Assembly: GCF_025215495.1 (NCBI RefSeq)
Contig: NZ_CP104302.1
Coordinates: forward strand, 3,844,001-3,908,000
From: Mycolicibacterium brumae
GTDB lineage: Bacteria; Actinomycetota; Actinomycetes; Mycobacteriales; Mycobacteriaceae
Direction of reading: 5' to 3'
DNA: 64,000 bases
Made by a program: the position numbers and the translations under genes. Below the pieces are notes generated by a model. That model saw only the letters and a program-made list of their open reading frames with translations, had not been told where the DNA came from and did not search any database. Positions within the stretch are counted from its first letter, which is position 1; the number at the start of each line of letters is the position of its first letter. This document shows positions 1 through 64,000 of this stretch, one piece after another.

Positions 1-645
1 GAAGTGGTCGTTGCTCGCGACGAGCCCGTCGAGTTCGTCGAGCAACCGCTCCAGCGGGAGCGAAACCTCGCGGGAGTGCAGCGGGAAGGCCGGCACGCAT
101 TGCAGGGTGACCTCGGTGACGACGCCGAGCGCGCCCAGGCCCACCCGGGCGGCGGTGAACAACTCCGGGTTCTCTTGCGCGGAGCAGTTTTTCACCGTGC
201 CGTCGGCCGCCACGATGGTCAGGCCGGCGATCTGGGTGGACAGGCTGCCGAACCGCGCGCCGGTGCCATGGGTTCCGGTGGCGGTGGCGCCGGTGATGGT
301 CTGCCGGTCGATATCGCCGAGGTTCGCCATGGCCAGGCCGTGGCGCTGCAGTTCCGGATTGAGCTGGTGCAGCGGGATACCACCCTGCACCCTGACCCGT
401 CCGGTGTCAGCGTCCACCTCGAGCACCCGGTCCATCCGGTCCAGCCGCAGCGACACCGCCCCGGCCGGTGAGGCGATCTCGCTGAACGAGTGGCCGGACC
501 CCGCCGCCTTGACGCGCAGTCCGTCGGCGGCGGCGCTCGTGATGGCCTCGGCGACCTCGTCGGTGCTCGACGGGCGCGCCACCCGCGCCGCCTCGGCGCT
601 GAGCCGGCCGCTCCAGTTCCGCCAGGCAGGTGAATCGTCGGTCAT
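1..645 (-). CDS. FAD-linked sugar-lactone oxidase/dehydrogenase (C-terminus outside window)
   Basis: Translating the minus strand from the ATG at 645 gives about 215 open residues running off the window edge. The N-terminal half matches the FAD-binding PCMH fold of D-arabinono-1,4-lactone oxidase / L-gulono-1,4-lactone dehydrogenase: 'VKAAGSGHSFSEIA' near residues 45-58 and 'GATATGTHGTGARFGSL' near 118-134 are the FAD pyrophosphate-binding segments of this VAO family. Mycobacteria carry one such enzyme (Rv1771 type) that oxidises L-gulono-1,4-lactone. The start overlaps the thioesterase stop as ATGA, so the two are translationally coupled; the HOT-type dehydrogenase precedes them in the same operon. 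The C-terminal ALO domain is not visible, so the substrate cannot be decided. Confidence 0.85.
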   Translation of the reverse strand, partial: MTDDSPAWRNWSGRLSAEAARVARPSSTDEVAEAITSAAADGLRVKAAGSGHSFSEIASPAGAVSLRLDRMDRVLEVDADTGRVRVQGGIPLHQLNPELQRHGLAMANLGDIDRQTITGATATGTHGTGARFGSLSTQIAGLTIVAADGTVKNCSAQENPELFTAARVGLGALGVVTEVTLQCVPAFPLHSREVSLPLERLLDELDGLVASNDHF

Positions 646-1067
646 TCGCCCACCCGGATACGCTCCAGCGCCGCCCGCATCCGATCGGGGATGGGGGTGG
701 CCCGCCGGGTTTCGCGGTCGACGAAGACGTGTGTGAAATATCCACTGGCGGCGGCGGTTTCACCGTCGGAGGTGAAGATCGCGATGCCGTAGGTGACCGA
801 TCGATTGCCCAGCCGGTCCACCCGCAGGCCGGCCCGCAACTCGTCCGGGTAGGCCACCGGCGCGTGATACGAACACTTGGACTCGACGACCAGTCCGATC
901 ACCGGCGAACCGTGAATGTCCAGCCCGCCCTCGGCGATCAGGTAGTGGTTGGCGACCGTGTCGAAGTAGCTGTAGTAGGTGACATTGTTGACGTGGCCGT
1001 AGACATCGTTGTCCATCCACCGGGTGGTGATCGGCAGGAAGTAGCGGTAGTCCGCAGTCGTCGTCAT
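642..1067 (-). CDS. Hotdog-fold acyl-CoA thioesterase (4HBT family)
   Basis: About 141 residues, the usual length of the 4-hydroxybenzoyl-CoA thioesterase/YbgC family. The N-terminal block '[20 protein letters not shown]' is the signature of the fold, with the catalytic-type Asp in '[13 protein letters not shown]'. It should hydrolyse a small or medium acyl-CoA in the cytosol; the substrate is unknown. I chose the ATG at 1067. A GTG at 1076 would give a GTGA overlap with the upstream dehydrogenase stop and is equally plausible, and a TTG at 1079 is also in frame. It is the middle gene of a three-gene minus-strand operon. Confidence 0.88.
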
Positions 1068-1072
1068 CACGG

Positions 1073-2371
1073 TCACCAATATCCCTGTGCGGCGGAGAAC
1101 AATTCGGCCAGATCCTCCCGCGACACCGGTGTCGGGGCGTTCTGCAGCAGACGTTGCTGCCGCCAGGTGCCGTCCACCAGTGCGGCGCAGTCGTTTTCGG
1201 CATAGCCGAGCTCGCCGAGCCCGTTGGGCATGCCGACCGCCCGGATGACGGAGATCAGCTCGCCGGCCAGCGCCTCACCGGCCTCCGCGGGCGCCGCGTC
1301 CAGTGCCGGGTTCCCGGACAGCAGCCGGGCGGCGTCGAGGTGGCGCTGCGGATCGACGGCCGCGGTGGTGCGAAAAACGGCCGGCGCGTTGACGATCACC
1401 GCCATCCCGTGCGGCACCATCGGCTCCCCCTCCGGGTAGCCCGCGGGCGCGAAGTCGCGCACCTGGCCGGCCACCGCGTAGGCCATCGCGTGCGGAATGT
1501 GCACACCGGCGTTGCCGAACGCGATCCCGGCCAGCGTGGCCGCCCACATGGTCTGCTCGCGGGCCTCCGCGTCGGCGCTGTCGGCGACCGCGCGCCGCAG
1601 GTACAGCCCGAGCAGTCGCATCGCCTCCCGGCTGCCGAAGTCGCTCCACGGGTTCGCGCCCTGGCTCATCGGGCGAGCGTGCGGCGGCGAGGCGACCGGG
1701 CGAGCCGTATACGGCCGGGCGGTGTAGGACTCCAGCGCGTGCGACAGCACGTCCAGGCCGCTGCAGGCCACCACCTGCGCGGGCAGCGTGTCGGTGGCGG
1801 CCGGGTCGATCAGCGCCTCGGTGGGGCGAAGCGCCGGGGAGGCAATCCCGGTCTTGGCCGCCATCGACAGCAGGTCGAACACCGCGATGCCGGTGACCTC
1901 GCTGCCGGTCCCCGACGTCGTCGGGCAGGCAATGTGCGGGGCCAGCGGCCCGGGCACCGGCTTGCCGTTCCCGACCGGGGCGTTGACGTAGTCGAGGAAG
2001 TCCGCCGGGTGGCTGATGTAGAGGTTGGCGGCCTTGGCGGTGTCGATCACCGAGCCGCCACCGATCGAGACGTACCCGTCGGCGCGCGCCTGGCCGGCGA
2101 ACTCAATGGCGGCCCGGAACGACTCGTCGGTGGGTTCGACGTGCACGTCGTCGTAGACGACGACGTCCAGCCCGGCGGCCAGCAGCGACTCGCGGGCCGC
2201 GGCGAACAACGGCAGATCGGCCACCCGCCGGTCGGTGAACAGCGCCACCCGGTTCATGCCGTGCGAGCGGGCCCGGGGCCCCAGTTCGGCGACGCAGCCT
2301 CGGCCGAAGGTGATCCGCGAGGCGTCGACGGTGAACGCGGTGTCCCCGCCCTCGATGTGGCAGCAGCTCAT
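1073..2371 (-). CDS. Iron-containing alcohol dehydrogenase, hydroxyacid-oxoacid transhydrogenase type
   Basis: 432 residues of the group III Fe-ADH family. The dinucleotide motif [10 protein letters not shown] lies at about 104-113, and the metal ligands appear as Asp207/His211 ([11 protein letters not shown]), His291/His294 (GVHIPHAMA) and His321. The insert '[15 protein letters not shown]' around 236-250 is typical of ADHFE1-like hydroxyacid-oxoacid transhydrogenases, which oxidise 4-hydroxybutyrate-type hydroxyacids while reducing 2-oxoglutarate. It is the first gene of the operon with the thioesterase and FAD oxidase. Assignment to HOT rather than a generic Fe-ADH is from motif recall, not from alignment. 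Confidence 0.85.
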
Positions 2372-2445
2372 AGCGGGTCCACTCTAATTGCCGGCGGCGG
2401 CTCGGTACCTTGGGTTGTCGCTGACGCCGACCGGGAAGGAGCGCT

Positions 2446-3471
2446 ATGGCTGTGCCCGTCATCGCCCTCACCGGATACCTCGGCGCGGGCAAGACCACGC
2501 TGCTCAACCACGTGCTGCGCCGGCCGGACGCCCGGATCGGTCTGGTGATCAACGACTTCGGCGAGATCAACGTCGACGCCGGCCTGGTCACCGGTCAGGT
2601 CGACGAGCCGGCGTCCATCGCGGGTGGCTGCATCTGCTGCCTGCCCGACGACGGTGGACTGGACGTGGCGCTGGAGAAGCTATCGGACCCCAAACTCCGG
2701 CTGGACGCCATCATCGTGGAGGCCAGTGGGCTGGCCGAGCCGGCCGCCCTGGCCCGGATCATCCGGTTCTCCGGGGTCGACAATGTCCGCCCCGGCGGGG
2801 TGGTCGATGTGATCGACGCGGTCAACCACTTCCAGACCGTCGACACCGAGGCGTTGCCGCCGGCCCGCTACAGCGCGTCCTCATTGGTGGTGGTGAACAA
2901 GCTCGACCAGCTCACCGAATCCGACCGGGAGCCGCTGTTGGACCGAGTGAGCGAGCGGATCCGGGTGGCGAATCCGGGCGCGCAGATCGTCGGCGCCTCC
3001 CGCGGCCGGATCGACCCGGCGCTGCTTTACGACATCGCCGACGCCGGCGAGGAGTACGGCCAGCTCTCGCTACGGGATCTGCTGGTTCAGGACGAACCGC
3101 CCGCCGACGGGCATCACCATCACGACCATTCGCACGCCGATTCGGTGAGTGTCACCGGCGATGGGTGCGTAGATCCGGGCGCGATCCTGGATCTCTGCGA
3201 GAACCCACCGCCCGGGGTCTACCGGCTCAAGGGCACGTTCGCGGTCCGCTACCGCTCCTCGGTGCGCCACTACGTGGTGAACCTGGTCGGGGCCGGAGTG
3301 CACATCGACACCGCGCCGGGAACCAAGGGCTCCGCGCTGGTCGCCATCGGCATGAACCTGGACCGCGACGACGTGGCCGCTCGGCTCCGCGCGGCGCTGA
3401 CCCCGGTCGACGGGCCGGCGCCCGCCGCTGGGGTGAAGCGGCTGCAGCGCTACCGCCGGCTCAGCATTTGA
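2446..3471 (+). CDS. COG0523/CobW-family G3E GTPase, probable metallochaperone
   Basis: 341 residues. Walker A GYLGAGKTT is at 10-18, the diagnostic GCICC metal-binding motif (CxCC) is at 61-65, a Walker B-like EASGLAEP is near 92-99, and the G4 motif NKLD is near 151-154. A His/Asp-rich stretch (HHHHDHSHAD) around 224-233 separates the GTPase from a CobW C-terminal domain. Family members hydrolyse GTP to deliver Zn or another transition metal to target proteins. It stands alone, with a GGAAGGAG ribosome site upstream and no neighbouring Zur-type gene, so the metal cannot be named from context. Confidence 0.9.
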   Translation: MAVPVIALTGYLGAGKTTLLNHVLRRPDARIGLVINDFGEINVDAGLVTGQVDEPASIAGGCICCLPDDGGLDVALEKLSDPKLRLDAIIVEASGLAEPAALARIIRFSGVDNVRPGGVVDVIDAVNHFQTVDTEALPPARYSASSLVVVNKLDQLTESDREPLLDRVSERIRVANPGAQIVGASRGRIDPALLYDIADAGEEYGQLSLRDLLVQDEPPADGHHHHDHSHADSVSVTGDGCVDPGAILDLCENPPPGVYRLKGTFAVRYRSSVRHYVVNLVGAGVHIDTAPGTKGSALVAIGMNLDRDDVAARLRAALTPVDGPAPAAGVKRLQRYRRLSI

Positions 3472-3594
3472 TGTGCCCGCATATGTGGAGCCCCTGGCAA
3501 TATTGTGATCGCGGACACCGTCGGTGCGAAATGTGATGAAGTGCTCCTACGCTTGAACCGCGCCTGTTCGCTGCCTTGAAGGGGGCCTCCGTCC

Positions 3595-4314
3595 ATGGAT
3601 TCATCGCCTCCGCGCGCTGTGGAGATCACCCCTGCCATGCAGGAGGTGCTCTCTCGCGCCAGCATTTTCCAGGGCGTGGATCCGGCGGCGGTCGCCGCGC
3701 TGGCCGACCAATTGCAGCCGCTGGCCTTTCCGCGCGGGCACCGGGTGTTCCGCGAGGGCGAGCCGGGTGACCGGCTGTACATCATCGCCTCCGGCACGGT
3801 GAAGATCGGCCGCAGCGCCCCGGACGGCCGGGAGAGCCTGCTGGCGCTGCTGGGCCCCGCGGACATTTTCGGTGAGCTGGCGATCTTCGATCCGGGCCCG
3901 CGGACGTCGACGGTGACCACACTGACCGAGGTGGAGGCGGTCAGCATGGACCGCGAGGCGCTGCACAGCTGGATCACCGGCCGGCCGCAGATCGCCGAGC
4001 AGTTGCTGCGGGTGTTGGCCCGACGGCTGCGCCGCACCAACAACGCGCTCTCCGACCTGATCTTCACCGATGTGCCCGGCCGGGTGGCCAAGCAGCTGCT
4101 GGACCTGGCCAACCGGTTCGGCTCCACCGACGACGGCGCGGTGCGCATCGACCTGCAGCTGACGCAACACGAACTGGCTCAGCTGGTCGGTTCGTCGCGG
4201 GAGACCATCAACAAGGCGCTGTCGGATTTCGCCTCCCGCGGGTGGATCCGGCAGCAGGGCCGCACCACTTGGATCACCGACCCGGCCAAGCTGGCCCGTC
4301 GGGCCCGGATGTAG
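3595..4314 (+). CDS. Crp/Fnr-family cAMP-responsive transcription regulator (Crp paralog)
   Basis: 239 residues: an N-terminal cyclic-nucleotide-binding domain ([20 protein letters not shown] near 44-63; FGELAIF...PGPRTS as the phosphate-binding cassette) and a C-terminal winged helix with the recognition segment [16 protein letters not shown]. It is closely similar to mycobacterial Crp (Rv3676) as I recall that sequence, but the neighbours are not those of crp, so this may be the second Crp copy found in some fast-growing mycobacteria. The ATG at 3595 follows a GAAGGGGG ribosome-binding site. It converges with the DUF4185 gene over a hairpin. Confidence 0.9.
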
Positions 4315-4333
4315 CCCTCTCCCTAGGGGAGGG
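4315..4333. terminator. Bidirectional hairpin between convergent genes
   Basis: A C-rich/G-rich inverted repeat with an 8-bp stem (one G-T pair) and a 3-nt CTA loop lies immediately after the Crp-paralog stop and overlaps the stop codon of the convergent DUF4185 gene. No U-tract follows, which is common for actinobacterial terminators. The function is inferred. Confidence 0.5.
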
Positions 4334-5756
4334 TGGTCTTCATCAGCATCACGTTGTACGCCGACCACAGCGACAGGGTGTAGTACAGCTCCTTGCCCGT
4401 CGACCAGGGGTGCAGATACGGGGCGTACGCGCCGCCGGGGGTCTGCGCGGCGGAGACCACCATCTGCGGCGGGCTGAACGGGCCCTGCGGCGCGGGCGCG
4501 GTGCGCAGCAGCACGTCACCGGCCTCGTTGCCGTACATGATCAGGTACTGGCGCAGGTAGGTGTTGTACTGCGCGCTCAGTTCGCCGACCTGGCCGTCGG
4601 CGATCGGGGCCGCGGCGCCCGGGTTGTTCGCCACCCAGCTGCCGCCGTTCCAGTACTCGTAACGGCTCAGATCGGGCACCGCGTTCTGCGGGACGCGGGA
4701 GATGAACAACTGGCCGCGACGCCCGGCGGGCGTGCCGTAGGAGTAGATGTAGCCGTCGCCGCCCTTGAGGAACGCGCCCTGCTGGAACTTCTCGTTGCCG
4801 GGCGTGTACTGGGTGTTCTTGACGTCGTTGGGGGCCGGGGTGCGCACCGATCCGGGGTAGACGCCCCAGTGCTGGCCGTTGTCCGGGGACACCGCGATGG
4901 CGGAGAAGTTGGTGGTCCAGTGACCGGGGCTGTCCCAGTTCCGGATCGACATGATGTTCATGTACTGGACGTTGCCCACCGAGATGCCCGCGGTCGGGAT
5001 GATGCCCTTCTCGGTCGGGGCCCACTTGATGCTGTTGACGATCTGCTTGGCGTACCCCGGCGCGATCTCCGGGGCGCCGGCGTACTGGTTGGTCATCGAG
5101 CCGGCCTGCACGTTGATGCCGCGGGCGAGTTGGCGGTCCTGGGTGCGGAACAGCACGTTGTAGCGCCACTGCTGGCCGCTGACGCCGCAGTAGCCGAAGG
5201 TGTCGCCGAACGCCATCAGCACCTGGTTGTTGCCGGGATCGCCGTTGTCCCACATGATTCCGAGGTCGGTGCCGGAGACGCCGAACCGGTTCAGGGTGTT
5301 GGCGGCCGAGTCGATGCCGGTGACCCAGCCGACGATGGCTGTGCCGGGGGTGTTGCCCATCGCGGGGTGCGGGACGTCTTGTGCGGGCACGGTCGGTTCA
5401 GGCGCCCGCTGCGGCTGCGGGGCCGGCTGCTGCTGGACCGGGGCGGGACGGGGCGCCGGGTTGACCTGCGCCTGCTGGCGGGCGGCGTTGGGGTTGAACG
5501 CGGAGATCAGGCTGCGGGACAGCTCACCGAGCCGCGGCAGCGGGGCGCTGCTGTTGGCGTTCGGCGGACGGTGGCCGGTGGGCGGCTGCATGTTTCCGCC
5601 GGTGTCGGCGCGGGGCATCGGTTGCGGCGGTTGGGCGTTGGCGACGGTTCCGGTGCACGGGTCGGCGACGGCGGTGGGCGTCAGGCCCACCACGGAGTGC
5701 AGGCCGAGCACCGCCACCGAGGCAGCGGCGGTGGCAATTCGAAGACGCGGCGGCAT
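4323..5756 (-). CDS. Secreted DUF4185 domain protein
   Basis: 477 residues with a Sec-type signal peptide (basic start, hydrophobic core to about residue 31, AVA-D cleavage site). A Pro/Gln/Ala-rich linker of about 100 residues follows, then a globular domain of about 340 residues matching the DUF4185 family of mycobacterial exported proteins: GTAIVGWVTGIDSAANTLNRFG, FGDTFGYCG, and repeated blocks such as NIMSIRNWDSPGHW and PGNEKFQQGAFLKGGDGYIYSYGTPAGR. The fold is thought to be a beta-propeller; no catalytic activity is established. Transcribed alone, divergently from the amidase. Confidence 0.85.
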   Translation of the reverse strand: MPPRLRIATAAASVAVLGLHSVVGLTPTAVADPCTGTVANAQPPQPMPRADTGGNMQPPTGHRPPNANSSAPLPRLGELSRSLISAFNPNAARQQAQVNPAPRPAPVQQQPAPQPQRAPEPTVPAQDVPHPAMGNTPGTAIVGWVTGIDSAANTLNRFGVSGTDLGIMWDNGDPGNNQVLMAFGDTFGYCGVSGQQWRYNVLFRTQDRQLARGINVQAGSMTNQYAGAPEIAPGYAKQIVNSIKWAPTEKGIIPTAGISVGNVQYMNIMSIRNWDSPGHWTTNFSAIAVSPDNGQHWGVYPGSVRTPAPNDVKNTQYTPGNEKFQQGAFLKGGDGYIYSYGTPAGRRGQLFISRVPQNAVPDLSRYEYWNGGSWVANNPGAAAPIADGQVGELSAQYNTYLRQYLIMYGNEAGDVLLRTAPAPQGPFSPPQMVVSAAQTPGGAYAPYLHPWSTGKELYYTLSLWSAYNVMLMKTTLP

Positions 5757-5967
5757 CTCTCACCTTTCCCGGAACAGGACGTCGCACAGGAGGTTTCGGT
5801 CTCGACGCCAGCGATTTCGCTGCCTGTGACGATAGTGATGAATGATGCAATTGTGACTGATGATGCATAACGGCGATGGAGTCGTTACCGTGTCGAAACC
5901 ACGAATAACAACAATGTAAGCCCCTCGTGTGCTTGGGCTCGGGGCGTCGAGTTTGTAGCCTGACCAG

Positions 5968-6696
5968 ATGCGTTTGGTCCGATTGGTCACCGCCCTCTGC
6001 ACGACGGCAACCTTGGCGCTGGCCGGGGTCGCGCCCGCCGGCGCGGGCCCGGGGCTCGCCGGTCGTCTGGTCTTCCTCGACGCCGGGCACTCCGCCGACG
6101 GCGGCAGCACCGCCCAGGTGCCCAACGGGCGCGGCGGCGCCAAGGACTGCCAGACCTCGGGCACCGCCACCGACGGCGGATACCCCGAGCACACCTTCAA
6201 TTGGGATGTGACACAGCGGGTTCGAACCGAGCTTTCGGCACTGGGGGTCCGCACCGAACTGTCCCGGGCCGATGACTCCGGGCCCGCGCCCTGTATCGAC
6301 GTCCGCGCCGCGGCCGCCAACGCCGCTCAGCCGGACGCCATCGTCAGCATCCACGCCGACGGCGGCCCGGCCGGCGGGCACGGGTTCCACGTCAACTACT
6401 CGGCGCCACCGCTGAACGCCGTGCAGGGCGGGCCGGCGGTGACGCTCGCGACCACCATGCGCGACTCGCTGGCGGACGCCGGGCTGACACCGTCGACGTA
6501 TCTGGGCGACGACGGATTGTTCGCCCGGCCCGATCTGGCCGGACTGAACCTGGCCGAGTACCCGGCGGTGCTGGTCGAACTCGGCAATATGCGCAACGCC
6601 GAGGACGCCGCGGTGATGACGTCGGCGGATGGCCGGGCGCGCTACGCCGCGGCGGTGACGTCGGGGATCGTCGCCTTCCTTCGGCAATCGGCCTGA
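5968..6696 (+). CDS. ami1: Secreted N-acetylmuramoyl-L-alanine amidase (Rv3717/Ami1 type)
   Basis: 242 residues with a signal peptide cut near AGA-G27. It is an Amidase_3 domain that hydrolyses the MurNAc-L-Ala bond of peptidoglycan. Zinc ligands are His41 (DAGHS), Glu74 (YPEHTF) and His129 (SIHAD); the catalytic Glu is Glu204 (VELGNM). Cys61 and Cys109 are placed to form the disulfide seen in the M. tuberculosis enzyme. There is no cell-wall-binding domain, as in that homolog. The ATG start at 5968 gives a clean leader. The ortholog's genomic context is not conserved here, so it may be a paralog. Confidence 0.9.
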   Translation: MRLVRLVTALCTTATLALAGVAPAGAGPGLAGRLVFLDAGHSADGGSTAQVPNGRGGAKDCQTSGTATDGGYPEHTFNWDVTQRVRTELSALGVRTELSRADDSGPAPCIDVRAAAANAAQPDAIVSIHADGGPAGGHGFHVNYSAPPLNAVQGGPAVTLATTMRDSLADAGLTPSTYLGDDGLFARPDLAGLNLAEYPAVLVELGNMRNAEDAAVMTSADGRARYAAAVTSGIVAFLRQSA

Positions 6697-6754
6697 TCCC
6701 GTAGAACAGAAATCTGTGACGCCAACCCGTCGGCCGAGGGGTTAAGTTTGACCG

Positions 6755-8461
6755 GTGTTGGAACCGGGCGCTGTGATCGCGGGTTACCGCGTCATTCGAA
6801 CTTTGGGCTCAGGCGGCATGGGTGCGGTCTATCTGGTCGCCAACCCTGAGCTGCCCCGCAACGACGCCCTGAAACTCCTGTCGGCCGAACTGTCCCGCGA
6901 TCCGTCGTTCCGGGCCCGGTTCGACCGCGAGGCCTCCGTCGCCTCCCAGCTGGACCACCCCAACATCACCTCGATCTACCGCCGCGGAACCACCGCCGAC
7001 GGGCAATTGTGGATCGCGATGCAGTTCATCGACGGCACCGACGCCGACGCCGCCCTGCGCGCGGGGACCATGACCCCCAACCGCGCGGTGCACATCGTCC
7101 GCGAGGTCGCCAAGGCGCTCGACTACGCGCACAACCGCCAGGTCATCCACCGCGACGTGAAACCGGCGAACTTCCTGCTGTCCGGGCCGATCGGCCCCGA
7201 CGAGCGGGTGGTGCTCGCCGACTTCGGCATCGCCCGGGCGGTCGACGACGCGTCCATCACCAGCACCGGCGCGGTGATGGCGACGCTGGCCTACGCCGCT
7301 CCCGAAGTGCTGCTGGGCCGACGGGTGGACGGGCGCACCGACACCTACTCACTGGCCTGCTCGCTGTACCGGATGCTGACCGGAAAGACGCCGTACCAGG
7401 AGTTCGGCAGCTCCGCCGCGGTGATGAACGCGCACCTGAACTACCCGCCGCCGCGCGTCACCGAGGCGAACCCCAACCTGCCGCAGGCGCTGGACCAGGC
7501 GTTGGCCACCGCGATGGCCAAGGATCCCAACGCGCGGTTCCAGAGTTCGGGCGCGTTCGCGAACGCCGTCGCCGCGGCGTTCCAGCCGACGCCCGCCCCG
7601 CAGTCCTTCCACGGCTCACCGCCGTCGCACCCGGGATATGCCGCGCACCCGTCGCCGCAGTTCGCGGCGCCCAACTCCGGCGGCTGGCAGCCCCAGGCGC
7701 CGGCGTCATCCGGCAGTTCGAAGCGGCCCCTGCTGATCGCCGGCGCGGTCGGCGTCGCGGCGCTGCTGGGCCTCGGCGTGGTCGGATTCATGGCGTCGGG
7801 CGGCGGGGATGACACCAAGCACTCCGGCGCGTCGACGACCACCAGCGCCACCCCGACGGTCACCGCGAAGCCGATCAAGCCCGCCGATCTCGCGCCGCTG
7901 CTGCCCGACGTCACCGACATGGAATCGCTGATCGGCGCCTCGGATCTGGAACTCAAGGCCCAGGGCACCGCGGTGTCGCAGGCCACGGCCGAGGACGGCG
8001 GCGTGGCCGACCGGCCGGAGTGCCTGGGCGTGATGTACCCGCTGCGGGCGGTGGCCTACGACGGGACCGGCTACAGCGGGGCCTGGGGGCAGCGGATGGA
8101 GGACACCACCGACCCGGTGTCGCATGTCATTCAGCAGTCGGTGGCCGCGTTCCCCACCGCCGCCCAGGCGGAGGACTTCGTCAACAACGCGAAGCCGACC
8201 TGGCAGAAGTGCGGCGGCACGCAGCTGCGCACCACGTTCGCCAGCGGCGAGGAGACCTTCGCCATCGGGACGCCGACGGAGACCGACAACACCATCACCC
8301 TGGTGGCGCAACTCGACGCGGGCAGCGGTTGGGCCTGCTCACGCGCGCTCGGCGCGAAGAACAACGTGGTGTTCGACATCAACGCCTGCGGCTACGGCGT
8401 GACCGATGAGGCCGAGCAGGTGATGAACGAGGGCTTCAGCCGCGTGAGTATGGAGCCCTGA
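6755..8461 (+). CDS. Membrane Ser/Thr protein kinase with PknH-like extracellular sensor domain
   Basis: 568 residues, GTG start. The cytoplasmic Hanks-type kinase spans 1-275: Gly loop GSGGMGAVY 18-26, Lys40, catalytic loop HRDVKPANF 132-140, DFG 156-158, APEVL in the activation segment. A Pro/Gly/Ser-rich linker follows (about 280-322), then one transmembrane helix (about 325-347) and an extracellular domain with paired Cys resembling PknH_C. The kinase should autophosphorylate and sense a cell-wall or surface signal. It converges on the cutinase gene with an 8-bp gap. I would not assign a specific Pkn letter. Confidence 0.92.
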   Translation: MLEPGAVIAGYRVIRTLGSGGMGAVYLVANPELPRNDALKLLSAELSRDPSFRARFDREASVASQLDHPNITSIYRRGTTADGQLWIAMQFIDGTDADAALRAGTMTPNRAVHIVREVAKALDYAHNRQVIHRDVKPANFLLSGPIGPDERVVLADFGIARAVDDASITSTGAVMATLAYAAPEVLLGRRVDGRTDTYSLACSLYRMLTGKTPYQEFGSSAAVMNAHLNYPPPRVTEANPNLPQALDQALATAMAKDPNARFQSSGAFANAVAAAFQPTPAPQSFHGSPPSHPGYAAHPSPQFAAPNSGGWQPQAPASSGSSKRPLLIAGAVGVAALLGLGVVGFMASGGGDDTKHSGASTTTSATPTVTAKPIKPADLAPLLPDVTDMESLIGASDLELKAQGTAVSQATAEDGGVADRPECLGVMYPLRAVAYDGTGYSGAWGQRMEDTTDPVSHVIQQSVAAFPTAAQAEDFVNNAKPTWQKCGGTQLRTTFASGEETFAIGTPTETDNTITLVAQLDAGSGWACSRALGAKNNVVFDINACGYGVTDEAEQVMNEGFSRVSMEP

Positions 8462-8469
8462 CTCGCGCT

Positions 8470-9357
8470 TTAGTTCGCGGCGAGCTGGGTGAGCGTCAGC
8501 CCCGGGGTGGCCGCGGGCTCTTCGGCCTCGTCTTCGGCGCCGACGGGCGCGCCGCTCGGAGTCCCCGCGGCCGCGACGACCAGGTTGTACAGCGGCGCGT
8601 TCCAGCCGTGCGGCCCGCCTGCGGTGGGCTTGTAGCCGGTGTGGATGGCGATCTGGGCCGGGGTGGCCTCGTCGCCGTCGACGTCGTAGTCGCAGACCGG
8701 GTCGCCCACATCGCAAACGCTGATGGTGCGCGCGCCGAGGTCGGCCGGCAGCGGGTCGGTGTTGGTGCCCGCCAGGATGTAGTGCTCGTGGCCGACGCCC
8801 ATGGTCTCGCCCGGGGCGATCAGCGCGGTGGTGCCCATCTTGATGGTGGTGTCGGTGGGGTTGCGGTCGCCGTCGGCGATCAGCAGCGCCCCGGCCAGCT
8901 GCGGGCTGGTGGCCAGCCCGTGCAGGTTGCGGTGCACGGCCATCGCGCCCTGGGAGTAACCGGCCAGCACGACCTTGCTGGTGGGGCACTTGGTGACGTA
9001 GGCCTGGTACTGGGCGCCGGTGGCGGCCGCGCCGGCCCGGACGCTGTCCATGAAGCCCATCCAGCCGCCGATGCTGCCGTCTTCGGGGACCTCCACGGCC
9101 GGGTAGTTCACCGACTCGGAGGTGACGGTGTAGCCGGCCTTCACCAGGTCGGAGCGCAGCTGCTGGTACGAGCTGTAGACGACATCGCCCATGCCCTCCT
9201 GGGTGGCCATGCTCATCGCGTTGCGCTGCCCGGAGCCGGCGGCCCCGATGACGTGCACGTCTGCGCAGTCCGGCGCGGCGGTGGCGGTGGCGGTGGCCAG
9301 GCCACTGAGCACGACTCCGGCGGCGACTGCGGCCGGGACCAGGCGCTTGATCATCAA
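8470..9357 (-). CDS. Secreted cutinase-like esterase (Culp family)
   Basis: 295 residues. Signal peptide to about residue 28 (ATA-APD), then an alpha/beta hydrolase of the cutinase family. The nucleophile elbow GYSQG places catalytic Ser at 135; CDVGDPVCDYD supplies the Asp and the conserved disulfide, and HTGYKP carries the catalytic His. Mycobacterial Culps hydrolyse medium to long acyl esters and some have phospholipase activity. The C-terminal tail of about 40 residues is Ala/Pro/Glu-rich with no motif I recognise. Confidence 0.9.
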   Translation of the reverse strand: MMIKRLVPAAVAAGVVLSGLATATATAAPDCADVHVIGAAGSGQRNAMSMATQEGMGDVVYSSYQQLRSDLVKAGYTVTSESVNYPAVEVPEDGSIGGWMGFMDSVRAGAAATGAQYQAYVTKCPTSKVVLAGYSQGAMAVHRNLHGLATSPQLAGALLIADGDRNPTDTTIKMGTTALIAPGETMGVGHEHYILAGTNTDPLPADLGARTISVCDVGDPVCDYDVDGDEATPAQIAIHTGYKPTAGGPHGWNAPLYNLVVAAAGTPSGAPVGAEDEAEEPAATPGLTLTQLAAN

Positions 9358-9435
9358 CTGTCCTCCGTATTGATCGACAGTCGTTAGATCGCCTCGACAA
9401 CCCGGGGTTGTTACAGCGGTCCGGTCACGAAGTGG

Positions 9436-11055
9436 TCACGGCTGCTCGGAGAACGCCTGGCGCGCGTCCAGGATCAGCACCGCGACGTGCAGCGAGGTCA
9501 GCGATTCACCGTCGGCCAGGTCGACGTTGAGGATCTCTTCGATCCGGCGCAGGCGGGCGTACAGGGCGGGCCGGCTGATCAGCAGCCGAGCCGCCAGCGC
9601 GGACTTGTTCCGCCCCAGCTCCAGGTAGCCGCGCAGCGTCTCCATACAGTGTTCCCCGGTCTGCAGGTCGTGCAGGATCAGGGCCTGCAGTTCGGTCTCG
9701 GCGAAGCGCTGCACCCGTGAGTCGTCGCGCAGCAGGGCCAGCAGACCGCGCAGCCGGATATCGGATACCCGGAAGCACTGCCGATTGCCCGGCGGCATGG
9801 CGGCGGCGACCTCGGCGACGTGGGCGGCCTCCTCGACGCGCTGCACCGCCTCGATCAGCCCGGGGCACGACGGGGCGACCGCCAGCACCACGTCGCCGAT
9901 GCCCGCCTCGGCGCGGCAGTCTCGTCGCAGCGCCCGGCCCAGCGCCTGCAGCATGGCGAATTCGCCGCCGCGGGCCGGGCCCAGTCCGAGCACCATGCCG
10001 ACCTCCCCTGGCCGCAGCACGGTGAACAGCCCGGTGTGACCCAGCGCCCGGGTGGCGCGCAGCACGGTGTCCAGCAACCGGGTGTTTCGCCGTTGCGCCC
10101 GTACCGGATCCGCCTCGGGGGCCCAATCCCGAACTCGGACGGCGGCCGGGATGTAGCGGTCGCAGCGGCGCAGGCCCAGCGCCAGCGCCCGGGCTATTGC
10201 CTCGTCCTCGGAGCGCACCCGCTGGCGCAGCACGTCGTCGATCAACCCGGCCTGCGCCTGGTGCTCGATATCGGAGCGGCCGCGTTCGGCCATCCGGTGG
10301 ATGACCAGGGTCTGGGCGGCGCGCTCGAGCACCATGGAGGTTCGGTCGGGGGCGCTGGCGGGAGCCACCGCGATCAGTCGTCCCCACTGGTCCCCGGCCC
10401 GGCCCACCTCGGTGACAGCCCAGTTCGCAGTGTCGAGCCCGCCGGCGCCGCCGGCCTGGCGCCGCGATCGGCGTTCCCAGTCCCGCAACACCACCGAGGC
10501 GTCGCGTCCCGCGGCGGCCACCGCGAGCGCCCGGTGCGCCAGATCCTCCAGCACGACGGGGGCGTCCAACAGGCGGGCCGCCGCCGCGGCGATCTCCGAA
10601 GGCCCGGCCCGCTCCATGCTCAGATCGGTGAAGATCTCGTGCGCGCTGCGGGCGAACTCGACCGCTTGGTACTGGTCGGCGACGATGCCGCGATGCACGG
10701 CCTCGGTGATCTCGACGAACCGCACCTCCCGATGCAGCGCCACCAGCGGCAACCCCAGCTCGGCGGCGATCGGACCGACCTGCTCCGGCAGTGGCGCCGC
10801 GGTGGGCAGCACCTCCACGATCACGCCGATGGCGCCGGCGGAGACCAGCAGTTCCAGGTATCGGCGCGGTGATCGGCGCAGCGCGCCGCCGGTGGTCAGC
10901 ACCAGTTCACCGCCCTGCAGCAGCGACGACAGGTCGGCGACATCGCTGATGTGCACCCAGCGGACCGGGTTGTCCAGCCCGGCCGCGGCGAGCACCTCCG
11001 GGTCGGCGGCCTGCACCACGGGCAGCGCGACGACGTCGGCGACCGTGGTGATCAT
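9436..11055 (-). CDS. PucR-family transcriptional regulator
   Basis: 539 residues in the three-part PucR layout: an N-terminal PucR domain (VRWVHISDVADL...GGELVLTTG within the first 60 residues), a CdaR-like middle region, and a C-terminal HTH_30 (LELGRNKSALAARLLISRPALYARLRRIE, then a conserved LHVAVLILDARQAF tail). Such regulators control purine, GABA or omega-amino-acid catabolic operons. It is divergent from mmsA with about 115 bp between, so it is the natural regulator of the mmsA-aminotransferase-permease-USP cluster. Confidence 0.9.
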   Translation of the reverse strand: MITTVADVVALPVVQAADPEVLAAAGLDNPVRWVHISDVADLSSLLQGGELVLTTGGALRRSPRRYLELLVSAGAIGVIVEVLPTAAPLPEQVGPIAAELGLPLVALHREVRFVEITEAVHRGIVADQYQAVEFARSAHEIFTDLSMERAGPSEIAAAAARLLDAPVVLEDLAHRALAVAAAGRDASVVLRDWERRSRRQAGGAGGLDTANWAVTEVGRAGDQWGRLIAVAPASAPDRTSMVLERAAQTLVIHRMAERGRSDIEHQAQAGLIDDVLRQRVRSEDEAIARALALGLRRCDRYIPAAVRVRDWAPEADPVRAQRRNTRLLDTVLRATRALGHTGLFTVLRPGEVGMVLGLGPARGGEFAMLQALGRALRRDCRAEAGIGDVVLAVAPSCPGLIEAVQRVEEAAHVAEVAAAMPPGNRQCFRVSDIRLRGLLALLRDDSRVQRFAETELQALILHDLQTGEHCMETLRGYLELGRNKSALAARLLISRPALYARLRRIEEILNVDLADGESLTSLHVAVLILDARQAFSEQP

Positions 11056-11171
11056 CTACGAAGTGTAAAGCGAATAGCTCTATATCCGACGGTTTGTCCC
11101 GCCTGCGACCCCTCTTTCATCCCCCAGGATGGGAACCAAGCTCGCAACCGCTGCAGAAAGGCGCCCATACC

Positions 11172-12665
11172 GTGACCAACACCATCACCCACTGGCTGAA
11201 CAACGCTCCGTTTGCCGGCTCCAGCGGCGCCACCGCCCCGGTCACCAACCCGGCCACCGGCGTGGTCACCGGTGAGGTCGCGCTGGCCAACGTCGACGAC
11301 GCCCGCGCGGTGATCGACGCCGCCGCCGCCGCGTTCCCGGGGTGGCGGGACACCTCGCTGGCCAAGCGGGTGCAGGTGCTGTTCCGTTTCCGCGAGCTGA
11401 TCAACGAGCGCAAGGAAGAGCTGGCCGCGATCATCACCGCCGAGCACGGCAAGGTGCTCTCCGACGCCCTGGGCGAGGTCACCCGCGGCCAGGAGGTCGT
11501 CGAATTCGCGTGCGGCATCCCGCATCTGCTCAAGGGCGGCTTCACCGAGAACGCCTCCACCAAGGTCGACGTGTTCTCCATCCGCCAGCCCGTCGGCGTG
11601 TGCGGCGTCATCTCGCCGTTCAACTTCCCGGCCATGGTTCCGATGTGGTTCTTCCCGATCGCCATCGCCGCCGGCAACACCGTCGTCATCAAGCCGTCCG
11701 AGAAGGACCCGTCCGCGGCCAACTGGACCGCCGAACTGTGGAAGGAAGCCGGTCTGCCCGACGGCGTCTTCAACGTGCTGCACGGCGACAAGACCGCCGT
11801 CGACGAGCTGCTGACCAACCCGACCGTGAAGGCGGTGTCCTTCGTCGGCTCCACCCCGATCGCCCAGTACGTCTACGCCACCGGCACCGCGAACGGCAAG
11901 CGCGTCCAGGCCCTCGGCGGCGCCAAGAACCACGCGATCGTGCTGCCCGACGCCGACCTGGACCTGGCCGCCGACGCCATGGTGAACGCCGGCTTCGGCT
12001 CCGCCGGTGAGCGCTGCATGGCCATCTCCGCCTGCGTCGCCGTCGGCCCGATCGCCGACGACCTGGTCGCCAAGATCTCCGAGCGCGCCGCCACCATCAA
12101 GACCGGCGACGGAACCAAGGACTCCGACATGGGCCCGCTGGTCACCAAGGCGCACCGCGACAAGGTCGCCGCCTACGTCGACGCCGGCGAAGAGGCCGGC
12201 GCCAAGGTGGTCCTGGACGGCCGCACGGTGAAGGCCGACGGCGGCGAGAACGGCTTCTGGCTGGGCCCGACCCTGCTGGACAACGTCACCCCGGACATGA
12301 CCGTCTACACCGACGAGATCTTCGGCCCGGTGCTCTCGGTGCTGCGCGTGGAGACCTACGACGAGGCCATGGCGCTGATCAACAGCAACCCCTACGGCAA
12401 CGGCACTGCCATCTTCACCAACGACGGCGGCGCGGCCCGGCGCTTCCAGAACGAGGTCGAGGTCGGCATGGTCGGCATCAACGTGCCGATCCCGGTTCCC
12501 ATGGCGTACTTCAGCTTTGGTGGCTGGAAGGCCTCGCTGTTCGGCGACAGCCATGCCCACGGCATGGACGGCGTGCAGTTCTTCACCCGGCAGAAGGCGG
12601 TCACCAGCCGCTGGCTCGACCCGAGCCACGGCGGCCTGAACCTGGGCTTCCCGCAGAACGCCTGA
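11172..12665 (+). CDS. mmsA: Methylmalonate/malonate-semialdehyde dehydrogenase (CoA-acylating)
   Basis: 497 residues from GTG 11172 (preceded by GCAGAAAGG); an in-frame ATG-like extension to 11094 lacks family similarity and a ribosome site. This is an aldehyde-dehydrogenase superfamily enzyme with the MmsA/IolA hallmark GSAGERCMAISA, catalytic Cys282, and the cofactor segment FNFPAMVPMWFFPIA. MmsA converts methylmalonate semialdehyde or malonate semialdehyde plus CoA and NAD+ to propionyl- or acetyl-CoA with loss of CO2. With the downstream class III aminotransferase it forms a route from beta-alanine or beta-aminoisobutyrate to acyl-CoA. Confidence 0.92.
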   Translation: MTNTITHWLNNAPFAGSSGATAPVTNPATGVVTGEVALANVDDARAVIDAAAAAFPGWRDTSLAKRVQVLFRFRELINERKEELAAIITAEHGKVLSDALGEVTRGQEVVEFACGIPHLLKGGFTENASTKVDVFSIRQPVGVCGVISPFNFPAMVPMWFFPIAIAAGNTVVIKPSEKDPSAANWTAELWKEAGLPDGVFNVLHGDKTAVDELLTNPTVKAVSFVGSTPIAQYVYATGTANGKRVQALGGAKNHAIVLPDADLDLAADAMVNAGFGSAGERCMAISACVAVGPIADDLVAKISERAATIKTGDGTKDSDMGPLVTKAHRDKVAAYVDAGEEAGAKVVLDGRTVKADGGENGFWLGPTLLDNVTPDMTVYTDEIFGPVLSVLRVETYDEAMALINSNPYGNGTAIFTNDGGAARRFQNEVEVGMVGINVPIPVPMAYFSFGGWKASLFGDSHAHGMDGVQFFTRQKAVTSRWLDPSHGGLNLGFPQNA

Positions 12666-12699
12666 GCTCACCCCCGCACCTGGACTTAGGATCACGATC

Positions 12700-14082
12700 A
12701 TGACCGCCCTCACCGAAACCACGCTGCCCTCCGGGCAGGATCTCGACACCGCGATCGCCGACGGCCGGCGCGCCTATGAGCTGGACCGCAAGCACGTGTT
12801 CCACTCCTGGTCCGCGCAGGCTCAGCTCAAGCCGATGACCATCCTGGCCGCCCAGGGGTCCTACGTCTGGGACGGCGACGGCAACAAGCTGCTGGACTTC
12901 TCCAGCCAGCTGGTGAACACCAACATCGGGCATCAGCACCCGAAGGTGGTCGCCGCCATCGCCGATCAGGCCGCCAAGTTGTGCACCGTCGCGCCGCAGC
13001 ACGTCAACGACGCGCGCTCGGAGGCCGCCCGGCTCATCGCCGAGCGGACCCCCGGCGACCTGAACCGGATCTTCTTCACCAACGGCGGCGCGGACGCCGT
13101 CGAGCACGCGGTGCGGATGGCTCGGCTGCACACCGGCCGGCCCAAGGTGTTGTCCCGCTACCGCGCCTACCACGGTGGCACCGAGACCGCGATCAACCTG
13201 ACCGGTGACCCGCGGCGCTGGCCCAACGACCGCGGCTCGGCCGGCGTCGTGCACTTCAACGGCCCGTTCCTGTACCGCTCGTCGTTCTACGCCGAGACCG
13301 AGGAGCAGGAATCCCAGCGCGCGCTGGAGTACCTGGAGAAGCTGGTCGCGATGGAAGGTCCGGACACCATCGCCGCGATCATCCTGGAATCCATTCCGGG
13401 CACCGCCGGCATCATGGTTCCGCCGCCGGGTTACATGGCCGGGGTGCGGGAGATCTGTGACCGCTACGGCATCGTGTTCATCGCCGACGAGGTGATGGCC
13501 GGGTTCGGACGATCGGGCAAGTGGTTCTCCATCGACCACTTCGACGTGCAGCCGGATCTGCTCACCTTCGCCAAGGGCGTCAACTCCGGCTACGTCCCGC
13601 TGGGTGGCGTCGCGATCAACGAAGCCATCTCGGCGACCTTCGACAACCGCGCCTACCCCGGCGGCCTGACCTACTCGGGTCACCCGCTGGCCACCGCGGC
13701 CGCCGTCGCCACCATCAATGCGATGGAGGACGAGGGCATGGTCGCCAACGCGGCCCGGATCGGCGCCGACGTGCTCGGCCCCGGCCTGCGCGAGCTGGCC
13801 GCCCGGCACCCGTCGGTGGGCGAGGTCCGTGGCCTCGGCGTTTTCTGGGCGCTGGAGCTGGTCGCCGACCAGACGACCCGCGAGCCGCTGGCGCCCTACG
13901 GCGGCAGCAGCCCGGCGATGGCCGCGGTCATCGCGTCCTGCAAGGAGAACGGCATGCTGCCGTTCGCCAACTTCAACCGCATCCACGCGGTGCCGGCGCT
14001 CAATGTCACCGACGACGAGGTGGCCGAGGGCCTGCGGATCCTGGACGCGGCGCTCACCGTCGCCGACAGCCACGTCAATTAA
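12700..14082 (+). CDS. Class III PLP aminotransferase (omega-amino acid:pyruvate type)
   Basis: 460 residues. Class III signature with the PLP lysine at Lys292 in LLTFAKGVNSGYVPLGGV, the cofactor-binding aspartate in IVFIADEVMAGFGRSG, and the substrate/PLP glycine loop NGGADAVEHA. Homologs act on beta-alanine, GABA, taurine or similar omega-amino acids, using pyruvate or 2-oxoglutarate as acceptor. The gene starts 34 bp after mmsA, so the semialdehyde product can be passed straight to MmsA. The exact donor is not readable from the sequence. Confidence 0.9.
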   Translation: MTALTETTLPSGQDLDTAIADGRRAYELDRKHVFHSWSAQAQLKPMTILAAQGSYVWDGDGNKLLDFSSQLVNTNIGHQHPKVVAAIADQAAKLCTVAPQHVNDARSEAARLIAERTPGDLNRIFFTNGGADAVEHAVRMARLHTGRPKVLSRYRAYHGGTETAINLTGDPRRWPNDRGSAGVVHFNGPFLYRSSFYAETEEQESQRALEYLEKLVAMEGPDTIAAIILESIPGTAGIMVPPPGYMAGVREICDRYGIVFIADEVMAGFGRSGKWFSIDHFDVQPDLLTFAKGVNSGYVPLGGVAINEAISATFDNRAYPGGLTYSGHPLATAAAVATINAMEDEGMVANAARIGADVLGPGLRELAARHPSVGEVRGLGVFWALELVADQTTREPLAPYGGSSPAMAAVIASCKENGMLPFANFNRIHAVPALNVTDDEVAEGLRILDAALTVADSHVN

Positions 14083-14130
14083 GAAAACTCCCGAGTAACA
14101 AAAGACAGGCGCGCGATCAGGCAGTAAAGC

Positions 14131-14239
14131 ACACGAAATCCCCGACCATTAATTAGCGACACAGCCAGTGTTCGATTCTTCGGAACACGCCGAACTACTA
14201 CGCTGTTATCGCTGGTCACAATGGTCGGGGATTTCGTGT
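14131..14239. repeat. 20-bp perfect inverted repeat with nested hairpin
   Basis: Bases 14131-14150 (ACACGAAATCCCCGACCATT) are perfectly complementary in reverse to 14220-14239. The 69-bp interior contains a second small inverted repeat, GTGTTC at 14168-14173 with GAACAC at 14183-14188. In RNA this is a long stem capped by a smaller hairpin. It could be a terminator or attenuator between the aminotransferase and permease, a small structured RNA, or a miniature mobile element. Confidence 0.75.
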
Positions 14240-14264
14240 CCGCGCATTTTCCGCCACATCTTCG

Positions 14265-14290
14265 GCGTGAATTTTCCCGCGTGAATTTTC
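14265..14290. promoter_or_regulatory. Two 12-bp direct repeats upstream of permease
   Basis: GCGTGAATTTTC occurs at 14265-14276 and again at 14279-14290, a 14-bp period, about 100 bp before the permease start. A looser version (GCGCATTTTCC) lies at about 14242. This arrangement fits a tandem regulator-binding site, perhaps for PucR; the protein is not known. Confidence 0.4.
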
Positions 14291-14390
14291 TGTTAATGCG
14301 CTGCCAACGCCGGGCATCTCCCATACGCTTCTGCGTACCCGGAATCGGCCTACCCCCATGCCGAATTCCGTCACGTATCAAGGAGACGCC

Positions 14391-16229
14391 GTGAGTGGCA
14401 ACGTAGAGCTGAAGAAGGGCCTCAGCGAAAGACAGCTGAGGATGATCGCCATCGGCGGTGTGATCGGCGCCGGCCTGTTCGTGGGTTCCGGCGTCATCAT
14501 CGGCGATGTCGGCCCGGGTGTGTTCATCACCTACATCCTGTGCGGCGCGCTGATCATCATGGTGATGCGGATGCTCGCCGAGATGGCGGTCGCCAAGCCC
14601 GCCACCGGTTCGTTCGCCGACTACGCGCGCGACGCCCTCGGCAACTGGGCCGGCTTCTCGGTCGGCTGGCTGTACTGGTACTTCTGGGTGATCGTCGTCG
14701 GCTTCGAAGCGATCGCCGGGGCCAAGATCATCCAGTTCTGGTGGCCGGATGTGTCACTCTGGCTGACCTCGCTGATCCTGTTGATCGCCATGACCGCCAC
14801 CAACCTGGTCTCGGTGAAGGCGTTCGGTGAGTTCGAGTTCTGGTTCGCCAGCATCAAGGTCGGCGCCATCATCGCCTTCCTGGTCATCGGCGGCGCCTAC
14901 GTGTGCGGCGCGTGGCCCAGCCACTTCGGCGAGACCCACTTCTCCAACCTGACCGCGCACGGCGGCCTGTTCCCGAACGGCTCCTGGGCGGTCACCGCGG
15001 CCATGGTCACCGTCATCTTCTCCATGGTGGGAGCCGAGATCGCGACCATCGCCGCCGCCGAGTCGGAGAATCCGGAGAAGGCCGTCGCCAAGGCCGCGAA
15101 CTCGGTGATCTGGCGTATCGGCATCTTCTACGTCGGCTCGGTGTTCCTGGTGGTCTGCATCCTGCCGTGGAACGACGAGAGCATCGCCGCCTCGCCGTAT
15201 GTCGCCGCGTTCACCAAGATGGGCGTCCCCTACGCCGACCACATCATGAACGCCGTGGTGCTGACCGCGGTGCTGTCCTGCCTCAACGCCGGCATGTACA
15301 CCGCGTCCCGGATGCTGTTCGTGCTGGCCGCTCGCCGCGAAGCCCCGCAGGCCCTGGTCAAGGTGACCAGCCGCGGCGTGCCCGCCGCCGCCATCCTGGC
15401 CTCCTCGGTGGTCGGCTTCATCGGCGTCATCGCCGCCGCTTTCTCCCCCGACACCATCTTCGCGTTCCTACTGAACTCCTCCGGCGCGGTGATCCTGTTC
15501 GTCTACGGCCTGATCTGTGTGTCCCAGATCGTGCTGCGTTACCGAAACGGGTCGGCGAACCTGCGGGTGAAGATGTGGCTGTTCCCGGTGCTGTCCATCC
15601 TCACCGTGCTGGTCATCCTGGGCCTGCTCATCCAGATGGGCATCACCCCGGGTCTGCGATCCCAGCTGGGCCTGAGCCTCGGCTCCTGGGCGGTGCTGAT
15701 CGTGCTGTTCCTGGTCAACCGTTGGGTGATGGCTCGCCGGCCGGTGGTGGAGAGCGCCCCGCTCACCGCGCCGTCCAAGCGGGTGCTGGTGCTGGCCAAC
15801 GAGACCGCGGACTCCCGCGAACTGCTCGCCGAACTGCACGAGATCGGCGCGGCCAACAACGCCAAGTACCTCGTCGTGGTGCCGGACAACCCGATCGAAA
15901 CCGGGGTCGCCGACACCCACGGACCGCTGGACATGGTGGAGGCGACCCGGGCCGCCGCGCAGGCTCGCCTGGATCACACCCTGGCCGCGCTGCATGAGGC
16001 GAACCTCGACGCCGAGGGCGCGCACGGCGATTTCCGCCCGCTGCGGGCACTCGCCGACGCGGTCGACACCTTCAAGCCGGATCAGATCGTCATCGCGACA
16101 CTGCCCCCGGAACGTTCGGTGTGGCAACGCTTCGACGTCGTCGACCGCGCCCGGGCCGAGTTCCCGAACATCCCGGTCACCCATATCGTCGCGGACCCGG
16201 CGTCAATCGACCCGGAGCTGAGCCGATGA
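14391..16229 (+). CDS. APC-family amino acid permease with C-terminal USP-like domain
   Basis: 612 residues from GTG 14391, chosen because AAGGAG sits at 14380-14385; an ATG at 14358 would read through that site. Residues 15-455 form about 12 transmembrane helices of the amino-acid/polyamine/organocation family, starting with the signature GVIGAGLFVGSGVIIGD; closest in style to GABA/proline permeases. Residues about 470-612 are a soluble cytoplasmic domain (KRVLVLANETADSRELLAEL ... ADAVDTFKPDQIVIATLPP) with a universal-stress-protein-like pattern. The stop overlaps the next gene's start as ATGA. It probably imports the amino acid degraded by the upstream enzymes. Confidence 0.9.
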   Translation: MSGNVELKKGLSERQLRMIAIGGVIGAGLFVGSGVIIGDVGPGVFITYILCGALIIMVMRMLAEMAVAKPATGSFADYARDALGNWAGFSVGWLYWYFWVIVVGFEAIAGAKIIQFWWPDVSLWLTSLILLIAMTATNLVSVKAFGEFEFWFASIKVGAIIAFLVIGGAYVCGAWPSHFGETHFSNLTAHGGLFPNGSWAVTAAMVTVIFSMVGAEIATIAAAESENPEKAVAKAANSVIWRIGIFYVGSVFLVVCILPWNDESIAASPYVAAFTKMGVPYADHIMNAVVLTAVLSCLNAGMYTASRMLFVLAARREAPQALVKVTSRGVPAAAILASSVVGFIGVIAAAFSPDTIFAFLLNSSGAVILFVYGLICVSQIVLRYRNGSANLRVKMWLFPVLSILTVLVILGLLIQMGITPGLRSQLGLSLGSWAVLIVLFLVNRWVMARRPVVESAPLTAPSKRVLVLANETADSRELLAELHEIGAANNAKYLVVVPDNPIETGVADTHGPLDMVEATRAAAQARLDHTLAALHEANLDAEGAHGDFRPLRALADAVDTFKPDQIVIATLPPERSVWQRFDVVDRARAEFPNIPVTHIVADPASIDPELSR

Positions 16230-17101
16230 CGATCCTCGCCGCGTTCAGCGCGCGTGGCCAAAGCCACGCGCCGCTGCACCTGGCCGCCGAGATCGCGCGC
16301 ACCAACGGCGAGAAGGTGCTCGCCGCCGCGATCCTGGAAGCCAACGTGACGGTGGACTCCGATCAGGTGGAGAAGGAGTACCTGACCGCGCTGTCCGCCC
16401 GCACCGAGGCTTCGCTGCGTACCGCGATCGCCGGGGTGCACGGGGTGGAGATCACCCCGACGGTGCACCTGGCCACCTCGGTGCCCCGCGGGATCAGCGA
16501 GCTGACCGCCGAGAACGACGTCGATCTGGTGGTAGCCGGTTCGTCGTCGTCGGGTCTGTTGGGCCGGATTCTGCTGGGCAGCGTGACCGAGCGGATGGTG
16601 CACGGCGCCGACGTTCCGGTCGCGATCGCGCCCCGCGGTTACCCGGCCAGCCCGTCGTCGATCCAGCGGTTGACGGTGGCGTTCGGCGGTCACGCCGACG
16701 CCAATCGGGTGATCGCGTCGGCGGGCGAGCTTGCGCTGGCCTGGAACGTCCCGCTGCGGATCGTGTCGTTCACGGTGCGCCCGGTGTGGCGCTTCGGCTA
16801 CGGCGTGGAAAGCGGGGCCGACGACCTGGCCATCCGGAAGTGGACCGAGCGGACCACCGAGAAGGTCGTGGAGCAATTGGCCGAGGCCCGCAAGTCGATC
16901 CCGATTCCGGACGTCGACGTGATCATCGGCGCCGGTGGCGACTGGCCCGGCGCGGTCAACGACGTCAGTTGGCAGCCGGGCGACCTGATGGTGCTCGGCT
17001 CCGGGGCCGCCGGCCAGTTCAACCAGGTGTTCCTGGGCTCCGCCGCGGCGCGGATCCTGCGGCACGCACCGGTCCCGGTGATGATCCTGCCCCGCGCGTA
17101 A
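16226..17101 (+). CDS. Tandem universal stress protein (two USP domains)
   Basis: 291 residues from ATG 16226, which overlaps the permease stop; the longer in-frame reading to 16121 lies inside the permease. Two USP domains: 1-145, ending in a VAGSSSSGLLGRILLGSVTERMVHGADVPVAI segment, and about 150-291, ending in LGSGAAGQFNQVFLGSAAARILRHAPVPVMIL. The G-x9-G-S/T pattern of ATP-binding USPs is visible in both halves. Translational coupling to a permease that itself carries a USP-like tail suggests it modulates transport. Confidence 0.9.
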   Translation: MTILAAFSARGQSHAPLHLAAEIARTNGEKVLAAAILEANVTVDSDQVEKEYLTALSARTEASLRTAIAGVHGVEITPTVHLATSVPRGISELTAENDVDLVVAGSSSSGLLGRILLGSVTERMVHGADVPVAIAPRGYPASPSSIQRLTVAFGGHADANRVIASAGELALAWNVPLRIVSFTVRPVWRFGYGVESGADDLAIRKWTERTTEKVVEQLAEARKSIPIPDVDVIIGAGGDWPGAVNDVSWQPGDLMVLGSGAAGQFNQVFLGSAAARILRHAPVPVMILPRA

Positions 17102-17114
17102 GTGTTCGCCCAGC

Positions 17115-17148
17115 CGTCGGCGCCTGGCCCCCGGGTCAGGCGCCGACG
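17115..17148. terminator. Strong hairpin between USP gene and regulator pseudogene
   Basis: A perfect 12-bp inverted repeat, CGTCGGCGCCTG at 17115-17126 against 17137-17148, extends inward by one G-T and two G-C pairs to a 4-nt loop. It lies 14 bp after the universal stress protein stop and overlaps the far end of the convergent pseudogene, so it probably terminates both. Confidence 0.7.
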
Positions 17149-17748
17149 CTGCGCATCAGGCGTTCACTGCGGCGCAGCTTCCGCAGTTCCTCCAGACCGC
17201 GCTGGGACAGCGACCCGGGTTCGGCCGACAGTGTCACCAGCTCCTGATGCCGTACCCCGGGTTGGGTGAATCCGTCCCAGTCCAAGGTCAGCTCGCCGAC
17301 GCTCGGATGCCACAGCCGCTCGACCGAGCACCATCGCCGGTGTCGCGTCGAGCTGGTCGAGCAGCCGGAGCAGCCGCGGGTGTGCCGACGAGTTCCGCCG
17401 CAGTTCCACCTCCGATTCGACGGGTCGTCGTGACCCGGCCTGGGCCAGCAGCGTCCTGAGATACTCCGACTGCCCGTCGTCGAGCCCGAAGGCGCGTGCC
17501 AGCGCCTCCAGCACCGGTCCCGACGGCGCCAGCCGGCCCTGCTCGATCCGGGTGTAGTAATCGGTGCTGATCGCCACCAGATCGGCGACCTCTTCCCGGC
17601 GCAGGGCGTTCACGCGGCGACGTTCGGTCAAACGGTCCGGCAACCCGATCTGTTGCGGTCGCAGTTCGGCCCGGCGCGCCTTGAGGAACCGACCGAGCTC
17701 ACGCAGCTCGGGAGCGCTTTCAGGCATGCTGTGAGCATAGGTCTGCAA
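17136..17748 (-). pseudogene. Deleted MmyB-type XRE transcriptional regulator
   Basis: The N-terminal half reads as an intact XRE HTH (LGRFLKARRAELRPQQIG; RREEVADLVAISTDYYTRIEQGR) followed by the conserved LDQLDATPAMVLGR of MmyB-type regulators. The frame then shifts: the next family segment, LWHPSVGELTLDWDGF ... LSAEPGSLSQRGLEELRKL, continues in another frame to a stop at 17136. The central part of the ligand-binding domain (roughly 80-100 residues of a protein usually near 280) is missing. The open frame of 194 residues to 17164 therefore ends in nonsense. Interpreted as an internal deletion plus frameshift. Confidence 0.85.
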
Positions 17749-17863
17749 CCGAGCTCCCGGTCGCTCGTCGGGTCCGACACGACTCGGATACGCGTCAACC
17801 AGGTAACCATTCGGCTCTTGTGTTGCACGACTCTCAGAGCAGCCTTATGTTCTCCTCACTGCT

Positions 17864-18319
17864 TTGCTAACAATCCCCTTCGAGCACCCGAGGTCGGCCG
17901 TGGCTATCACCCTGTTTTCCCTCTCCGCCTCCGCCGGCTTGTGCGCGTGCGCGCTGGTGTTGAGCCCGGTGGCGGTGGCGAACCCGGACACCGACGCAGA
18001 ACTGCCCGGCAAGGGCGTCCCGGTGGTGGCGGCCGCCGCGGGCGCGGCGCCCGCGGCCGGTGTTCCGCTGGCGCCCGGACCGGTGGTTTTCCCGGTGGCC
18101 CCGGTGGTTCCGGTCGCCGCGCCGCCGGTCGCGCCGCTGGCCCCGGTCCCGGTCGTGCCCGCTGCGGCGCCGGTTGCCGCCGCGCCGGCCGGCGCCCCCG
18201 TGGTGGCTCCGATTGTCGGCGGCAAGGGCGCCCCGGTGGAGACCGTGAACACCAGCGGCCCGGCCCCCGGAGTGCCGGCGCTGCCCGGGCCGCAGGACTC
18301 CGAGATCATCGCCCGCTGA
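17864..18319 (+). CDS. Small secreted Ala/Pro/Val-rich protein of unknown function
   Basis: Up to 151 residues from a TTG at 17864; a GTG at 17900 gives 139 residues and a cleaner signal peptide (hydrophobic run then AVA-N). The mature part is a low-complexity chain of Ala, Pro and Val (APVVPVAAPPVAPLAP type repeats) with no Cys. Proteins like this are common in the mycobacterial cell envelope but have no known fold. The composition could also arise by chance in high-GC DNA, though the leader and the lack of a better frame favour a real gene. Confidence 0.55.
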   Translation: MLTIPFEHPRSAVAITLFSLSASAGLCACALVLSPVAVANPDTDAELPGKGVPVVAAAAGAAPAAGVPLAPGPVVFPVAPVVPVAAPPVAPLAPVPVVPAAAPVAAAPAGAPVVAPIVGGKGAPVETVNTSGPAPGVPALPGPQDSEIIAR

Positions 18320-18336
18320 GCGTCGCTCGACTTCGG

Positions 18337-19125
18337 CTACTCCTGCACGATCACCGGGTCGCCGACGCTGACGGTGTTGTAATACCACTCGGCGGCGGCC
18401 GGCAGCAGGCTGACGCAGCCGTGGCTGACGTTCTCGAATCCGATGGCCGAGGCCGCCCAGGGCGCCGAGTGCACGAACAGTCCGCGGCGGGTGAACCGGA
18501 CGGCGTAGTCCACGTCGAGCAGGTAGCCGTCGGGATGATCGACGGGGATTCCGACGCTGCTGGAGTCCATGCGGACATTGCGCTCCTTGGCGAGCACCGT
18601 GTACTTCCCCGGCGGAGTCCCGTACTCGGGCCTGCCCATGGTGGCCAGCAACACGCCTTCCTCCCCGGCGCGCGGCAGATGATGAGGTGACGGTAGGCCG
18701 ACGGTCTGCCCGTCGACGGTCACGATGAAGGTGTGATCGGAGATGTCCGCGACGCCGATGACCTCGGGCCCCGTCGTCAGTTGCGTCTTCGTCCCGCCAA
18801 CCGACAACAGCACGGTGCTGTGGGCGGGCCAGTACCGGTCCGGAACCCATTGCACGACATCGGGTTCCAGCCAAACGTAGCTGCCGGTCATCCCGGGCGA
18901 TATCGGGGTGACGTCGCCGGCCCGCTCCGCGGCGGCGCGGTCGAGGACCGGCCGATCGAACTTCAGCACGATCGGGTGCCCCACCCCCACGGGTGTGAAC
19001 GGATCGGGTTCGACGGCGATCAGGACCGGTGTCGACGACGTGCGGGCCGACGTCGACTGAACCGCCGGAGCGGCGGTGAGCAGCGTCGAGGCCAATAGCC
19101 CCAACGCCAGACCCGTGCGAATCAT
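18337..19125 (-). CDS. L,D-transpeptidase (YkuD) with Ig-like domain
   Basis: 262 residues. Signal peptide at the N-terminus, an Ig-like domain at about 35-125 (the bacterial fold preceding the catalytic domain in mycobacterial Ldt enzymes), and a YkuD domain to the end. The active site SHGC puts catalytic Cys at 237 and His at 235; the usual Asn after HGCxN is Ser here (HGCVSL). The enzyme should form 3-3 crosslinks in peptidoglycan from tetrapeptide stems. There is no lipobox, so it is secreted rather than a lipoprotein. Confidence 0.88.
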   Translation of the reverse strand: MIRTGLALGLLASTLLTAAPAVQSTSARTSSTPVLIAVEPDPFTPVGVGHPIVLKFDRPVLDRAAAERAGDVTPISPGMTGSYVWLEPDVVQWVPDRYWPAHSTVLLSVGGTKTQLTTGPEVIGVADISDHTFIVTVDGQTVGLPSPHHLPRAGEEGVLLATMGRPEYGTPPGKYTVLAKERNVRMDSSSVGIPVDHPDGYLLDVDYAVRFTRRGLFVHSAPWAASAIGFENVSHGCVSLLPAAAEWYYNTVSVGDPVIVQE

Positions 19126-19287
19126 TGACCAGCCCTTCGACGTGACCCCCTGCGGCAGAAATGGTAGGTCCGGCGGCGCGGCCGGGACGGCGGCGCGCCT
19201 CGGCCTTTCGGTCAGGGATCGGTCACGGTTTCACGACGGCGCCGTCTCGGTCCCCGCCCTCGCCAACCCGGTCGCTGCGCAGATCAC

Positions 19288-19303
19288 ATTGCAATATTGC
19301 AAT
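19288..19303. promoter_or_regulatory. 16-bp perfect palindrome, putative metal-regulator operator
   Basis: ATTGCAATATTGCAAT at 19288-19303 is its own reverse complement, made of two copies of the palindrome ATTGCAAT, in an otherwise GC-rich stretch 33 bp before the metal ATPase start. A CATAAT at 19309-19314 could be the -10 box, so a bound repressor would cover the promoter. AT-rich palindromes of this kind are typical of ArsR/SmtB regulator sites; no such regulator gene is adjacent. Confidence 0.6.
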
Positions 19304-19335
19304 ACATGCATAATACTGGCGAGGAACGGAGGATC

Positions 19336-21753
19336 ATGAGCCAGAACTCACCCATCAGCCTCGGCGAACTCCTGCCCGACGGCGATGAGCACTGCGAGCG
19401 GCGGCTACTGGAGGACCTGAGCACCGCGCCCGACGTGCAGCGGGCGCATGTCCGGCGAGGCGCCGACGGCGAATCCCACCTGTGCGTGCATTACGACGCG
19501 GCGGCCACCACCGCCGCCGATGTGACCGCCCGCGCCCGGCAGGCCGCCGCGCGGTTGCGCAACCGCTACGGGCACCTGACCTGGACCGACGTCGACGCCA
19601 ATCACGGCGACGACGTGTTGGGCAGGCTCCGCGCCACCCCGGGCGTCGTCGATGCCGAGGCGTCCGCCGGCGGCCTGCAGGTGGAGTTCGAGCGGGACCG
19701 GATCACGGCCGACGAACTGGTCGCAGTCATCACCGGGTCGGAACCCGAGCCGATCAGCGTGACCGCGAGCCCCGGGGACCCCCACGATCACGACCACAGC
19801 CACGGATTCGGCAGCCGGATCTTCGGCGAGCGCACCGAGCTCATCTTCGCCGGACTGGCCGGGTTCACCCTGTTGACCGGCTTCCTGCTGGCCGCCTTCG
19901 CCGACACCCCGCGCTGGATCGAGATGTCGCTCTACGGGGCGTCCTTCTTCTTCGGCGCCTTCTTCACCTTGCAGGAAGCCGCAGAAAGCTTGCGGCACAA
20001 GCGTTTCGAGATCGACTCCCTGATGCTGGTCGCCGCGATCGGCGCCGCGGCGATGGGTGAGGTCGCCGAAGGCGCTCTGCTGCTATTCCTGTTCAGCATC
20101 GGGCACGCGCTGGAGGGCTACGCGATGGGCCGGGCACGACGCGCCATCGAGGCGCTGGCCGAACTCGCGCCCAAGACCGCGCTGGCGCGCCAGCGCCGCA
20201 CCGGCGAGATCATCGAGATCCCGGTCGAGGACCTGCGTGTCGGCGACGTGGTGGTGGCGCGGCCGAACACCCGATTGGCCGCCGACGGATTCGTGGTCGC
20301 CGGCGCCAGCAGCGTCGACCAGGCGCCGGTCACCGGCGAAAGCGTGCCGGTGGACAAGATGCCGGTCGCCGACGTCGCCGCGGCGACCCGGCGGCCCGAG
20401 GACGTCGACCCGGCCTCCCGGGTCTACGCGGGATCCATCAACGGCGCGGGAGCGCTGGAGATCCAGGTGAGCCGGCTGGCCGCGGATTCGACGCTGGCGC
20501 GGGTGGTCAAACTCGTCAGCGACGCGCAGGTCGACGCCTCCCCCGCGCAGCGGTTCGCGGACCGGTTCCAGCGCATTTTCGTGCCCGCGGTGCTGCTGTT
20601 GGTGGTGGCGCTGTTGTTCGCCCCGCTGGTGATCGATGAGCCGTTCACCTCCTCGCTGTACCGCGCGCTGGCGGTGCTGGTGGCCGCCAGCCCCTGCGCG
20701 CTCGCCATCGCCACGCCCAGCGCGGTGCTCTCCGGAGTGGCGCGCGCGGCCCGGGTGGGCATCCTGGTCAAGGGCGGGGCCGCGCTGGAAAGCCTCGGCC
20801 GGGTGACTGCGATCGCGTTCGACAAGACCGGCACGCTGACCACCGGCCGCCCGACCATCACCGACATCATCCCCGCCGACGGCATCAGCGAACCGTTCCT
20901 GCTAAGCACCGCCGTCGCCATCGAAGAGCAGAGCGACCATCCGCTGGCCCGGGCCGTGGTGCGCGACGGTCGTGCGCTCCTCGGGTCCGAGCCGGCGCCG
21001 CGGGCCCAGAACGTGCTGGCCGTCGCCGGATTCGGCGTCACCGGCACGGTCGGCGGGATCCCCGTCCAGATCGGCAAGCCCGCAATGTTCGTGGCGGCCG
21101 GGCTGCCGCGCCCGGACGTGCTCGGCGATCAGGTCGCCGCGCTGGAGGCCCGCGGCCGCACCACCCTGGTGGTGCGGGCCGGCGAACGCTGGCTGGGCGT
21201 CATCGGGGTGATGGACACCGCGCGCCCGGAGTCCGCCGAGGTGCTGCGCCAGCTGGCCGCGCTCGGTGTGCGGCACACCGTGATGCTGTCTGGGGACAAT
21301 CAGCGCATCGCCGACGCGGTGGCCGATTCCGTCGGCGTCGGCGGCGCGGTCGGCAACCTGCTGCCCGAGGACAAGGCCACCGCGATCACCGACCTGCGCG
21401 AGCGGTACGAGCGCGTGGCGATGGTGGGCGACGGCGTGAACGACGCGCCCGCGCTGGCCACCGCCGATGTCGGGATCGCCATGGGCGCGGCCGGATCCGA
21501 CGTCGCGCTGGAGACCGCCGATGTCGCGCTGATGGCCGACGACCTCAAGGCGCTGCCGTTCGCGGTCAAGGTCAGCCAGGCGTCCAACCGGATCATCAAG
21601 CAGAACCTGCTCGCCAGCCTGGGCGTGGTGGCGCTGTTGATCCCGGCCACCATCTTCGGCCTGGGCATCGGCCCGGCCGTGCTGATCCACGAAGGCTCGA
21701 CGCTGATCGTGGTGGCCAACGCGTTGCGGCTGCTGGCGCTGCGCCAAGACTGA
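19336..21753 (+). CDS. P1B-type heavy-metal-translocating ATPase
   Basis: 805 residues from ATG 19336 (GGAGG at 19329-19333); the extension to 19297 would start inside the operator. Two degenerate HMA-like folds lie at about 10-130 without any CxxC, then a His-rich linker DPHDHDHSHG (about 150-160), membrane helices, A-domain TGES, SPC (452-454) in place of CPC, phosphorylated Asp496 in DKTGT, GDGVNDAPAL, and HEGSTLIVVANAL in the last helix pair. SPC plus HEGST points to the P1B-4 group (Co, Zn, Fe or Cd export) rather than Cu ATPases. Metal choice is inferred. Confidence 0.92.
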   Translation: MSQNSPISLGELLPDGDEHCERRLLEDLSTAPDVQRAHVRRGADGESHLCVHYDAAATTAADVTARARQAAARLRNRYGHLTWTDVDANHGDDVLGRLRATPGVVDAEASAGGLQVEFERDRITADELVAVITGSEPEPISVTASPGDPHDHDHSHGFGSRIFGERTELIFAGLAGFTLLTGFLLAAFADTPRWIEMSLYGASFFFGAFFTLQEAAESLRHKRFEIDSLMLVAAIGAAAMGEVAEGALLLFLFSIGHALEGYAMGRARRAIEALAELAPKTALARQRRTGEIIEIPVEDLRVGDVVVARPNTRLAADGFVVAGASSVDQAPVTGESVPVDKMPVADVAAATRRPEDVDPASRVYAGSINGAGALEIQVSRLAADSTLARVVKLVSDAQVDASPAQRFADRFQRIFVPAVLLLVVALLFAPLVIDEPFTSSLYRALAVLVAASPCALAIATPSAVLSGVARAARVGILVKGGAALESLGRVTAIAFDKTGTLTTGRPTITDIIPADGISEPFLLSTAVAIEEQSDHPLARAVVRDGRALLGSEPAPRAQNVLAVAGFGVTGTVGGIPVQIGKPAMFVAAGLPRPDVLGDQVAALEARGRTTLVVRAGERWLGVIGVMDTARPESAEVLRQLAALGVRHTVMLSGDNQRIADAVADSVGVGGAVGNLLPEDKATAITDLRERYERVAMVGDGVNDAPALATADVGIAMGAAGSDVALETADVALMADDLKALPFAVKVSQASNRIIKQNLLASLGVVALLIPATIFGLGIGPAVLIHEGSTLIVVANALRLLALRQD

Positions 21754-21788
21754 GGCGGCCGGCCTTGCTCAGCCCCATTGACCAGTGG

Positions 21789-21815
21789 TTATCCACAGAT
21801 CCGAGTTCATCCACA
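21789..21815. repeat. Two DnaA-box-like direct repeats before HNH gene
   Basis: TTATCCACA at 21789-21797 is a perfect match to the general DnaA-box consensus, followed by TCATCCACA at 21807-21815; the shared core ATCCACAGATC recurs at an 18-bp period. They lie about 55-80 bp upstream of the DUF222/HNH gene. Whether DnaA binds here or the motif belongs to the 13E12 element itself cannot be told. Confidence 0.6.
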
Positions 21816-21867
21816 GATCGGCTCTTCGACCCTCGTTGTTGTCGGCGCCGGTGAATAACATGGATGT

Positions 21868-23145
21868 ATGTTCCAGTTGGTGATCTCGGAGACGGACCTC
21901 CTCGAGGAGTCCGCCCTGATCAGCGGCATCGACGAACTCGAAATTCTCAAGTCTCGGGCGGCGGCGCTGCAGGCCAGACTGACCGTTCAATTGGCCGACG
22001 CCCGGCGCGCGGATGAGCTGGCCCGCGGCGTGCCGGCCGCCCGGCGCGGCAAGGGGCTGGCGGCCGAGGTCGCGCTCGCCAGACACGATTCCCCGAATTG
22101 CGGCAATCGGCATCTCGGTCTCGCGCAGGCGCTGGTTCGCGAGATGCCGCACACGCTGGCCGCGCTGGAATCCGGCGCCCTCTCGGAGTGGCGGGCCACC
22201 CTGATCGTGCGCGAATCGGCCTGCCTGGATGTCGATGACCGCCGGAGGCTGGACGCCGAACTGTGCGCCGACCAGTCTCGGCTAAAAGGTCTCGGCAATG
22301 CCCGGATCGCCGCCGACGCCAAGGCCATCGCCTACCGGCTGGACCCGCGAGCTGTTGTCGAGCGCGCCGTGAAGGCCGAGGAGGACCGCTCGGTGTGGGT
22401 GCGTCCGGCGCCGGACAATATGGCGTACCTGACGGCTCTGCTGCCGATGGCCAAGGGCGTCGCGGTCTACGCGGCGCTGCGCCGGCAGGCCAAGAGCTGC
22501 GCCGACGGTCGAGGCGGCGGCCAGGTCATGGCGGACACGCTCATCGAGCGCGTCACCGGCCGCCCGGCCGACGCGCCGGAACCGGTGGCGGTGAACCTGG
22601 TGCTCTCCGACGAGACCCTGGTCGGCGGGTCAGATCCCGCGGTGGTGAGTGGGTACGGTCCGATCCCCGCGCAGATCGCCCGGTTGCTGCTCGCCGCCGC
22701 CATCGACGATCCCCTCGCCTGCTCGACCCTGCGGCGGCTCTACGCCCGCCCGGCGTCCGGCGCCCTGGTGGCGATGGAATCCAAAGCCCGGCTGTTCCCC
22801 AAGGGGCTGGCCACCTTCATCGGTCTGCGCGACCAGACCTGCCGAACCCCCTATTGCGACGCGCCCATCCGCCACATCGACCACGCGAGACCTGCCGGCC
22901 GCGGCGGGAAGACCGCGGAGATCAACGGCCAGGGCGCCTGCGAAGCGTGCAACTACAACAAGGAGGCCGACGGCTGGTCCGTCACGACCACCATGGCTGG
23001 TCGGCACACCACTGTCACCACCACGCCCACCGGCCACACCTATCGAAGTACGGCGCCACCGATCCTGCCGGGCCGAACACCCCGGGCGCCCAGCCGGATG
23101 GAACGCGCGCTCAGCGCGATCATCGACCAGCAGGCCGCCGCCTGA
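21868..23145 (+). CDS. DUF222 / HNH endonuclease protein (13E12 repeat family)
   Basis: 425 residues. The N-terminal DUF222 region runs to about 300 (LESGALSEWRATLIVRES is typical), and a C-terminal HNH nuclease fold has the sequence CRTPYCDAPIRHIDHARP, then CEACNYNKEADGW, giving the paired Cys and His-Asn-His arrangement. In mycobacteria these are multicopy 13E12-type proteins of uncertain role, possibly selfish or recombinational. The gene appears full length and its ATG follows two DnaA-box-like repeats. Confidence 0.9.
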   Translation: MFQLVISETDLLEESALISGIDELEILKSRAAALQARLTVQLADARRADELARGVPAARRGKGLAAEVALARHDSPNCGNRHLGLAQALVREMPHTLAALESGALSEWRATLIVRESACLDVDDRRRLDAELCADQSRLKGLGNARIAADAKAIAYRLDPRAVVERAVKAEEDRSVWVRPAPDNMAYLTALLPMAKGVAVYAALRRQAKSCADGRGGGQVMADTLIERVTGRPADAPEPVAVNLVLSDETLVGGSDPAVVSGYGPIPAQIARLLLAAAIDDPLACSTLRRLYARPASGALVAMESKARLFPKGLATFIGLRDQTCRTPYCDAPIRHIDHARPAGRGGKTAEINGQGACEACNYNKEADGWSVTTTMAGRHTTVTTTPTGHTYRSTAPPILPGRTPRAPSRMERALSAIIDQQAAA

Positions 23146-23166
23146 ACCCCGGGTTTGCGCCGCGGG

Positions 23167-24156
23167 CTACCAGCCAGCGTTGCGGGCCAGGTCGATCGCG
23201 AACTGGTTCACGAACACACCGGCCGCCGGAGCGCCGCCACCGCAGGACCCGTCGGACTCGCCGACCCGCTTGATCCACAGGTAGGCGTCGGCGTGCGGAC
23301 CGGCGGTCGCGGTGGTCGGGGTGACGCCCAGCGCGCGACCGGGCGGGTTGCACCAGCCCATCGACGAATCGTCCAGCGGCCCGTTGCCGTTGCGCGAGGT
23401 GTCGATCACGTAGTTCTTCCCACCGGTGAGCCCGGAGATCGCCTCGCCGTAGCCGATGTTCTCTTCGGTGGTGTAGTAGTTCGTCGGGTTGAGGCTGAAG
23501 CCCCGGGCCATCTCCACCCCGGAGGCGTTCAGACCGGCGGCCGCGTCCTCGACGCTGATCCAGCGCGGGTGCCCGGCGTCGATGTAGACCGCGGCGGCCG
23601 GGTTCTGGGTCAACCGCTGGGTGGCGTAGCGCAGCAGGCCGTACCGCTCCTGGCGCTGGTCTTCGGACAGGCAGCTCGCCATCGCGATGGCGTCGGGCTC
23701 CAGGATGATGGTCACCGGCGCCCCACCGATGCCGTCGGCGATGCCGTCGATCCAGGCCCGGTAGCTGTCGCCGGAGCCGAAGCCGCCGGCCGCGTAACTG
23801 CCGCAGTCCCGGTTCGGGATGCCGTAGATCGCGAAGATCGGGGTGGCCCCGGCGTCCAGAGCCGCGCCGGTGTAGCGCGAGACGAACCCGGTCACCGAAC
23901 TCGGGGACCAGTAGTGGTCCAGCCAGAAGGCCTGCGGGACGTCGGCGATGGCCTGGATCTCCGGGCTGCCGCTGGATTGGGCCGCCCGCATCGCCTTGGA
24001 ATCCGGGTCGACGTAGAACGTCCGGCCGGCCAGTGGGTTGGCGTCGCTGGCCAACCGCACCTCCGCAGTCGAGGGCTCGGAGACAAGGCCGGCGGCGACG
24101 ACAGTCGCGACGGCGAGGGCGGGCAGGATCCGGCGGGCCAGCGCAGAGAACATCAC
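23167..24156 (-). CDS. Secreted glycoside hydrolase family 6 cellulase (CelA1/Rv0062-like)
   Basis: 329 residues: signal peptide to about residue 31, then a GH6 catalytic domain without a cellulose-binding module. Recognisable blocks are NPLAGRTFYVDPDSKAM, AIYGIPNRDCG, VTIILEPDAIA (catalytic acid Asp region), AAVYIDAGHPRWI, NYVIDTSRNGNGP and CNPPGRALG, with the WIKRVGESDGSC end that binds substrate. Such enzymes hydrolyse beta-1,4-glucan from the non-reducing side or internally. It is monocistronic; the GH3 beta-glucosidase 2.7 kb away could finish the degradation. Confidence 0.9.
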   Translation of the reverse strand: MMFSALARRILPALAVATVVAAGLVSEPSTAEVRLASDANPLAGRTFYVDPDSKAMRAAQSSGSPEIQAIADVPQAFWLDHYWSPSSVTGFVSRYTGAALDAGATPIFAIYGIPNRDCGSYAAGGFGSGDSYRAWIDGIADGIGGAPVTIILEPDAIAMASCLSEDQRQERYGLLRYATQRLTQNPAAAVYIDAGHPRWISVEDAAAGLNASGVEMARGFSLNPTNYYTTEENIGYGEAISGLTGGKNYVIDTSRNGNGPLDDSSMGWCNPPGRALGVTPTTATAGPHADAYLWIKRVGESDGSCGGGAPAAGVFVNQFAIDLARNAGW

Positions 24157-24167
24157 GGATTAATAAA

Positions 24168-24177
24168 GTATCGATAC
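24168..24177. promoter_or_regulatory. Palindrome upstream of the GH6 cellulase
   Basis: GTATCGATAC is a perfect 10-bp palindrome 11 bp upstream of the GH6 start, in a short AT-rich patch (TTTATTAAT on the coding strand) that could be the promoter. It may be a regulator site; the overlap with a promoter is inferred. Confidence 0.35.
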
Positions 24178-24254
24178 CCGGCTCCGCAAGCCAATCGGGA
24201 GCAGCTCGTTCCTCGCCGCTCGACTTGTCGGGTGGTCCTCGTACTCTCGATGGC

Positions 24255-25010
24255 GTGACCCAGCATGTCGGCCGGCTGCACCCGGCGGCGCTGCGCGCGG
24301 TCGTGCAGGTGATGCGCGCCGAAGCGGTCACCGGGCTGTCCGCCACCGACGCGGCCGACCACGCGGCCTACAGCCCGTTCCACTTCAACCGGCTGTTCGC
24401 CGCGACCACCGGCGTCTCCCCCGGCGCGTATCTGACCAGCCTGCGGATCGACGCGGCCAAGCGGCTGCTGCTCGCCGACCCCGCGCCGGTGATCGACGTC
24501 GCGACCGAAGTCGGCTTCGATTCGCTGTCCAGCTTCTCCCGCCGCTTCCGCGCCGTCGTCGGAACCTCCCCGGCGGCGTTTCGCGCGCTGGCCGACCACG
24601 TCGACGACGGCGCCGTCGAACCGTTCCGGCTCGTCGACCCGAACCAGCCCACCGTCCGGATCCGGCCCCGGCTGCCGGAGCATCTCCGTCCGGGCCCAAG
24701 GGTCGAACTGTGGATCGGGTGGTTCCCCAAACCGGCCCCGATCGGGCTGCCCGCGGCCGGGGCGCTGACCGTCTCGGACGCCGAACTGGAATTGCCATTG
24801 TGCCCGGACGCCCCGTGGCTGCTGTCCTTCGCGGTGTCCGCCGACGCCTGTGCCCGGGAACGGTTGGCCCCCTCGGCGCCTCTGGTGGCCCGGCACCCCG
24901 CGCCACTCACGTCGCCAACCAACATCGACCTGCATTACCGGTATGCCACCCCGGTGGATCTGCCGATGCTCCCGGCGCTACCGGCGCTCGCGGGCCCAAC
25001 GTCGACCTGA
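24255..25010 (+). CDS. AraC-family transcriptional regulator
   Basis: 251 residues from GTG 24255; the longer frame to 24033 overlaps the GH6 gene antisense and lacks similarity. The double helix-turn-helix is at the N-terminus (residues about 10-115): FHFNRLFAATTGVSPGAYLTSLRIDAAKRLL and VATEVGFDSLSSFSRRFRAVVGTSPAAFR. The C-terminal 130 residues (PFRLVDPNQPTVRIRPRLPE onward) would be an effector domain. It sits 78 bp before the VOC protein in the same direction and is probably its regulator. Confidence 0.88.
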   Translation: MTQHVGRLHPAALRAVVQVMRAEAVTGLSATDAADHAAYSPFHFNRLFAATTGVSPGAYLTSLRIDAAKRLLLADPAPVIDVATEVGFDSLSSFSRRFRAVVGTSPAAFRALADHVDDGAVEPFRLVDPNQPTVRIRPRLPEHLRPGPRVELWIGWFPKPAPIGLPAAGALTVSDAELELPLCPDAPWLLSFAVSADACARERLAPSAPLVARHPAPLTSPTNIDLHYRYATPVDLPMLPALPALAGPTST

Positions 25011-25088
25011 GCAATTTCGGACAAACCCGCTCGGGAGGATCCGCCTAACGTCGAACACGCAAGCAGTCATCCCCCAAGGAGTCTCACA

Positions 25089-25511
25089 ATGTCTGTTCGA
25101 TTGGTTCCCTACGTTTCGTTTCCCGGCAATGGCCGCGAGGTGCTCGACTACTACACGGAGATCTTCGGCGGATCGCTGAACACCGCCTCCTACACCGACT
25201 TTCCGATGGAGGGCATGCCGTTCACCCCGCCGGCCGACGCGCTCGCCCACGGACACCTCGACGCCGGGGCCGTGCAACTCGCCGGCGGCGACTGGATCTG
25301 CCCGGAGAACCCGGCCGATCCGCTGGAGAACAACGCCTACTCGTTCCTGCTCGAACTCGACTCCACCGACGAGGCCGAGGCGCTGATCGAGAAGTTCACC
25401 AGCACCGGCTCCGAGGTCGCGATGCCCTTCGAGAAGGCGCCCTGGGGCGGGCACTACGGGCAGGTGAAGGACAAGTTCGGCGTGCTCTGGGCGTTCAGCG
25501 TCGAGGGGTAG
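25089..25511 (+). CDS. VOC-superfamily (PhnB/glyoxalase-like) protein
   Basis: 140 residues with the PhnB-type start VRLVPYVSFPGNGREVLDYYTEIFGG and the end block PWGGHYGQVKDKFGVLWAFS. This subgroup of the vicinal-oxygen-chelate superfamily has no defined reaction; many act as metal-binding dioxygenase- or resistance-like proteins. CAAGGAG lies just before ATG 25089. Likely regulated by the adjacent AraC gene. Confidence 0.88.
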   Translation: MSVRLVPYVSFPGNGREVLDYYTEIFGGSLNTASYTDFPMEGMPFTPPADALAHGHLDAGAVQLAGGDWICPENPADPLENNAYSFLLELDSTDEAEALIEKFTSTGSEVAMPFEKAPWGGHYGQVKDKFGVLWAFSVEG

Positions 25512-25520
25512 CCTCGTCCC

Positions 25521-25976
25521 ATGACCCCGACGAGAACCCGGCCGCGCGCCCCATGGGCGGCCGGGTTCTGCGTCGGCATGGCGACCCTGCTCGGCTGCGC
25601 GGCGCCGGATACGGCGGAAAGCCCTGTGACACAACAGGATTCTGCCGCGTCGGTTTCCGCCGGTCCGCGTTCGCTGGGCCCGGACGCCTTCGCGACGGCG
25701 ATCTCCGATCCGGACCGGTTCATCATCAACGTGCACATCCCCTATGAGGGCGAGATCGCCGACACCGACCTGCAGCTGCCGTACAACGAAATCGGGCAGC
25801 TGTCCGGCCTGCTGCCCGCGGACCGCTCCACGCCGCTGGCGGTGTACTGCCGCAGCGGGCCGATGAGCCAGACCGCGATGGACACCCTGAGCGGCCTGGG
25901 TTACACCGACATCGTCGAACTCGACGGGGGTATGCGCGCCTGGACCGCCAGCGGGCGAGACCTGAAACATCGCTGA
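25521..25976 (+). CDS. Rhodanese-domain lipoprotein
   Basis: 151 residues. A lipoprotein signal peptide ends in the lipobox LLGC, lipidated Cys26. The mature part is a single rhodanese homology domain at about 48-148, with the active-site loop YCRSGPMSQ carrying catalytic Cys110. Rhodaneses transfer sulfane sulfur; an outer-face membrane anchor suggests a role in thiol or sulfur handling in the envelope. The gene follows the VOC gene by 9 bp and may share its transcript. Confidence 0.88.
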   Translation: MTPTRTRPRAPWAAGFCVGMATLLGCAAPDTAESPVTQQDSAASVSAGPRSLGPDAFATAISDPDRFIINVHIPYEGEIADTDLQLPYNEIGQLSGLLPADRSTPLAVYCRSGPMSQTAMDTLSGLGYTDIVELDGGMRAWTASGRDLKHR

Positions 25977-26046
25977 CCCGCCGATGAGGGGAATTTGATG
26001 GAGCGAGCCGATTGATCGCGATCCCCGGCGCGGCGAGACTGACACC

Positions 26047-26826
26047 ATGAGCGGACTCCTCGCCGAAAAAGTCGTGCTCGTCAACGGCGGCACCCAGGGC
26101 GTCGGCGGCGCCGTCGCCCGCGCCGCGGTCCTCGCGGGCGCCGATGTGATGGTCACCGGACGTCGCCGCGATGCGGGAGAGCGCTTCGCCGCTGAGTTGT
26201 TGACCCTCGGCGGACGGGCGCAGTTCACCCAGCTCGATCTCGCCGACCCCGACCAGGCTCGCGCGTCGGTGGCCGAAACCGTCACCGCGTATGGGCGTAT
26301 CGACGGCCTGTGCAATGCCGCCGGTCTGACCACGCGCGGCTCCATCACCGACACCAGCCCGGAACTATTCGACGCCCACATGGCGGTGAACCTGCGCGGG
26401 CCGTTCTTCGCAATGCAGGCCGCCATCGAGGACATGCGGGCCCGCGGCGTCGCCGGCAGCATCGTCAATATCGGGTCGACGTCCGCCCACGGCGGGCAGG
26501 CGTTCCTCGCGCCGTACGTCGCGGCGAAGGCCGGCCTGACGGCGCTGACCCGCAACGCCGCCCATGCGCACCGCTGGGACCGGATCCGGATCAACTGCCT
26601 CAATATCGGCTGGACCGAAACCGAGGGCGAAGCCGAAACCCAACGCAGATTCCACGACGGCGGCGCCGACTGGGCGGAGCAAGCCGCCAAGAACGTCCCG
26701 ATGGGCAAGCTCGGGCAGCCCGACGAGATCGCCGACATGGTGGTGCTGCTGCTGTCCCCACGCAGCGGGGTGGTCACGGGATCGGTCATCGACTGGGACC
26801 AGCTGGTCCTCGGCGGGCTGGACTGA
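26047..26826 (+). CDS. Short-chain dehydrogenase/reductase
   Basis: 259 residues, classical SDR. The cofactor loop is NGGTQGVGGAVARA (about 14-27), the structural motif is CNAAG (NAG-type), and the active site pairs the Ser of NIGSTSAHGG with the Tyr/Lys of YVAAKAG. Close to hydroxysteroid or sugar dehydrogenase-type SDRs; substrate unknown. It is followed after 7 bp by the GH3 beta-glucosidase, so a sugar-derived substrate is plausible. ATG 26047 follows a GAGACTGAC region with a weak ribosome site. Confidence 0.88.
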   Translation: MSGLLAEKVVLVNGGTQGVGGAVARAAVLAGADVMVTGRRRDAGERFAAELLTLGGRAQFTQLDLADPDQARASVAETVTAYGRIDGLCNAAGLTTRGSITDTSPELFDAHMAVNLRGPFFAMQAAIEDMRARGVAGSIVNIGSTSAHGGQAFLAPYVAAKAGLTALTRNAAHAHRWDRIRINCLNIGWTETEGEAETQRRFHDGGADWAEQAAKNVPMGKLGQPDEIADMVVLLLSPRSGVVTGSVIDWDQLVLGGLD

Positions 26827-26833
26827 CGGCGCC

Positions 26834-29107
26834 ATGGACGACCGCGCCCGCGAGACCCTGGCGAAGCTGACGACGGCCGAGAAGGCCTCCCTGACCAGCG
26901 GCGCCGACTTCTGGACCACCACAGCGATCGCGCACGCCGGGATCCCGTCCGTCATGCTGACCGACGGTCCGCACGGACTGCGGAAGCAGACGGGCAGCGC
27001 GGATCATCTCGGGCTGGGCAGCAGCGTTCCGGCGACCTGTTTCCCGCCCGCGGTGGCGCTCGCCTGCGCCTTCGATCCAGAACTCGCCGAACGGGTCGGC
27101 ATCGCCCTCGGTGTGGAATCGGCCATCGAGAACGTCGCCGTGATCCTCGGCCCGGGCGTCAACATCAAGCGCTCCCCGCTGTGCGGTCGCAACTTCGAGT
27201 ACCTGTCGGAGGATCCGTTGGTCTCCGGCGTGCTGGGCGCCGGACTGGTCCGCGGCATTCAATCCCGGGGCGTCGGGGCGTCGCTGAAGCACTTCGCGGC
27301 GAACAATCAGGAGACCGATCGGATGCGGGTCTCCGCCGACATCGATGAGCGGCCGCTGCACGAGATCTATCTCCGCGCGTTCCAGCGGGTGGTGACCGAC
27401 GCCCAGCCCTGGACGGTGATGTGTTCGTACAGCCGCATCAACGGCGTGTACGCCTCCGAAGACCACCGGCTGCTCACCAAGCTGCTGCGCGACGACTGGG
27501 GTTTCAACGGTCTGGTGGTCTCGGACTGGGGTGCGGTGGATGACCGGGTGGCCGCCCTCACCGCCGGCCTGGACCTGGAAATGCCCGGCGGCAGTGGGCA
27601 CTCCGCCGAGCGGATCGTCGCGGCGGTCGCCGACGGACGCCTGCCCGAATCGGTGCTGGATTCCGCGGCGGCCCGGGTGATCGCCCTCGCTCGCAAGGCC
27701 GAGGCCAGGATCCACCCGTCGCACAAGCTCGACGTCGACGCCCATCACGCGCTGGCCCGTGAGGCCGCGGCTCGCTCGATCGTGTTGCTCAAGAACGACG
27801 GCGGACTACTGCCGCTGGATCCCGGCCGCCGCATCGCGGTGATCGGCGAGTTCGCCCGAACGCCGCGCTTCCAGGGCGGCGGCTCGTCGCACATCAACCC
27901 AACCAGGGTCGACTCCGCGCTGGACGCCCTGGCCGCGGTGGCGGGCGACCACCTCCGGTTCGCGCCCGGTTTCGGCTTCGCCGCGGCCGACGACGCCGCG
28001 TCGCTTCGCGATGAGGCCGTCGCGTTGGCGGCGGCCAGCGATGTCGCGGCGGTGTTCCTCGGGCTCACCGAGGCGGAGGAATCCGAGGGCTTCGACCGCA
28101 CCCACATCAACCTGCCCGCCGCGCAGCTCGAATTGCTGGACGCCGTGCTCGTCGCGAACCCGAACGTCGTCGTGGTGCTTTCCAACGGCTCCGTGGTCGC
28201 GCTGCCGTTCGCCGACCGAGTTCCGGCGATCGTCGAGGCGTGGCTGCTGGGACAGGCCGGCGGATCCGCCACCGCCGACGTGCTGCTCGGCGAGGCGAAT
28301 CCGTCCGGAAAGCTCGCCGAAACCATCCCGGTCCGGCTGGAGGACACCCCGGCGTTCGGGAACTTCCCGGGCTCATTCGGGCACGTCCGATACGGCGAAG
28401 GCGTCTTCGTCGGCTACCGCTGGTACGACCTGCGCGAGACGGCGGTGGCCTTTCCCTTCGGCCACGGGCTGTCCTATGCGGTGTTCGACTACGGCGTCGC
28501 GCAGGTTCACCTCGCCGATGACGGGGACCTGTTGGTGACCGTTCCGGTCACCAACACCTCGGATCGCCCCGGGCGCGAGGTCGTCCAGGTGTACCTCGGG
28601 CTCGACGACTCGGCGGTGGAGCGCCCGCCGCGGGAGTTGAAGGGCTTCCGGTCGGTGGAGATCCCCGCCGGTGAAACCGTTGAGGTCACCGTCACCGTGC
28701 GCAGCGCGGACCTCGCCTACTGGGACACCCGCGTCGGGCGCTTCGTGGTGGAACCGGGGACCTACCGCGTCGACGTCGGCGCCTCCAGCCGCGACATCCG
28801 CTCGACCAGCGTGGTCGACATCGCCGGCGACGACGTGCGCGTCGCGTTGACGGAGCATTCCTCGCTGGCCGAAGCGGCTGCGCATCCCGTGGTGGGCCCG
28901 GCCGTGCGGGCTTCGCTTCCGAAGGGAATCTTCGGCGCGAGCGACGGCGGCGCGAGCGACGGTGAAGGGTTCGCCGACGACATGGTCCTGCAGATGATCG
29001 GGTCCATTCCACTGGGACGGCTGCCCGGCTTCCCCTCCGCCGGGGTCACCGCGGATGACATCCGGAAGTTGATCGCCGCCGCGAACAGCGCCGAGCCTCC
29101 AGATTAG
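26834..29107 (+). CDS. Glycoside hydrolase family 3 beta-glucosidase
   Basis: 757 residues from ATG 26834; the frame is open further upstream but overlaps the SDR. The N-terminal (alpha/beta)8 domain has LTDGPHGLR, a conserved KHFAANNQE, and the nucleophile Asp231 in GLVVSDWGAVDDR. A second (alpha/beta)6 domain (about 340-560) and a fibronectin-III-like domain (about 600-690) follow. There is no signal peptide, so it is cytoplasmic and should hydrolyse terminal beta-D-glucosyl bonds of imported oligosaccharides. Probably co-transcribed with the SDR. Confidence 0.9.
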   Translation: MDDRARETLAKLTTAEKASLTSGADFWTTTAIAHAGIPSVMLTDGPHGLRKQTGSADHLGLGSSVPATCFPPAVALACAFDPELAERVGIALGVESAIENVAVILGPGVNIKRSPLCGRNFEYLSEDPLVSGVLGAGLVRGIQSRGVGASLKHFAANNQETDRMRVSADIDERPLHEIYLRAFQRVVTDAQPWTVMCSYSRINGVYASEDHRLLTKLLRDDWGFNGLVVSDWGAVDDRVAALTAGLDLEMPGGSGHSAERIVAAVADGRLPESVLDSAAARVIALARKAEARIHPSHKLDVDAHHALAREAAARSIVLLKNDGGLLPLDPGRRIAVIGEFARTPRFQGGGSSHINPTRVDSALDALAAVAGDHLRFAPGFGFAAADDAASLRDEAVALAAASDVAAVFLGLTEAEESEGFDRTHINLPAAQLELLDAVLVANPNVVVVLSNGSVVALPFADRVPAIVEAWLLGQAGGSATADVLLGEANPSGKLAETIPVRLEDTPAFGNFPGSFGHVRYGEGVFVGYRWYDLRETAVAFPFGHGLSYAVFDYGVAQVHLADDGDLLVTVPVTNTSDRPGREVVQVYLGLDDSAVERPPRELKGFRSVEIPAGETVEVTVTVRSADLAYWDTRVGRFVVEPGTYRVDVGASSRDIRSTSVVDIAGDDVRVALTEHSSLAEAAAHPVVGPAVRASLPKGIFGASDGGASDGEGFADDMVLQMIGSIPLGRLPGFPSAGVTADDIRKLIAAANSAEPPD

Positions 29108-29148
29108 AGACAAACTAGTTCGTTTGGCTCTCTGCTAGTCTCGGAGGC

Positions 29149-29988
29149 ATGCAGAATCCGGATTCGCTGACCCAGCGGTTGATGCGCTCGGCGCTCGGCG
29201 TCGCGGCCGACAACCTGGGCCCGGTGCTCGAGCTGTACCGCCCGTATGTCGACGGCCTGGAGAACCTGCCGGCCGACGGCCGATTCCTGCTCGTCGGCAA
29301 CCACACCCAGGCCGGCTTCCCCGAGGCCGTGCTGCCCGCCTATTACATCCGCCACCACCTCGGCCGGCAGTTGCGGCCGCTGGCAGACCGGCAGTTCGGG
29401 AAGATGGGCGGGCCGCAGGCCGACCTGCTGGCGGCGTTCGGCGCCGTCGTCGGCTCCCCGGAGTCCGCGTCGCAACTCATGCGGGAGAACCGCCCGATCC
29501 TGGTCTTCCCCGGCGGCGGTCGCGAGATCGGCAAGTTCCGGGGCGAGCAGTACCAGCTGCGCTGGCACAACCGGTACGGGTTCGCGCGCGTCGCCATCGC
29601 GCACGACTACCCGATCGTCACCGCCGCGCTCGTCGGCGGCGACGACCTCTACACGCCGCTCACCAGCCGCGACGGGCTCTACGGCCGGGCCAGCACTTGG
29701 ATCACCGAACGACTCACCGGGCGCTCCGACATGGCGATGCCACTCATCCGTGGCATCGGGCCGACGCTCATCGCCCAGCCGCAGCGGATGTACCTGCGGT
29801 TCGGCCCGGTGGTGGACACCACGAAACCGGCCGATGTCACCGAGGCGGCGTGGGTCACCACGGTCAAGGACCGGGTCCAGGCCCAGCTGGAATCCGAGCT
29901 CGCCGCGTTGCAGCGGCTGCGCGAATCGGATCCCTACCGTTCGCTGAACCCGTTGTCCTGGACGTCCGCGCTGATGCCGACGGCCTGA
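29149..29988 (+). CDS. Lysophospholipid acyltransferase (PlsC-like)
   Basis: 279 residues of the 1-acyl-glycerol-3-phosphate/diacylglycerol acyltransferase superfamily found in mycobacteria. The HxxxxD-type block is VGNHTQAGFPE (His with a Glu replacing Asp), and the substrate block FPGGGREIGKFRGEQY corresponds to the usual FPEGTRS motif. It should transfer an acyl chain to a lipid acceptor at the membrane. The stop overlaps the TetR start by one base (TGATG), so the two are coupled. Confidence 0.85.
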   Translation: MQNPDSLTQRLMRSALGVAADNLGPVLELYRPYVDGLENLPADGRFLLVGNHTQAGFPEAVLPAYYIRHHLGRQLRPLADRQFGKMGGPQADLLAAFGAVVGSPESASQLMRENRPILVFPGGGREIGKFRGEQYQLRWHNRYGFARVAIAHDYPIVTAALVGGDDLYTPLTSRDGLYGRASTWITERLTGRSDMAMPLIRGIGPTLIAQPQRMYLRFGPVVDTTKPADVTEAAWVTTVKDRVQAQLESELAALQRLRESDPYRSLNPLSWTSALMPTA

Positions 29989-30554
29989 TGCGCAACGGGG
30001 AAGAACTGCGCGGCGAAATCCTGACCGCGGCTCGGGAGGAGTTCGCTCGGTACGGTCTGGCCGGCGCGCGCATCGACCGGGTGGCGAAGAACGCCCGCGC
30101 CAGCAAGGAACGCCTGTACGCCCATTTCGGCGACAAGGAGACCCTTTTCCGGGAGGTGGTCACCGCCGACGCCGCCCGGTTCTTCACCGCCGTGCTCCCC
30201 CGTCCGGACGCGCTGGCCGAGTTCGTCGGCGAGATCTACGACCTCGCCCGCGCCAACCCCGAGCATCTGCGGATGGTGACCTGGGCCCGGTTGGAAGGCC
30301 TCAGCCTGCTGCCACCGGACACCCCCGCCGTGCCCCCGCCGGCCATCGACGTGGTCGCCACCGGGCAGAGATCCGGCCACATCGACGCCGGCTGGGACCC
30401 GGAGGAACTGATCGTGATGCTGTTCGGGTTGGCGCTGTCCTGGGCGGGCTGGCCGCACCCGGCCGCCGGCGCCGACGACGCCGCCGTCGTCGCCGGGCGC
30501 AGGGCCGCGGCCGTCGAGGCCGCCGCCCGGATCATCGCACCGAGCCGGCGCTGA
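29988..30554 (+). CDS. TetR/AcrR-family regulator
   Basis: 188 residues from ATG 29988 (the longer frame runs back inside the acyltransferase). N-terminal TetR HTH: LTAAREEFARYGLAGARIDRVAKNARASKERLYAHFGDKETLFREVV. The C-terminal ligand domain resembles TetR_C of the type with PHP-AAGADD tail. Coupled to the acyltransferase and 17 bp from the convergent MFS gene, so it may regulate its own lipid operon. Confidence 0.88.
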   Translation: MRNGEELRGEILTAAREEFARYGLAGARIDRVAKNARASKERLYAHFGDKETLFREVVTADAARFFTAVLPRPDALAEFVGEIYDLARANPEHLRMVTWARLEGLSLLPPDTPAVPPPAIDVVATGQRSGHIDAGWDPEELIVMLFGLALSWAGWPHPAAGADDAAVVAGRRAAAVEAAARIIAPSRR

Positions 30555-30571
30555 CGACTGCGCGCCGAGCG

Positions 30572-32140
30572 TTACTTCTCGATGATCAGCTGGCCCTCGG
30601 CCAGGCATTCCGCGGTGATGTCCCGCTCCACCGAGGTGGCCAGCGGGCGCTCCCGAACGAAGCACATCGCGAGCGCGGCGGCCAGCGCCAGCGGAACCAT
30701 GTAGGCGAAGATCGGCAGCAGCGCGGTGTTGTAGGCCTCCACGATCTCGACCCGGACTGCGTCGGGCAGGTGCGCGACCATCGCCGGGGTGAACGAGTGG
30801 GTGTCGACGCCCCCCGCGCCGGCCGGTAGCCGCGCGGAGAGTTGGTCGACGAGGCGCTGCGCGAACACCGAACCCACCACCGCCGAGCCGATGCTGGCGC
30901 CGACCTGCCGGAAGTAGTTCGTCGACGCCGTGGCCGTGCCCACGATCGACGCCGGGAAGGCGTTCTGGACGATCAGCACCAGGATCTGCAGACCCATGCC
31001 GATCCCGATCCCGATGATCGTCAGGCACCCGCAGATCATCCACAGCGGGGTGTCGGTGTGCGCCGCGGAGATCAGCGCCAGTCCGATCGCCATCAGCAGC
31101 GCGCCCGCGATCGGGTACCGCTTGTAGCGTCCGGTCCGCGAGACCAACTGGCCGGTGGTGATCGACGCGCCCAGCAGACCACCCATCATCGGGACCATCA
31201 GCATCCCGGCCTGCGTCGCGGTGACGCCGGCCGACATCTGCAGGTAGGTCGGCAGATAGCCGATGGCGCCGAACATGGCGACACCGAACAGCAAACCCGC
31301 GACCGTGCTGAGGGTGAAGTCCCGGTCCTTGAACAGGTACATCGGGATGATCGGTTGGGCGGCCCTGGTCTCCGCGAAGACGAACAGCGCGCCGGCGATC
31401 ACGGCGGTCGCGATCAGCCCGAGAATCTGCGGCGAGTCCCACGGGTAGGTGCCACCGCCCCAGGTGCAGACCAGCACGATCGCCGTGGTGGCGATGGCGG
31501 TCAGCATCGCGCCCAGGTAGTCGATGGTCGGCCGGTCGGTGCGATCCGCGCGCGGGATGCGCAGGAAGGCGATGACAGCCAGCGCCGCGGCGACGCCCAG
31601 TGGCAGGTTGATCCAGAACGCCCACCGCCAGCCCGGGCCCTCGGTGAACCAGCCGCCGAGTAGCGGTCCGGCCACCGAGGACACCGCGAAAACGGCGCCC
31701 ATGATGCCCATGTAGCGGCCGCGTTCGCGGGCGGGCACGACGTCGGCGATGGCGGCCTGGGACAGGATGATCAACCCACCGCCGCCGAGGCCCTGGATGG
31801 CGCGGCCGACGATGAGCCATTCGATGTTGCCGGCCAGCGCCCCCACCACGGAGCCGACGATGAACAATGAGATCGCGACGAGCAGCACCGGTCGTCGGCC
31901 CAGCAGATCGCCGATTCGGCCGTAGACCGGCATGACGATGGTGGACGCCAGAATGTAGCTGGTGATGACCCAGGTCATCTGGTTCACGCCGTGCAGGTCG
32001 CCGACAATGGTGGGCAACGCCGTGGAGAGCACAGTCTGGTTGAGCGACGCGAGCAGCATCGTGACCATCAGGCTCGCGAAGAACAGACCGAGGTGCTTGG
32101 TGGCCCCGGTTTCACGTGGAACGGTGTCGGTGGCTGTCAC
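30572..32140 (-). CDS. MFS drug transporter, DHA2/EmrB-QacA type
   Basis: 522 residues with about 14 transmembrane helices, the DHA2 layout. Motif A GRIGDLLGRRPVLL lies between helices 2 and 3, motif C-like GPLLGGWFTEGPGWRWAFWINLPLG in helix 5 region. Proton-coupled exporter of drugs or lipids. The start overlaps the upstream TetR stop as ATGA, so the pair is one transcript. TetR is the likely repressor. Confidence 0.92.
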   Translation of the reverse strand: MTATDTVPRETGATKHLGLFFASLMVTMLLASLNQTVLSTALPTIVGDLHGVNQMTWVITSYILASTIVMPVYGRIGDLLGRRPVLLVAISLFIVGSVVGALAGNIEWLIVGRAIQGLGGGGLIILSQAAIADVVPARERGRYMGIMGAVFAVSSVAGPLLGGWFTEGPGWRWAFWINLPLGVAAALAVIAFLRIPRADRTDRPTIDYLGAMLTAIATTAIVLVCTWGGGTYPWDSPQILGLIATAVIAGALFVFAETRAAQPIIPMYLFKDRDFTLSTVAGLLFGVAMFGAIGYLPTYLQMSAGVTATQAGMLMVPMMGGLLGASITTGQLVSRTGRYKRYPIAGALLMAIGLALISAAHTDTPLWMICGCLTIIGIGIGMGLQILVLIVQNAFPASIVGTATASTNYFRQVGASIGSAVVGSVFAQRLVDQLSARLPAGAGGVDTHSFTPAMVAHLPDAVRVEIVEAYNTALLPIFAYMVPLALAAALAMCFVRERPLATSVERDITAECLAEGQLIIEK

Positions 32141-32733
32141 GCCAGCTCCCGGATGGCGTCGCGGAAGGCCGCGATGGACGCCTCGATGGCCGGTGAGTCC
32201 GCGGATTCCAGCGCGTGCGGGTCACGGGAGTAGGCGTGGCGCAGCACTGCGCTCGCGAGCATGGCCAACACCCCCGGGGGTTCGGCCGGCGCGCCGAGCG
32301 CCGCGGCCCGCTCCCCCAGCACCGTCTCGGCCAGCGCCTCGGCGGCGGCCATGTGCTGGGACATCCGTTCCCGCAGCTGCGGGTATTGCGCGATCAGCGC
32401 GCGGCGCTGCGCGACCGCCACGCCGTCGACCAGGGTGGAATGGATGATCGACACGATGAGCCGGACGGTGCGGCTGAACCGGTCCCCGTCGTCGGAGTCG
32501 TAGACCGCCAGGACCTGCTCGGACACCGTCGGCGGCACGACACCGAGCACGGCGTCCTCCTTCGAGGCGTAGTAGTTGAAGAAGGTCCGCCGCGACACCC
32601 CGGCCCGCTCAGCGATCAGGTCGATGGTCGCGTCGCCGAACCCGGCTTTCTCCGTCAGCGTCACCGCGGCGTCATTGAGGTCCCGCAGCACCTCGAGTCG
32701 CCGTCGTTCGCGCAGCCCAATCGTCGTGCTCAT
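32137..32733 (-). CDS. TetR-family repressor of the MFS efflux gene
   Basis: 198 residues. HTH region AAVTLTEKAGFGDATIDLIAERAGVSRRTFFNYYASKEDAVL at 20-62; the rest is an all-helical ligand domain. First gene of the TetR-MFS operon, preceded by a palindrome at 32744-32762, consistent with autorepression lifted by an exported substrate. Confidence 0.9.
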   Translation of the reverse strand: MSTTIGLRERRRLEVLRDLNDAAVTLTEKAGFGDATIDLIAERAGVSRRTFFNYYASKEDAVLGVVPPTVSEQVLAVYDSDDGDRFSRTVRLIVSIIHSTLVDGVAVAQRRALIAQYPQLRERMSQHMAAAEALAETVLGERAAALGAPAEPPGVLAMLASAVLRHAYSRDPHALESADSPAIEASIAAFRDAIRELA

Positions 32734-32743
32734 ATCTTTACGC

Positions 32744-32762
32744 TAATGCAGTATTTGCATCA
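32744..32762. promoter_or_regulatory. Putative TetR operator
   Basis: The 19-bp segment starting TAATGCA and ending TGCATCA is an imperfect palindrome with perfect ATGCA/TGCAT arms around a 5-bp centre (7 of 9 pairs match). It lies 11 bp upstream of the TetR start codon. Length and position suit a TetR dimer site. Confidence 0.6.
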
Positions 32763-32775
32763 GTGCAACAAAAAG

Positions 32776-34656
32776 TCAGACGCGGCCGCCCAGGTGCTTG
32801 CCGAGGAACTCCGTGATGGCCGTCCAGATCGCCAGGGTGTTCTCCGGGTTGACCGCGCCGTGGCCCTCATCCGACTGGATCAGGTAGTCGACCTCCACGC
32901 CGCGCGCCCGCAGCGCCCGCACCAGATTGTCCGACTCGGCCTGCACGACGCGGACGTCATTGGCGCCCTGGATGACCAGCAGCGGAGTGCGGATCTGGTC
33001 GACCTGGGTGATCGGCGAACGCGCCATCATGTCGGCCAACTGCTCCGGATCGTCCGGGTCGCCCACGTAGAGATGCCAGTTGTTGGCCAGGTGCGGACGC
33101 GCGACAGCGGGCAGGGTCCGCATGAAGTTGGAGAGGTCGGAGATCCCGACATAGTCGACGGCGGCGGCGAACACATCCGGGGTGAAGGTGACCCCGACCA
33201 GCGCCGCGTATCCGCCGTAGGACCCGCCCAGGATCGCCACCCGCTCCGGGTCGGCCAAACCCCGGTCCACCGCCCAGCGCACCCCGTCGATCAGGTCGTC
33301 GTGCATCTTGCCGGCGAATTCACCAATGGCGGCCTTCATGAACGCCTTGCCGTAGCCCACCGAGCCGCGGAAGTTCACCTGCAGCACCGCGTATCCGCGG
33401 TTGGCCAGCACCTGGGCGCCAGCGTCGTAGATCCAGCTGTCCCGGAACCACGGGCCACCGTGCACCACCAGCACCAGCGGCAGCCCGGCGGGCTCCACCC
33501 CCGGCGGCAGGGTCAGATAGGAATGCAACTCCAAGCCGTCACGCGCGGTGATGGTCACCGGCTCCATCGGCGCGAGTTGCTCCGGATCCAGGTCGGGGTA
33601 CGGCCGGAACAGCAGCCGGTGCTCGCCGGTCTGATGGTCGTAGAGATAGGTCGCCCCAGGATCGCGATCGTGGACAAAGCCGACGATCCAGCGTCGGCCC
33701 TCTTCATCGGAGGAGATCCGGCCGATATCCCCGTCCGAGAGCTTCGCCAGGTTCTCCAGCACGTCCGCGAATCGCTCGTCGAGCGCGCGAATCACCTGTC
33801 GCTCACGCAGATAGCGCACACCCAGCAGGTCACCGGTGCGGCGGTCCTGAATCAGCGCCGCCGGGATGACAGGGCTGACCAGACCGCGTGGGTCGACGTC
33901 GAATTCCGGGTGGCTGTCCACCTCGGTTTCCACGCCGGTGCTCAGATCGATGTGCACGATCTGCGTCCGGTCGGTTCCCCGATAGGAACCCGCCCACAGG
34001 CCGGTTCCGTCCGGAGTGATCACCAGCGGATGGACGCCGGTCGGCCAGTCCGCGCCGTCGAACGTCACGATGGGGCGCAAAGCCCCTGTGCCGCTGTCGT
34101 ATTCGGATATCTCCAGGTTGCCGTCGTCGTTCAGCGCGGTGGCCAGCAGATCACCCTTGTCGCTGGACAACCAGCTGGTGATGTGGCCCGGGTTCTCGGC
34201 GAGGAGGGTGAGTTCGCCAGTCGGGATATCAAGCTCGTAGGCGTCCATCTGCGTCGGAATGCGCCTGTTCGTCAGAATGGTGGTCTTGCCGTTCTTGACA
34301 TCTCGCACCGGGACGGCCAAGGCGCCGGGGAAGGGCGTCAGATCGACCGCGCCCGCCTCGGGATCGTCCAGGTCGACGCGGAAAGCATGCCAGTTCTCAT
34401 CCCCGCCGGTGTCCTGCAGGTAGATCATCCAGCGCGGATCATCGGTCCAATCATAGTGGTGCACACTGCGATTCGCGTCCGCGGTCACACACCTAGGCGC
34501 CGGATTCTCGGCGTCGAGGTCTTCTACCCACAGGTTGAGGCGGTTACGCCAGGGGGCCAGGAACGCCATCCGGGTTCCGTCGGGCGAGATGCTCGCCATC
34601 GTGCGCTCCGGCGGACGGAAGAAGTCCTCGACGGCGATCAGGTCGGGCAATGCCAC
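32776..34656 (-). CDS. S9-family prolyl oligopeptidase-type peptidase
   Basis: 626 residues: an N-terminal beta-propeller (about 1-370; repeated xxSxDGxxxAFL-like blades) and a C-terminal alpha/beta hydrolase. Catalytic Ser479 is in LGGSYGGYAAL; the Asp is in IQGANDVRV and the His in EGHGAVNP. No signal peptide, so it is cytoplasmic and should cleave short peptides. It lies 36 bp after a TetR gene on the same strand and is probably under its control. Confidence 0.92.
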   Translation of the reverse strand: MALPDLIAVEDFFRPPERTMASISPDGTRMAFLAPWRNRLNLWVEDLDAENPAPRCVTADANRSVHHYDWTDDPRWMIYLQDTGGDENWHAFRVDLDDPEAGAVDLTPFPGALAVPVRDVKNGKTTILTNRRIPTQMDAYELDIPTGELTLLAENPGHITSWLSSDKGDLLATALNDDGNLEISEYDSGTGALRPIVTFDGADWPTGVHPLVITPDGTGLWAGSYRGTDRTQIVHIDLSTGVETEVDSHPEFDVDPRGLVSPVIPAALIQDRRTGDLLGVRYLRERQVIRALDERFADVLENLAKLSDGDIGRISSDEEGRRWIVGFVHDRDPGATYLYDHQTGEHRLLFRPYPDLDPEQLAPMEPVTITARDGLELHSYLTLPPGVEPAGLPLVLVVHGGPWFRDSWIYDAGAQVLANRGYAVLQVNFRGSVGYGKAFMKAAIGEFAGKMHDDLIDGVRWAVDRGLADPERVAILGGSYGGYAALVGVTFTPDVFAAAVDYVGISDLSNFMRTLPAVARPHLANNWHLYVGDPDDPEQLADMMARSPITQVDQIRTPLLVIQGANDVRVVQAESDNLVRALRARGVEVDYLIQSDEGHGAVNPENTLAIWTAITEFLGKHLGGRV

Positions 34657-34692
34657 GGTGTTGATTCCAATCCGATTGGGGACATGGATGAT

Positions 34693-35322
34693 TCAGGAGG
34701 TGACGGGTCCGCCCAGCCGGCCGTTGGTGGCGTCCCGGATCGCTCGGTCGATCAGCGCCAGCGCCTCGGCCTGGCTGATCTTCTCCTTCTCGAGGATGGC
34801 CCTGCGGCCGACGTCCTCGTCGATGACGCGAAACGCCGCAGACACCGCGGCGGCGTCGAGGCGCACCGTCAGATCGTCTTCGGGCACCCCGCGTCGGCGC
34901 GCGACGATCGGAACGAACTGCCGCTCCATCTCGTCGTGCACCATCAGGAACCCGCTGCGAAGGGCAGGCTCGGAGACCGAGAGGGTGATGATCCGCAGCG
35001 CGCTGATCTCGTCGGCGAGTTCCTGCTCGGTGAGCGGGTTCGCCGCGAGATCGGCGGCCATGTGATCGACCAGCGACAATTCCGCCGGCCAGCGCCGCGC
35101 CTGAGCGACGAACCGCTGCGCGGAGCGACCCAGGATGGGCTCGACGCAGCTCTCCTTACAGCGGAAGTACCGCCAGACGGTTCGGGTGGAAACGCCTGCG
35201 GCAGCGGCGATGTCGTCGCCGCTGGTGCGCGCGACTCCTCGATCCCAGAACAGCGCGCAGGCGTGCCGGGACACCTCCAGGCGCGCCTGCTCGATTCGGG
35301 ACGACGCCGACTCGGCGACCAC
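34693..35322 (-). CDS. TetR-family regulator upstream of the S9 peptidase
   Basis: 209 residues from GTG 35322: AGGAGG (35331-35336) is 8 nt before it, whereas the in-frame GTG at 35331 lies inside that ribosome site. HTH: ARTSGDDIAAAAGVSTRTVWRYFRCKESCVEPIL. The ligand domain is typical of actinobacterial TetRs. Two operator-like sites sit just upstream. Likely autoregulated and controlling the S9 peptidase, with which it seems co-transcribed. Confidence 0.88.
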   Translation of the reverse strand: MVAESASSRIEQARLEVSRHACALFWDRGVARTSGDDIAAAAGVSTRTVWRYFRCKESCVEPILGRSAQRFVAQARRWPAELSLVDHMAADLAANPLTEQELADEISALRIITLSVSEPALRSGFLMVHDEMERQFVPIVARRRGVPEDDLTVRLDAAAVSAAFRVIDEDVGRRAILEKEKISQAEALALIDRAIRDATNGRLGGPVTS

Positions 35323-35334
35323 CTTTACCACCTC

Positions 35335-35375
35335 CTGTCACTTAGTGACAGGTCCAATGTGGCACTAAGTGACAG
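35335..35375. promoter_or_regulatory. Double TetR-type operator
   Basis: A 17-bp palindrome CTGTCACTTAGTGACAG at 35335-35351 is followed by a second near-copy at 35359-35375 (15 of 17 positions agree with the mirror consensus CTGTCACTAAGTGACAG). The first covers the ribosome-binding site of the TetR gene, the second its probable promoter. The 24-bp centre-to-centre distance lies in the range for cooperative TetR dimers. Confidence 0.7.
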
Positions 35376-35394
35376 CTTCGTCAAGGAGGCCCCA

Positions 35395-36042
35395 CTAGCT
35401 GCGTAAATACGCCAGCACCGCGAGCACCCGTCGGTGTTGCTCGTCATCCGGCGGCAGCACGAGCTTGGCGAAGATATTGCGAATGTGCTTCTCCACCGCG
35501 CCGTCACCGACGACCAGGGCACGCGCGATATTGGCGTTGGATCGGCCCTCCGCCATCAGCGCGAGCACATCACGCTCCCGCGGGGTCAAATCCCGCAGCG
35601 GATCGTCGCGGCGGCGCCGAACCAGCAACTGCGCGACCACCTCTCGGTCGAGCACCGCGGCGCCCGCGGCCACCCGTTCCAGCGCGTCCAGGAACTCCTC
35701 GATCGCGGTGACCCGGTCCTTGAGCAGATAGCCGACGGCGCCGGAGCCGTCGGCGAGCAGATCGTCGGCGTAGGAGACCTCCACGTACTGCGACAGCACC
35801 AGGATCGGCGTGCGCGGCGCCCTGCGGCGCGCTTCCACCGCGGCGCGCAGCCCCTCGTCGGTATGCGACGGCGGCATCCGGACGTCGACCACCGAGATGT
35901 CGGGCCGGTGCTCTTCAATGGCCGCGACCAGCGCCGGCCCGTCCCCCACGGCGGCGACCACCCGGTGCCCGTTCTCCGTCAGCAGCCGGATCAGACCTTC
36001 CCGCAGCAGCACCGAATCGTCGGCGACCACAACCCTCAACAC
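35395..36042 (-). CDS. NarL/LuxR-type response regulator
   Basis: 215 residues. Receiver domain 1-125: acidic pocket ADD at 8-10, phospho-acceptor Asp in SVVDVRMPP, and the conserved Lys in YLLKDRV. C-terminal LuxR HTH: LTPRERDVLALMAEGRSNANIARALVVGDGAVEKHIRNIFAKL. The GTG start at 36042 overlaps the end of the histidine kinase by 7 bases, so translation is coupled. No target is directly visible; the divergent serine hydrolase is a candidate. Confidence 0.92.
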   Translation of the reverse strand: MLRVVVADDSVLLREGLIRLLTENGHRVVAAVGDGPALVAAIEEHRPDISVVDVRMPPSHTDEGLRAAVEARRRAPRTPILVLSQYVEVSYADDLLADGSGAVGYLLKDRVTAIEEFLDALERVAAGAAVLDREVVAQLLVRRRRDDPLRDLTPRERDVLALMAEGRSNANIARALVVGDGAVEKHIRNIFAKLVLPPDDEQHRRVLAVLAYLRS

Positions 36043-37304
36043 GGCAGCCGGGCCCCGATCGTCGTCGGGCCGCCGCCCGGGCTGGAGATGCTCAGCGCGC
36101 CGCCGAGGGCCCGGACCCGGTCGTCCAGGCCGGCCAGGCCGTGCCCCTTATCCAGCTGCGCGCCGCCGACGCCGTCATCGGCGATCTCGACGCGCAGCAC
36201 GCCCTGCTCCCGTGCCACCGCGACCCGACACCGCCCGGCGCCGCTGTGTTTGGCGACGTTGGTCAACGCCTCGGCGACGACGAAATAGGCGGCGGACTCC
36301 ACCGCAAGATCCACCCGCCCCTCGGCGGCGCCGAGCGTGGGGTCGACGTCGAGGCCTGTCGGGACGGAGCACCGCACGGCCAGCGCCGACACCGCGCCGG
36401 GCAGACCGCGGTCGACCAACACCGGCGGGGCGATACCGCGGGACAGCGCCCGCAGTTCGTCCAGGGTCTCCTGGGTCAGCCCGAGCGCCTCGTCCAGGGC
36501 CACCGGCAGCGCCTCCGGATTGCGGTCCACCTGCTGGCGGGCCCGACTCAGGTCCATCGCGAGCCGCACCAGCCGCTGCTGCGGGCCGTCATGGATGTCG
36601 CGCTCCAGGCGGCGCAGCGCCGTGGCCTCCGCCGAGGCCGCCGCCTGCTTCTGCTCGGTCAGCACCGAGATCGTCTGGCGCATCTCGGCCACCCCGACCA
36701 GCAGCAGGCGGCTCACCGACGCCGCCAGCAACGCGCAACCGCGCACCACGAGCGGCAGGGTGAGCAGGCACAGCACACCGACGGCGGTCTGGAAGGCGAC
36801 GCGCGCGGCGGTGCTGTCACCGAGCCCGATCAGCTGCGCCAGCGACTGATTGTCCGGGCCCCGCGGGATGGCCCAGTCCCAGGCGATGGTGGTGACACCG
36901 GCCAGAGCGACCGCCCACCAACTCACCACGACACAGAAGGCAGCTGTGGCGACGGGGAAGATGACGATGCCGTGCGCGGCGTCGAGCCAGGACTGGGTCG
37001 AGGTGATCGGCGTGAGAATCCGCCGCCAGAAACCGGATCCCGGCTGGGCGCTCGGATACGCCGGCCGGATCGGCGGCCGGCGCAGCACAGCGGGGATGCG
37101 GTACCGCTCGATATCGGCGAACACCCTGGCCACCAGCAGCGTCACGGCGATCACCAGCAGCCCGACGCCGATCACCAGGGTGCCCAACCCGGCGGCCAAT
37201 CCGGTGACCAGCACGCTGAAGCTCGCCACCGCGAGCGGGAAGCCGAGCAGGACGTATCCGGTGTCGATACCGAGCTGGCGCAGGAACCCAACGTTGTCAC
37301 TCAT
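36036..37304 (-). CDS. Sensor histidine kinase (HisKA_3, membrane sensor)
   Basis: 422 residues from ATG 37304 (an ATG at 37322 is also in frame). About five to six N-terminal transmembrane helices form a PF13796-like 'sensor' domain, then a HisKA_3 dimerisation region with phospho-His in LERDIHDGPQQRLV, and an HATPase_c domain ending in DDGVGG and KGHGLAGLDDRVRALGG. DesK/LiaS-like architecture; such actinobacterial pairs often respond to cell-envelope stress. It overlaps the response regulator and is divergent from a beta-lactamase-fold hydrolase. Confidence 0.92.
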   Translation of the reverse strand: MSDNVGFLRQLGIDTGYVLLGFPLAVASFSVLVTGLAAGLGTLVIGVGLLVIAVTLLVARVFADIERYRIPAVLRRPPIRPAYPSAQPGSGFWRRILTPITSTQSWLDAAHGIVIFPVATAAFCVVVSWWAVALAGVTTIAWDWAIPRGPDNQSLAQLIGLGDSTAARVAFQTAVGVLCLLTLPLVVRGCALLAASVSRLLLVGVAEMRQTISVLTEQKQAAASAEATALRRLERDIHDGPQQRLVRLAMDLSRARQQVDRNPEALPVALDEALGLTQETLDELRALSRGIAPPVLVDRGLPGAVSALAVRCSVPTGLDVDPTLGAAEGRVDLAVESAAYFVVAEALTNVAKHSGAGRCRVAVAREQGVLRVEIADDGVGGAQLDKGHGLAGLDDRVRALGGALSISSPGGGPTTIGARLPC

Positions 37305-37415
37305 GCTTCTGACGCTAGGCATCGGTCGGCTTCGCTCCCATCTGGCGGGCCCGCCTCTTCAGGGTAGGGCTATCCCCACCGCGGGTGGCCCCGCGGCGCT
37401 TGTAGCGTCGACGGG

Positions 37416-38837
37416 ATGACGGTGTCCTCGCCGGCGCTGAAACGGTGCGCCACCGCAGCGGCCGTCGTGCTGGGCCTGGCCGGGCTGTCGTCCTGCGCGA
37501 CGCCGGCGCCACCCACCGCCACGATCACGTCCACCACCACAACGGTCTCGCTGCCCCATCCGGTCCCGACGGCGCCGCCCTCGACGACCCCGCCGGTCGG
37601 GGACATGCCCGCCATCGCCGAGGCCGTGAACAACGCGATCGCGGCCCCGCGGCTGCCGGGCGCGGTGGTGCAGATCGGGCACGGCGGCGAGGTCGTCTAT
37701 CGGCAGGCCTTCGGGGTGCGCAAACTGGCCGGCGAACCGGGCCTGGATGGCAAACCGTCGGCCGCGGAGCCGATGACGCTCGACACCATCTTCGACATCG
37801 CCTCTCTGACAAAGATTTTCGCCACCGCGACCGCGGTCATGCAATTGCAGGAACGCGGCCTGGTCCAGGTTGACGATCCGGTCCAGACCTATCTGCCGGA
37901 GTTCAATCCCGACGACGATCCGGAGCGCTCCGCGGTGACGCTGCGGATGCTGCTCACCCACACCTCGGGCCTGGGTGGCGATCTGAGTCATCAGGGGCCA
38001 TGGGGGTTGACGGCGGCGGACCGCGCCGACGGCCTGGCCCGCGCCCTGGCCACCCCGCTGGAACCGGGTCGCGCCGGAACCTTCCACTACTCCGACACCG
38101 GCTTCATCCTGCTCGGGGAGCTGGTGGAGCGCGTCAGCGGCGAACCCTTGGACGAATACGCCCGCACACACGTGTTCGAGCCGCTGCGCATGACGGACAC
38201 CCGGTTTCTCCCGCCGGCCAAGGCGTGCGGTCCGCGCCGGATTCTGGGCAACGCGGTCTCCTTCGACCCCGACGCCACCGAGGTCCCCGAATGCGCGGGG
38301 GACAGCTGGGACATCAACCTGCTGGCCCGGATCGCCCCGACATCGCTGGACGAGGAAGGACCGCCGGAGCTCAATCCCGACTACGGCCACCTGATCCGCG
38401 GGACGGTGCATGATCCGACGGCGCGCCGGATGGGCGGCGCGGTCGGCAGCGCGGGAGTGTTCTCCACGGTGACCGACCTGGGCCGCTACGCCCAGGCGCT
38501 GCTGGATCGGCTCGCCGGGCGCCCCAGCGCGTTTCCGCTGCGGCGCGACACCCTGGAATCGATGACCACCCCGCAGCAACCCGACCCAGACAACCTGCGC
38601 GGCTTCGGGTGGGACATCGACACCCCGCACTCCGGCCCGCGCGGCCGGATCTTCCCGGTCGGCAGCTTCGGGCACACCGGGTTCACCGGGGTGACGGTGT
38701 GGATCGATCCGGGTTCGGATAGCTACGTGATCGTGCTCGGCAATGTCATCCACCAGCGCGGCGGACCGCCGATCGTCCGGCTCAGCGGGGAGATCGCCAC
38801 GCTGGCCGGACAGGCGCTGCATCTGTACGGCAACTAG
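37416..38837 (+). CDS. Serine hydrolase lipoprotein, class C beta-lactamase fold
   Basis: 473 residues. Lipoprotein leader ends in the lipobox LSSC (Cys29). The beta-lactamase/PBP-like domain has the SxxK nucleophile at Ser130-Lys133 (ASLTK), the Tyr motif YSDTGF, and HTGFTG in place of KTG. Family members are esterases, D-aminopeptidases or carboxypeptidases. Its promoter faces the two-component system across about 110 bp, suggesting control by that system. Confidence 0.88.
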   Translation: MTVSSPALKRCATAAAVVLGLAGLSSCATPAPPTATITSTTTTVSLPHPVPTAPPSTTPPVGDMPAIAEAVNNAIAAPRLPGAVVQIGHGGEVVYRQAFGVRKLAGEPGLDGKPSAAEPMTLDTIFDIASLTKIFATATAVMQLQERGLVQVDDPVQTYLPEFNPDDDPERSAVTLRMLLTHTSGLGGDLSHQGPWGLTAADRADGLARALATPLEPGRAGTFHYSDTGFILLGELVERVSGEPLDEYARTHVFEPLRMTDTRFLPPAKACGPRRILGNAVSFDPDATEVPECAGDSWDINLLARIAPTSLDEEGPPELNPDYGHLIRGTVHDPTARRMGGAVGSAGVFSTVTDLGRYAQALLDRLAGRPSAFPLRRDTLESMTTPQQPDPDNLRGFGWDIDTPHSGPRGRIFPVGSFGHTGFTGVTVWIDPGSDSYVIVLGNVIHQRGGPPIVRLSGEIATLAGQALHLYGN

Positions 38838-38896
38838 TCCGGTTCCGTTGCCGGAACGCCGCATCGGCGCGGCTCGAAGGTGGAAGGCTTGAGCCC

Positions 38897-39661
38897 ATGA
38901 CCTCCCCCTTCAGCTTGAGCGGAAAAACAGCACTGGTGACCGGCGGGAACCAGGGGCTCGGAAGGGCGTTCGCGCTCGGCCTAGCCGCGGCCGGCGCGCA
39001 GGTCGCGTTCTCCGGACGACGGGAGGAAGCGAACCTGGCCGCGGCCGCCGAAGCGGAGAAGCTCGGCCACACGCTATTGCCGATCACCGCCGACATCACC
39101 GACGACGCCCAGGTCGACGCGATGACCGAAGTGGCCCTCGCGGGCCTCGGCGGCCGCATCGACATCCTGGTCAACAACGCCGGAACCTGTTATCACGCAC
39201 CGTCTTTCGAGGTCACCGACGAGCAGTGGGCGAACGTCTTCGACCTCAACGTGCGAGCGTTGTGGAAGACGTCGCTGGCCGTCGGCGCGCAGATGCGCGC
39301 CCAGGGCGGCGGTTCCATCGTCAATATCGGCAGCATGTCCGGGGAGATCGTCAATCGTCCGCAGTGGCAGCCCGCCTACAACGCCTCGAAGGCAGCGGTG
39401 CACCACCTGACCAAGTCGCTGGCCGTCGAATGGGCTCCGTACGGCATCCGGGTCAACGCGGTGGCGCCCGGCTACGTCAAGACCGAGATGGCCGACGTCG
39501 ACCGACCCGACTTCCAGCGGTACTGGATCGAGGACTGCCCGCAGCAGCGCGCCGCCTCCCCCGACGAGATCGCTCCAGCGGTGGTGTTCCTGGCCGGCGA
39601 CGGCGCGTCGTTCATCACCGGGTCGATCCTGGTCACCGACGGCGGGTACACCGCCGTCTGA
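38897..39661 (+). CDS. SDR-family dehydrogenase
   Basis: 254 residues. Classical SDR: TGGNQGLGRAFA cofactor loop, LVNNAGTC, and catalytic Ser (IGSMSGEIVN) with Tyr-x3-Lys (YNASKAAV). The conserved ending AVVFLAGDGASFITGSILVTDGG is typical of gluconate 5-dehydrogenase- or 3-oxoacyl-ACP reductase-like SDRs. The gene's last bases start the 56-bp tandem repeat that follows. Confidence 0.9.
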   Translation: MTSPFSLSGKTALVTGGNQGLGRAFALGLAAAGAQVAFSGRREEANLAAAAEAEKLGHTLLPITADITDDAQVDAMTEVALAGLGGRIDILVNNAGTCYHAPSFEVTDEQWANVFDLNVRALWKTSLAVGAQMRAQGGGSIVNIGSMSGEIVNRPQWQPAYNASKAAVHHLTKSLAVEWAPYGIRVNAVAPGYVKTEMADVDRPDFQRYWIEDCPQQRAASPDEIAPAVVFLAGDGASFITGSILVTDGGYTAV

Positions 39662-39797
39662 GTCAAGCTGCCGAGGAACGAGGCGGCGCAGAGCTCAGAC
39701 GTACCAGCACCGTCTGAGTCAAGCTGCCGAGGAACGAGGCGGCGCAGAGCTCAGACGTACCAGCACCGTCTGAGTCAAGCTGCCGAGGAACGAGGCG
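39656..39797. repeat. 56-bp tandem repeat, about 2.5 copies, hairpin-forming
   Basis: Units begin at 39656, 39712 and 39768 with an exact 56-bp period; the third stops after about 30 bases. The first copy starts with the last bases and stop codon of the SDR gene. At each junction CTCAGACG pairs with CGTCTGAG across a 9-nt loop (39694-39718 and 39750-39774), giving two identical hairpins that could act as tandem terminators. Not a CRISPR array: no spacers and far too few units. Confidence 0.85.
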
Positions 39798-39814
39798 TTT
39801 GGCACTATCGGCAG

Positions 39815-40212
39815 ATGACCCCGATAGAGCGGCGGATGCCCCCGCCGGCCGGCGATGAGCGCACCACGTTGGAAGGCTGGCTGGACTTCTACCGCGCGAC
39901 ACTGGCGTCGAAGTGCTCGGGCGTCGACCAGGCCCAACTCCGGATCGCGTCCGTTCCCCCGTCGGGCCTGACGACGGGGGGTTCGCGCTGTCCCCGCAGT
40001 CGCCGTACTCGACGGCCGAAGAGATCTGGCTGAACGAGATCGGCCGAGCGCGCGCCAACTGCGCGCAACGAGCCCTCGATGACACCAGTCCGTTCATGGA
40101 CGGCGAAGTCAGTCTGCGCTGGATCTACCTCCACATGATCGCCGAGTACGCCCGGCACTGCGGACACGCGGATCTGATCCGGGAGCGCATCGACGGGGCG
40201 ACCGGCGTCTGA
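39815..40212 (+). pseudogene. Truncated DUF664/DinB mycothiol-transferase-like gene
   Basis: Frame 1 from 39815 gives the family N-terminus (ERTTLEGWLDFYRATLASKCSGVDQAQLRIASVPPSGLT). A second frame then supplies the C-terminus (SLRWIYLHMIAEYARHCGHADLIRERIDGATG) to the stop at 40212. The central part containing the HLAxVE metal-binding region is missing, so the gene suffered an internal deletion and frameshift. An intact relative lies at 59111-59611. Confidence 0.8.
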
Positions 40213-40230
40213 AGCGCCCCGTCCGGCGGC

Positions 40231-41208
40231 TCAGTTGACGGTGACGTGCACGTGGTCGAAGTGCGCCGCCACCCGCCACATTGTGTAGGAGACGCCGAAG
40301 CGCGCCGCCTGGGCCTGCACGTCGGCGTTGATGGCGTCACCGAGGCCCATGTCGGACCCGATCATGATGTCGATGGCTCGCCCGCTGGGGTGATCCGGCA
40401 GCGGATCCGCGCGCACGCCGCCGATCGACTGCACGCCGGGATAGGTCGCCATGATGTAGTCCGCGAGCATCCGGGCGTTCGGGACCAGCCCGCTGAAGCC
40501 GACGGTCGGGATCGGCGCGATCGGCCCCAGCGCCTCGGTCACCGCCGCGGTCGGCAGCGTCAGTGCGGCCTGTTGCTCTGGTGGGATCCTGGCGTAGCTC
40601 GCGTTGACCGCGACCATCTTCTGCCGGAGTTCGGCGCGCTTGTTCTGCAGGTCCGAGCGCACCGCGACGGCGGCGTCGACGGCGTCCTTGGCCTGTGTCG
40701 CCGACTCTTGCGAGGCCGTCGCCGCCGCTTGCGCGTCGGTGTTCGCCTGGCGTAGGCCGTTCATCTGGTCGGTCATCTGGGAACCGATCACCCGCTGACT
40801 GGCCAGCCGATCGATCAGGTCCGCGGGCGAGGAGGCCGTCAGGATCGCGCTCATGCTGTCGGTGCGACCGCCCATGTAGACCGCCGTCGCGAATTGGTCG
40901 ACGGCGCTCTGGTAGCCGGCCAACTGCTGTTTCGTCGCTTCCAGGTTGGCCAGGTCCGCGGAGTGCTTCGCGTCGGCTTCGCTCAGCAGTTTGAGCTTGT
41001 TGTCCAGATCCGGTTGCGCGTTGACGATGGTCTGGGACAGTTCCTCGACCTGGCGGGACAACTCGGTGAAATCGGCGAGGTCGTCCTGGGCCGGGTCGGC
41101 GGCAGCCTGGCCACCGAGGACCGCGGCCAGGGTCACGGCTGCGGCGATGGCGCCGACCACCCGTCGGTGGCCGGCGAGTTTCGCCACGAATGGTCGGTGA
41201 ATCTTCAC
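40231..41208 (-). CDS. Secreted coiled-coil protein with peptidase-like C-terminal domain
   Basis: 325 residues. Signal peptide (AVLGGQAAADP), then a long helical coiled-coil region at about 40-190 as in RipA/NlpC-associated proteins, and a C-terminal domain of about 100 residues containing HPSGRAIDIMI and HFDHVHVTVN. The His/Asp/His arrangement resembles the LAS/ARB_07466 type metallopeptidase-like domain of cell-wall proteins. Catalysis on peptidoglycan is plausible but unproven. Confidence 0.82.
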   Translation of the reverse strand: MKIHRPFVAKLAGHRRVVGAIAAAVTLAAVLGGQAAADPAQDDLADFTELSRQVEELSQTIVNAQPDLDNKLKLLSEADAKHSADLANLEATKQQLAGYQSAVDQFATAVYMGGRTDSMSAILTASSPADLIDRLASQRVIGSQMTDQMNGLRQANTDAQAAATASQESATQAKDAVDAAVAVRSDLQNKRAELRQKMVAVNASYARIPPEQQAALTLPTAAVTEALGPIAPIPTVGFSGLVPNARMLADYIMATYPGVQSIGGVRADPLPDHPSGRAIDIMIGSDMGLGDAINADVQAQAARFGVSYTMWRVAAHFDHVHVTVN

Positions 41209-41281
41209 GACTGCCTGTCCCTGCGCCTTGATCGCCCAGCCACGTTACGTAAGCGGCGGTGTCCCTGTCCAACTTGCCGGG

Positions 41282-42619
41282 TCAGGCCAGCGGCCGGCCC
41301 GCTCGGGCGGTGACGGCCGCGGTTATCGTGACCCCGGCCGCCGCGGCGGCCAGCGCCCCGGAATAGCCCCACGGCGCCATCAGCGCCGCGAGCACGGCGA
41401 TGCCCAGTCCGGCGCCGAGAGCGAAGGACACCTCCTGCACCACGCCCACCTGAGACACCGCGTCGCGGGGCGACGAAATGAACAGCGCGGTGGTGCCGAG
41501 CGTGCCGATCACCCCGAATCCGGCGCCGATCAGCGCGAGCGGCGGCCCGATCGACACCGGGTCGGTGGCCGCCCAGGCCAGCCCCGCCGCCTGGGCCAGC
41601 AGCGCCGCGGGCAGCACCAGCCCGCGGCGGTCGATCCGGGCCAGCATCGGCGCGAGGACGCCGCCCGCCGTGGTGGCGATCGCCTGCCAGAGCAGCACCA
41701 GCCCGGTCGCCGACGCCGACCAGCCCCGATCGTCCTGCAGGTGCACGCTGGTCACGTAGGTCACCCCGAGGGTGATGCCCGCCGAGACGACGATGGTCGC
41801 CACTGCCGCCGAGAACCCGCCGTCGCCGAACAGGCTCACTCGCAGCAGTGGGTCCCGCAGCCGCCGCTGGGCGCGCAGGAAAACGGTCAGGACCGCGCCC
41901 CCGGCCACCGCGACGAGAGCGCCGACGCCCGGCGCGAACGGTAGACGCTGCACCCCGTAGACCGTCGCCCCCAGTCCGACCGCGGCGACCAGCACCCAGC
42001 CGGGGTGCCACGGCGGCGAGTAGGGCGCGCGGGTGTTCGGAACCGCGATCCGGGTGAGCAGTGCCGCGGCGCCCGCGATCGGCACGCAGATCCAGAACAC
42101 CCACTGCCAGCCCCAGTGATCGGTGAGGTAACCGCCGACCAGCGGGCCGATGGTGTTGGCGGCGCCGAACACCGCCACCCACAGGCCGTTGGCGACCGTG
42201 CGGGCGTGCCCGGTGAACACCGCGCCAATGGTCGCCACCACGTTCGCCAGGATGAGCGCGCCGGCGACGCCGAGGCCGAGTCGCGCCGCGAGCAGTCCGG
42301 GCACCGGAAGCAGCGGCGCGATCGCGCTCAGAACCGCGAACGCGGCGGCGCCGGTCGCCAGGGCGGTTCGGCGTCCGGCGCGGTCGCCGAACCGGGCGGC
42401 CGGGACGATCGCGGCGGCCAGCGCCAGCGGGTAGATGTTGACCACCCAGGCCTGGTCCGCCGGGTTGACGCTCAGGTCCCGCGCGAGTTTGGGCAGCGCC
42501 GTGTTGATCATGCTGACGGCGAGGCTCTGCGCGAGGATCCCGACCAGCAGCGGGATCATCACCGGCCACGACATCCGGCCGGTGGCCCGCAGCTCGTCGG
42601 AGTCCCGGGGCGCCATCAC
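41282..42619 (-). CDS. MFS transporter, DHA2-like
   Basis: 445 residues, about 14 predicted hydrophobic helices in a DHA2-type arrangement. Motif A-like RFGDRAGRRTAL between helices 2 and 3 and VGGYLTDHWGWQWVFWICVPI in helix 5-6. Somewhat shorter than typical (450-520). Substrate unknown. It follows the NmrA-like gene on the same strand after 47 bp, possibly one transcript. Confidence 0.88.
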   Translation of the reverse strand: MMAPRDSDELRATGRMSWPVMIPLLVGILAQSLAVSMINTALPKLARDLSVNPADQAWVVNIYPLALAAAIVPAARFGDRAGRRTALATGAAAFAVLSAIAPLLPVPGLLAARLGLGVAGALILANVVATIGAVFTGHARTVANGLWVAVFGAANTIGPLVGGYLTDHWGWQWVFWICVPIAGAAALLTRIAVPNTRAPYSPPWHPGWVLVAAVGLGATVYGVQRLPFAPGVGALVAVAGGAVLTVFLRAQRRLRDPLLRVSLFGDGGFSAAVATIVVSAGITLGVTYVTSVHLQDDRGWSASATGLVLLWQAIATTAGGVLAPMLARIDRRGLVLPAALLAQAAGLAWAATDPVSIGPPLALIGAGFGVIGTLGTTALFISSPRDAVSQVGVVQEVSFALGAGLGIAVLAALMAPWGYSGALAAAAAGVTITAAVTARAGRPLA

Positions 42620-42666
42620 GCCCCGAATCGTGGCACGGCGCCCGCGGGAGTCCGAATGGGCGCCGG

Positions 42667-43416
42667 TCAGCCGAAGGTGATCGAGGCCAACATCGCCCCG
42701 TCCCGGGTGACCAGGCTGTCCTTCTTCAACGTCGCGCCGAAGTACTTCGCGGTCGGGTCGACCACCACCCGCTGATCATCGTGGCTCAGCGACAGCACCT
42801 CTCGGGCCATCTGCGCGAAGGTGATCTTCTCCGGGCCGCCGACGTTGCTGACGTGATTGCGTGGCGGTGAGGCCACGACCTCGGCGAGGAAGGCCGCCAC
42901 CTCGTCGGCGGCGATCGGTTGGATCAGCGCGTCCGGCACCCGCACGTCGTGCACGTCGTCGACGTCGTCGTCGCTCTCAACGACCAGCGAGTCGATGATC
43001 GTCGGCGCGAATTCGTGGAACTGGGTCGCCCGCACGATGGTGTACGGCAGACCCGATTCCTCGATGAGTTCTTCCTGGGCGACCTTGGCCCGCATGTAGC
43101 CGCTGTCGGGGATCTGGTCGACGCCGACGATGGACAGCGCGACGTACTGGCTGACGCCGGCGGCGCGGGCCGCCTCGAGCAGGTTGGCGGTCCCCCGGGT
43201 GAAGAAGTACATCAGTTCGGCGTCGCCGTACCAGGGCGAGTCGGTGACGTCGACGAGCACGTCGGCGCCCGCCAGCGCCTTGGCCACGCCGGCGCCCGTG
43301 CAGATGTCGACACCGGAGCGCCGGGACGCCGCGACCACGTCCTCCCCCTCCCGGCGCAGCGTCTCGGTGAGAAGCGACCCGACGAGGCCGTGGGCTCCGA
43401 ACACCGTCACCTTCAC
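42667..43416 (-). CDS. NmrA-like/atypical SDR NAD(P)-binding oxidoreductase
   Basis: 249 residues from GTG 43416, which overlaps the upstream gene's stop as GTGA; the frame extends further upstream only as a shadow. N-terminal cofactor loop VFGAHGLVGSLL, then a Rossmann fold with ALSIVGVDQIP and SGYMRAKVAQEELIEESGLPYTIVR, typical of NmrA/NAD(P)H-binding proteins related to quinone or flavin reductases. Function may be reduction or redox sensing. Confidence 0.85.
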   Translation of the reverse strand: MKVTVFGAHGLVGSLLTETLRREGEDVVAASRRSGVDICTGAGVAKALAGADVLVDVTDSPWYGDAELMYFFTRGTANLLEAARAAGVSQYVALSIVGVDQIPDSGYMRAKVAQEELIEESGLPYTIVRATQFHEFAPTIIDSLVVESDDDVDDVHDVRVPDALIQPIAADEVAAFLAEVVASPPRNHVSNVGGPEKITFAQMAREVLSLSHDDQRVVVDPTAKYFGATLKKDSLVTRDGAMLASITFG

Positions 43417-44180
43417 TGTTCCGATCCCTTCACCCAGCGCGCCAGCATTTCGTTGGACCGCTCGGTGAGAGCGGCCTGCCACAGCGGCCCGAAACTGATC
43501 CGCCCGGCACCCGCGGCGGCCAGTTCGGCCAAGTCGCCGGTGGCCGGATGCGCGATCGCGTTGACCGGCAGCGGCAGCTCGTCGGTGAGCCGGCGCAGGG
43601 TGGCGTCGTCGTGGAATCCGACCGGGTACAGCGAATCCGCTCCCGCGTCGGCGCACAGTCGCAGTCGCGCGATCGCCCGGTCCACCCGATCGGCCTCGTC
43701 GCCGACCTTCTTGAGGATGACGTCGGTGCGGGCGTTGATCACCACGTGCACACCGGCGGCGTCGGAGGCCGCGCGCAGCGCAGCGATCACGTCGGCGTGC
43801 TCCTGCGGTTCACGCAGCCGGCCGTCCTCGGAGTGCACGGTGTCCTCGATGTTCAGACCCACCGCCCCGGCTTCGAGCAACCCGTCGATCAGCCGCTGCG
43901 CGAGCTGGCCGTAGCCGGATTCGATATCGACCGACACCGGAACCTGGGCCGCGGCGGTGATCTGCGCGACGCGCGTCATCGCCTCCTCGAAGGACATGCC
44001 TTCCCCGTCGGACCTGCCGATCGAATCAGCCATCGGGTGTGAGCCGACTGTGAGCGCGACGAACCCGGCGGCGACGGCGGTGTTCGCCGACCAGGCGTCC
44101 CAGGTGGTGGGCAGGACGACGGGGTCGCCCTTACGGTGCAGCGACTTCAGGGTGGTGGCCAGTTCTGTGAGGGAGGTCAT
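43413..44180 (-). CDS. Isocitrate lyase/PEP mutase-family protein
   Basis: 255 residues of the PEP mutase/isocitrate lyase superfamily (LPTTWDAWSANTAVAAGF, VPVSVDIESGYG with the Mg-binding Asp/Glu pair, INARTDV). Members cleave or rearrange C-C or C-P bonds of 2-hydroxy or phosphono acids; the KKCGH catalytic loop of isocitrate lyase is not present, so the activity is more like oxaloacetase or a 2-methylisocitrate-like lyase. First gene of the operon with the NmrA-like protein. Confidence 0.85.
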   Translation of the reverse strand: MTSLTELATTLKSLHRKGDPVVLPTTWDAWSANTAVAAGFVALTVGSHPMADSIGRSDGEGMSFEEAMTRVAQITAAAQVPVSVDIESGYGQLAQRLIDGLLEAGAVGLNIEDTVHSEDGRLREPQEHADVIAALRAASDAAGVHVVINARTDVILKKVGDEADRVDRAIARLRLCADAGADSLYPVGFHDDATLRRLTDELPLPVNAIAHPATGDLAELAAAGAGRISFGPLWQAALTERSNEMLARWVKGSEQ

Positions 44181-44237
44181 ATCTCATTGTGGCCCTCCGA
44201 TTCGCGCTTCGGGGCCCACACCAGCCACACTCGGGCA

Positions 44238-45095
44238 ATGAGAACACTGGCCATCATTGCCGCGGCGCTGCTGGTGGGCGGCTGCTCGGCACATGCCCAC
44301 AGCGCTCCCGCCGCCGAGCCGACGACGACGGCCGACACCCCGGCGCTGGCGGAGCCGGCAGTGGCGCCGGCCGGGCTCGACGCCCGGGTGCGTCAGGCCA
44401 CCGCCGACGCGTCCGCGGCCGGAGCCGACATCACGACGGCGATTCTGGACCGCTCCAGCGGTCAGTTCTTCTCCAGCGGCGCGGGCCAGTCTTTCCCGCT
44501 CGCGTCGGTGGTCAAGGTGTTCATCGCCGACGACCTGTTGAAGGAGTCCGGCGGCACGCTGTCGGCGGCCGACCGGCAGTCGCTGGACTCCATGCTGCGC
44601 TTCTCCGACGACAGCGCCGCGCAGATGTTCTGGGACCGCAACGGCCAGAGCGCCATCATCAGCCGGATCGTCGCTCGCTACGGGCTGACCGGCACCGCGG
44701 CGCCGTGGCAGCCCGCGAAGTGGGATGTCACCACCAGCACCGCCGGCGACCTGGTCCGCTACTACGACATGCTGCTGAACGGCGCCGGCGGTTTGCCCGT
44801 CGCGCAGGCCAACGTGATCATCAACAACCTGGCGCACTTCGCCCCCTCGGGCGCCGACGGCTACCCGCAGCGGTTCGGCATCCCCGACGGCCTCTACCGC
44901 GAACCGGTGGCGGTCAAGCAGGGCTGGTTCTGCTGCTGGAACGGCGCCAACCAGGTGCACGTCTCCACCGGCGTCATCGGCGCCGATCGCCGCTACGTGA
45001 TGGCGATCAGCTCGCTGCAGCCGACCGACGAGGCCACCGCCCGCAACACCATCACCCAGGCGGTCAAGACGATGTTCCCGGGCGGCAAGGCCTGA
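44238..45095 (+). CDS. LppW-like lipoprotein with serine beta-lactamase fold
   Basis: 285 residues from ATG 44238. Lipobox VGGC (Cys16), an Ala/Thr-rich linker, then a class A beta-lactamase/DD-peptidase-like domain: SVVK nucleophile at Ser90-Lys93, SDDSAAQ in the SDN position, and KQGWFCCW in the KTG position. These match the LppW family of mycobacterial lipoproteins. Enzyme activity is not established; the motifs are partly altered. Divergent from the PEP-mutase operon. Confidence 0.85.
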   Translation: MRTLAIIAAALLVGGCSAHAHSAPAAEPTTTADTPALAEPAVAPAGLDARVRQATADASAAGADITTAILDRSSGQFFSSGAGQSFPLASVVKVFIADDLLKESGGTLSAADRQSLDSMLRFSDDSAAQMFWDRNGQSAIISRIVARYGLTGTAAPWQPAKWDVTTSTAGDLVRYYDMLLNGAGGLPVAQANVIINNLAHFAPSGADGYPQRFGIPDGLYREPVAVKQGWFCCWNGANQVHVSTGVIGADRRYVMAISSLQPTDEATARNTITQAVKTMFPGGKA

Positions 45096-45102
45096 GACGT
45101 CA

Positions 45103-45525
45103 TCAGTTGATGATCTCGGCGCGCTCGTCCGCGAGCAGGTTTGTCAGCCGCTCCCGCCATTCCTGCAGTTGCTCGGGAGTCAGCCTCGTCCACTCGGTGA
45201 TCTCGGCCAGGACGCGCAACGGGGCGACGCTGCGGAATGACCGGGTCGGGTTGCCGGGGAACTTCTTATCGGTGACGTTCGGATCATCCTCGAATGCTCC
45301 GGTGGGCTCCACCTGATACACCCGTGGGACCGGGTCACCGTCGGCGAGTTCGGCGGCGATCTCCGCGGCCAGGCCCGCGCCATCGACACGCGCGGTGAAG
45401 TAGATGTGGTTCATCACGATCTCCGGGCGGTAGTTCGACGGGCGGCCCGCGGTGAGGAGTTCTCCCTCCCGCAGGTTGGCGATGGTGCCGTGGAAGAACG
45501 GTCCTGCCTCAAGCGCCTCGGACAT
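45103..45525 (-). CDS. arr: Rifampin ADP-ribosyltransferase
   Basis: 140 residues, the family length. The core FFHGTIANLREGE, NYRPEIVMNHIYFT and EDDPNVTDKKFPGNPTRS matches the conserved Arr sequence from M. smegmatis. Arr transfers ADP-ribose from NAD+ to the C23 hydroxyl of rifampin and inactivates it. No resistance cassette or integron surrounds it, so it is most likely a resident chromosomal gene, as in M. smegmatis. Confidence 0.92.
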   Translation of the reverse strand: MSEALEAGPFFHGTIANLREGELLTAGRPSNYRPEIVMNHIYFTARVDGAGLAAEIAAELADGDPVPRVYQVEPTGAFEDDPNVTDKKFPGNPTRSFRSVAPLRVLAEITEWTRLTPEQLQEWRERLTNLLADERAEIIN

Positions 45526-45640
45526 CCAAATCCCTTCTGCCGCAACGGTGGAAGGGGCAAGTATGCAGTATCACCGGGGCCTTGCGGCAAGCCCCCGACC
45601 TCGGGTTATCCTGGAATGGGAGGCGGGGAATCGCGGTCCC

Positions 45641-46648
45641 CTAGGAAATGCGCGGTGGAATCGCCAACGTGTCGCCCGCGACGTCGATCGCAACCTTGCC
45701 CCGCAGCGCATACTCCCGCCGGCACTCCAGGAGTTCATGCGCCTCGCCGATTCGTGCCAGCGGCAGGGTCGCGCCGATCACCGGCCGGACCAGACCACGC
45801 TCCACCAACGTGGTGAGCGCGTCCAGCTTTCCCCGGTTCTGCCGGGTGAACACGAAGTGATACGCCGCGTTCTTGCCCCACGCCTCGATGAGGTTCTGTG
45901 GCTGCGCGATATCGACGATGCTTACCACACGTCCGAAGTCGTTTAGCGCCAACGGACTTCGGGTCAGCGCGTCGCCGCCGATGGTGTCGAAGACGACGTC
46001 GACTCCCGCGCCTCTGGTCAGCTCGGCGACGGCGTGGACGTAGTCCGCCGAGGTGAAATCGATCGCAGCATCCGCCCCGAGCGTGCGCACGAACTCGTGG
46101 TCGCCGGACCTCGCGGTGGTGATGACGCGCGCGCCGACCGCCTTCGCGACTTGAATGGCGATGGCGCCGACTCCGCCCGCGCCGCCGTGGACGAGAATCG
46201 TCTCCCCCACGGCGAGTTGGGCTCTGGTCACCAGGGACTCCCACACGGTTCCGCCGACCAGTGTCAGGCTCGCGGCTTCCAGGTGGCTGAGGTTTTCCGG
46301 CTTCCGGCCGACGAGCTCGACGTCGGCGACGTGCTGCTCGGCGTAGGAGCCGGGGCCGCCGAAGATCCGCGGGGTGTAGTAGACGGCGTCACCGACGCCG
46401 AATTCAATGACGTCGGATCCGACTTCCTCGATCACACCGGAGATGTCGTGGCCGATGATCGCCGGGAGCGGCACCTGATCCGGGTAGTCCCCGCGGCGGA
46501 TCTGATAGTCGAGCGGGTTGATTGCGGTCGCGTGGACACGGACCCGCACCTGGCGGGGCCCGACGGGCGGCACGGCGACGTCACGCAATTCGAACGCGTC
46601 GGGGCCGCCGAACCGGGTCAGCACAACGGCTTTCATCGAATCGGTCAT
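45641..46648 (-). CDS. MDR-superfamily NADP-dependent quinone oxidoreductase
   Basis: 335 residues from ATG 46648 (GAGGAG nearby); the ORF extending to 46801 is a shadow of the regulator. Zinc-free MDR-type fold: [19 protein letters not shown] start and [23 protein letters not shown] nucleotide site. Such proteins reduce quinones or enoyl substrates with NAD(P)H. It follows the TetR gene by 31 bp on the same strand, probably its main target. Confidence 0.9.
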
Positions 46649-46679
46649 ATTGGCACTCCTCGTCGTTGCCCCTGTGCGC

Positions 46680-47258
46680 TTAACGCACGCCGCGGAACGC
46701 CAATTCCACGAGGGCGTCGATATGCCGCGGATCAACCGGTAGCGCATGCAGCAACCGGAACTCGACGAAGCCGTACAGCACGTCGGCCAGGGTCTCCACA
46801 TCGGCGTCGGCGCGGATCTCGTCGCGGTCCCTTGCCCGCGCCGCCCGGGCTACGAAGGCGCCGACGTTTGGCTCGATGATCCGGTCGAAGACGGCTTCCA
46901 GGAGCGTGTCGTCGGACTGGCCGGCGGCGATCACGCCCCGGTAGGCGGCCCCGAATCCAGTGTCCGCGATCCGCTCCACGATGCCCTTGAGTTGGGCGCG
47001 CACGTCGTCCAGGAAGTCCCCGGTGTCGGGGAGCAGGACCACCGGATCGAGGCTCCGGGTCGCCGCGTCGAGCACCACTGCGCCCTTGGACGGCCACCAG
47101 CGATAGATGGTCTGCTTGCCGACACCTGCCCGCCGGGCAATCGCCTCAATCGAGACGTTGGCGTAACCCACTTCGCCGATCAGCGAAACCGTGGCATCGA
47201 GGATGGCGTTGCGTGCGCATTCATTGCGCCGACGGGCGTCCGGAGGGGTTTCAGCCAT
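46680..47258 (-). CDS. TetR-family regulator between oxidoreductase and Rieske operon
   Basis: 192 residues. [49 protein letters not shown]; ligand domain of the TetR_C_16 style. It precedes the quinone oxidoreductase and is divergent from the Rieske-GltS gene, with a 17-bp palindrome in the 107-bp gap. It could repress both operons. Confidence 0.9.
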
Positions 47259-47304
47259 ACCTCGAACCTAACCGGCCCACAAACCGTTTCAAGACGAACC
47301 GGAT

Positions 47305-47321
47305 CGTCTCGTTGCGAGACG
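47305..47321. promoter_or_regulatory. Palindromic operator in the divergent TetR/Rieske promoter region
   Basis: CGTCTCGTTGCGAGACG has perfect 7-bp arms (CGTCTCG/CGAGACG) around TTG, midway between the TetR start (47258) and the Rieske-GltS start (47366). The preceding segment AAGACGAACCGGATCGTCTC contributes a second weaker dyad. Suits control of both directions by the TetR. Confidence 0.65.
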
Positions 47322-47365
47322 CACCGCACCGTATCGCCACGTCAAGCGCTCATACGCTGGATGAA

Positions 47366-49015
47366 GTGAATCCGAATCTCACAACGACGACGGCCTCGGA
47401 AGCAGCGCCCGGCGTCAAGCTGGCCGACCTATCCGAGCTACCCGACAACACCCCGTTCGCCGTGACCGCCGCTGGAGCCGACCTCGTGCTTATCCGGCGC
47501 GGCCAGAAGGTGTCCGCGCTGTCCGGTCGGTGCGCGCACCGCGGCGCGCTGCTGGCCGACGGCCACATCGACGGCGACGTCGTGGTCTGCGGCGTGCACG
47601 GCTGGCGCTACGACGTGGACACCGGGGTGTCGCCGGTGAACCCGTCGGTCACGTTGCCGACGTTGCCGGTTCACGTCGTCGACGGCGTGGTCTCCACCGA
47701 CCGGTCCGCGCTCGCGGAGTTCACCCGCGCCCACCCGCAGACCCACGTCGACGACGGCTATCAGGGCCGGTGGGTCCGGCCCGCCGACACCGCGGAGGAG
47801 CCGTTCAACACCGCGATCCACGAGCTGGCCACGCACGGGCTGAGCAAGGTCGGCGAGCACGGACCCTCGGCGGCGATGGGCGTTTCACGCACCGAGTTGC
47901 CGTCCTGGGATTCGATCCAGCTGATCACCGCGCAGCTGGCGCGACTGCCGCTACTCGACGATGAACCGGTCGACACCCAGACGGTCATCGGGCCCGGGGC
48001 GCATCGTCCGCTGGTGCTCGACATCCCGATCTTCGTCAGCGATATGAGCTACGGAGCGTTGTCCGAGGAGGCCAAGATCGCGCTCGCCGCCGGGGCCGAG
48101 CTCGCCGGCGCCGGGATCTGTTCCGGGGAGGGCGGGATGCTTCCCGAAGAGCAGCAAGCGAATTCGCGGTACTTCTACGAACTGGCGTCGGGGCGCTTCG
48201 GCTGGAGCTTCGAGCACCTGCGCAAGGTGCAGGCGTTTCATTTCAAGGGCGGGCAGGGCGCCAAGACCGGCACCGGCGGACATCTCCCCGGATCAAAGGT
48301 GGTCGGCAAGATCGCGGAGGTGCGCGGATTGCCGCCGGGGACGTCGGCGATCTCACCCGCGCGTTTCACCGACCTGAGCACCCTGAACGATTTCCGGGAT
48401 TTCGCCGCGCAGGTGCGTGAGGTCTCCGGCGGGATCCCGGTGGGCTACAAGCTCAGCGCGCAGCACATTGAGCACGATCTCGACGCGGCCCTGGAGATCG
48501 GGGTCGACTACGTGATCCTCGACGGCCGTGGCGGTGGAACCGGTTCCGCGCCAACGATCTTCCGGGACAACATCTCCGTCCCGACCATTCCGGCGCTGGC
48601 TCGCGCCCGTCAACACCTGGACGCCCGCGGCAGCCGGATCACCCTCGCGGTCACCGGTGGGATCCGGACGCCGGCCGACATGGTGAAGGCCCTGGCCCTG
48701 GGCGCCGACGCGATCGGCGTCTCCAACGCCGCGATCCAGGCCATCGGCTGTGTCGCCATGCGCGCCTGCCACACCAACACCTGCCCGGTGGGCATCGCCA
48801 CCCAGGACCCGAAGCTGCGCGCCCGACTGCCCGTGCGATCGGCGGCGGACCGACTGAACCGCTACCTGCGCTCCACCGTGGACCTGATGACGGTGCTCGC
48901 CCGGGCCTGCGGACGCCGGCGCCTGGCCGACTTCACCCTCGACGACCTGACCACGTTCGACCGCGACTTCGCCTACCTCAGCGGGGTCCCCTACGCAGGA
49001 GTGCTCCCGCTATGA
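47366..49015 (+). CDS. Rieske [2Fe-2S] domain fused to FMN/3Fe-4S glutamate-synthase-like core
   Basis: 549 residues from GTG 47366 (the frame remains open upstream through the palindrome region but without support). Residues 1-115 are a Rieske ferredoxin-like domain with ligands Cys56, His58, Cys75 and His78 (CAHRGA / CGVHGW). Residues about 160-549 are the FMN-binding glutamate synthase domain: ISDMSYGALSEEAKIALA, GEGGMLPEEQQANSRYFYELASGRFGW, HFKGGQGAKTGTGGHLPG, and the [3Fe-4S] motif Cys462-x5-Cys468-x4-Cys473. No amidotransferase domain is present, so ammonia or another amine would be the donor. The ATGA overlap with the next gene implies co-translation. Function of the fusion is unknown. 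Confidence 0.9.
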   Translation: MNPNLTTTTASEAAPGVKLADLSELPDNTPFAVTAAGADLVLIRRGQKVSALSGRCAHRGALLADGHIDGDVVVCGVHGWRYDVDTGVSPVNPSVTLPTLPVHVVDGVVSTDRSALAEFTRAHPQTHVDDGYQGRWVRPADTAEEPFNTAIHELATHGLSKVGEHGPSAAMGVSRTELPSWDSIQLITAQLARLPLLDDEPVDTQTVIGPGAHRPLVLDIPIFVSDMSYGALSEEAKIALAAGAELAGAGICSGEGGMLPEEQQANSRYFYELASGRFGWSFEHLRKVQAFHFKGGQGAKTGTGGHLPGSKVVGKIAEVRGLPPGTSAISPARFTDLSTLNDFRDFAAQVREVSGGIPVGYKLSAQHIEHDLDAALEIGVDYVILDGRGGGTGSAPTIFRDNISVPTIPALARARQHLDARGSRITLAVTGGIRTPADMVKALALGADAIGVSNAAIQAIGCVAMRACHTNTCPVGIATQDPKLRARLPVRSAADRLNRYLRSTVDLMTVLARACGRRRLADFTLDDLTTFDRDFAYLSGVPYAGVLPL

Positions 49016-50982
49016 CCGCTGATAACCACACCGACGCATCGGCCCGGAAACTCCAGTGGCACAAGGCCGCCGAGCTCGATGAATTCGACGACGGCCAGGT
49101 GCGGTCATGTCCGGCCGGCCTCAAAACGGTGGCGTTGACCAAGCTCAACGGCGCCTACGGGGCCATCGACAACCGCTGCCCGCACCAGGGCGGGCCGCTC
49201 GGGCAGGGCACCCTGGAGAACGACAAGATCCGCTGCCCCTGGCACGGATTCGACTTCGACCCGTTCACCGGCGAGGCCGCCGGCGGCCCTGATTTCGACG
49301 TGCCGACCTACCCGGTGCAGGTCCGCGGCGACGGCGTCTACGTCGGGACACCGCCACCGGCGCCCGCGGCGCGCACCGTCAGCGACGTCCTGGCGGAGAC
49401 GATGACGAATTGGGGCCTCGACACGGTCTTCGGAATGGTCGGGCACTCCAACCTGGGACTCGCCGAGGCCATGCGCCGCGCCGAGAGCGCCGGGAAACTC
49501 CGGTTTTTCGGCATCCGGCACGAAGGCGCCGCCGCGTTCGCCGCAGCCGCCTACGGGAAACTGACCGGCCGACCGGCGGCCTGCTTCGGCATCGCGGGTC
49601 CCGGGTCGACAAATCTGCTGACCGGTCTCTACGACGCCAAGGCGGACCGAGCGCCGGTGCTGGCGCTGTCCGGCAACGTCGACTCGGCGGTGGCCGGCAA
49701 GGGCGCGTTCCAGGACATCGACCTGCTGGCGGCGTTCGCCGATGTCGCCGTCTACTCGGAGATGGTGCGCGCCGGCTCCGAGCACGCCGAGTTGATGACC
49801 CTGGCGCTCAAGCACGCCATCCTGGAACGCGGCGTCGCCCACCTCGTCGTGCCCGACGAGGTGCAGATCATCGAAGCCGCGGATCAGCGCGCCTCCGGCC
49901 CGGAGGGTCGGATGCCCGACCTGCGGATCTCGCCGCCTTCCGCTCCGCTTTCGGCCGCGCTGCAACGCATCGAAGCATCAATCCGCCCGGTCATCATCGT
50001 CGGCGCGGGCGCCAAGTTCGACATGGCGGACATCGTCACGCTGGCCGAGCGACTGCGCGCGCCGGTGCTCACCACATTCAAGGCCAAAGGACAGATCCCC
50101 GACGAGCACCCGCTGGCCTGTGGGGCGCTGGGCCGGTCCGGCACACCGGTGGCGTCCTGGATGATGAACAAAGCCGACCTGCTCATCGTGTTCGGCGCGT
50201 CCTTCTCCAACCACACCGGCATCTCGCCGTACAAGCCCGTCGTCCAGGTGGACTCGGATCCGCTGGCGCTGGGACGCTTTGCTCCGGTGGCGGTTCCGGT
50301 GCTGGGAGATGTCGGAGTGACCGTGTCGGCTCTGTTGGGTCGGTTGCGCACCCATCCCGCATTGGTCGACCAACGCCCGGAGGTCGCCGAGCGCTGGGCG
50401 GTGTGGCGATCGGAGAAATCACTTCGGGCGCAACGGAATCCGGCCGGGCGGATCGCCCCCGCGACGGTGTTCGCCGAACTCGGCCGTCTCGTGCCGGCCG
50501 ATGCCGTGCTCACTGTCGACGTCGGCAACCACGCCTACTCGTTCGGGCGCTACTTCGAGACCAAAGACCGCCAATCGGTGCTGATGTCGGGATACCTCGG
50601 ATCCATCGGCTTCGGGTTCCCGGCCGCGATGGGCGCGTGGGCGGCGGCCCCCGACCGGCCGGTCGTCGCGGTCACCGGCGACGGCGGCTTCGGTCAGTAC
50701 CTCGCCGACTTCACCACCGCGGTGAAGTACGACATGAACATCACTCACGTGCTGCTCAACAACGGTGAGCTCGGGAAGATCAGCCAGGAGCAACGCAGTT
50801 CGGAGTACGCGGTGTGGCAGACGTCGCTGCGCAATCCGGATTTCGCCGCGTTCGCGCGGGATTGCGGCGGGTACGGCCGCCAGGTCAGCGACGCCGCCGA
50901 GCTGAACGCGGCTGTCAGCGCGGCGCTCGACTATCCCGGGCCGGCGTTGGTCGAGATCCTCGTCGACCCGTCGTCGAACTGA
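49012..50982 (+). CDS. Rieske [2Fe-2S] domain fused to ThDP pyruvate-oxidase-like enzyme
   Basis: 656 residues. Residues 1-110 are again a Rieske domain with Cys56, His58, Cys75 and His78 (CPHQGG / CPWHGFDFD), the same positions as in the preceding protein. Residues about 120-656 are a three-domain ThDP enzyme: N-terminal PYR domain with catalytic Glu171 (RHEGAAAFAAAAYGKLTG), middle FAD/ADP-type domain, and PP domain with GDG at 556-558 followed after 24 residues by NN. Closest to pyruvate oxidase/PoxB and sulfoacetaldehyde- or acetolactate-type enzymes. It should decarboxylate a 2-oxo acid and pass electrons to the fused cluster, an inference not tested here. Confidence 0.9.
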   Translation: MTADNHTDASARKLQWHKAAELDEFDDGQVRSCPAGLKTVALTKLNGAYGAIDNRCPHQGGPLGQGTLENDKIRCPWHGFDFDPFTGEAAGGPDFDVPTYPVQVRGDGVYVGTPPPAPAARTVSDVLAETMTNWGLDTVFGMVGHSNLGLAEAMRRAESAGKLRFFGIRHEGAAAFAAAAYGKLTGRPAACFGIAGPGSTNLLTGLYDAKADRAPVLALSGNVDSAVAGKGAFQDIDLLAAFADVAVYSEMVRAGSEHAELMTLALKHAILERGVAHLVVPDEVQIIEAADQRASGPEGRMPDLRISPPSAPLSAALQRIEASIRPVIIVGAGAKFDMADIVTLAERLRAPVLTTFKAKGQIPDEHPLACGALGRSGTPVASWMMNKADLLIVFGASFSNHTGISPYKPVVQVDSDPLALGRFAPVAVPVLGDVGVTVSALLGRLRTHPALVDQRPEVAERWAVWRSEKSLRAQRNPAGRIAPATVFAELGRLVPADAVLTVDVGNHAYSFGRYFETKDRQSVLMSGYLGSIGFGFPAAMGAWAAAPDRPVVAVTGDGGFGQYLADFTTAVKYDMNITHVLLNNGELGKISQEQRSSEYAVWQTSLRNPDFAAFARDCGGYGRQVSDAAELNAAVSAALDYPGPALVEILVDPSSN

Positions 50983-51045
50983 GCTTGGAGCGGAGTCCGG
51001 CTCGGACGCCCACCGGGAGGACCCTCCGCCAGCTAGGTTGTTTCA

Positions 51046-51783
51046 ATGGCCCGGCCCGGCGTCGAGATCACCGCCACCATCGGAAATCAGGTTGTCTCCC
51101 GGTCGGCGGTGCTCGAGTGGGAGAACAAACGGATCGACGCGGCCGCGCGGAAGCTTCGGCTGCCCGCCCCGCCGTCGGCGCCCGTGGCACAACGCCGCGA
51201 AGCGTGGCTGCATGCCAAGAGTGAATTGGGCGACGACGAGATCCACCGCCGACTGACCCGCGACGTCAAGCTCGCCGACACCTTCGCGCGGTGGCAGAGC
51301 AAGGTCAGCGAGAAGCGGCGCGCCTGCGCCATCGACCTGACGGCACGAGGCGGCCCGGACGCCGAATTCTTCACCAACTGGTTCGAAGAGATCACCTTCT
51401 CGTCCAACCAGGACGCGATGGAATTGTCCTGCCCCGACCATTTCGTGCTGCGGATGGTCGGCGGCAAACAGGAAGTCCTGGAAACAAACGGTGGGAGTCC
51501 GTTCACCGCGCTGTTCACCATCGACTACGACGACGTGTCCAGCCTCACCACCGCCATCGATCCGCGGTTTCCGTTCCGGCTCGACGGGGTCGCCCGCAGC
51601 GCGGACGGAACCGCTATCGGCGGAGTTCGACACCAGTTCCGCGACACCGCCGACGGGCTCCATGCCCGCCTCGTCGTGGAGTTCCCGCTGCTGATTCTCG
51701 GCCGGATCATCCGGGGCCACCGCTGGCACCTGGCGTGCGAGTTCTCGAACTGGATCGAATCCGCGGCGGCCGAGCGGCCCTGA
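51046..51783 (+). CDS. Hypothetical protein of unknown family
   Basis: 245 residues, no family recognised. The first third is rich in charged helices (VLEWENKRIDAAARKLRL, EIHRRLTRDVKLADTFARWQSKVSEKRR), the rest is beta-rich with TFSSNQDAMELSC and HRWHLACEFSNWIES at the end. No signal peptide or membrane helix. It is on the same strand as the Rieske pair, 63 bp downstream, so it may belong with that operon. Confidence 0.65.
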   Translation: MARPGVEITATIGNQVVSRSAVLEWENKRIDAAARKLRLPAPPSAPVAQRREAWLHAKSELGDDEIHRRLTRDVKLADTFARWQSKVSEKRRACAIDLTARGGPDAEFFTNWFEEITFSSNQDAMELSCPDHFVLRMVGGKQEVLETNGGSPFTALFTIDYDDVSSLTTAIDPRFPFRLDGVARSADGTAIGGVRHQFRDTADGLHARLVVEFPLLILGRIIRGHRWHLACEFSNWIESAAAERP

Positions 51784-51802
51784 CTGCCGTCGTCGTCCCG
51801 AC

Positions 51803-52729
51803 TCAGATGAACGCGATCGGGTTCGCGTTCATCACGCCGTGCGCGACGAGCAGTGGCCACATCACTTTGTAGCGCTGCCAGAGCAGCCCCAGGAAAATCC
51901 CGGTGATGCCCTGATTGGCAACGACGTTCGCCAGGTCCAGCGGTAGGTCACCCGTTCCCTGGATGGCTATGTGCCACGACGCCCAGGCCAACGAACTGAT
52001 GACGATCGCGGGCCACACCCCGCCGAGCACGAGTTGCCAGCGTGACTGCAGCCACCGCCGGTAGAAGAACTCTTCCACGACGGCGTTGATCACGAACCCG
52101 AAGATCACCGCGGCGGCAATGGTGACCACGTCGGCCTCGAATCCTCCTGCCGGCTGGGGACGCGACAACGCCATGAAGGTGGCCACCCAGCCCAGCGTGG
52201 GCGTCAGCGCCCACCATCGGTGCGACTGCGTTTGCGGCACTTCGATGTCGGTGTGCTGCGCAGCCTCGCGCCGCCGTCCAGCCGCGAACAACAGCATCGG
52301 CGCGACCACCAGGAGCGCCACCTTGAGCACGAGGTAGTTCGCGTCGTCGGCGCCGAGCAACGTCAACGAGATCGTGAAACCGGTGGCGAGCCCGAGCAGC
52401 GTCACGGCGTCGAACCCGGCTCGGTGGCGCGGCGTCGTGGAGGCTGCCGGCGCGGCGCCCGGTGTGAGCTGAATGAGCATCACACCCACGGCCGCGGCCA
52501 GCAGCGGATGCCACATCGGGATGGTGTCGTCACTGTCGGCGGTGTATCGAATCCGGCCCTCGCCTGCGACGGCGACGGTGACCAGCGCCGCGAGGTAGAC
52601 GCACATGCCCGCGGTGCTCACCATCGCGCCCGCCCGCGATCGCGCTCCACCGTCCGGAGAAACGTTTGCGCGGGCCACGGGGCCGAATCTATAGCGTGTG
52701 CGGGTTCTCATGCTGCGCTGCATTTCCAC
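51803..52729 (-). CDS. CPBP-family intramembrane metalloprotease
   Basis: 308 residues with about seven or eight membrane helices. CPBP/CAAX-protease signatures: EEFFYRRWLQSRW (EExxxR), ASWHIAIQG (conserved His) and AHGVMNANP (His/Asn). Family members cleave within membranes or serve in bacteriocin immunity and surface protein processing. The start could be ATG 52729 or the in-frame ATG at 52711. A broken second CPBP gene lies at 58423-59021. Confidence 0.88.
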   Translation of the reverse strand: MEMQRSMRTRTRYRFGPVARANVSPDGGARSRAGAMVSTAGMCVYLAALVTVAVAGEGRIRYTADSDDTIPMWHPLLAAAVGVMLIQLTPGAAPAASTTPRHRAGFDAVTLLGLATGFTISLTLLGADDANYLVLKVALLVVAPMLLFAAGRRREAAQHTDIEVPQTQSHRWWALTPTLGWVATFMALSRPQPAGGFEADVVTIAAAVIFGFVINAVVEEFFYRRWLQSRWQLVLGGVWPAIVISSLAWASWHIAIQGTGDLPLDLANVVANQGITGIFLGLLWQRYKVMWPLLVAHGVMNANPIAFI

Positions 52730-52747
52730 GCCGCAGCCCTGCTGCGT

Positions 52748-53836
52748 TCAGCGGAACTGCGGGCGCCAACGTTCGCTTGTCCGGCCCGCCGCGTCGACGA
52801 CGGCGATCTCCGCCCACCGGTCGAACGCCGAGCAGGGATGCGAGATGCCCAGGTCGACGACGTCCCCGACTTCGAGCCCAGCGGCCTCGGTGAACACCAG
52901 GTGATGATCGAACAATCGCGTCGCGACGCCACGGGCGCCGAGCAGCACCGGAACTCCGGCGTCGTAGGGAAGTTCGCGTTTGCCCGCGCCGACGACGACG
53001 GTCCCCGGCTCCGGGGCGGAGAGGACGACGGTCCGCACACTCAGCGCCGGTCGCAACCCGGCCACCGGTGACACGTTGGCGTACGTGCCGTGATCGTGGG
53101 TGACGTAGCAGCCGGACCGCAGCACGACCAGCGCCTGGTCGCGGTCGCTCAGGCCGGCGAGCACATCGACGACCAGGTCGGGGAATGCTGATCCGCCCAT
53201 GCTGAAGATCGGGCGTTCGGTCTGCGTCTGCGCGCGGATCTGCTCGAACACTGCCACGGTCGCGCGGCAGTGCGCCCGCACCAGTTCTATCGTTTCGGTG
53301 TCGCGGCGATTGGGGCGGATGCCCTCGTAACCCGCCGCGCCGGCCAACAACAGTCCGGGCGTCGCGGCGCACAGCTCAGCGATTGGGAGTCCGAGCGCGA
53401 GTTCACGAATTCCGGTGCGGCCGTTGGCGGTTCCGACGTCCACCAGGACCCGCAGCGGGTTCTGGACACCGACCATCGCTGACCCGGCTGCCCGCACCCC
53501 CGCCACCGAATCGACCAGGCAGTACAGCTCCAGGTCGCCGATCGCGTTGAGCCACTGGGCAATAGTCTCCAGGTCACCGGGGTGAACGACTTGATTGGCG
53601 ATCAGGATTCGGCGCAGCCCCCAATCCAGTGCCACCCCTGCCTGGCGCACGGTGGCCACGGTGACGCCCCACGCCCCCGCCGCCAACTGGCGCTGGACGA
53701 TGGGCCGGGTCATGGTGGTCTTGATATGCGGGCAGAGTTCGACGCCGCGCTGCGCGCACCACTGCGCCATGACCGCGATGTTGTGTTCCAGCGCGGGGAG
53801 GTCGACCCGGAGTTCGGGAAGCGTGTCCTCTGCCAT
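52748..53836 (-). CDS. D-serine dehydratase/D-threonine aldolase-like PLP enzyme (fold-III)
   Basis: 362 residues from ATG 53836 (an ATG at 53860 would overlap the VapC end by 14 bases). Alanine-racemase-type N-terminal barrel with the PLP Lys39 in PHIKTTM; the C-terminal D-serine-dehydratase-like domain includes the zinc-binding HxC of LGISHPCSAFDRW. Family members either dehydrate D-serine to pyruvate and ammonia or split D-threonine to glycine and acetaldehyde. It follows the VapBC pair on the same strand. Confidence 0.88.
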   Translation of the reverse strand: MAEDTLPELRVDLPALEHNIAVMAQWCAQRGVELCPHIKTTMTRPIVQRQLAAGAWGVTVATVRQAGVALDWGLRRILIANQVVHPGDLETIAQWLNAIGDLELYCLVDSVAGVRAAGSAMVGVQNPLRVLVDVGTANGRTGIRELALGLPIAELCAATPGLLLAGAAGYEGIRPNRRDTETIELVRAHCRATVAVFEQIRAQTQTERPIFSMGGSAFPDLVVDVLAGLSDRDQALVVLRSGCYVTHDHGTYANVSPVAGLRPALSVRTVVLSAPEPGTVVVGAGKRELPYDAGVPVLLGARGVATRLFDHHLVFTEAAGLEVGDVVDLGISHPCSAFDRWAEIAVVDAAGRTSERWRPQFR

Positions 53837-53846
53837 AGGCGTGAAC

Positions 53847-54263
53847 CTATGACCCCTCAACCCAGGGGTTCAGCAACCGCACTCCCGTGCGGTGGAAGTC
53901 TCCGACGTTACGGGTGACGAGCACAAGATCATGCGCGATCGCTGTCGCCGCGATGAGGGCGTCCATCTCCGGCAACGGATCCGGGATGTGCAGCCGCGCG
54001 GCCGTGACCGCCGTCGGCTCATCCACAGGTAGCAGACGCCTGTCGAACATGGGGCGGACGTCTTCCTCGAGCCAAAGCCGCAAGGGTCGCGCACCCCTGG
54101 GGTCGGTGCGCTCCTTTCGCCGAACGCCCCGCTCGAGCTCCAATAGGGTGACGACGCTGATCGCCAGGTCGCCCACCTCCTGGCCTCGCAACCAGGACAT
54201 CAGCGCCGGCGACCGCTTCAGCCGGGCATCGCTGATGATGTTCGTGTCGAGAAGGAACCTCAC
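53847..54263 (-). CDS. VapC-type PIN-domain toxin
   Basis: 138 residues, the PIN family size. Acidic active-site residues Asp6 (LLDTNIISD), Glu42 (LLELERG), Asp101 (MDALIAATA) and Asp122 (NVGDFH) form the Mg-dependent RNase site. VapC toxins cut tRNA or mRNA when free of antitoxin. Start codon overlaps the antitoxin stop as ATGA. Confidence 0.92.
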   Translation of the reverse strand: MRFLLDTNIISDARLKRSPALMSWLRGQEVGDLAISVVTLLELERGVRRKERTDPRGARPLRLWLEEDVRPMFDRRLLPVDEPTAVTAARLHIPDPLPEMDALIAATAIAHDLVLVTRNVGDFHRTGVRLLNPWVEGS

Positions 54264-54511
54264 AGATCAAGCTCGCGGGGCGTCTGCACCCGTCGCTCCG
54301 GCAGCTCCATCTCGATGTCTTCGGCGCCGCGGGCCCAGAGCCGCTCGCCGACGAGGTCACGATTGCGGGAAAGACGGTCGAACTCCTCTGCGGTGAGCAA
54401 GACATGCGAACGACGCCCGTGGTCGGTGATCGTCACGGGCCCTTGCTCGGCCGCACGCTTGGCCGCCGAAACGTCGCGATTGAACTCCCGGCTGGTGATT
54501 GTGATGCTCAC
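54260..54511 (-). CDS. Phd/YefM-type antitoxin of the VapC pair
   Basis: 83 residues. Phd-fold N-terminus: ITITSREFNRDVSAAKRAAEQGPVTITDHGRRSHVLLTAEEFDRL; the C-terminal tail LWARGAEDIEMELPERR would block the toxin. Preceded by a 15-bp palindrome. Same segment LVGERLWARGA recurs in a remnant at about 56320, so a second copy existed nearby. Confidence 0.9.
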   Translation of the reverse strand: MSITITSREFNRDVSAAKRAAEQGPVTITDHGRRSHVLLTAEEFDRLSRNRDLVGERLWARGAEDIEMELPERRVQTPRELDL

Positions 54512-54526
54512 GCCGCACCTCTCATG

Positions 54527-54541
54527 TACCTACTGTAGGTA
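54527..54541. promoter_or_regulatory. Operator upstream of the antitoxin gene
   Basis: TACCTACTGTAGGTA has perfect 7-bp arms around a central T, 16 bp before the antitoxin start. Size and position match conditional-cooperativity operators of Phd/VapB-type pairs, which the antitoxin-toxin complex would repress. Confidence 0.7.
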
Positions 54542-54659
54542 GACTAGCAGGATTCGCTCGTCGGTTCACTAGAGGCGACCGGAAGCGGGTTGCCTCACCA
54601 ACCGCCGCATTTCCTAGGTTTCCGGTCGCTCAGTTGGATCGGCCGTCGTGGCCCGTGTT

Positions 54660-55916
54660 TCAGGCCTCCGAAGGACGGCCTACCCGGATGCCCTCGTCGG
54701 CGAGGAACTGGCGGGCTCGACCCTGCTTACGGTCCTCGGCATAGGCGAACCACTGCTCGGCCATACCCTCCTGATCGACCACGTCGCGGAACCGCCGGAA
54801 CGCTCCCCGGCCCTCGATGGCCCGCTCCAGCCGCTCGCGCAGCTGCGCGTCACGCTGACGCGCCGCGAAGGCCGCCATGTCTTCCCACCCGTCCCGTCCC
54901 CCGGCGCGGGGAAACCAGAGCCAGCGCTCGGGGTCCTCATCGACATCGATCGCGGCGTCCTCGCCGACCATCCCCTCGTCGGCGGCGCTCTCGTTGAACG
55001 CCTCACCGCTGACGAGATCGAGGTAACCGCCGCTCGACTCGAGGGGATCGCCCTCGCGCAGGTAGGCCAGCGTCTCCAGATCGACCGGCGCCACCCGACC
55101 CGCGAGTGGCTCGCCGCGCAGCAACGCGATCAGGTCGTCCGCCAACACGCCGTCGCCGTCACCGCCGCGGAACGAAAGTCGGTTGACCACCGCCAAAACC
55201 ACCGGCTCGGCCCGCTCTCCTTGCTTCGACAGCAGCATCGGCAGGCCGGCGCCGACCTGTTGCAGGACGTCCTCGATCTCATGCCCGCGCACTGCGGCGA
55301 GGAAACCCTCCGCGTCTGCGTCCGCGATGGCTTGCCGCAATTCGGTCATGTCCACCGGCGTCTCCCGCGCCTTCGCCGGCCAGGCGTGCGTCTGCATCGG
55401 ATGCGGGTATGCCGGCCGCCTTGGCACCCGGCTCTCCCCGTCGTCGTCGGACCAGCGCCGGCCGTACTGGTCCGGGATGCTGCCCCAGCCCCAGTACGGC
55501 AACGGTTTTCGCGGCACGATGCCCAGGGTGTCCAGCGGATCAATCTTGGCGGGGCCGACTTCGCAGCGGTGCACCCAGTTGTCGCCTAGGTCAAAGGTGA
55601 ATTGGAACTCCTCGCCGAGAGCCAGGGTCCGGGCGACCTTCGTCGTCTCGATGTCCAACGAATCGGTGATGGGGCCGGCGATGGAGTTCGTCAGGTCGGC
55701 GCCGGTGTCGACGTCGGCGATCATCCGCCCGTCGGCGAGGTTGAACATCGACAGATGCGACCGGTCCCACCGCGCGAACGCGTCGTTGATGGCTTCGGCG
55801 AGATCCGAGAACGTGTGCGCCGGCCCGACCGCGAAGATGCGACCCGGCCACGGCCACAGGTCTGTCCCACCCCCACCGAGCAGTTCCACCGTCACCGACA
55901 GCCAGGTCCGCGCCAT
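54660..55916 (-). CDS. pRiA4b ORF-3-like/UPF0158 fusion protein
   Basis: 418 residues. Residues 1-190 match the plasmid pRiA4b ORF-3 family (GEEFQFTFDLGDNWVHRCEV, PYWGWGSIPDQYGRRW). Residues about 280-418 resemble UPF0158 (DLVSGEAFNES, DPERWLWFP, RFRDVVDQEGMAEQWFAYAEDRK). Both families are of unknown function and often plasmid- or island-borne. The linker contains acidic repeats. Single gene, no clear partner. Confidence 0.85.
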   Translation of the reverse strand: MARTWLSVTVELLGGGGTDLWPWPGRIFAVGPAHTFSDLAEAINDAFARWDRSHLSMFNLADGRMIADVDTGADLTNSIAGPITDSLDIETTKVARTLALGEEFQFTFDLGDNWVHRCEVGPAKIDPLDTLGIVPRKPLPYWGWGSIPDQYGRRWSDDDGESRVPRRPAYPHPMQTHAWPAKARETPVDMTELRQAIADADAEGFLAAVRGHEIEDVLQQVGAGLPMLLSKQGERAEPVVLAVVNRLSFRGGDGDGVLADDLIALLRGEPLAGRVAPVDLETLAYLREGDPLESSGGYLDLVSGEAFNESAADEGMVGEDAAIDVDEDPERWLWFPRAGGRDGWEDMAAFAARQRDAQLRERLERAIEGRGAFRRFRDVVDQEGMAEQWFAYAEDRKQGRARQFLADEGIRVGRPSEA

Positions 55917-55975
55917 CCCTTGAGGATGCCACGGCGACGGCGGTCGGCTGCGCGATCCCGCTCGTCCGGCCTGCC

Positions 55976-56110
55976 TCAGAAACCGAGCATTCGGGAAACA
56001 ATCTTGGCGATCTGCAACGTGTCCCTCGGATCGACCTCGCTGATTTGGCGCACCAGCCGATCATGGGAGATAGCGCGGATCAGCTCGCACTGCACGTAAC
56101 TGACGACCGG
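55976..56110 (-). pseudogene. MazF/PemK toxin C-terminal remnant
   Basis: About 43 residues (VVSYVQCELIRAISHDRLVR ... VSRMLGF) look like the end of a MazF-type toxin: the V-x-V-D-Q-I-R... strand and the following ISxVDPxD helix. The N-terminal two thirds are absent. The in-frame sequence upstream to 56284 is unrelated, so the long frame does not represent a real protein. Confidence 0.5.
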
Positions 56111-56117
56111 CATCGGT

Positions 56118-56270
56118 TCACAGAACGTCGCTCCAGTCCTCCGGTTCCATCTCCTCCGAGACGGTTCGGTCGAGTTCTTCCACGGTGGCCGGATCCGTGC
56201 TGTGGCGGATCGGCATCGAGGTGGGCACCCGCTCCCATAACTCGGCCGTCTCGGCGACGTTTCGGTGGAG
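56118..56270 (-). pseudogene. Possible antitoxin fragment before the MazF remnant
   Basis: A 50-codon frame, closed upstream by TAG at 56271-56273, ends in STDPATVEELDRTVSEEMEPEDWSDVL. Its acidic C-terminus and position just before a MazF fragment suit an antitoxin tail; the family is not identified. No credible start codon for a full gene. Confidence 0.35.
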
Positions 56271-56317
56271 CTATCGGTAGTCATGTGATCTGGCTAAACG
56301 GCACCACCAGATGCTGG

Positions 56318-56426
56318 CGCCTCGCGCCCAGAGCCTGTCACCGACGAGGTCACGTCCGCCGGTCAGCCGGTCGAAATCCTCCTCCGGCCCGAGAACGAGA
56401 ATGCGCTGCCGCTTCGGGGTCCTCAA
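56318..56426 (-). pseudogene. Phd-type antitoxin remnant
   Basis: The minus-strand segment reading RILVLGPEEDFDRLTGGRD followed by LVGDRLWARGA is similar to the intact antitoxin at 54260-54511 (SHVLLTAEEFDRLSRNRD, LVGERLWARGA), but lacks its start and diverges into WWCRLARSHDYR. It is a broken paralog. Confidence 0.6.
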
Positions 56427-56623
56427 CTTCCGAACAGCGATGTCAGCGTGGTCAGCAAAGGCGCGTTGAGCACCGATGCCGCGATCAGGGCGCCGCAGAT
56501 CACCAGCAGCAGCACGCACAGGCGCATCGTCGCCGACCATCCTTGGGTCGTCGCCGCGATCACCGCATCCCAAATCGACGTCCGGCGAACAGGATGAGTT
56601 TTCTTCGACTTCGGCCGTGCCAT
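56423..56623 (-). CDS. Small single-pass membrane protein
   Basis: 66 residues with a strong ribosome site (AAGGAGGTG ending 4 nt before the ATG). Basic N-terminus (ARPKSKKTHPVRR), then a hydrophobic helix (about 33-55, CVLLLVICGALIAASVL). Unknown function; the ribosome site and membrane pattern favour a real gene over chance. It lies beside toxin-antitoxin remnants. Confidence 0.65.
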   Translation of the reverse strand: MARPKSKKTHPVRRTSIWDAVIAATTQGWSATMRLCVLLLVICGALIAASVLNAPLLTTLTSLFGS

Positions 56624-56713
56624 GCCGCACCTCCTTCGTGCCGATCGGACAACCCCTAGGCTCCTGGATTCACAGCCAGAAGTCGTGACACCAAATTGAC
56701 AAGGGGGACGTCG

Positions 56714-57523
56714 ATGGGCATTGTCGAGACGATCACCGCCGAGTTGGACAGCCTGATCGACCGCCCGGGCGGCATCACCGCCGACAACCTCGTGCAGTGC
56801 CCCACCATCACCGCTCTACTGGCCCGCGGCGACTTCGAGCAGGCGTTCCTGGTGATCGACGGGATCCGGCGGCGCAACACCAGCCGTGACGTGGGCGCCG
56901 CGTTCGCCCACCTGGGCGGGTTCGGCTATACCGGCAATACCGAGGAGCGGCTCAACACCTTCGCCGTCGCCCAGCACGAACGTGAGCCGCGTGGCGCCGA
57001 ACCACCGTCGAGCCGTACAGTGCGGCGCTGGTCGCAGTCCGGTCAACGCATCCTCGCCGACACGATTGTGCAGGCCTCCGGCATCGAGCCCCCGACGCTG
57101 CACCTCGACGTGCTCAGCCGCGGCGGCGCCACGCTGGTCATTCTCCCGACGATTTATCACATGCACGGCTACGTGATGAACGATCCGCTGTTGATCGTGG
57201 TCGGCGCCGACAGCCACGCGGTCCACGGTTACCGGTTCGAGGACCTGGAGTTGATCCGCGAGAACGTTTACCAACCGGCCGACGCGCTGGCGGTCGACGT
57301 CGGGTTCCCAGTGCACGTGCAACTCATCTGGCACGGCGAGGTGCGACCCACGGTGGTGACGCGCACCATCGACTTTCCCGCTGACCTGATCCAGATGTCG
57401 TCGATGACCAGCGGCGCCGTCGGCCTGGTGCTGTACCGCGAGGGCCAGGACATCGAGACGCTGGCCGAGTTGGCGGCCGAGTTGAGCCGCCTGCACGGTG
57501 AGGCCGCGGAGGAGACCCTGTGA
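56714..57523 (+). CDS. Hypothetical protein, unknown family
   Basis: 269 residues from ATG 56714 (AAGGGGG upstream; a TTG at 56696 is in frame). No motif recognised. First half is helical, second half rich in beta strands (ATLVILPTIYHMHGYV, PLLIVVGADSHAVHGYRF, VGFPVHVQLIWHGEV). No leader or membrane helix. It is neither overlapped nor coupled to a recognisable gene. Confidence 0.65.
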   Translation: MGIVETITAELDSLIDRPGGITADNLVQCPTITALLARGDFEQAFLVIDGIRRRNTSRDVGAAFAHLGGFGYTGNTEERLNTFAVAQHEREPRGAEPPSSRTVRRWSQSGQRILADTIVQASGIEPPTLHLDVLSRGGATLVILPTIYHMHGYVMNDPLLIVVGADSHAVHGYRFEDLELIRENVYQPADALAVDVGFPVHVQLIWHGEVRPTVVTRTIDFPADLIQMSSMTSGAVGLVLYREGQDIETLAELAAELSRLHGEAAEETL

Positions 57524-57560
57524 TCAGACGTCTGCCGCCCATGTGACATTTGGCCGAGGA

Positions 57561-57824
57561 TCAGTTCCCTGCCGCGGAACGGAAATACGGCTCCACCGTG
57601 CCGTTGAGCTTGACCACCATCGGATTTCCACGGCGGTCCCTCGACGTGGGGACCTCGACGCGCACCCAACCCTCGGTCACGTCGTACTCGTGGACGTTCG
57701 TCTTGTCGGCGCCATTGAACCGAATGCCCACGCCGCGGAGGAGCGTCTCTTCGTCGTAGAACGGGCTGCGCGGATCGATCGAGAGGTGATCCGGCGGGCT
57801 GTCTGCGTTCGGGTCCTCGGACAT
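57561..57824 (-). CDS. DUF3297 family protein
   Basis: 87 residues, full family length. Conserved blocks: DHLSIDPRSPFYDEETLLRG, GIRFNGADKTNVHEYDVTEGWVRV and VKLNGTVEPYF. Function unknown; a small cytosolic beta protein. Divergent from the RpiB-like gene, with 100 bp between. Confidence 0.88.
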   Translation of the reverse strand: MSEDPNADSPPDHLSIDPRSPFYDEETLLRGVGIRFNGADKTNVHEYDVTEGWVRVEVPTSRDRRGNPMVVKLNGTVEPYFRSAAGN

Positions 57825-57924
57825 AGTGGCTTCTTTCGTTGGACGCTGTTCGGGACAACCCGACGAAACTATCGCATCGGGCTGCTTAGGTTAACGGTGT
57901 CACCCGAGGAAGAAGGTCCCGATA

Positions 57925-58398
57925 ATGCGCATCGCAATGGCGAATGACCATGCCGGCCTCGCTCTCAAGGAAGAGATCAAAGCTGCCCTGACGGCCGGCG
58001 GACATGAGGTCCTCGACTTCGGCACCGACGCCGATGACCCGGTCGACCTGCCTGACCACGTTCTTCCCGCCACCCTGGCAGTCGCCCGGCGCGAGGTGGA
58101 CCGCGGGATCTTTGTGGACGGCGTCGGCTACGGCAGCGCGATGATCGCCAACAAGGTGGCGGGTGTGTTCGCCGCCGTGTGCTAGGACTCGTTCTGTGCC
58201 GAGTTGGCGCGCTCGCATTCGGACACCAACGTTCTGTGCATCGGAGGCAAGATCATCGGCTCGGCGATCGCGCTCGAGATCGTGCGCGTGTGGATGTCCA
58301 CGGACTGGCTCGGAACAACCGCGGCCGGGGAGGAATACGCCCGCCGGGTCCAGAAGGTCACGGACATCGACGCCCGGTATCGGACACCGCAGGTCTGA
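57925..58398 (+). pseudogene. RpiB/LacAB-type sugar-phosphate isomerase interrupted by in-frame TAG
   Basis: Residues 1-86 (MRIAMANDHAGLALKEEIK ... DGVGYGSAMIANKVAGVFAAVC) and, after TAG at 58183-58185, a further 70 residues in the same frame (DSFCAELARSHSDTNVLCIGGKIIG ...) make one RpiB-like protein of about 157 residues. The codon is probably a mutated CAG or CAC. The usual catalytic-Cys loop of RpiB is DGVGYG here, as in erythrulose-phosphate isomerase-like paralogs. Likely a nonsense pseudogene, unless suppressed. Confidence 0.85.
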
Positions 58399-58422
58399 AC
58401 GTGATCTGCCACTGTCCCCAGA

Positions 58423-59021
58423 TCAGGACGGCGGCGACGACGGGGTCATCGCGGCGAGGTACAGCAGGGTGCTTCCCGTGACGGAAAGGCGTGAGTCGGT
58501 GATGATGTCGATCCCGAGGGCAACGGCCAATGCCACAGCCCCCAGATCAGACCGGTCGCGAAGGTAGTGGCCACCGGCCGGCCGGGCAGCAGCCGATCAC
58601 GCAGGTAGGCGGTCCAACCGAACTCCTCGCCGAAGAAGATCGGCGCCGTGAGCAGGGGAATGACCGGCATCGCCAAGAGGAACACCCAGTACTCGGACCA
58701 CGCGGTCGTCCCGGGATCCCAAACCCGAGCAGCCAGGCGAGCAACAGTGCGATCGTGAGGATCAACGGGGACAAACCCACGGCGAACACGTACGTGCGCC
58801 AATGGTCGCGGAATCGCGGCCTGAGCCCGGCGTCGGCGAACCCCTCACCTGTGGACCCACCTACGGACGATCGCTGCGGCCGCAGCTGGGATGAAGGCTG
58901 CGGTCACGAGCTGAATGACCGGATCGTCCATCGTCCATCCGGCCAGCCCCACGGCGATCCACGCAATCCACGCCGGCCCGAAGGCCAGCGCCAGGTACCA
59001 GAGCACACCGGGTGATCGCAT
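58423..59021 (-). pseudogene. CPBP-family intramembrane protease with several frameshifts
   Basis: The N-terminal helix (MRSPGVLWYLALAFGPAWIAWI) stops in frame at about 58853, the middle (FAVGLSPLILTIALLLAWLLG) continues in another frame, and FFGEEFGWTAYLRDRLLPG (EExxxR) with GLWHWPL in a third; the tail reaches a stop at 58423 in yet another. At least three frame changes and a deletion. Intact relative at 51803-52729. Confidence 0.8.
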
Positions 59022-59110
59022 CGCGTCATTTCTACCGAAGCGACGTCGGGCACCACGGGCGGCTGCGCCAAACGCAGGCCAAACTCACACAACAGAAAGG
59101 GTGAAACGCC

Positions 59111-59611
59111 TTGACTCTCAATGGAATTACCAATGGCTCCGAGCGGGTGATCATCGAGGACATGCTCGACCGCAACCGAGAAGCGCTCATCGCGATCGTC
59201 CGCGGCCTATCGGAAGCCGATGCTCGCCGACGACTCGTCACATCGCTGACAACACCGATCTCACTACTCAAGCACGCCGCCGGCGCGGAAAGAATCTGGT
59301 TCCAACGATTCTGGGCAGGACTCGACGAATCCGCATGCGACGGCTACTCACGTCGCGATGAAGGAACCTTTGCCGTCGCAGACGACGAGTCGCTAGCGGA
59401 CGTCATCGCTGAATTCGAGCGCGCAAGCCAGCGGTCACGCGAGATCGCCTCGCGCTTCTCCCTCAATGACACCAAGGAGAACCCCCGCGAAGGAACCGTC
59501 AGTATGCGATGGACGCTGCTGATGTTCATCCAGGAGTTCGCCCGACATGCCGGTCACGGCGACATCCTGCGCGAACAGATCGCCGATTTCGACGCAGGCA
59601 ATCGGTCGTAG
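59111..59611 (+). CDS. DinB/DUF664 mycothiol-transferase-type protein
   Basis: 166 residues from TTG 59111 (GAAAGG ribosome site). DUF664 signature: ISLLKHAAGAERIWFQRFW (His of the metal triad), SMRWTLLMFIQEFARHAGHGDILREQI with the two further His. DinB-fold proteins of actinobacteria use mycothiol for detoxification. Codon use has more A and T than neighbours, suggesting transfer. A truncated relative is at 39815-40212. Confidence 0.85.
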   Translation: MTLNGITNGSERVIIEDMLDRNREALIAIVRGLSEADARRRLVTSLTTPISLLKHAAGAERIWFQRFWAGLDESACDGYSRRDEGTFAVADDESLADVIAEFERASQRSREIASRFSLNDTKENPREGTVSMRWTLLMFIQEFARHAGHGDILREQIADFDAGNRS

Positions 59612-59945
59612 CCATCCACCGGACGTCTCAAATGCACCACTCAATGTGGGCGGGCCGGCCACACAAACACGTGTAGGTTCTCACTTTTCACTGCACATGC
59701 CCCGGACGTTGACCTGCGGCTATCGAAGTTGTCTCACGGTCACTGCACCCGAGTTTGTCTCACGAACTTCTTCATTTCCTACAACCGGGCCGCCGATAAC
59801 ACTCCCCGAAATGAATGATCCCAATCGAATCCTCCGGCCGTGAATCCACTACCTGCCGACTTCGCTGCGTTCCCTTTGCTTCCGCCCCGCTGGGACAATA
59901 GCGCCTCGTGTCCCGTCCAGCGCAGCCATCGAACGGCTGCTCGGT
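59612..59945. other. 334-bp non-coding stretch with TTGTCTCA pair
   Basis: No gene recognised. It holds two copies of TTGTCTCA at 59729-59736 and 59755-59762 and a GTAGGTTCTCAC segment at about 59674-59685, both with counterparts after the IS element at 62608-62718. The composition is less GC-rich than in the flanks. Possibly debris of a lost mobile element. Confidence 0.6.
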
Positions 59946-60854
59946 GTGCCCGTGCAGTCGGTCGATAGGTTGCAACCGTGGTCGGTCGCGCGCGTCCGTC
60001 TCGCCGACAATACGACCGTGATAGTGAAGTGGTCCCGTACCGCGGACACTGAACGGGCCGAGCCCGCGCGGCTGCGCGCCGAACGATCTGCACTGCAATT
60101 CCTCGCAGACGTCGAGCCCCCACTTACGCCCAAGTTGCTTGCCTCTGGCGAGGACCTGCTGGTCATCGAAGACCTCGGCCCGCGCCCCTCATTACGCGAG
60201 CTCATCCTCGCCGGTGACGATCGCGCGGTGGTGGATTTCGCTCGCGCGCTGGGCCGACTGCACGCCGTCACCGCAGGACGGGCCGAAGAGTACTACGCAG
60301 GACCGGGCGCCTGGGCCGATCCGGACGCCGACCTCAAAGCGTCCCTCGACGGCTTGCGTTCCGGCATCGACCGCCTTACCGACTTCGGCACCACCATCTC
60401 TTCCGCGGCGGCACACGAGCTAGCGGATGCAATAACTGAGATCCTGCATCCCGGTCGGTTCCTCGCGTTGACTAACGGGGATGTCGGCCTTAACAACTAC
60501 CTCGTCGGCACGGCCGGTGACGGGCGACTGATCGATTTCGAGACCGCGGGATTCCGGCACGTGCTCGCCGAAATGACCGACCTCTACACACCAGGCCCAA
60601 TGTGGATCACGCTCAGCGAACCCACCCTCGTGGAGGCCGCGTACCGCGCCCAACTAGCTACTGCCATACCGGAAGTCACCGACGACAGAACATATGGTCG
60701 GGCAGTCGCCGGGGGAACATTCATCTGGGCCGCCCGCAGGCTGGCGAAACTTCCGGAGATCGACGCACGGCCAGCGGGTGACGCTAGCCGAGTGCATCGA
60801 GTCGCGACCCTCGAAGCAGCAGCAACGACCGCAGAACCCTGCGTGTCAGGGTGA
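59946..60854 (+). CDS. Aminoglycoside phosphotransferase-fold kinase-like protein
   Basis: 302 residues from GTG 59946; the frame continues upstream (IERLLGVPVQSV) without an ATG, so the N-terminus may be trimmed. APH/choline-kinase fold: TVIVKWS ATP-site Lys, LLVIEDLGPRPSLREL, catalytic loop LTNGDVGLNN (Asn for the usual His) and metal site LIDFETAGFRH. Small-molecule kinase of unknown substrate. The IS3 element begins just before its stop codon. Confidence 0.75.
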   Translation: MPVQSVDRLQPWSVARVRLADNTTVIVKWSRTADTERAEPARLRAERSALQFLADVEPPLTPKLLASGEDLLVIEDLGPRPSLRELILAGDDRAVVDFARALGRLHAVTAGRAEEYYAGPGAWADPDADLKASLDGLRSGIDRLTDFGTTISSAAAHELADAITEILHPGRFLALTNGDVGLNNYLVGTAGDGRLIDFETAGFRHVLAEMTDLYTPGPMWITLSEPTLVEAAYRAQLATAIPEVTDDRTYGRAVAGGTFIWAARRLAKLPEIDARPAGDASRVHRVATLEAAATTAEPCVSG

Positions 60855-60868
60855 GTTGAGTCCAGTGG
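60844..60868 (+). repeat. Left inverted repeat of the IS
   Basis: 25 bp, starts TGTCAGGGTG and ends GAGTCCAGTGG; pairs with the right end with one indel and a few mismatches. Confidence 0.8.
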
Positions 60869-60914
60869 TTCATAGCAAATCCGCCTGCAGGGCGAGATAC
60901 GGATCGACTTAACG

Positions 60915-61349
60915 ATGACGATTTCCAACCTGGCTGTGGCTGGGGAGAATGTGCAGATGGATTCCACGCATCCGCGCTCGGATGGGCCGCAGCGGCGGCG
61001 CACGTTCAGCCCGGCCGACAAGCTGGCGCATCTGGTGGCCTACGAGCAGGCCTGTGAAACCAATGATGGTGGCGCCTACCTGCGCCGTGAGGGCTTGTAC
61101 TCGTCGCTGATCAGCGAGTGGCGCAAGCAGCGCGACGCCGGGGTGTTGGAGGGCAAACCGGCCGGTGCCAAGGTCGGGCGGCTGACCGCCGAGCAGGCTG
61201 AGATCGCCCGCCTCAAGCGCGAACTCGACAAGACCACCAAGCGGCTGGCCACCACCGAAGCCGCCCTGGACATCATGGGAAAAGCACACGCGCTCTTGGA
61301 AAGTCTCTCCGAGAGCGCGGAGCCGCCGACCAAGCCGACCAAGCGCTGA
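60915..61349 (+). CDS. IS3 transposase OrfA
   Basis: 144 residues (ATG 60915, or ATG 60957). HTH: RRTFSPADKLAHLVAYEQACETNDGGAYLRREGLYSSLISEWRKQRDAG; then a leucine-zipper-like helix LTAEQAEIARLKRELDKTTKRLATTEAALDIMG. The G-GGA-AAA heptamer at 61277-61283 allows slippage to the -1 frame, which is open through to OrfB. Recognition subunit of the transposase. Confidence 0.92.
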   Translation: MTISNLAVAGENVQMDSTHPRSDGPQRRRTFSPADKLAHLVAYEQACETNDGGAYLRREGLYSSLISEWRKQRDAGVLEGKPAGAKVGRLTAEQAEIARLKRELDKTTKRLATTEAALDIMGKAHALLESLSESAEPPTKPTKR

Positions 61350-62359
61350 TGGACACCTGGACCGCTCTGCGCGGCCTGCATGTCACGACCCGGGCTGCGG
61401 CGGTGTTGACCGGGATGCACCGCTCGACCGCGCTGCGGCGGGCCGCACCCGCGCCGGCCGGGCCGGCGCGGGCGCCCGCGGCGCCGGTCAACAAGCTGTC
61501 CGCCGCCGAGTGCGCTCGGGTGGTGGAGGTGCTCAACAGTGCCCGGTTCGTCGATGCCGCCCCGATCCAGGTGTGGGCCACGTTGCTCGATGAGGACACT
61601 TACCTGTGCTCGGTGTCGACGATGTATCGCCTGCTGAACGAGAACAAGCAGGTCAAGGAGCGGCGCCGGCTGGCCCGGCACCGCAAGGCGGTCTGCCCGG
61701 AGTTGGTGGCCACCGCGCCCCGGCAGGTGTACTCCTGGGACATCACCAAGCTGCGCGGCCCGGCCAAGGGCCTCTACTACGACGCCTACGTGATGATCGA
61801 CATCTACTCGCGTTACATCGTCGGGGTGCACGTGCACGCCCGCGAATGCGGTGTGCTGGCCAAAGAGATGATGGAGCAGATCTTCGGAACCTACGGCATC
61901 CCACACGTCGTGCACGCCGACCGGGGCACCTCGATGACGAGCAACACCGTCGCCGGCCTGCTCTGCGATCTGGGGGTGACCCGCTCGCATTCGCGGCCCA
62001 AGGTTTCCAATGACAACCCCTACAGCGAGTCGTGGTTCAAGACCCTCAAGTACGCGCCGACGTTTCCGGACCGGTTCGAATCCATCCATCACGCAAGGGA
62101 TTTCATGGATGAGTTCGTGGACTGGTACAACCACGAGCATCGGCACAGCGGCATCGGCCTGCACACCCCCGCCGACGTCTTCTACGGCCTCGCCGCCGAG
62201 AAAGACACCCAGCGGCGGATTGTGCTCGCCGAGGCCCGAGCACGCCACCGGCACCGCTTCAGCCAAGACCGCGCACCCAAGATCATCGACCTACCCGAGA
62301 CCGCCGCGATCAACCCACCCAAACCAGCCGAACCGGAGGACCAGACGACAGCTGCCTAA
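61349..62359 (+). CDS. IS3 transposase OrfB (DDE integrase domain)
   Basis: 336 residues, start overlapping the OrfA stop (TGATG). rve integrase fold: first Asp in YSWDITKLRG, second in HADRGTSMTS, Glu in DNPYSESWFKTLKY, then HRHSGIGLHTPADVFYG. Made mainly as an OrfAB fusion by -1 frameshifting. Full length with intact catalytic triad, so the element may be active. Confidence 0.93.
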   Translation: MDTWTALRGLHVTTRAAAVLTGMHRSTALRRAAPAPAGPARAPAAPVNKLSAAECARVVEVLNSARFVDAAPIQVWATLLDEDTYLCSVSTMYRLLNENKQVKERRRLARHRKAVCPELVATAPRQVYSWDITKLRGPAKGLYYDAYVMIDIYSRYIVGVHVHARECGVLAKEMMEQIFGTYGIPHVVHADRGTSMTSNTVAGLLCDLGVTRSHSRPKVSNDNPYSESWFKTLKYAPTFPDRFESIHHARDFMDEFVDWYNHEHRHSGIGLHTPADVFYGLAAEKDTQRRIVLAEARARHRHRFSQDRAPKIIDLPETAAINPPKPAEPEDQTTAA

Positions 62360-62362
62360 CAC

Positions 62363-62386
62363 CCACTGGACTCAAACACCTTGACA
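62363..62386 (-). repeat. Right inverted repeat of the IS
   Basis: 24 bp; its reverse complement begins TGTCAAGGTG and ends GAGTCCAGTGG, matching the left end. Confidence 0.8.
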
Positions 62387-62819
62387 AATTCCGGAACGCT
62401 TCAGCTGCCAGCCTGCGCTGGCCAGCTGGGCACGCGCCGCAGCCGCAACGTTGCGACAACGCTGGCCGGATGCCGATATCGACCCCACAGCCCTGCCCGC
62501 GTACACCACCCGCTAGCGGGTTCCGTCCGGTTCCTCCGCAGGTGCATAGGCGCGTCTCATTCCGACCTCAAACTTGAAATCCATCTGAGTCAGCCGTGAG
62601 CTTTTGAAGCCGAGCGTGAGAACCTACAATGTAGGATCTCGGGCTCCATGTCCTGAGCCGAAGTGCTGAACTGCGGCGATGAGCGTTGTCTCAGGTGGTG
62701 TCACCTGGGATTGTCTCAAGTTAGTGGCATTTCCTCGGCGCTACTGAGCAAAAACGCTCCGTGGGAGGCAGTTGGCTCTGTAGCGCCAGTGCGAACACAC
62801 TGCGGCACCTGCCCGGCAC
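62387..62819. other. 433-bp non-coding stretch after the IS
   Basis: No gene is recognised. It contains GTGAGAACCTAC at 62608-62619 (inverse of a segment at about 59674) and TTGTCTCA at 62686-62693 and 62711-62718 (25-bp period). These match the motif pair before the phosphotransferase gene. Otherwise no structure is evident. Confidence 0.6.
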
Positions 62820-64000
62820 CTAACACTCGCCGGAGTGAATGATTCCGACTGCGGCGCACTCTGTGCACGCATCCCCTGCCGATACCTGCTGTCGGCTCTC
62901 TACCGGGTGCTGCCGAGGCTTGCCTTTCCCATACTGGAAAGCCCTCGTGTTCAGTGGCTCGAAACTCACCTCTGAATTGATCTCTTTGAGCCTCCGCAAC
63001 TGCGCCTTCACGTGGCTGTCAAGGTTCACCGACCGGGGGTGGTTAAGCATCTCGCGGTAGGCATAGGAGTTCCTCTTCGCCGCTGACTTCGTCGTCGGGA
63101 GGGTGCCCGTCAGCAACGCGTCGAGGCTGCTCAGAAAGCCGCGGGTCGTGCCGAGGCTTACCTCCCTTTCGGCCGCAATCTCCGCGGCACCGAGACCTCG
63201 CTCACGAAGCTGGAAGGTCGCACCGTGCGAAAGACCATCACCGCTTCGCCGGAGGATGTCTTCCATCTCGGTGCGCAACTCGGAGGTCAACGGGCCGTTC
63301 GGCGGCACCGCGCCAACAGTCGTAGCATAACTCGTCTGTTCCACGCTCCGGCCCTCCTCGCTTATTTCGTCCGGCTCTGAGGCGGGGATCTGATTCACCC
63401 CCGGCATCGAGTTCTCCGCACGGTGCAAGCGGCATACGACACCGGCGTGGTCACTTAGCCGGCCGAGGTGATCTGACGCAGGCCAGTCGGCCGCGACATC
63501 CAGCCCAAGTCGCCGGTTGGTGCCAATGTGATCGATGTGGGGCCCGTTCGGAAACCCACCCGCGGTATGGATTGTCCAGTCTGCGAAGACACTGCTGAGC
63601 CTGTCGGCGACGCGTATCGGTTGGCGCTCGCGGGGGATTCGTTGATTGAAATCGCCGGCGACAACCGTAGGAATCCCATCGTCGAGTGACGGGAGGATCC
63701 GCTCAAGGCGATCGAGGTAGTCCAAGTGTTCTGACCAGGGTTGGGCATCGCAGCGCCCGGTCCGGACGTGCGCATCCCGCCATGGAATACACACTCCGAC
63801 AACACGTATCGGCCCACCCGGCAACACTGCGGTTGCGACCACCAGCCGGCCTCGGGTCGCTCCTTCGGTGCCCATGAACTCCCGGGCGAGCGGATATCGC
63901 GACCAGACGATCACTTTGCGACGGGATTGCTCCAGGGAGTAACCCCAGTCCGGTCCAGCGTCGACGGTATAGCCGCCCCCGGGAAGCAGACCTCGGACAC
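62820..64000 (-). CDS. Endonuclease/exonuclease/phosphatase protein with extra C-terminal region (N-terminus outside window)
   Basis: The frame is open from the window end (VRGLLPGGGYTVDAGPDWGYSL) to the stop at 62820, about 393 residues seen. Up to about residue 190 is the EEP fold: VVAGDFNQRI (Asp/Asn), PHIDHIG, and SDHAGVVCRLH catalytic block. After a linker follow about 150 residues with an HTH-like helix pair (GLGAAEIAAEREVSLGTTRGFLSSLDALL) and a Cys-containing tail (DACTECAAVGIIHSGEC). EEP enzymes cut DNA, RNA or phospholipid; the C-terminal region is not recognised. Confidence 0.82.
   Translation of the reverse strand, partial: VRGLLPGGGYTVDAGPDWGYSLEQSRRKVIVWSRYPLAREFMGTEGATRGRLVVATAVLPGGPIRVVGVCIPWRDAHVRTGRCDAQPWSEHLDYLDRLERILPSLDDGIPTVVAGDFNQRIPRERQPIRVADRLSSVFADWTIHTAGGFPNGPHIDHIGTNRRLGLDVAADWPASDHLGRLSDHAGVVCRLHRAENSMPGVNQIPASEPDEISEEGRSVEQTSYATTVGAVPPNGPLTSELRTEMEDILRRSGDGLSHGATFQLRERGLGAAEIAAEREVSLGTTRGFLSSLDALLTGTLPTTKSAAKRNSYAYREMLNHPRSVNLDSHVKAQLRRLKEINSEVSFEPLNTRAFQYGKGKPRQHPVESRQQVSAGDACTECAAVGIIHSGEC

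Follow-up and report, generated by a model that had tools for sequence, protein, structure and literature searches.

A linked pair of genes fusing Rieske domains to glutamate synthase and ThDP enzyme cores points to a common, still unstudied electron route

Organization of the locus

The window, the 64,000-nucleotide stretch of the Mycolicibacterium brumae genome that was analyzed, codes on its plus strand for two proteins with N-terminal Rieske domains. The first, p1 (47366..49015; 549 aa from an assumed GTG start, with other starts possible), fuses this domain to a glutamate synthase (GltS) core, and the second, p2 (49012..50982; 656 aa, ATG start), fuses it to a ThDP enzyme. The p1 stop and the p2 start share an ATGA overlap (49012..49015, plus strand), and Pfam matches bear out the two fusions as given in the preliminary description. 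Divergent from p1 lies a gene for a TetR-family regulator (46680..47258, minus strand; Pfam PF00440 and PF16859), and the region between them holds a candidate operator, CGTCTCG-TTG-CGAGACG (47305..47321, plus strand), which is the sole exact match in the window to a pattern picked after being seen. The TetR gene is adjoined by a zinc-type quinone oxidoreductase-like gene (45641..46801, minus strand; best NCBIfam match under the cut-off), whose listed start overlaps the TetR gene and whose true start is probably internal.

Domain architecture and conservation of p1

The Rieske [2Fe-2S] domain of p1 spans residues 18-90 (47417..47635, plus strand; Pfam PF00355, E 2.5e-16), with the ligands Cys56, His58, Cys75, and His78 (47531..47599, plus strand). 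It is followed by the FMN core of glutamate synthase (Glu_synthase, residues 208-513; 47987..48904, plus strand; Pfam PF01645, E 3e-92), in which the cysteines of a 3Fe-4S cluster are present as described earlier, at 462, 468, and 473 (C-x5-C-x4-C; 48749..48784, plus strand). Both the Rieske ligands and these cysteines are kept in 80/80 p1 loci. Weaker FMN_dh, IMPDH, and Rieske_2 matches overlap the same two parts, and the Pfam matches of this 549-aa protein include neither a glutaminase domain nor a C-terminal beta-helix domain. Aligned with the ferredoxin-dependent GltS of Synechocystis (1llw), Glu903, Gln969, Lys972, and Arg992 of the latter correspond to Glu255, Gln297, Lys300, and Arg320 of p1, which we take to form the 2-oxo-acid site of GltS; these four, together with Lys294, a further residue of the plus-strand FMN core named from the 1llw alignment, are invariant in two alignments of p1 (A1 and A3). 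A protein of M. smegmatis MC2 155 named ferredoxin-dependent glutamate synthase is 83% identical to p1. Within the M. brumae genome, the nearest other match to p1 is a 1556-codon open frame with 36% identity over ~260 residues.

Domain architecture and conservation of p2

The Rieske domain of p2 (residues 15-101; 49054..49314, plus strand; Pfam, E 2.2e-15) is of the dioxygenase-ferredoxin type, and its best relatives among solved structures are dioxygenase ferredoxins. A catalytic mononuclear-iron domain, the mark of Rieske oxygenases, is absent from the Pfam matches of both p1 and p2. The ligands of p2, again Cys56, His58, Cys75, and His78 (49177..49245, plus strand), are kept in 31/31 Rieske-ThDP rows of alignment A2 and read at 30 of 31 p2 loci, the remaining one (L073) being a two-frame reading in which the Rieske half falls outside the best aligned piece. 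The ligands are thus conserved in orthologs of both proteins. That they bear the same numbers in p1 and p2, to which attention had been drawn, is true and of little meaning, because these numbers depend on the choice of start codon. The first ligand stands at 38 in the catalogued 531-aa version of p1, at 40-56 in other p1 homologues (n=8), and at 44-60 in other p2 homologues (n=8). We therefore reject the coincidence as evidence of joint design; what the two have in common is the spacing C-x-H-x16-C-x2-H, found in 19/19 sequences checked, which is a usual one for Rieske domains.

The ThDP part of p2 comprises the TPP_enzyme N, M, and C domains (residues 122-649; 49375..50958, plus strand; Pfam, E 1.9e-32, 3.9e-31, and 1.1e-36, respectively). 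Its best-scoring solved structure is Escherichia coli PoxB, acetolactate synthases are also among its relatives, and NCBIfam ranks pyruvate oxidase first and ubiquinone-dependent pyruvate dehydrogenase second, with p2 scoring under the cut-off of every family shown (best 25 of 60). The alignment retains Glu171, presumably the ThDP-site residue, and Gln234, presumably that of the FQ motif. Two further residues set p2 and its kin apart: His145 (49444..49446, plus strand), which is Asp in PoxB and a Bacillaceae pyruvate oxidase, and Lys589 (50776..50778, plus strand), which aligns with Phe465 of PoxB and with Met in the Bacillaceae enzyme. Both are invariant in 31/31 p2 rows of A2, and the GHSN motif bearing His145 and the motif bearing Lys589 each occur in 119/119 p2 homologues among the matches listed.

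Co-occurrence of p1 and p2

Of the 80 p1 loci, 31, belonging to several phyla, have a relative of p2 close to p1. The two genes also occur together on three haloarchaeal plasmids, 1.4-17 kb apart, so that the pairing is present in distant bacteria and haloarchaea alike. Fisher tests on two phylum samples, whose counts exclude the centre genomes, gave p 6.6e-8 for co-occurrence in the window's phylum (395 genomes) and p 1.5e-6 in that of a second centre genome, G582 (298 genomes), both uncorrected for kinship. The two fusions are also found apart: the flanks retrieved for 49/80 p1 loci show no p2, 37/80 p1 genomes (mostly MAGs by title) have no p2 at E<=1e-120, and, among the 11 sampled Actinomycetota genomes that have p2, 5 are without a p1 core at E<=1e-100. 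The link is strong, yet not obligate. Hence, of the joint system first proposed, co-occurrence far beyond chance stands, and this distribution rules out p1 and p2 as an obligate pair and speaks against a single obligate machine in which p2 reduces p1.

Alternative redox modules on related glutamate synthase cores

GltS cores related to that of p1 bear Rieske, CDGSH, or rubredoxin(-like) modules. The combination of CDGSH and glutamate synthase domains has been described as the type 5 CISD, a fusion to the FMN domain (PMC3174974, partial text), and is also named in the accessible part of PMC5859297. Judged by its sequence, p1 is the Rieske counterpart of this known fusion. Accordingly, the preliminary claim that the pair matches no described system was half right, the core of p1 being that of the CDGSH-GltS fusion in the portion of PMC3174974 available. 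Over ~404 residues, the cores of two CDGSH-GltS proteins from Vibrio share 63% identity with p1, and both proteins carry PF09360 in two stretches each, whereas the Pfam matches of p1 include PF00355 and no CDGSH match. The 3Fe-4S cysteine motif is present in 120/120 relatives listed for one of the two. CDGSH rows were nested among Rieske-GltS rows in two trees, and the AU test spoke against a clade of the main-type Rieske rows that leaves CDGSH outside (p 0.0038), for a group picked after the first tree; CDGSH apparently replaced Rieske within the Rieske-GltS clade. For the rubredoxin module, the profile bears out three genomes, and four more are rubredoxin-like, under the Pfam cut-off. Across the two phylum samples, p2 is present in 10/21 genomes with Rieske-type cores and in 0/31 with CDGSH- or rubredoxin(-like)-type cores, a pattern suggesting that what links the two proteins is the Rieske domain.

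A third Rieske protein and the gene neighborhood

A membrane protein combining a ferric-reductase-type heme domain (Ferric_reduct) with a Rieske domain of its own is encoded <=3.3 kb from p1 in 17/80 loci, 10 of which also have p2. The G582-phylum sample has four genomes with p2; in three of them, which are further to these loci, the membrane protein is encoded between p1 and p2. It was not found in the fourth, L188, in the window's own genome, or in the flanks, some of them short, of 63/80 p1 loci. A protein type that likewise joins a ferric reductase domain to a Rieske domain appears as model M4 in the accessible part of PMC3591440. In a tree of Rieske domains, that of p2 groups with that of this membrane protein (support 95/98) in a short, rough alignment of 113 columns with long branches, four outgroups, and a bootstrap that had yet to settle; p2's domain falls apart from p1's, which gives no support to a common origin of the two.

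We listed 249 neighboring genes of 110-900 aa, two per side, at 76 of the 80 loci (four mycobacterial ones excluded), called by a crude longest-ORF rule that kept some shadow frames (e.g., at L119 and L154). The 113 given to Pfam were mostly the nearest on each side, already recognized families having been largely dropped by hand. They yielded no function for p1, no family exceeding 4/113 as a raw count (Ferric_reduct, 4). At individual loci, the haloarchaeal copies sit among merA, DsrE, rhodanese, TauE/SafE, and redoxin genes, EgtB genes occur in 5/80 p1 loci, and L129 has a glutathione-synthetase-like and a cysteine-dioxygenase-like gene.

Previous reports

In the open-licence literature, as far as its text was accessible, we found no description of Rieske-GltS, Rieske-ThDP, or rubredoxin-GltS proteins, the closest being the papers on CDGSH-GltS. 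MSMEG_5593, MSMEG_5594, and MSMEG_5595 of M. smegmatis, annotated as pyruvate dehydrogenase, ferredoxin-dependent glutamate synthase, and MarR, respectively, are down in the altRP mutant and wild type in ZRM, which we take to be zinc-replete medium (PMC8866557, partial text). Names and gene order, rather than a sequence-linked locus tag, suggest that MSMEG_5594 is the orthologue of p1 and MSMEG_5593 that of p2. One or the other appears in the M. smegmatis data of PMC8866557, PMC8281650, and PMC8525676, with no mechanism given in the parts accessible, and expression values for MSMEG_5594 are in the accessible part of PMC4881515.

Interpretation

Architecture, ligands and their conservation, gene linkage, the module differences on related cores, and the third Rieske protein can be read from the sequences; from these we infer the cofactors, substrates, direction of electron flow, and partner of p1 and p2. 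We give a nearly even chance to the reading that they are two dehydrogenases that use one Rieske-compatible acceptor in common, and prefer it to a reduction of p1 by p2. The N-terminal Rieske domains of the two proteins, both presumably soluble, would hand electrons to this one acceptor, which in many of the genomes may be the clustered membrane protein with its heme and Rieske domains. The FMN and 3Fe-4S cluster of p1 would handle a glutamate-like substrate (2-oxo-acid/amino-acid) and would probably oxidize it. The nearest relatives of p2 bind FAD, and p2, with ThDP and probably FAD, would decarboxylate and oxidize a 2-oxo acid and pass the electrons to its Rieske cluster, not to quinone. The two may even run in series, from amino acid to 2-oxo acid to acid and CO2.

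Redox potentials bear on the direction. For Rieske ferredoxins and rubredoxins, potentials of about -150 to 0 mV are typical. The CDGSH-type mitoNEET is placed at ~0 mV (PMC9737848, partial text), and in classical GltS the electrons come from clusters with an estimated potential of -360 mV or below and enter the 3Fe-4S cluster at -280 mV and FMN at -240 mV (PMC8097209, partial text). The high potential expected of the Rieske, CDGSH, and rubredoxin modules would thus suit them to removing electrons from the GltS core, and this expectation, together with the membrane Rieske protein, favors a common acceptor. With a low-potential donor instead, p1 would be reductive.

Such a reductive role is at the heart of the machine first proposed, in which p2 oxidizes a 2-oxo acid and its electrons pass Rieske-to-Rieske to p1 for reductive amination of the glutamate type with free ammonia. 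The overlap of the genes here, their strong co-occurrence, and the conserved GltS site agree with it, and the flow would be downhill, because oxidative decarboxylation is of very low potential. However, p1 genomes without a p2 match and Actinomycetota p2 genomes without a p1 core, the presence of CDGSH and rubredoxin modules on related cores in genomes where p2 was not found, and the absence of the glutaminase domain from p1 make it unlikely. It is also improbable that p1 and p2 are stress-response enzymes that catalyze separate reactions and have only regulation in common, with Rieske domains acting mainly as redox sensors or switches. The genes around the haloarchaeal copies, EgtB, and the two L129 genes would be in line with this, as would the expression of MSMEG_5593, 5594, and 5595 in the accessible data of PMC8866557, but different electron-transfer folds at one site of related cores fit electron transfer better, some operons include the membrane heme-type Rieske protein, and no family recurs appreciably among the nearest neighbors scanned. 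That there is no net redox at all, with p1 exchanging amines on glutamate with FMN assistance like N-methylglutamate synthase subunit C, p2 a carboligase, and Rieske serving docking or stability, appears very improbable even with two listed p1 homologues named methylamine-glutamate N-methyltransferase subunit C and acetolactate synthases among p2's relatives, as a docking module would hardly retain its ligands in every p1 locus and every fully read p2 row, and neither an Mgs amidotransferase nor a GXGXG subunit was recognized beside p1 (five window genes scanned).

Returning to the common acceptor, a broader and more tentative proposal is that of a redox module common in bacteria and haloarchaea and spread by lateral transfer, in which dedicated Rieske domains would wire two unrelated cytosolic dehydrogenases, the p1 type for amino acids and the p2 type for 2-oxo acids, to the membrane heme-Rieske protein as an NADH-independent respiratory entry for amino-acid/2-oxo-acid electrons, with the GltS chassis swapping Rieske for CDGSH or rubredoxin according to its partner. 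If the common-acceptor model is true, it represents a new route by which electrons from amino acids or 2-oxo acids reach the membrane. The pairing of p1 and p2, at times beside the membrane Rieske protein, points to a common, still unstudied electron route. Moreover, the GltS cores with Rieske, CDGSH, or rubredoxin modules offer a handle on the role of the CDGSH-GltS proteins of the mitoNEET family, because their Rieske counterparts are often accompanied by p2 or the membrane Rieske protein, with p2 in 0/24 CDGSH-type genomes.

Comparison with known systems

The membrane protein beside p1 has the same domain combination as M4, which does not imply the same lineage, and the accessible account of M4 mentions no tie to Rieske-GltS or Rieske-ThDP (PMC3591440). 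With glutamate synthase (the alpha subunit of the NADPH-dependent enzyme and the ferredoxin-dependent enzyme), p1 shares the FMN core, the 3Fe-4S cysteines, and the 2-oxo-acid site residues; unlike it, p1 is without the glutaminase, central, and C-terminal beta-helix domains, and its Rieske domain stands where glutamate synthase uses a [4Fe-4S] subunit or ferredoxin. Likewise, p2 shares with PoxB and the Bacillaceae pyruvate oxidases the three-domain ThDP core, Glu171, and Gln234, but adds the N-terminal Rieske domain and has His145 in place of Asp and Lys589 in place of Phe465 (or Met). It also lacks the C-terminal extension of PoxB, a membrane- and quinone-binding tail, stopping near PoxB residue 530 of 572. 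The public names, glutamate synthase and pyruvate oxidase/dehydrogenase, probably mislead, each protein being without the full defining parts. The type 5 CISD comes closest to p1: it has tandem CDGSH motifs where p1 has one Rieske domain (two Cys, two His), and, unlike some Rieske-GltS genomes, all 24 CDGSH-type genomes in the sample are without p2, yet in both proteins a [2Fe-2S] module lies N-terminal to a GltS FMN core of the same lineage.

Gene pair and conservation of its cofactor sites

Two genes on the + strand overlap as ATGA: p1 (47366-49015; 549 aa), in which Pfam recognizes a Rieske domain and a glutamate-synthase (GltS) FMN core, and p2 (49012-50982; 656 aa), a Rieske domain with a complete ThDP enzyme core. 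For p1, the GTG start was chosen among several possible ones: the open frame starts further 5', and a catalogued version has 531 aa. A TetR gene (46680-47258, - strand), followed by a quinone-oxidoreductase-like gene, diverges from p1; between them lies a perfect 7-3-7 palindrome (47305-47321), a pattern picked by eye whose sole other match in the window, at 34299, has two mismatches. The surroundings, all on the - strand, include a methylisocitrate-lyase/PEP-mutase superfamily protein well under family cut-offs (43413-44180), an NAD(+)-rifampin ADP-ribosyltransferase (Arr) gene (45103-45525; scoring 135.2 bits where the cut-off is 130), a 3-hydroxy-D-aspartate aldolase-type enzyme 1.8 kb beyond the end of p2 (52748-53860; BhcC match far under its cut-off), and a VapC-like PIN toxin gene (53847-54263; NCBIfam match under cut-off).

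The Rieske ligands of both proteins and the 3Fe-4S cysteines of p1 stand where the preliminary description placed them, and the ligands are conserved in relatives. The four Rieske ligands and all three 3Fe-4S cysteines are intact in each of 80 p1 loci (the top 80 among at least 532 stretches confirmed in a genome scan); the Rieske ligands are likewise present in 30 of the 31 p2 relatives within these loci, the remaining one (L073) reading in two frames. Among the best 120 of 8000 scored homologues in each search, the Rieske pattern is found in 117/120 p1 relatives (two of the other three are shorter, 488 aa) and 119/119 listed p2 relatives, and the cysteine motif in 120/120 p1 relatives. A search of solved structures' sequences returned none covering p1 or p2 at full length.

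Distribution of the pair

Of the 80 p1 loci, 31 contain a p2 relative (28 on the same strand, three divergent); by record title they include Mycobacterium, Acidimicrobiia, Roseibium, Parvularcula, Thiodiazotropha, Planctomycetota, Thermoanaerobaculia, Plesiocystis, Fulvivirga, Saprospiraceae, and Nitrospirales. Twelve of the other 49 genomes have p2 elsewhere, and 37, mostly MAGs, have none at E<=1e-120. The co-occurrence listing proposed for the suspected joint machine shows a frequent but not obligatory link: 31/80 loci have both genes, but p2 was not found at that threshold in 37/80 p1 genomes. Three haloarchaeal plasmids carry both genes, about 1.4 kb (Salinirubellus), 4 kb (Halorarius), and 17 kb (Halorubrum) apart; for Haloferax larsenii, the plasmid search found p2 and no p1. 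Redox and sulphur genes abound in the haloarchaeal neighbourhoods. Plasmid 1 of Mycobacteroides abscessus subsp. bolletii, typed mobilizable and not among the p1 matches listed in that search, has a Rieske-ThDP gene 56% identical to p2 (L144), adjoining TetR, flavodoxin, and cation:proton antiporter genes.

Phylum samples place the association beyond chance. Among 396 Actinomycetota genomes, the p1 core is found in 12 (E<=1e-100; eight Rieske, including one from a second lineage, and four rubredoxin-like), p2 in 11 (E<=1e-140), and both in six, four of which have them no more than about 1 kb apart. Among 299 Pseudomonadota genomes, centred on G582 (Woeseiaceae by title), 41 have the core: 24 with CDGSH (one, L171, with CDASH as its second motif), three with rubredoxin, one truncated (G902), and 13 with Rieske, of which 10 are intact, G790 has an internal stop and was typed by eye from its linker, and the fragments G908 and G766 were counted by match range. 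Here p2 occurs in four genomes (E<=1e-100), all with Rieske-p1. Without the centre genomes and with kinship ignored, Fisher p is 6.6e-8 in Actinomycetota and 1.5e-6 in Pseudomonadota; in the window's family (201 genomes; Rieske-p1 in eight, p2 in four, both in three) it is 3.1e-3, kinship again ignored. With Rieske and CDGSH modules typed by pattern, p2 accompanies 9/19 Rieske cores versus 0/31 CDGSH and rubredoxin(-like) cores (p 3.7e-5, centres out, kinship ignored; 10/21 and p 2.2e-5 with the centres). The pair is real and conserved.

Module swapping on the GltS core

In relatives of p1 from Vibrio plasmids, a pair of CDGSH motifs precedes a core that shares 63% identity with p1; this is the type 5 CISD architecture described in PMC3174974. 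Among more distant cores (42-48% identity), those of three Pseudomonadota genomes carry a rubredoxin domain (Pfam E 8e-22 to 5e-42, one with two stretches). Those of four Actinomycetota genomes, all from one family, have a short segment resembling rubredoxin, in which two CPxCG motifs occur; it scores 18-20 bits in three of them, against Pfam's 23, and has no profile match in the fourth. Such N-termini are seen in L042-L045 and L179-L181; the partial texts from our literature search held no description of this architecture.

In a 72-row core tree, the CDGSH cores form a single clade (100/100) nested among Rieske-GltS rows by branches of 94/82 and 81/99, unstarred. In a 42-row tree, the likelihood drops by 15.5 log units when the main-type Rieske rows, 31 in number, are constrained to one group (p-AU 0.0038), a test weakened because that group was named only after the first tree. 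Together, these phylogenetic results indicate at least one Rieske-to-CDGSH replacement. Rieske-GltS also has a second, distant lineage (L012, L041) that lies outside the main type; p2 lies about 1 kb from the core in the L041 genome and on a different contig in that of L012, so Rieske-ThDP is found alongside two core lineages.

A third Rieske protein and other neighbours

A membrane protein combining Ferric_reduct and Rieske domains lies near p1 in 17/80 loci; p2 is present as well in 10 of these. In three of the four p2-bearing Pseudomonadota genomes (L185, L186, L187) its gene separates p1 from p2, all three on one strand; it was not seen in the fourth (L188). In the window's genome the membrane part was not found, Rieske-domain matches falling only inside p1 and p2. 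In a rough 51-row tree of the short Rieske domains, those of p2 form one clade and join those of the membrane proteins (95/98), away from those of p1 and four ferredoxins. The membrane protein comes with an additional C-terminal region or a separately encoded protein of about 250 aa (L129:2110-3918, L085:15066-15824, L187:7397-8161), without Pfam match and with common Cys motifs in the sequences read. Other repeated neighbours among the 80 loci are DUF5996 (13), K+/H+ antiporter-like (9), EgtB (5), and EgtD (4) genes; EgtB and a histidine-specific methyltransferase (EgtD-like) cluster with Rieske-GltS in MAGs of two gammaproteobacterial symbionts and one Rhodospirillaceae bacterium (L110, L127, L135).

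Proposed electron flow and comparison with known systems

What the pair does, we infer from its sites and modules. Glu255, Gln297, Lys300, and Arg320 of p1 are invariant and align with residues of Synechocystis Fd-GltS that bind 2-oxoglutarate; Gln978 of that enzyme is replaced by His306. Rieske ferredoxins lie near -150 mV, rubredoxins near 0 mV, and the glutamate/2-oxoglutarate couple near -120 mV. In GltS, clusters with an estimated potential of -360 mV or below pass electrons to the 3Fe-4S cluster (-280 mV) and FMN (-240 mV) (PMC8097209), and mitoNEET is placed at about 0 mV (PMC9737848). The swapped modules, all expected to be of high potential, would suit electron exit from the core, which suggests that p1 and p2 may be dehydrogenases sharing a common acceptor. 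The flow first proposed, from p2 to p1, is thermodynamically possible but weakened, because many p1 genomes lack p2.

In p2, the ThDP-site residues are retained. His145 and Lys589 are invariant in 31/31 Rieske-ThDP rows, and their motifs are present in all 119 listed homologues, whereas these positions hold Asp and Met in a Bacillaceae pyruvate oxidase and Asp and Phe465 in PoxB of E. coli. These differences argue against simple pyruvate oxidation and suggest that the substrate is acidic or unusual in another way. Neither the Rieske-ThDP fusion nor operons with three Rieske proteins were described in the partial texts retrieved by our literature search; p1 corresponds to a described CDGSH-GltS fusion, with Rieske in place of CDGSH.
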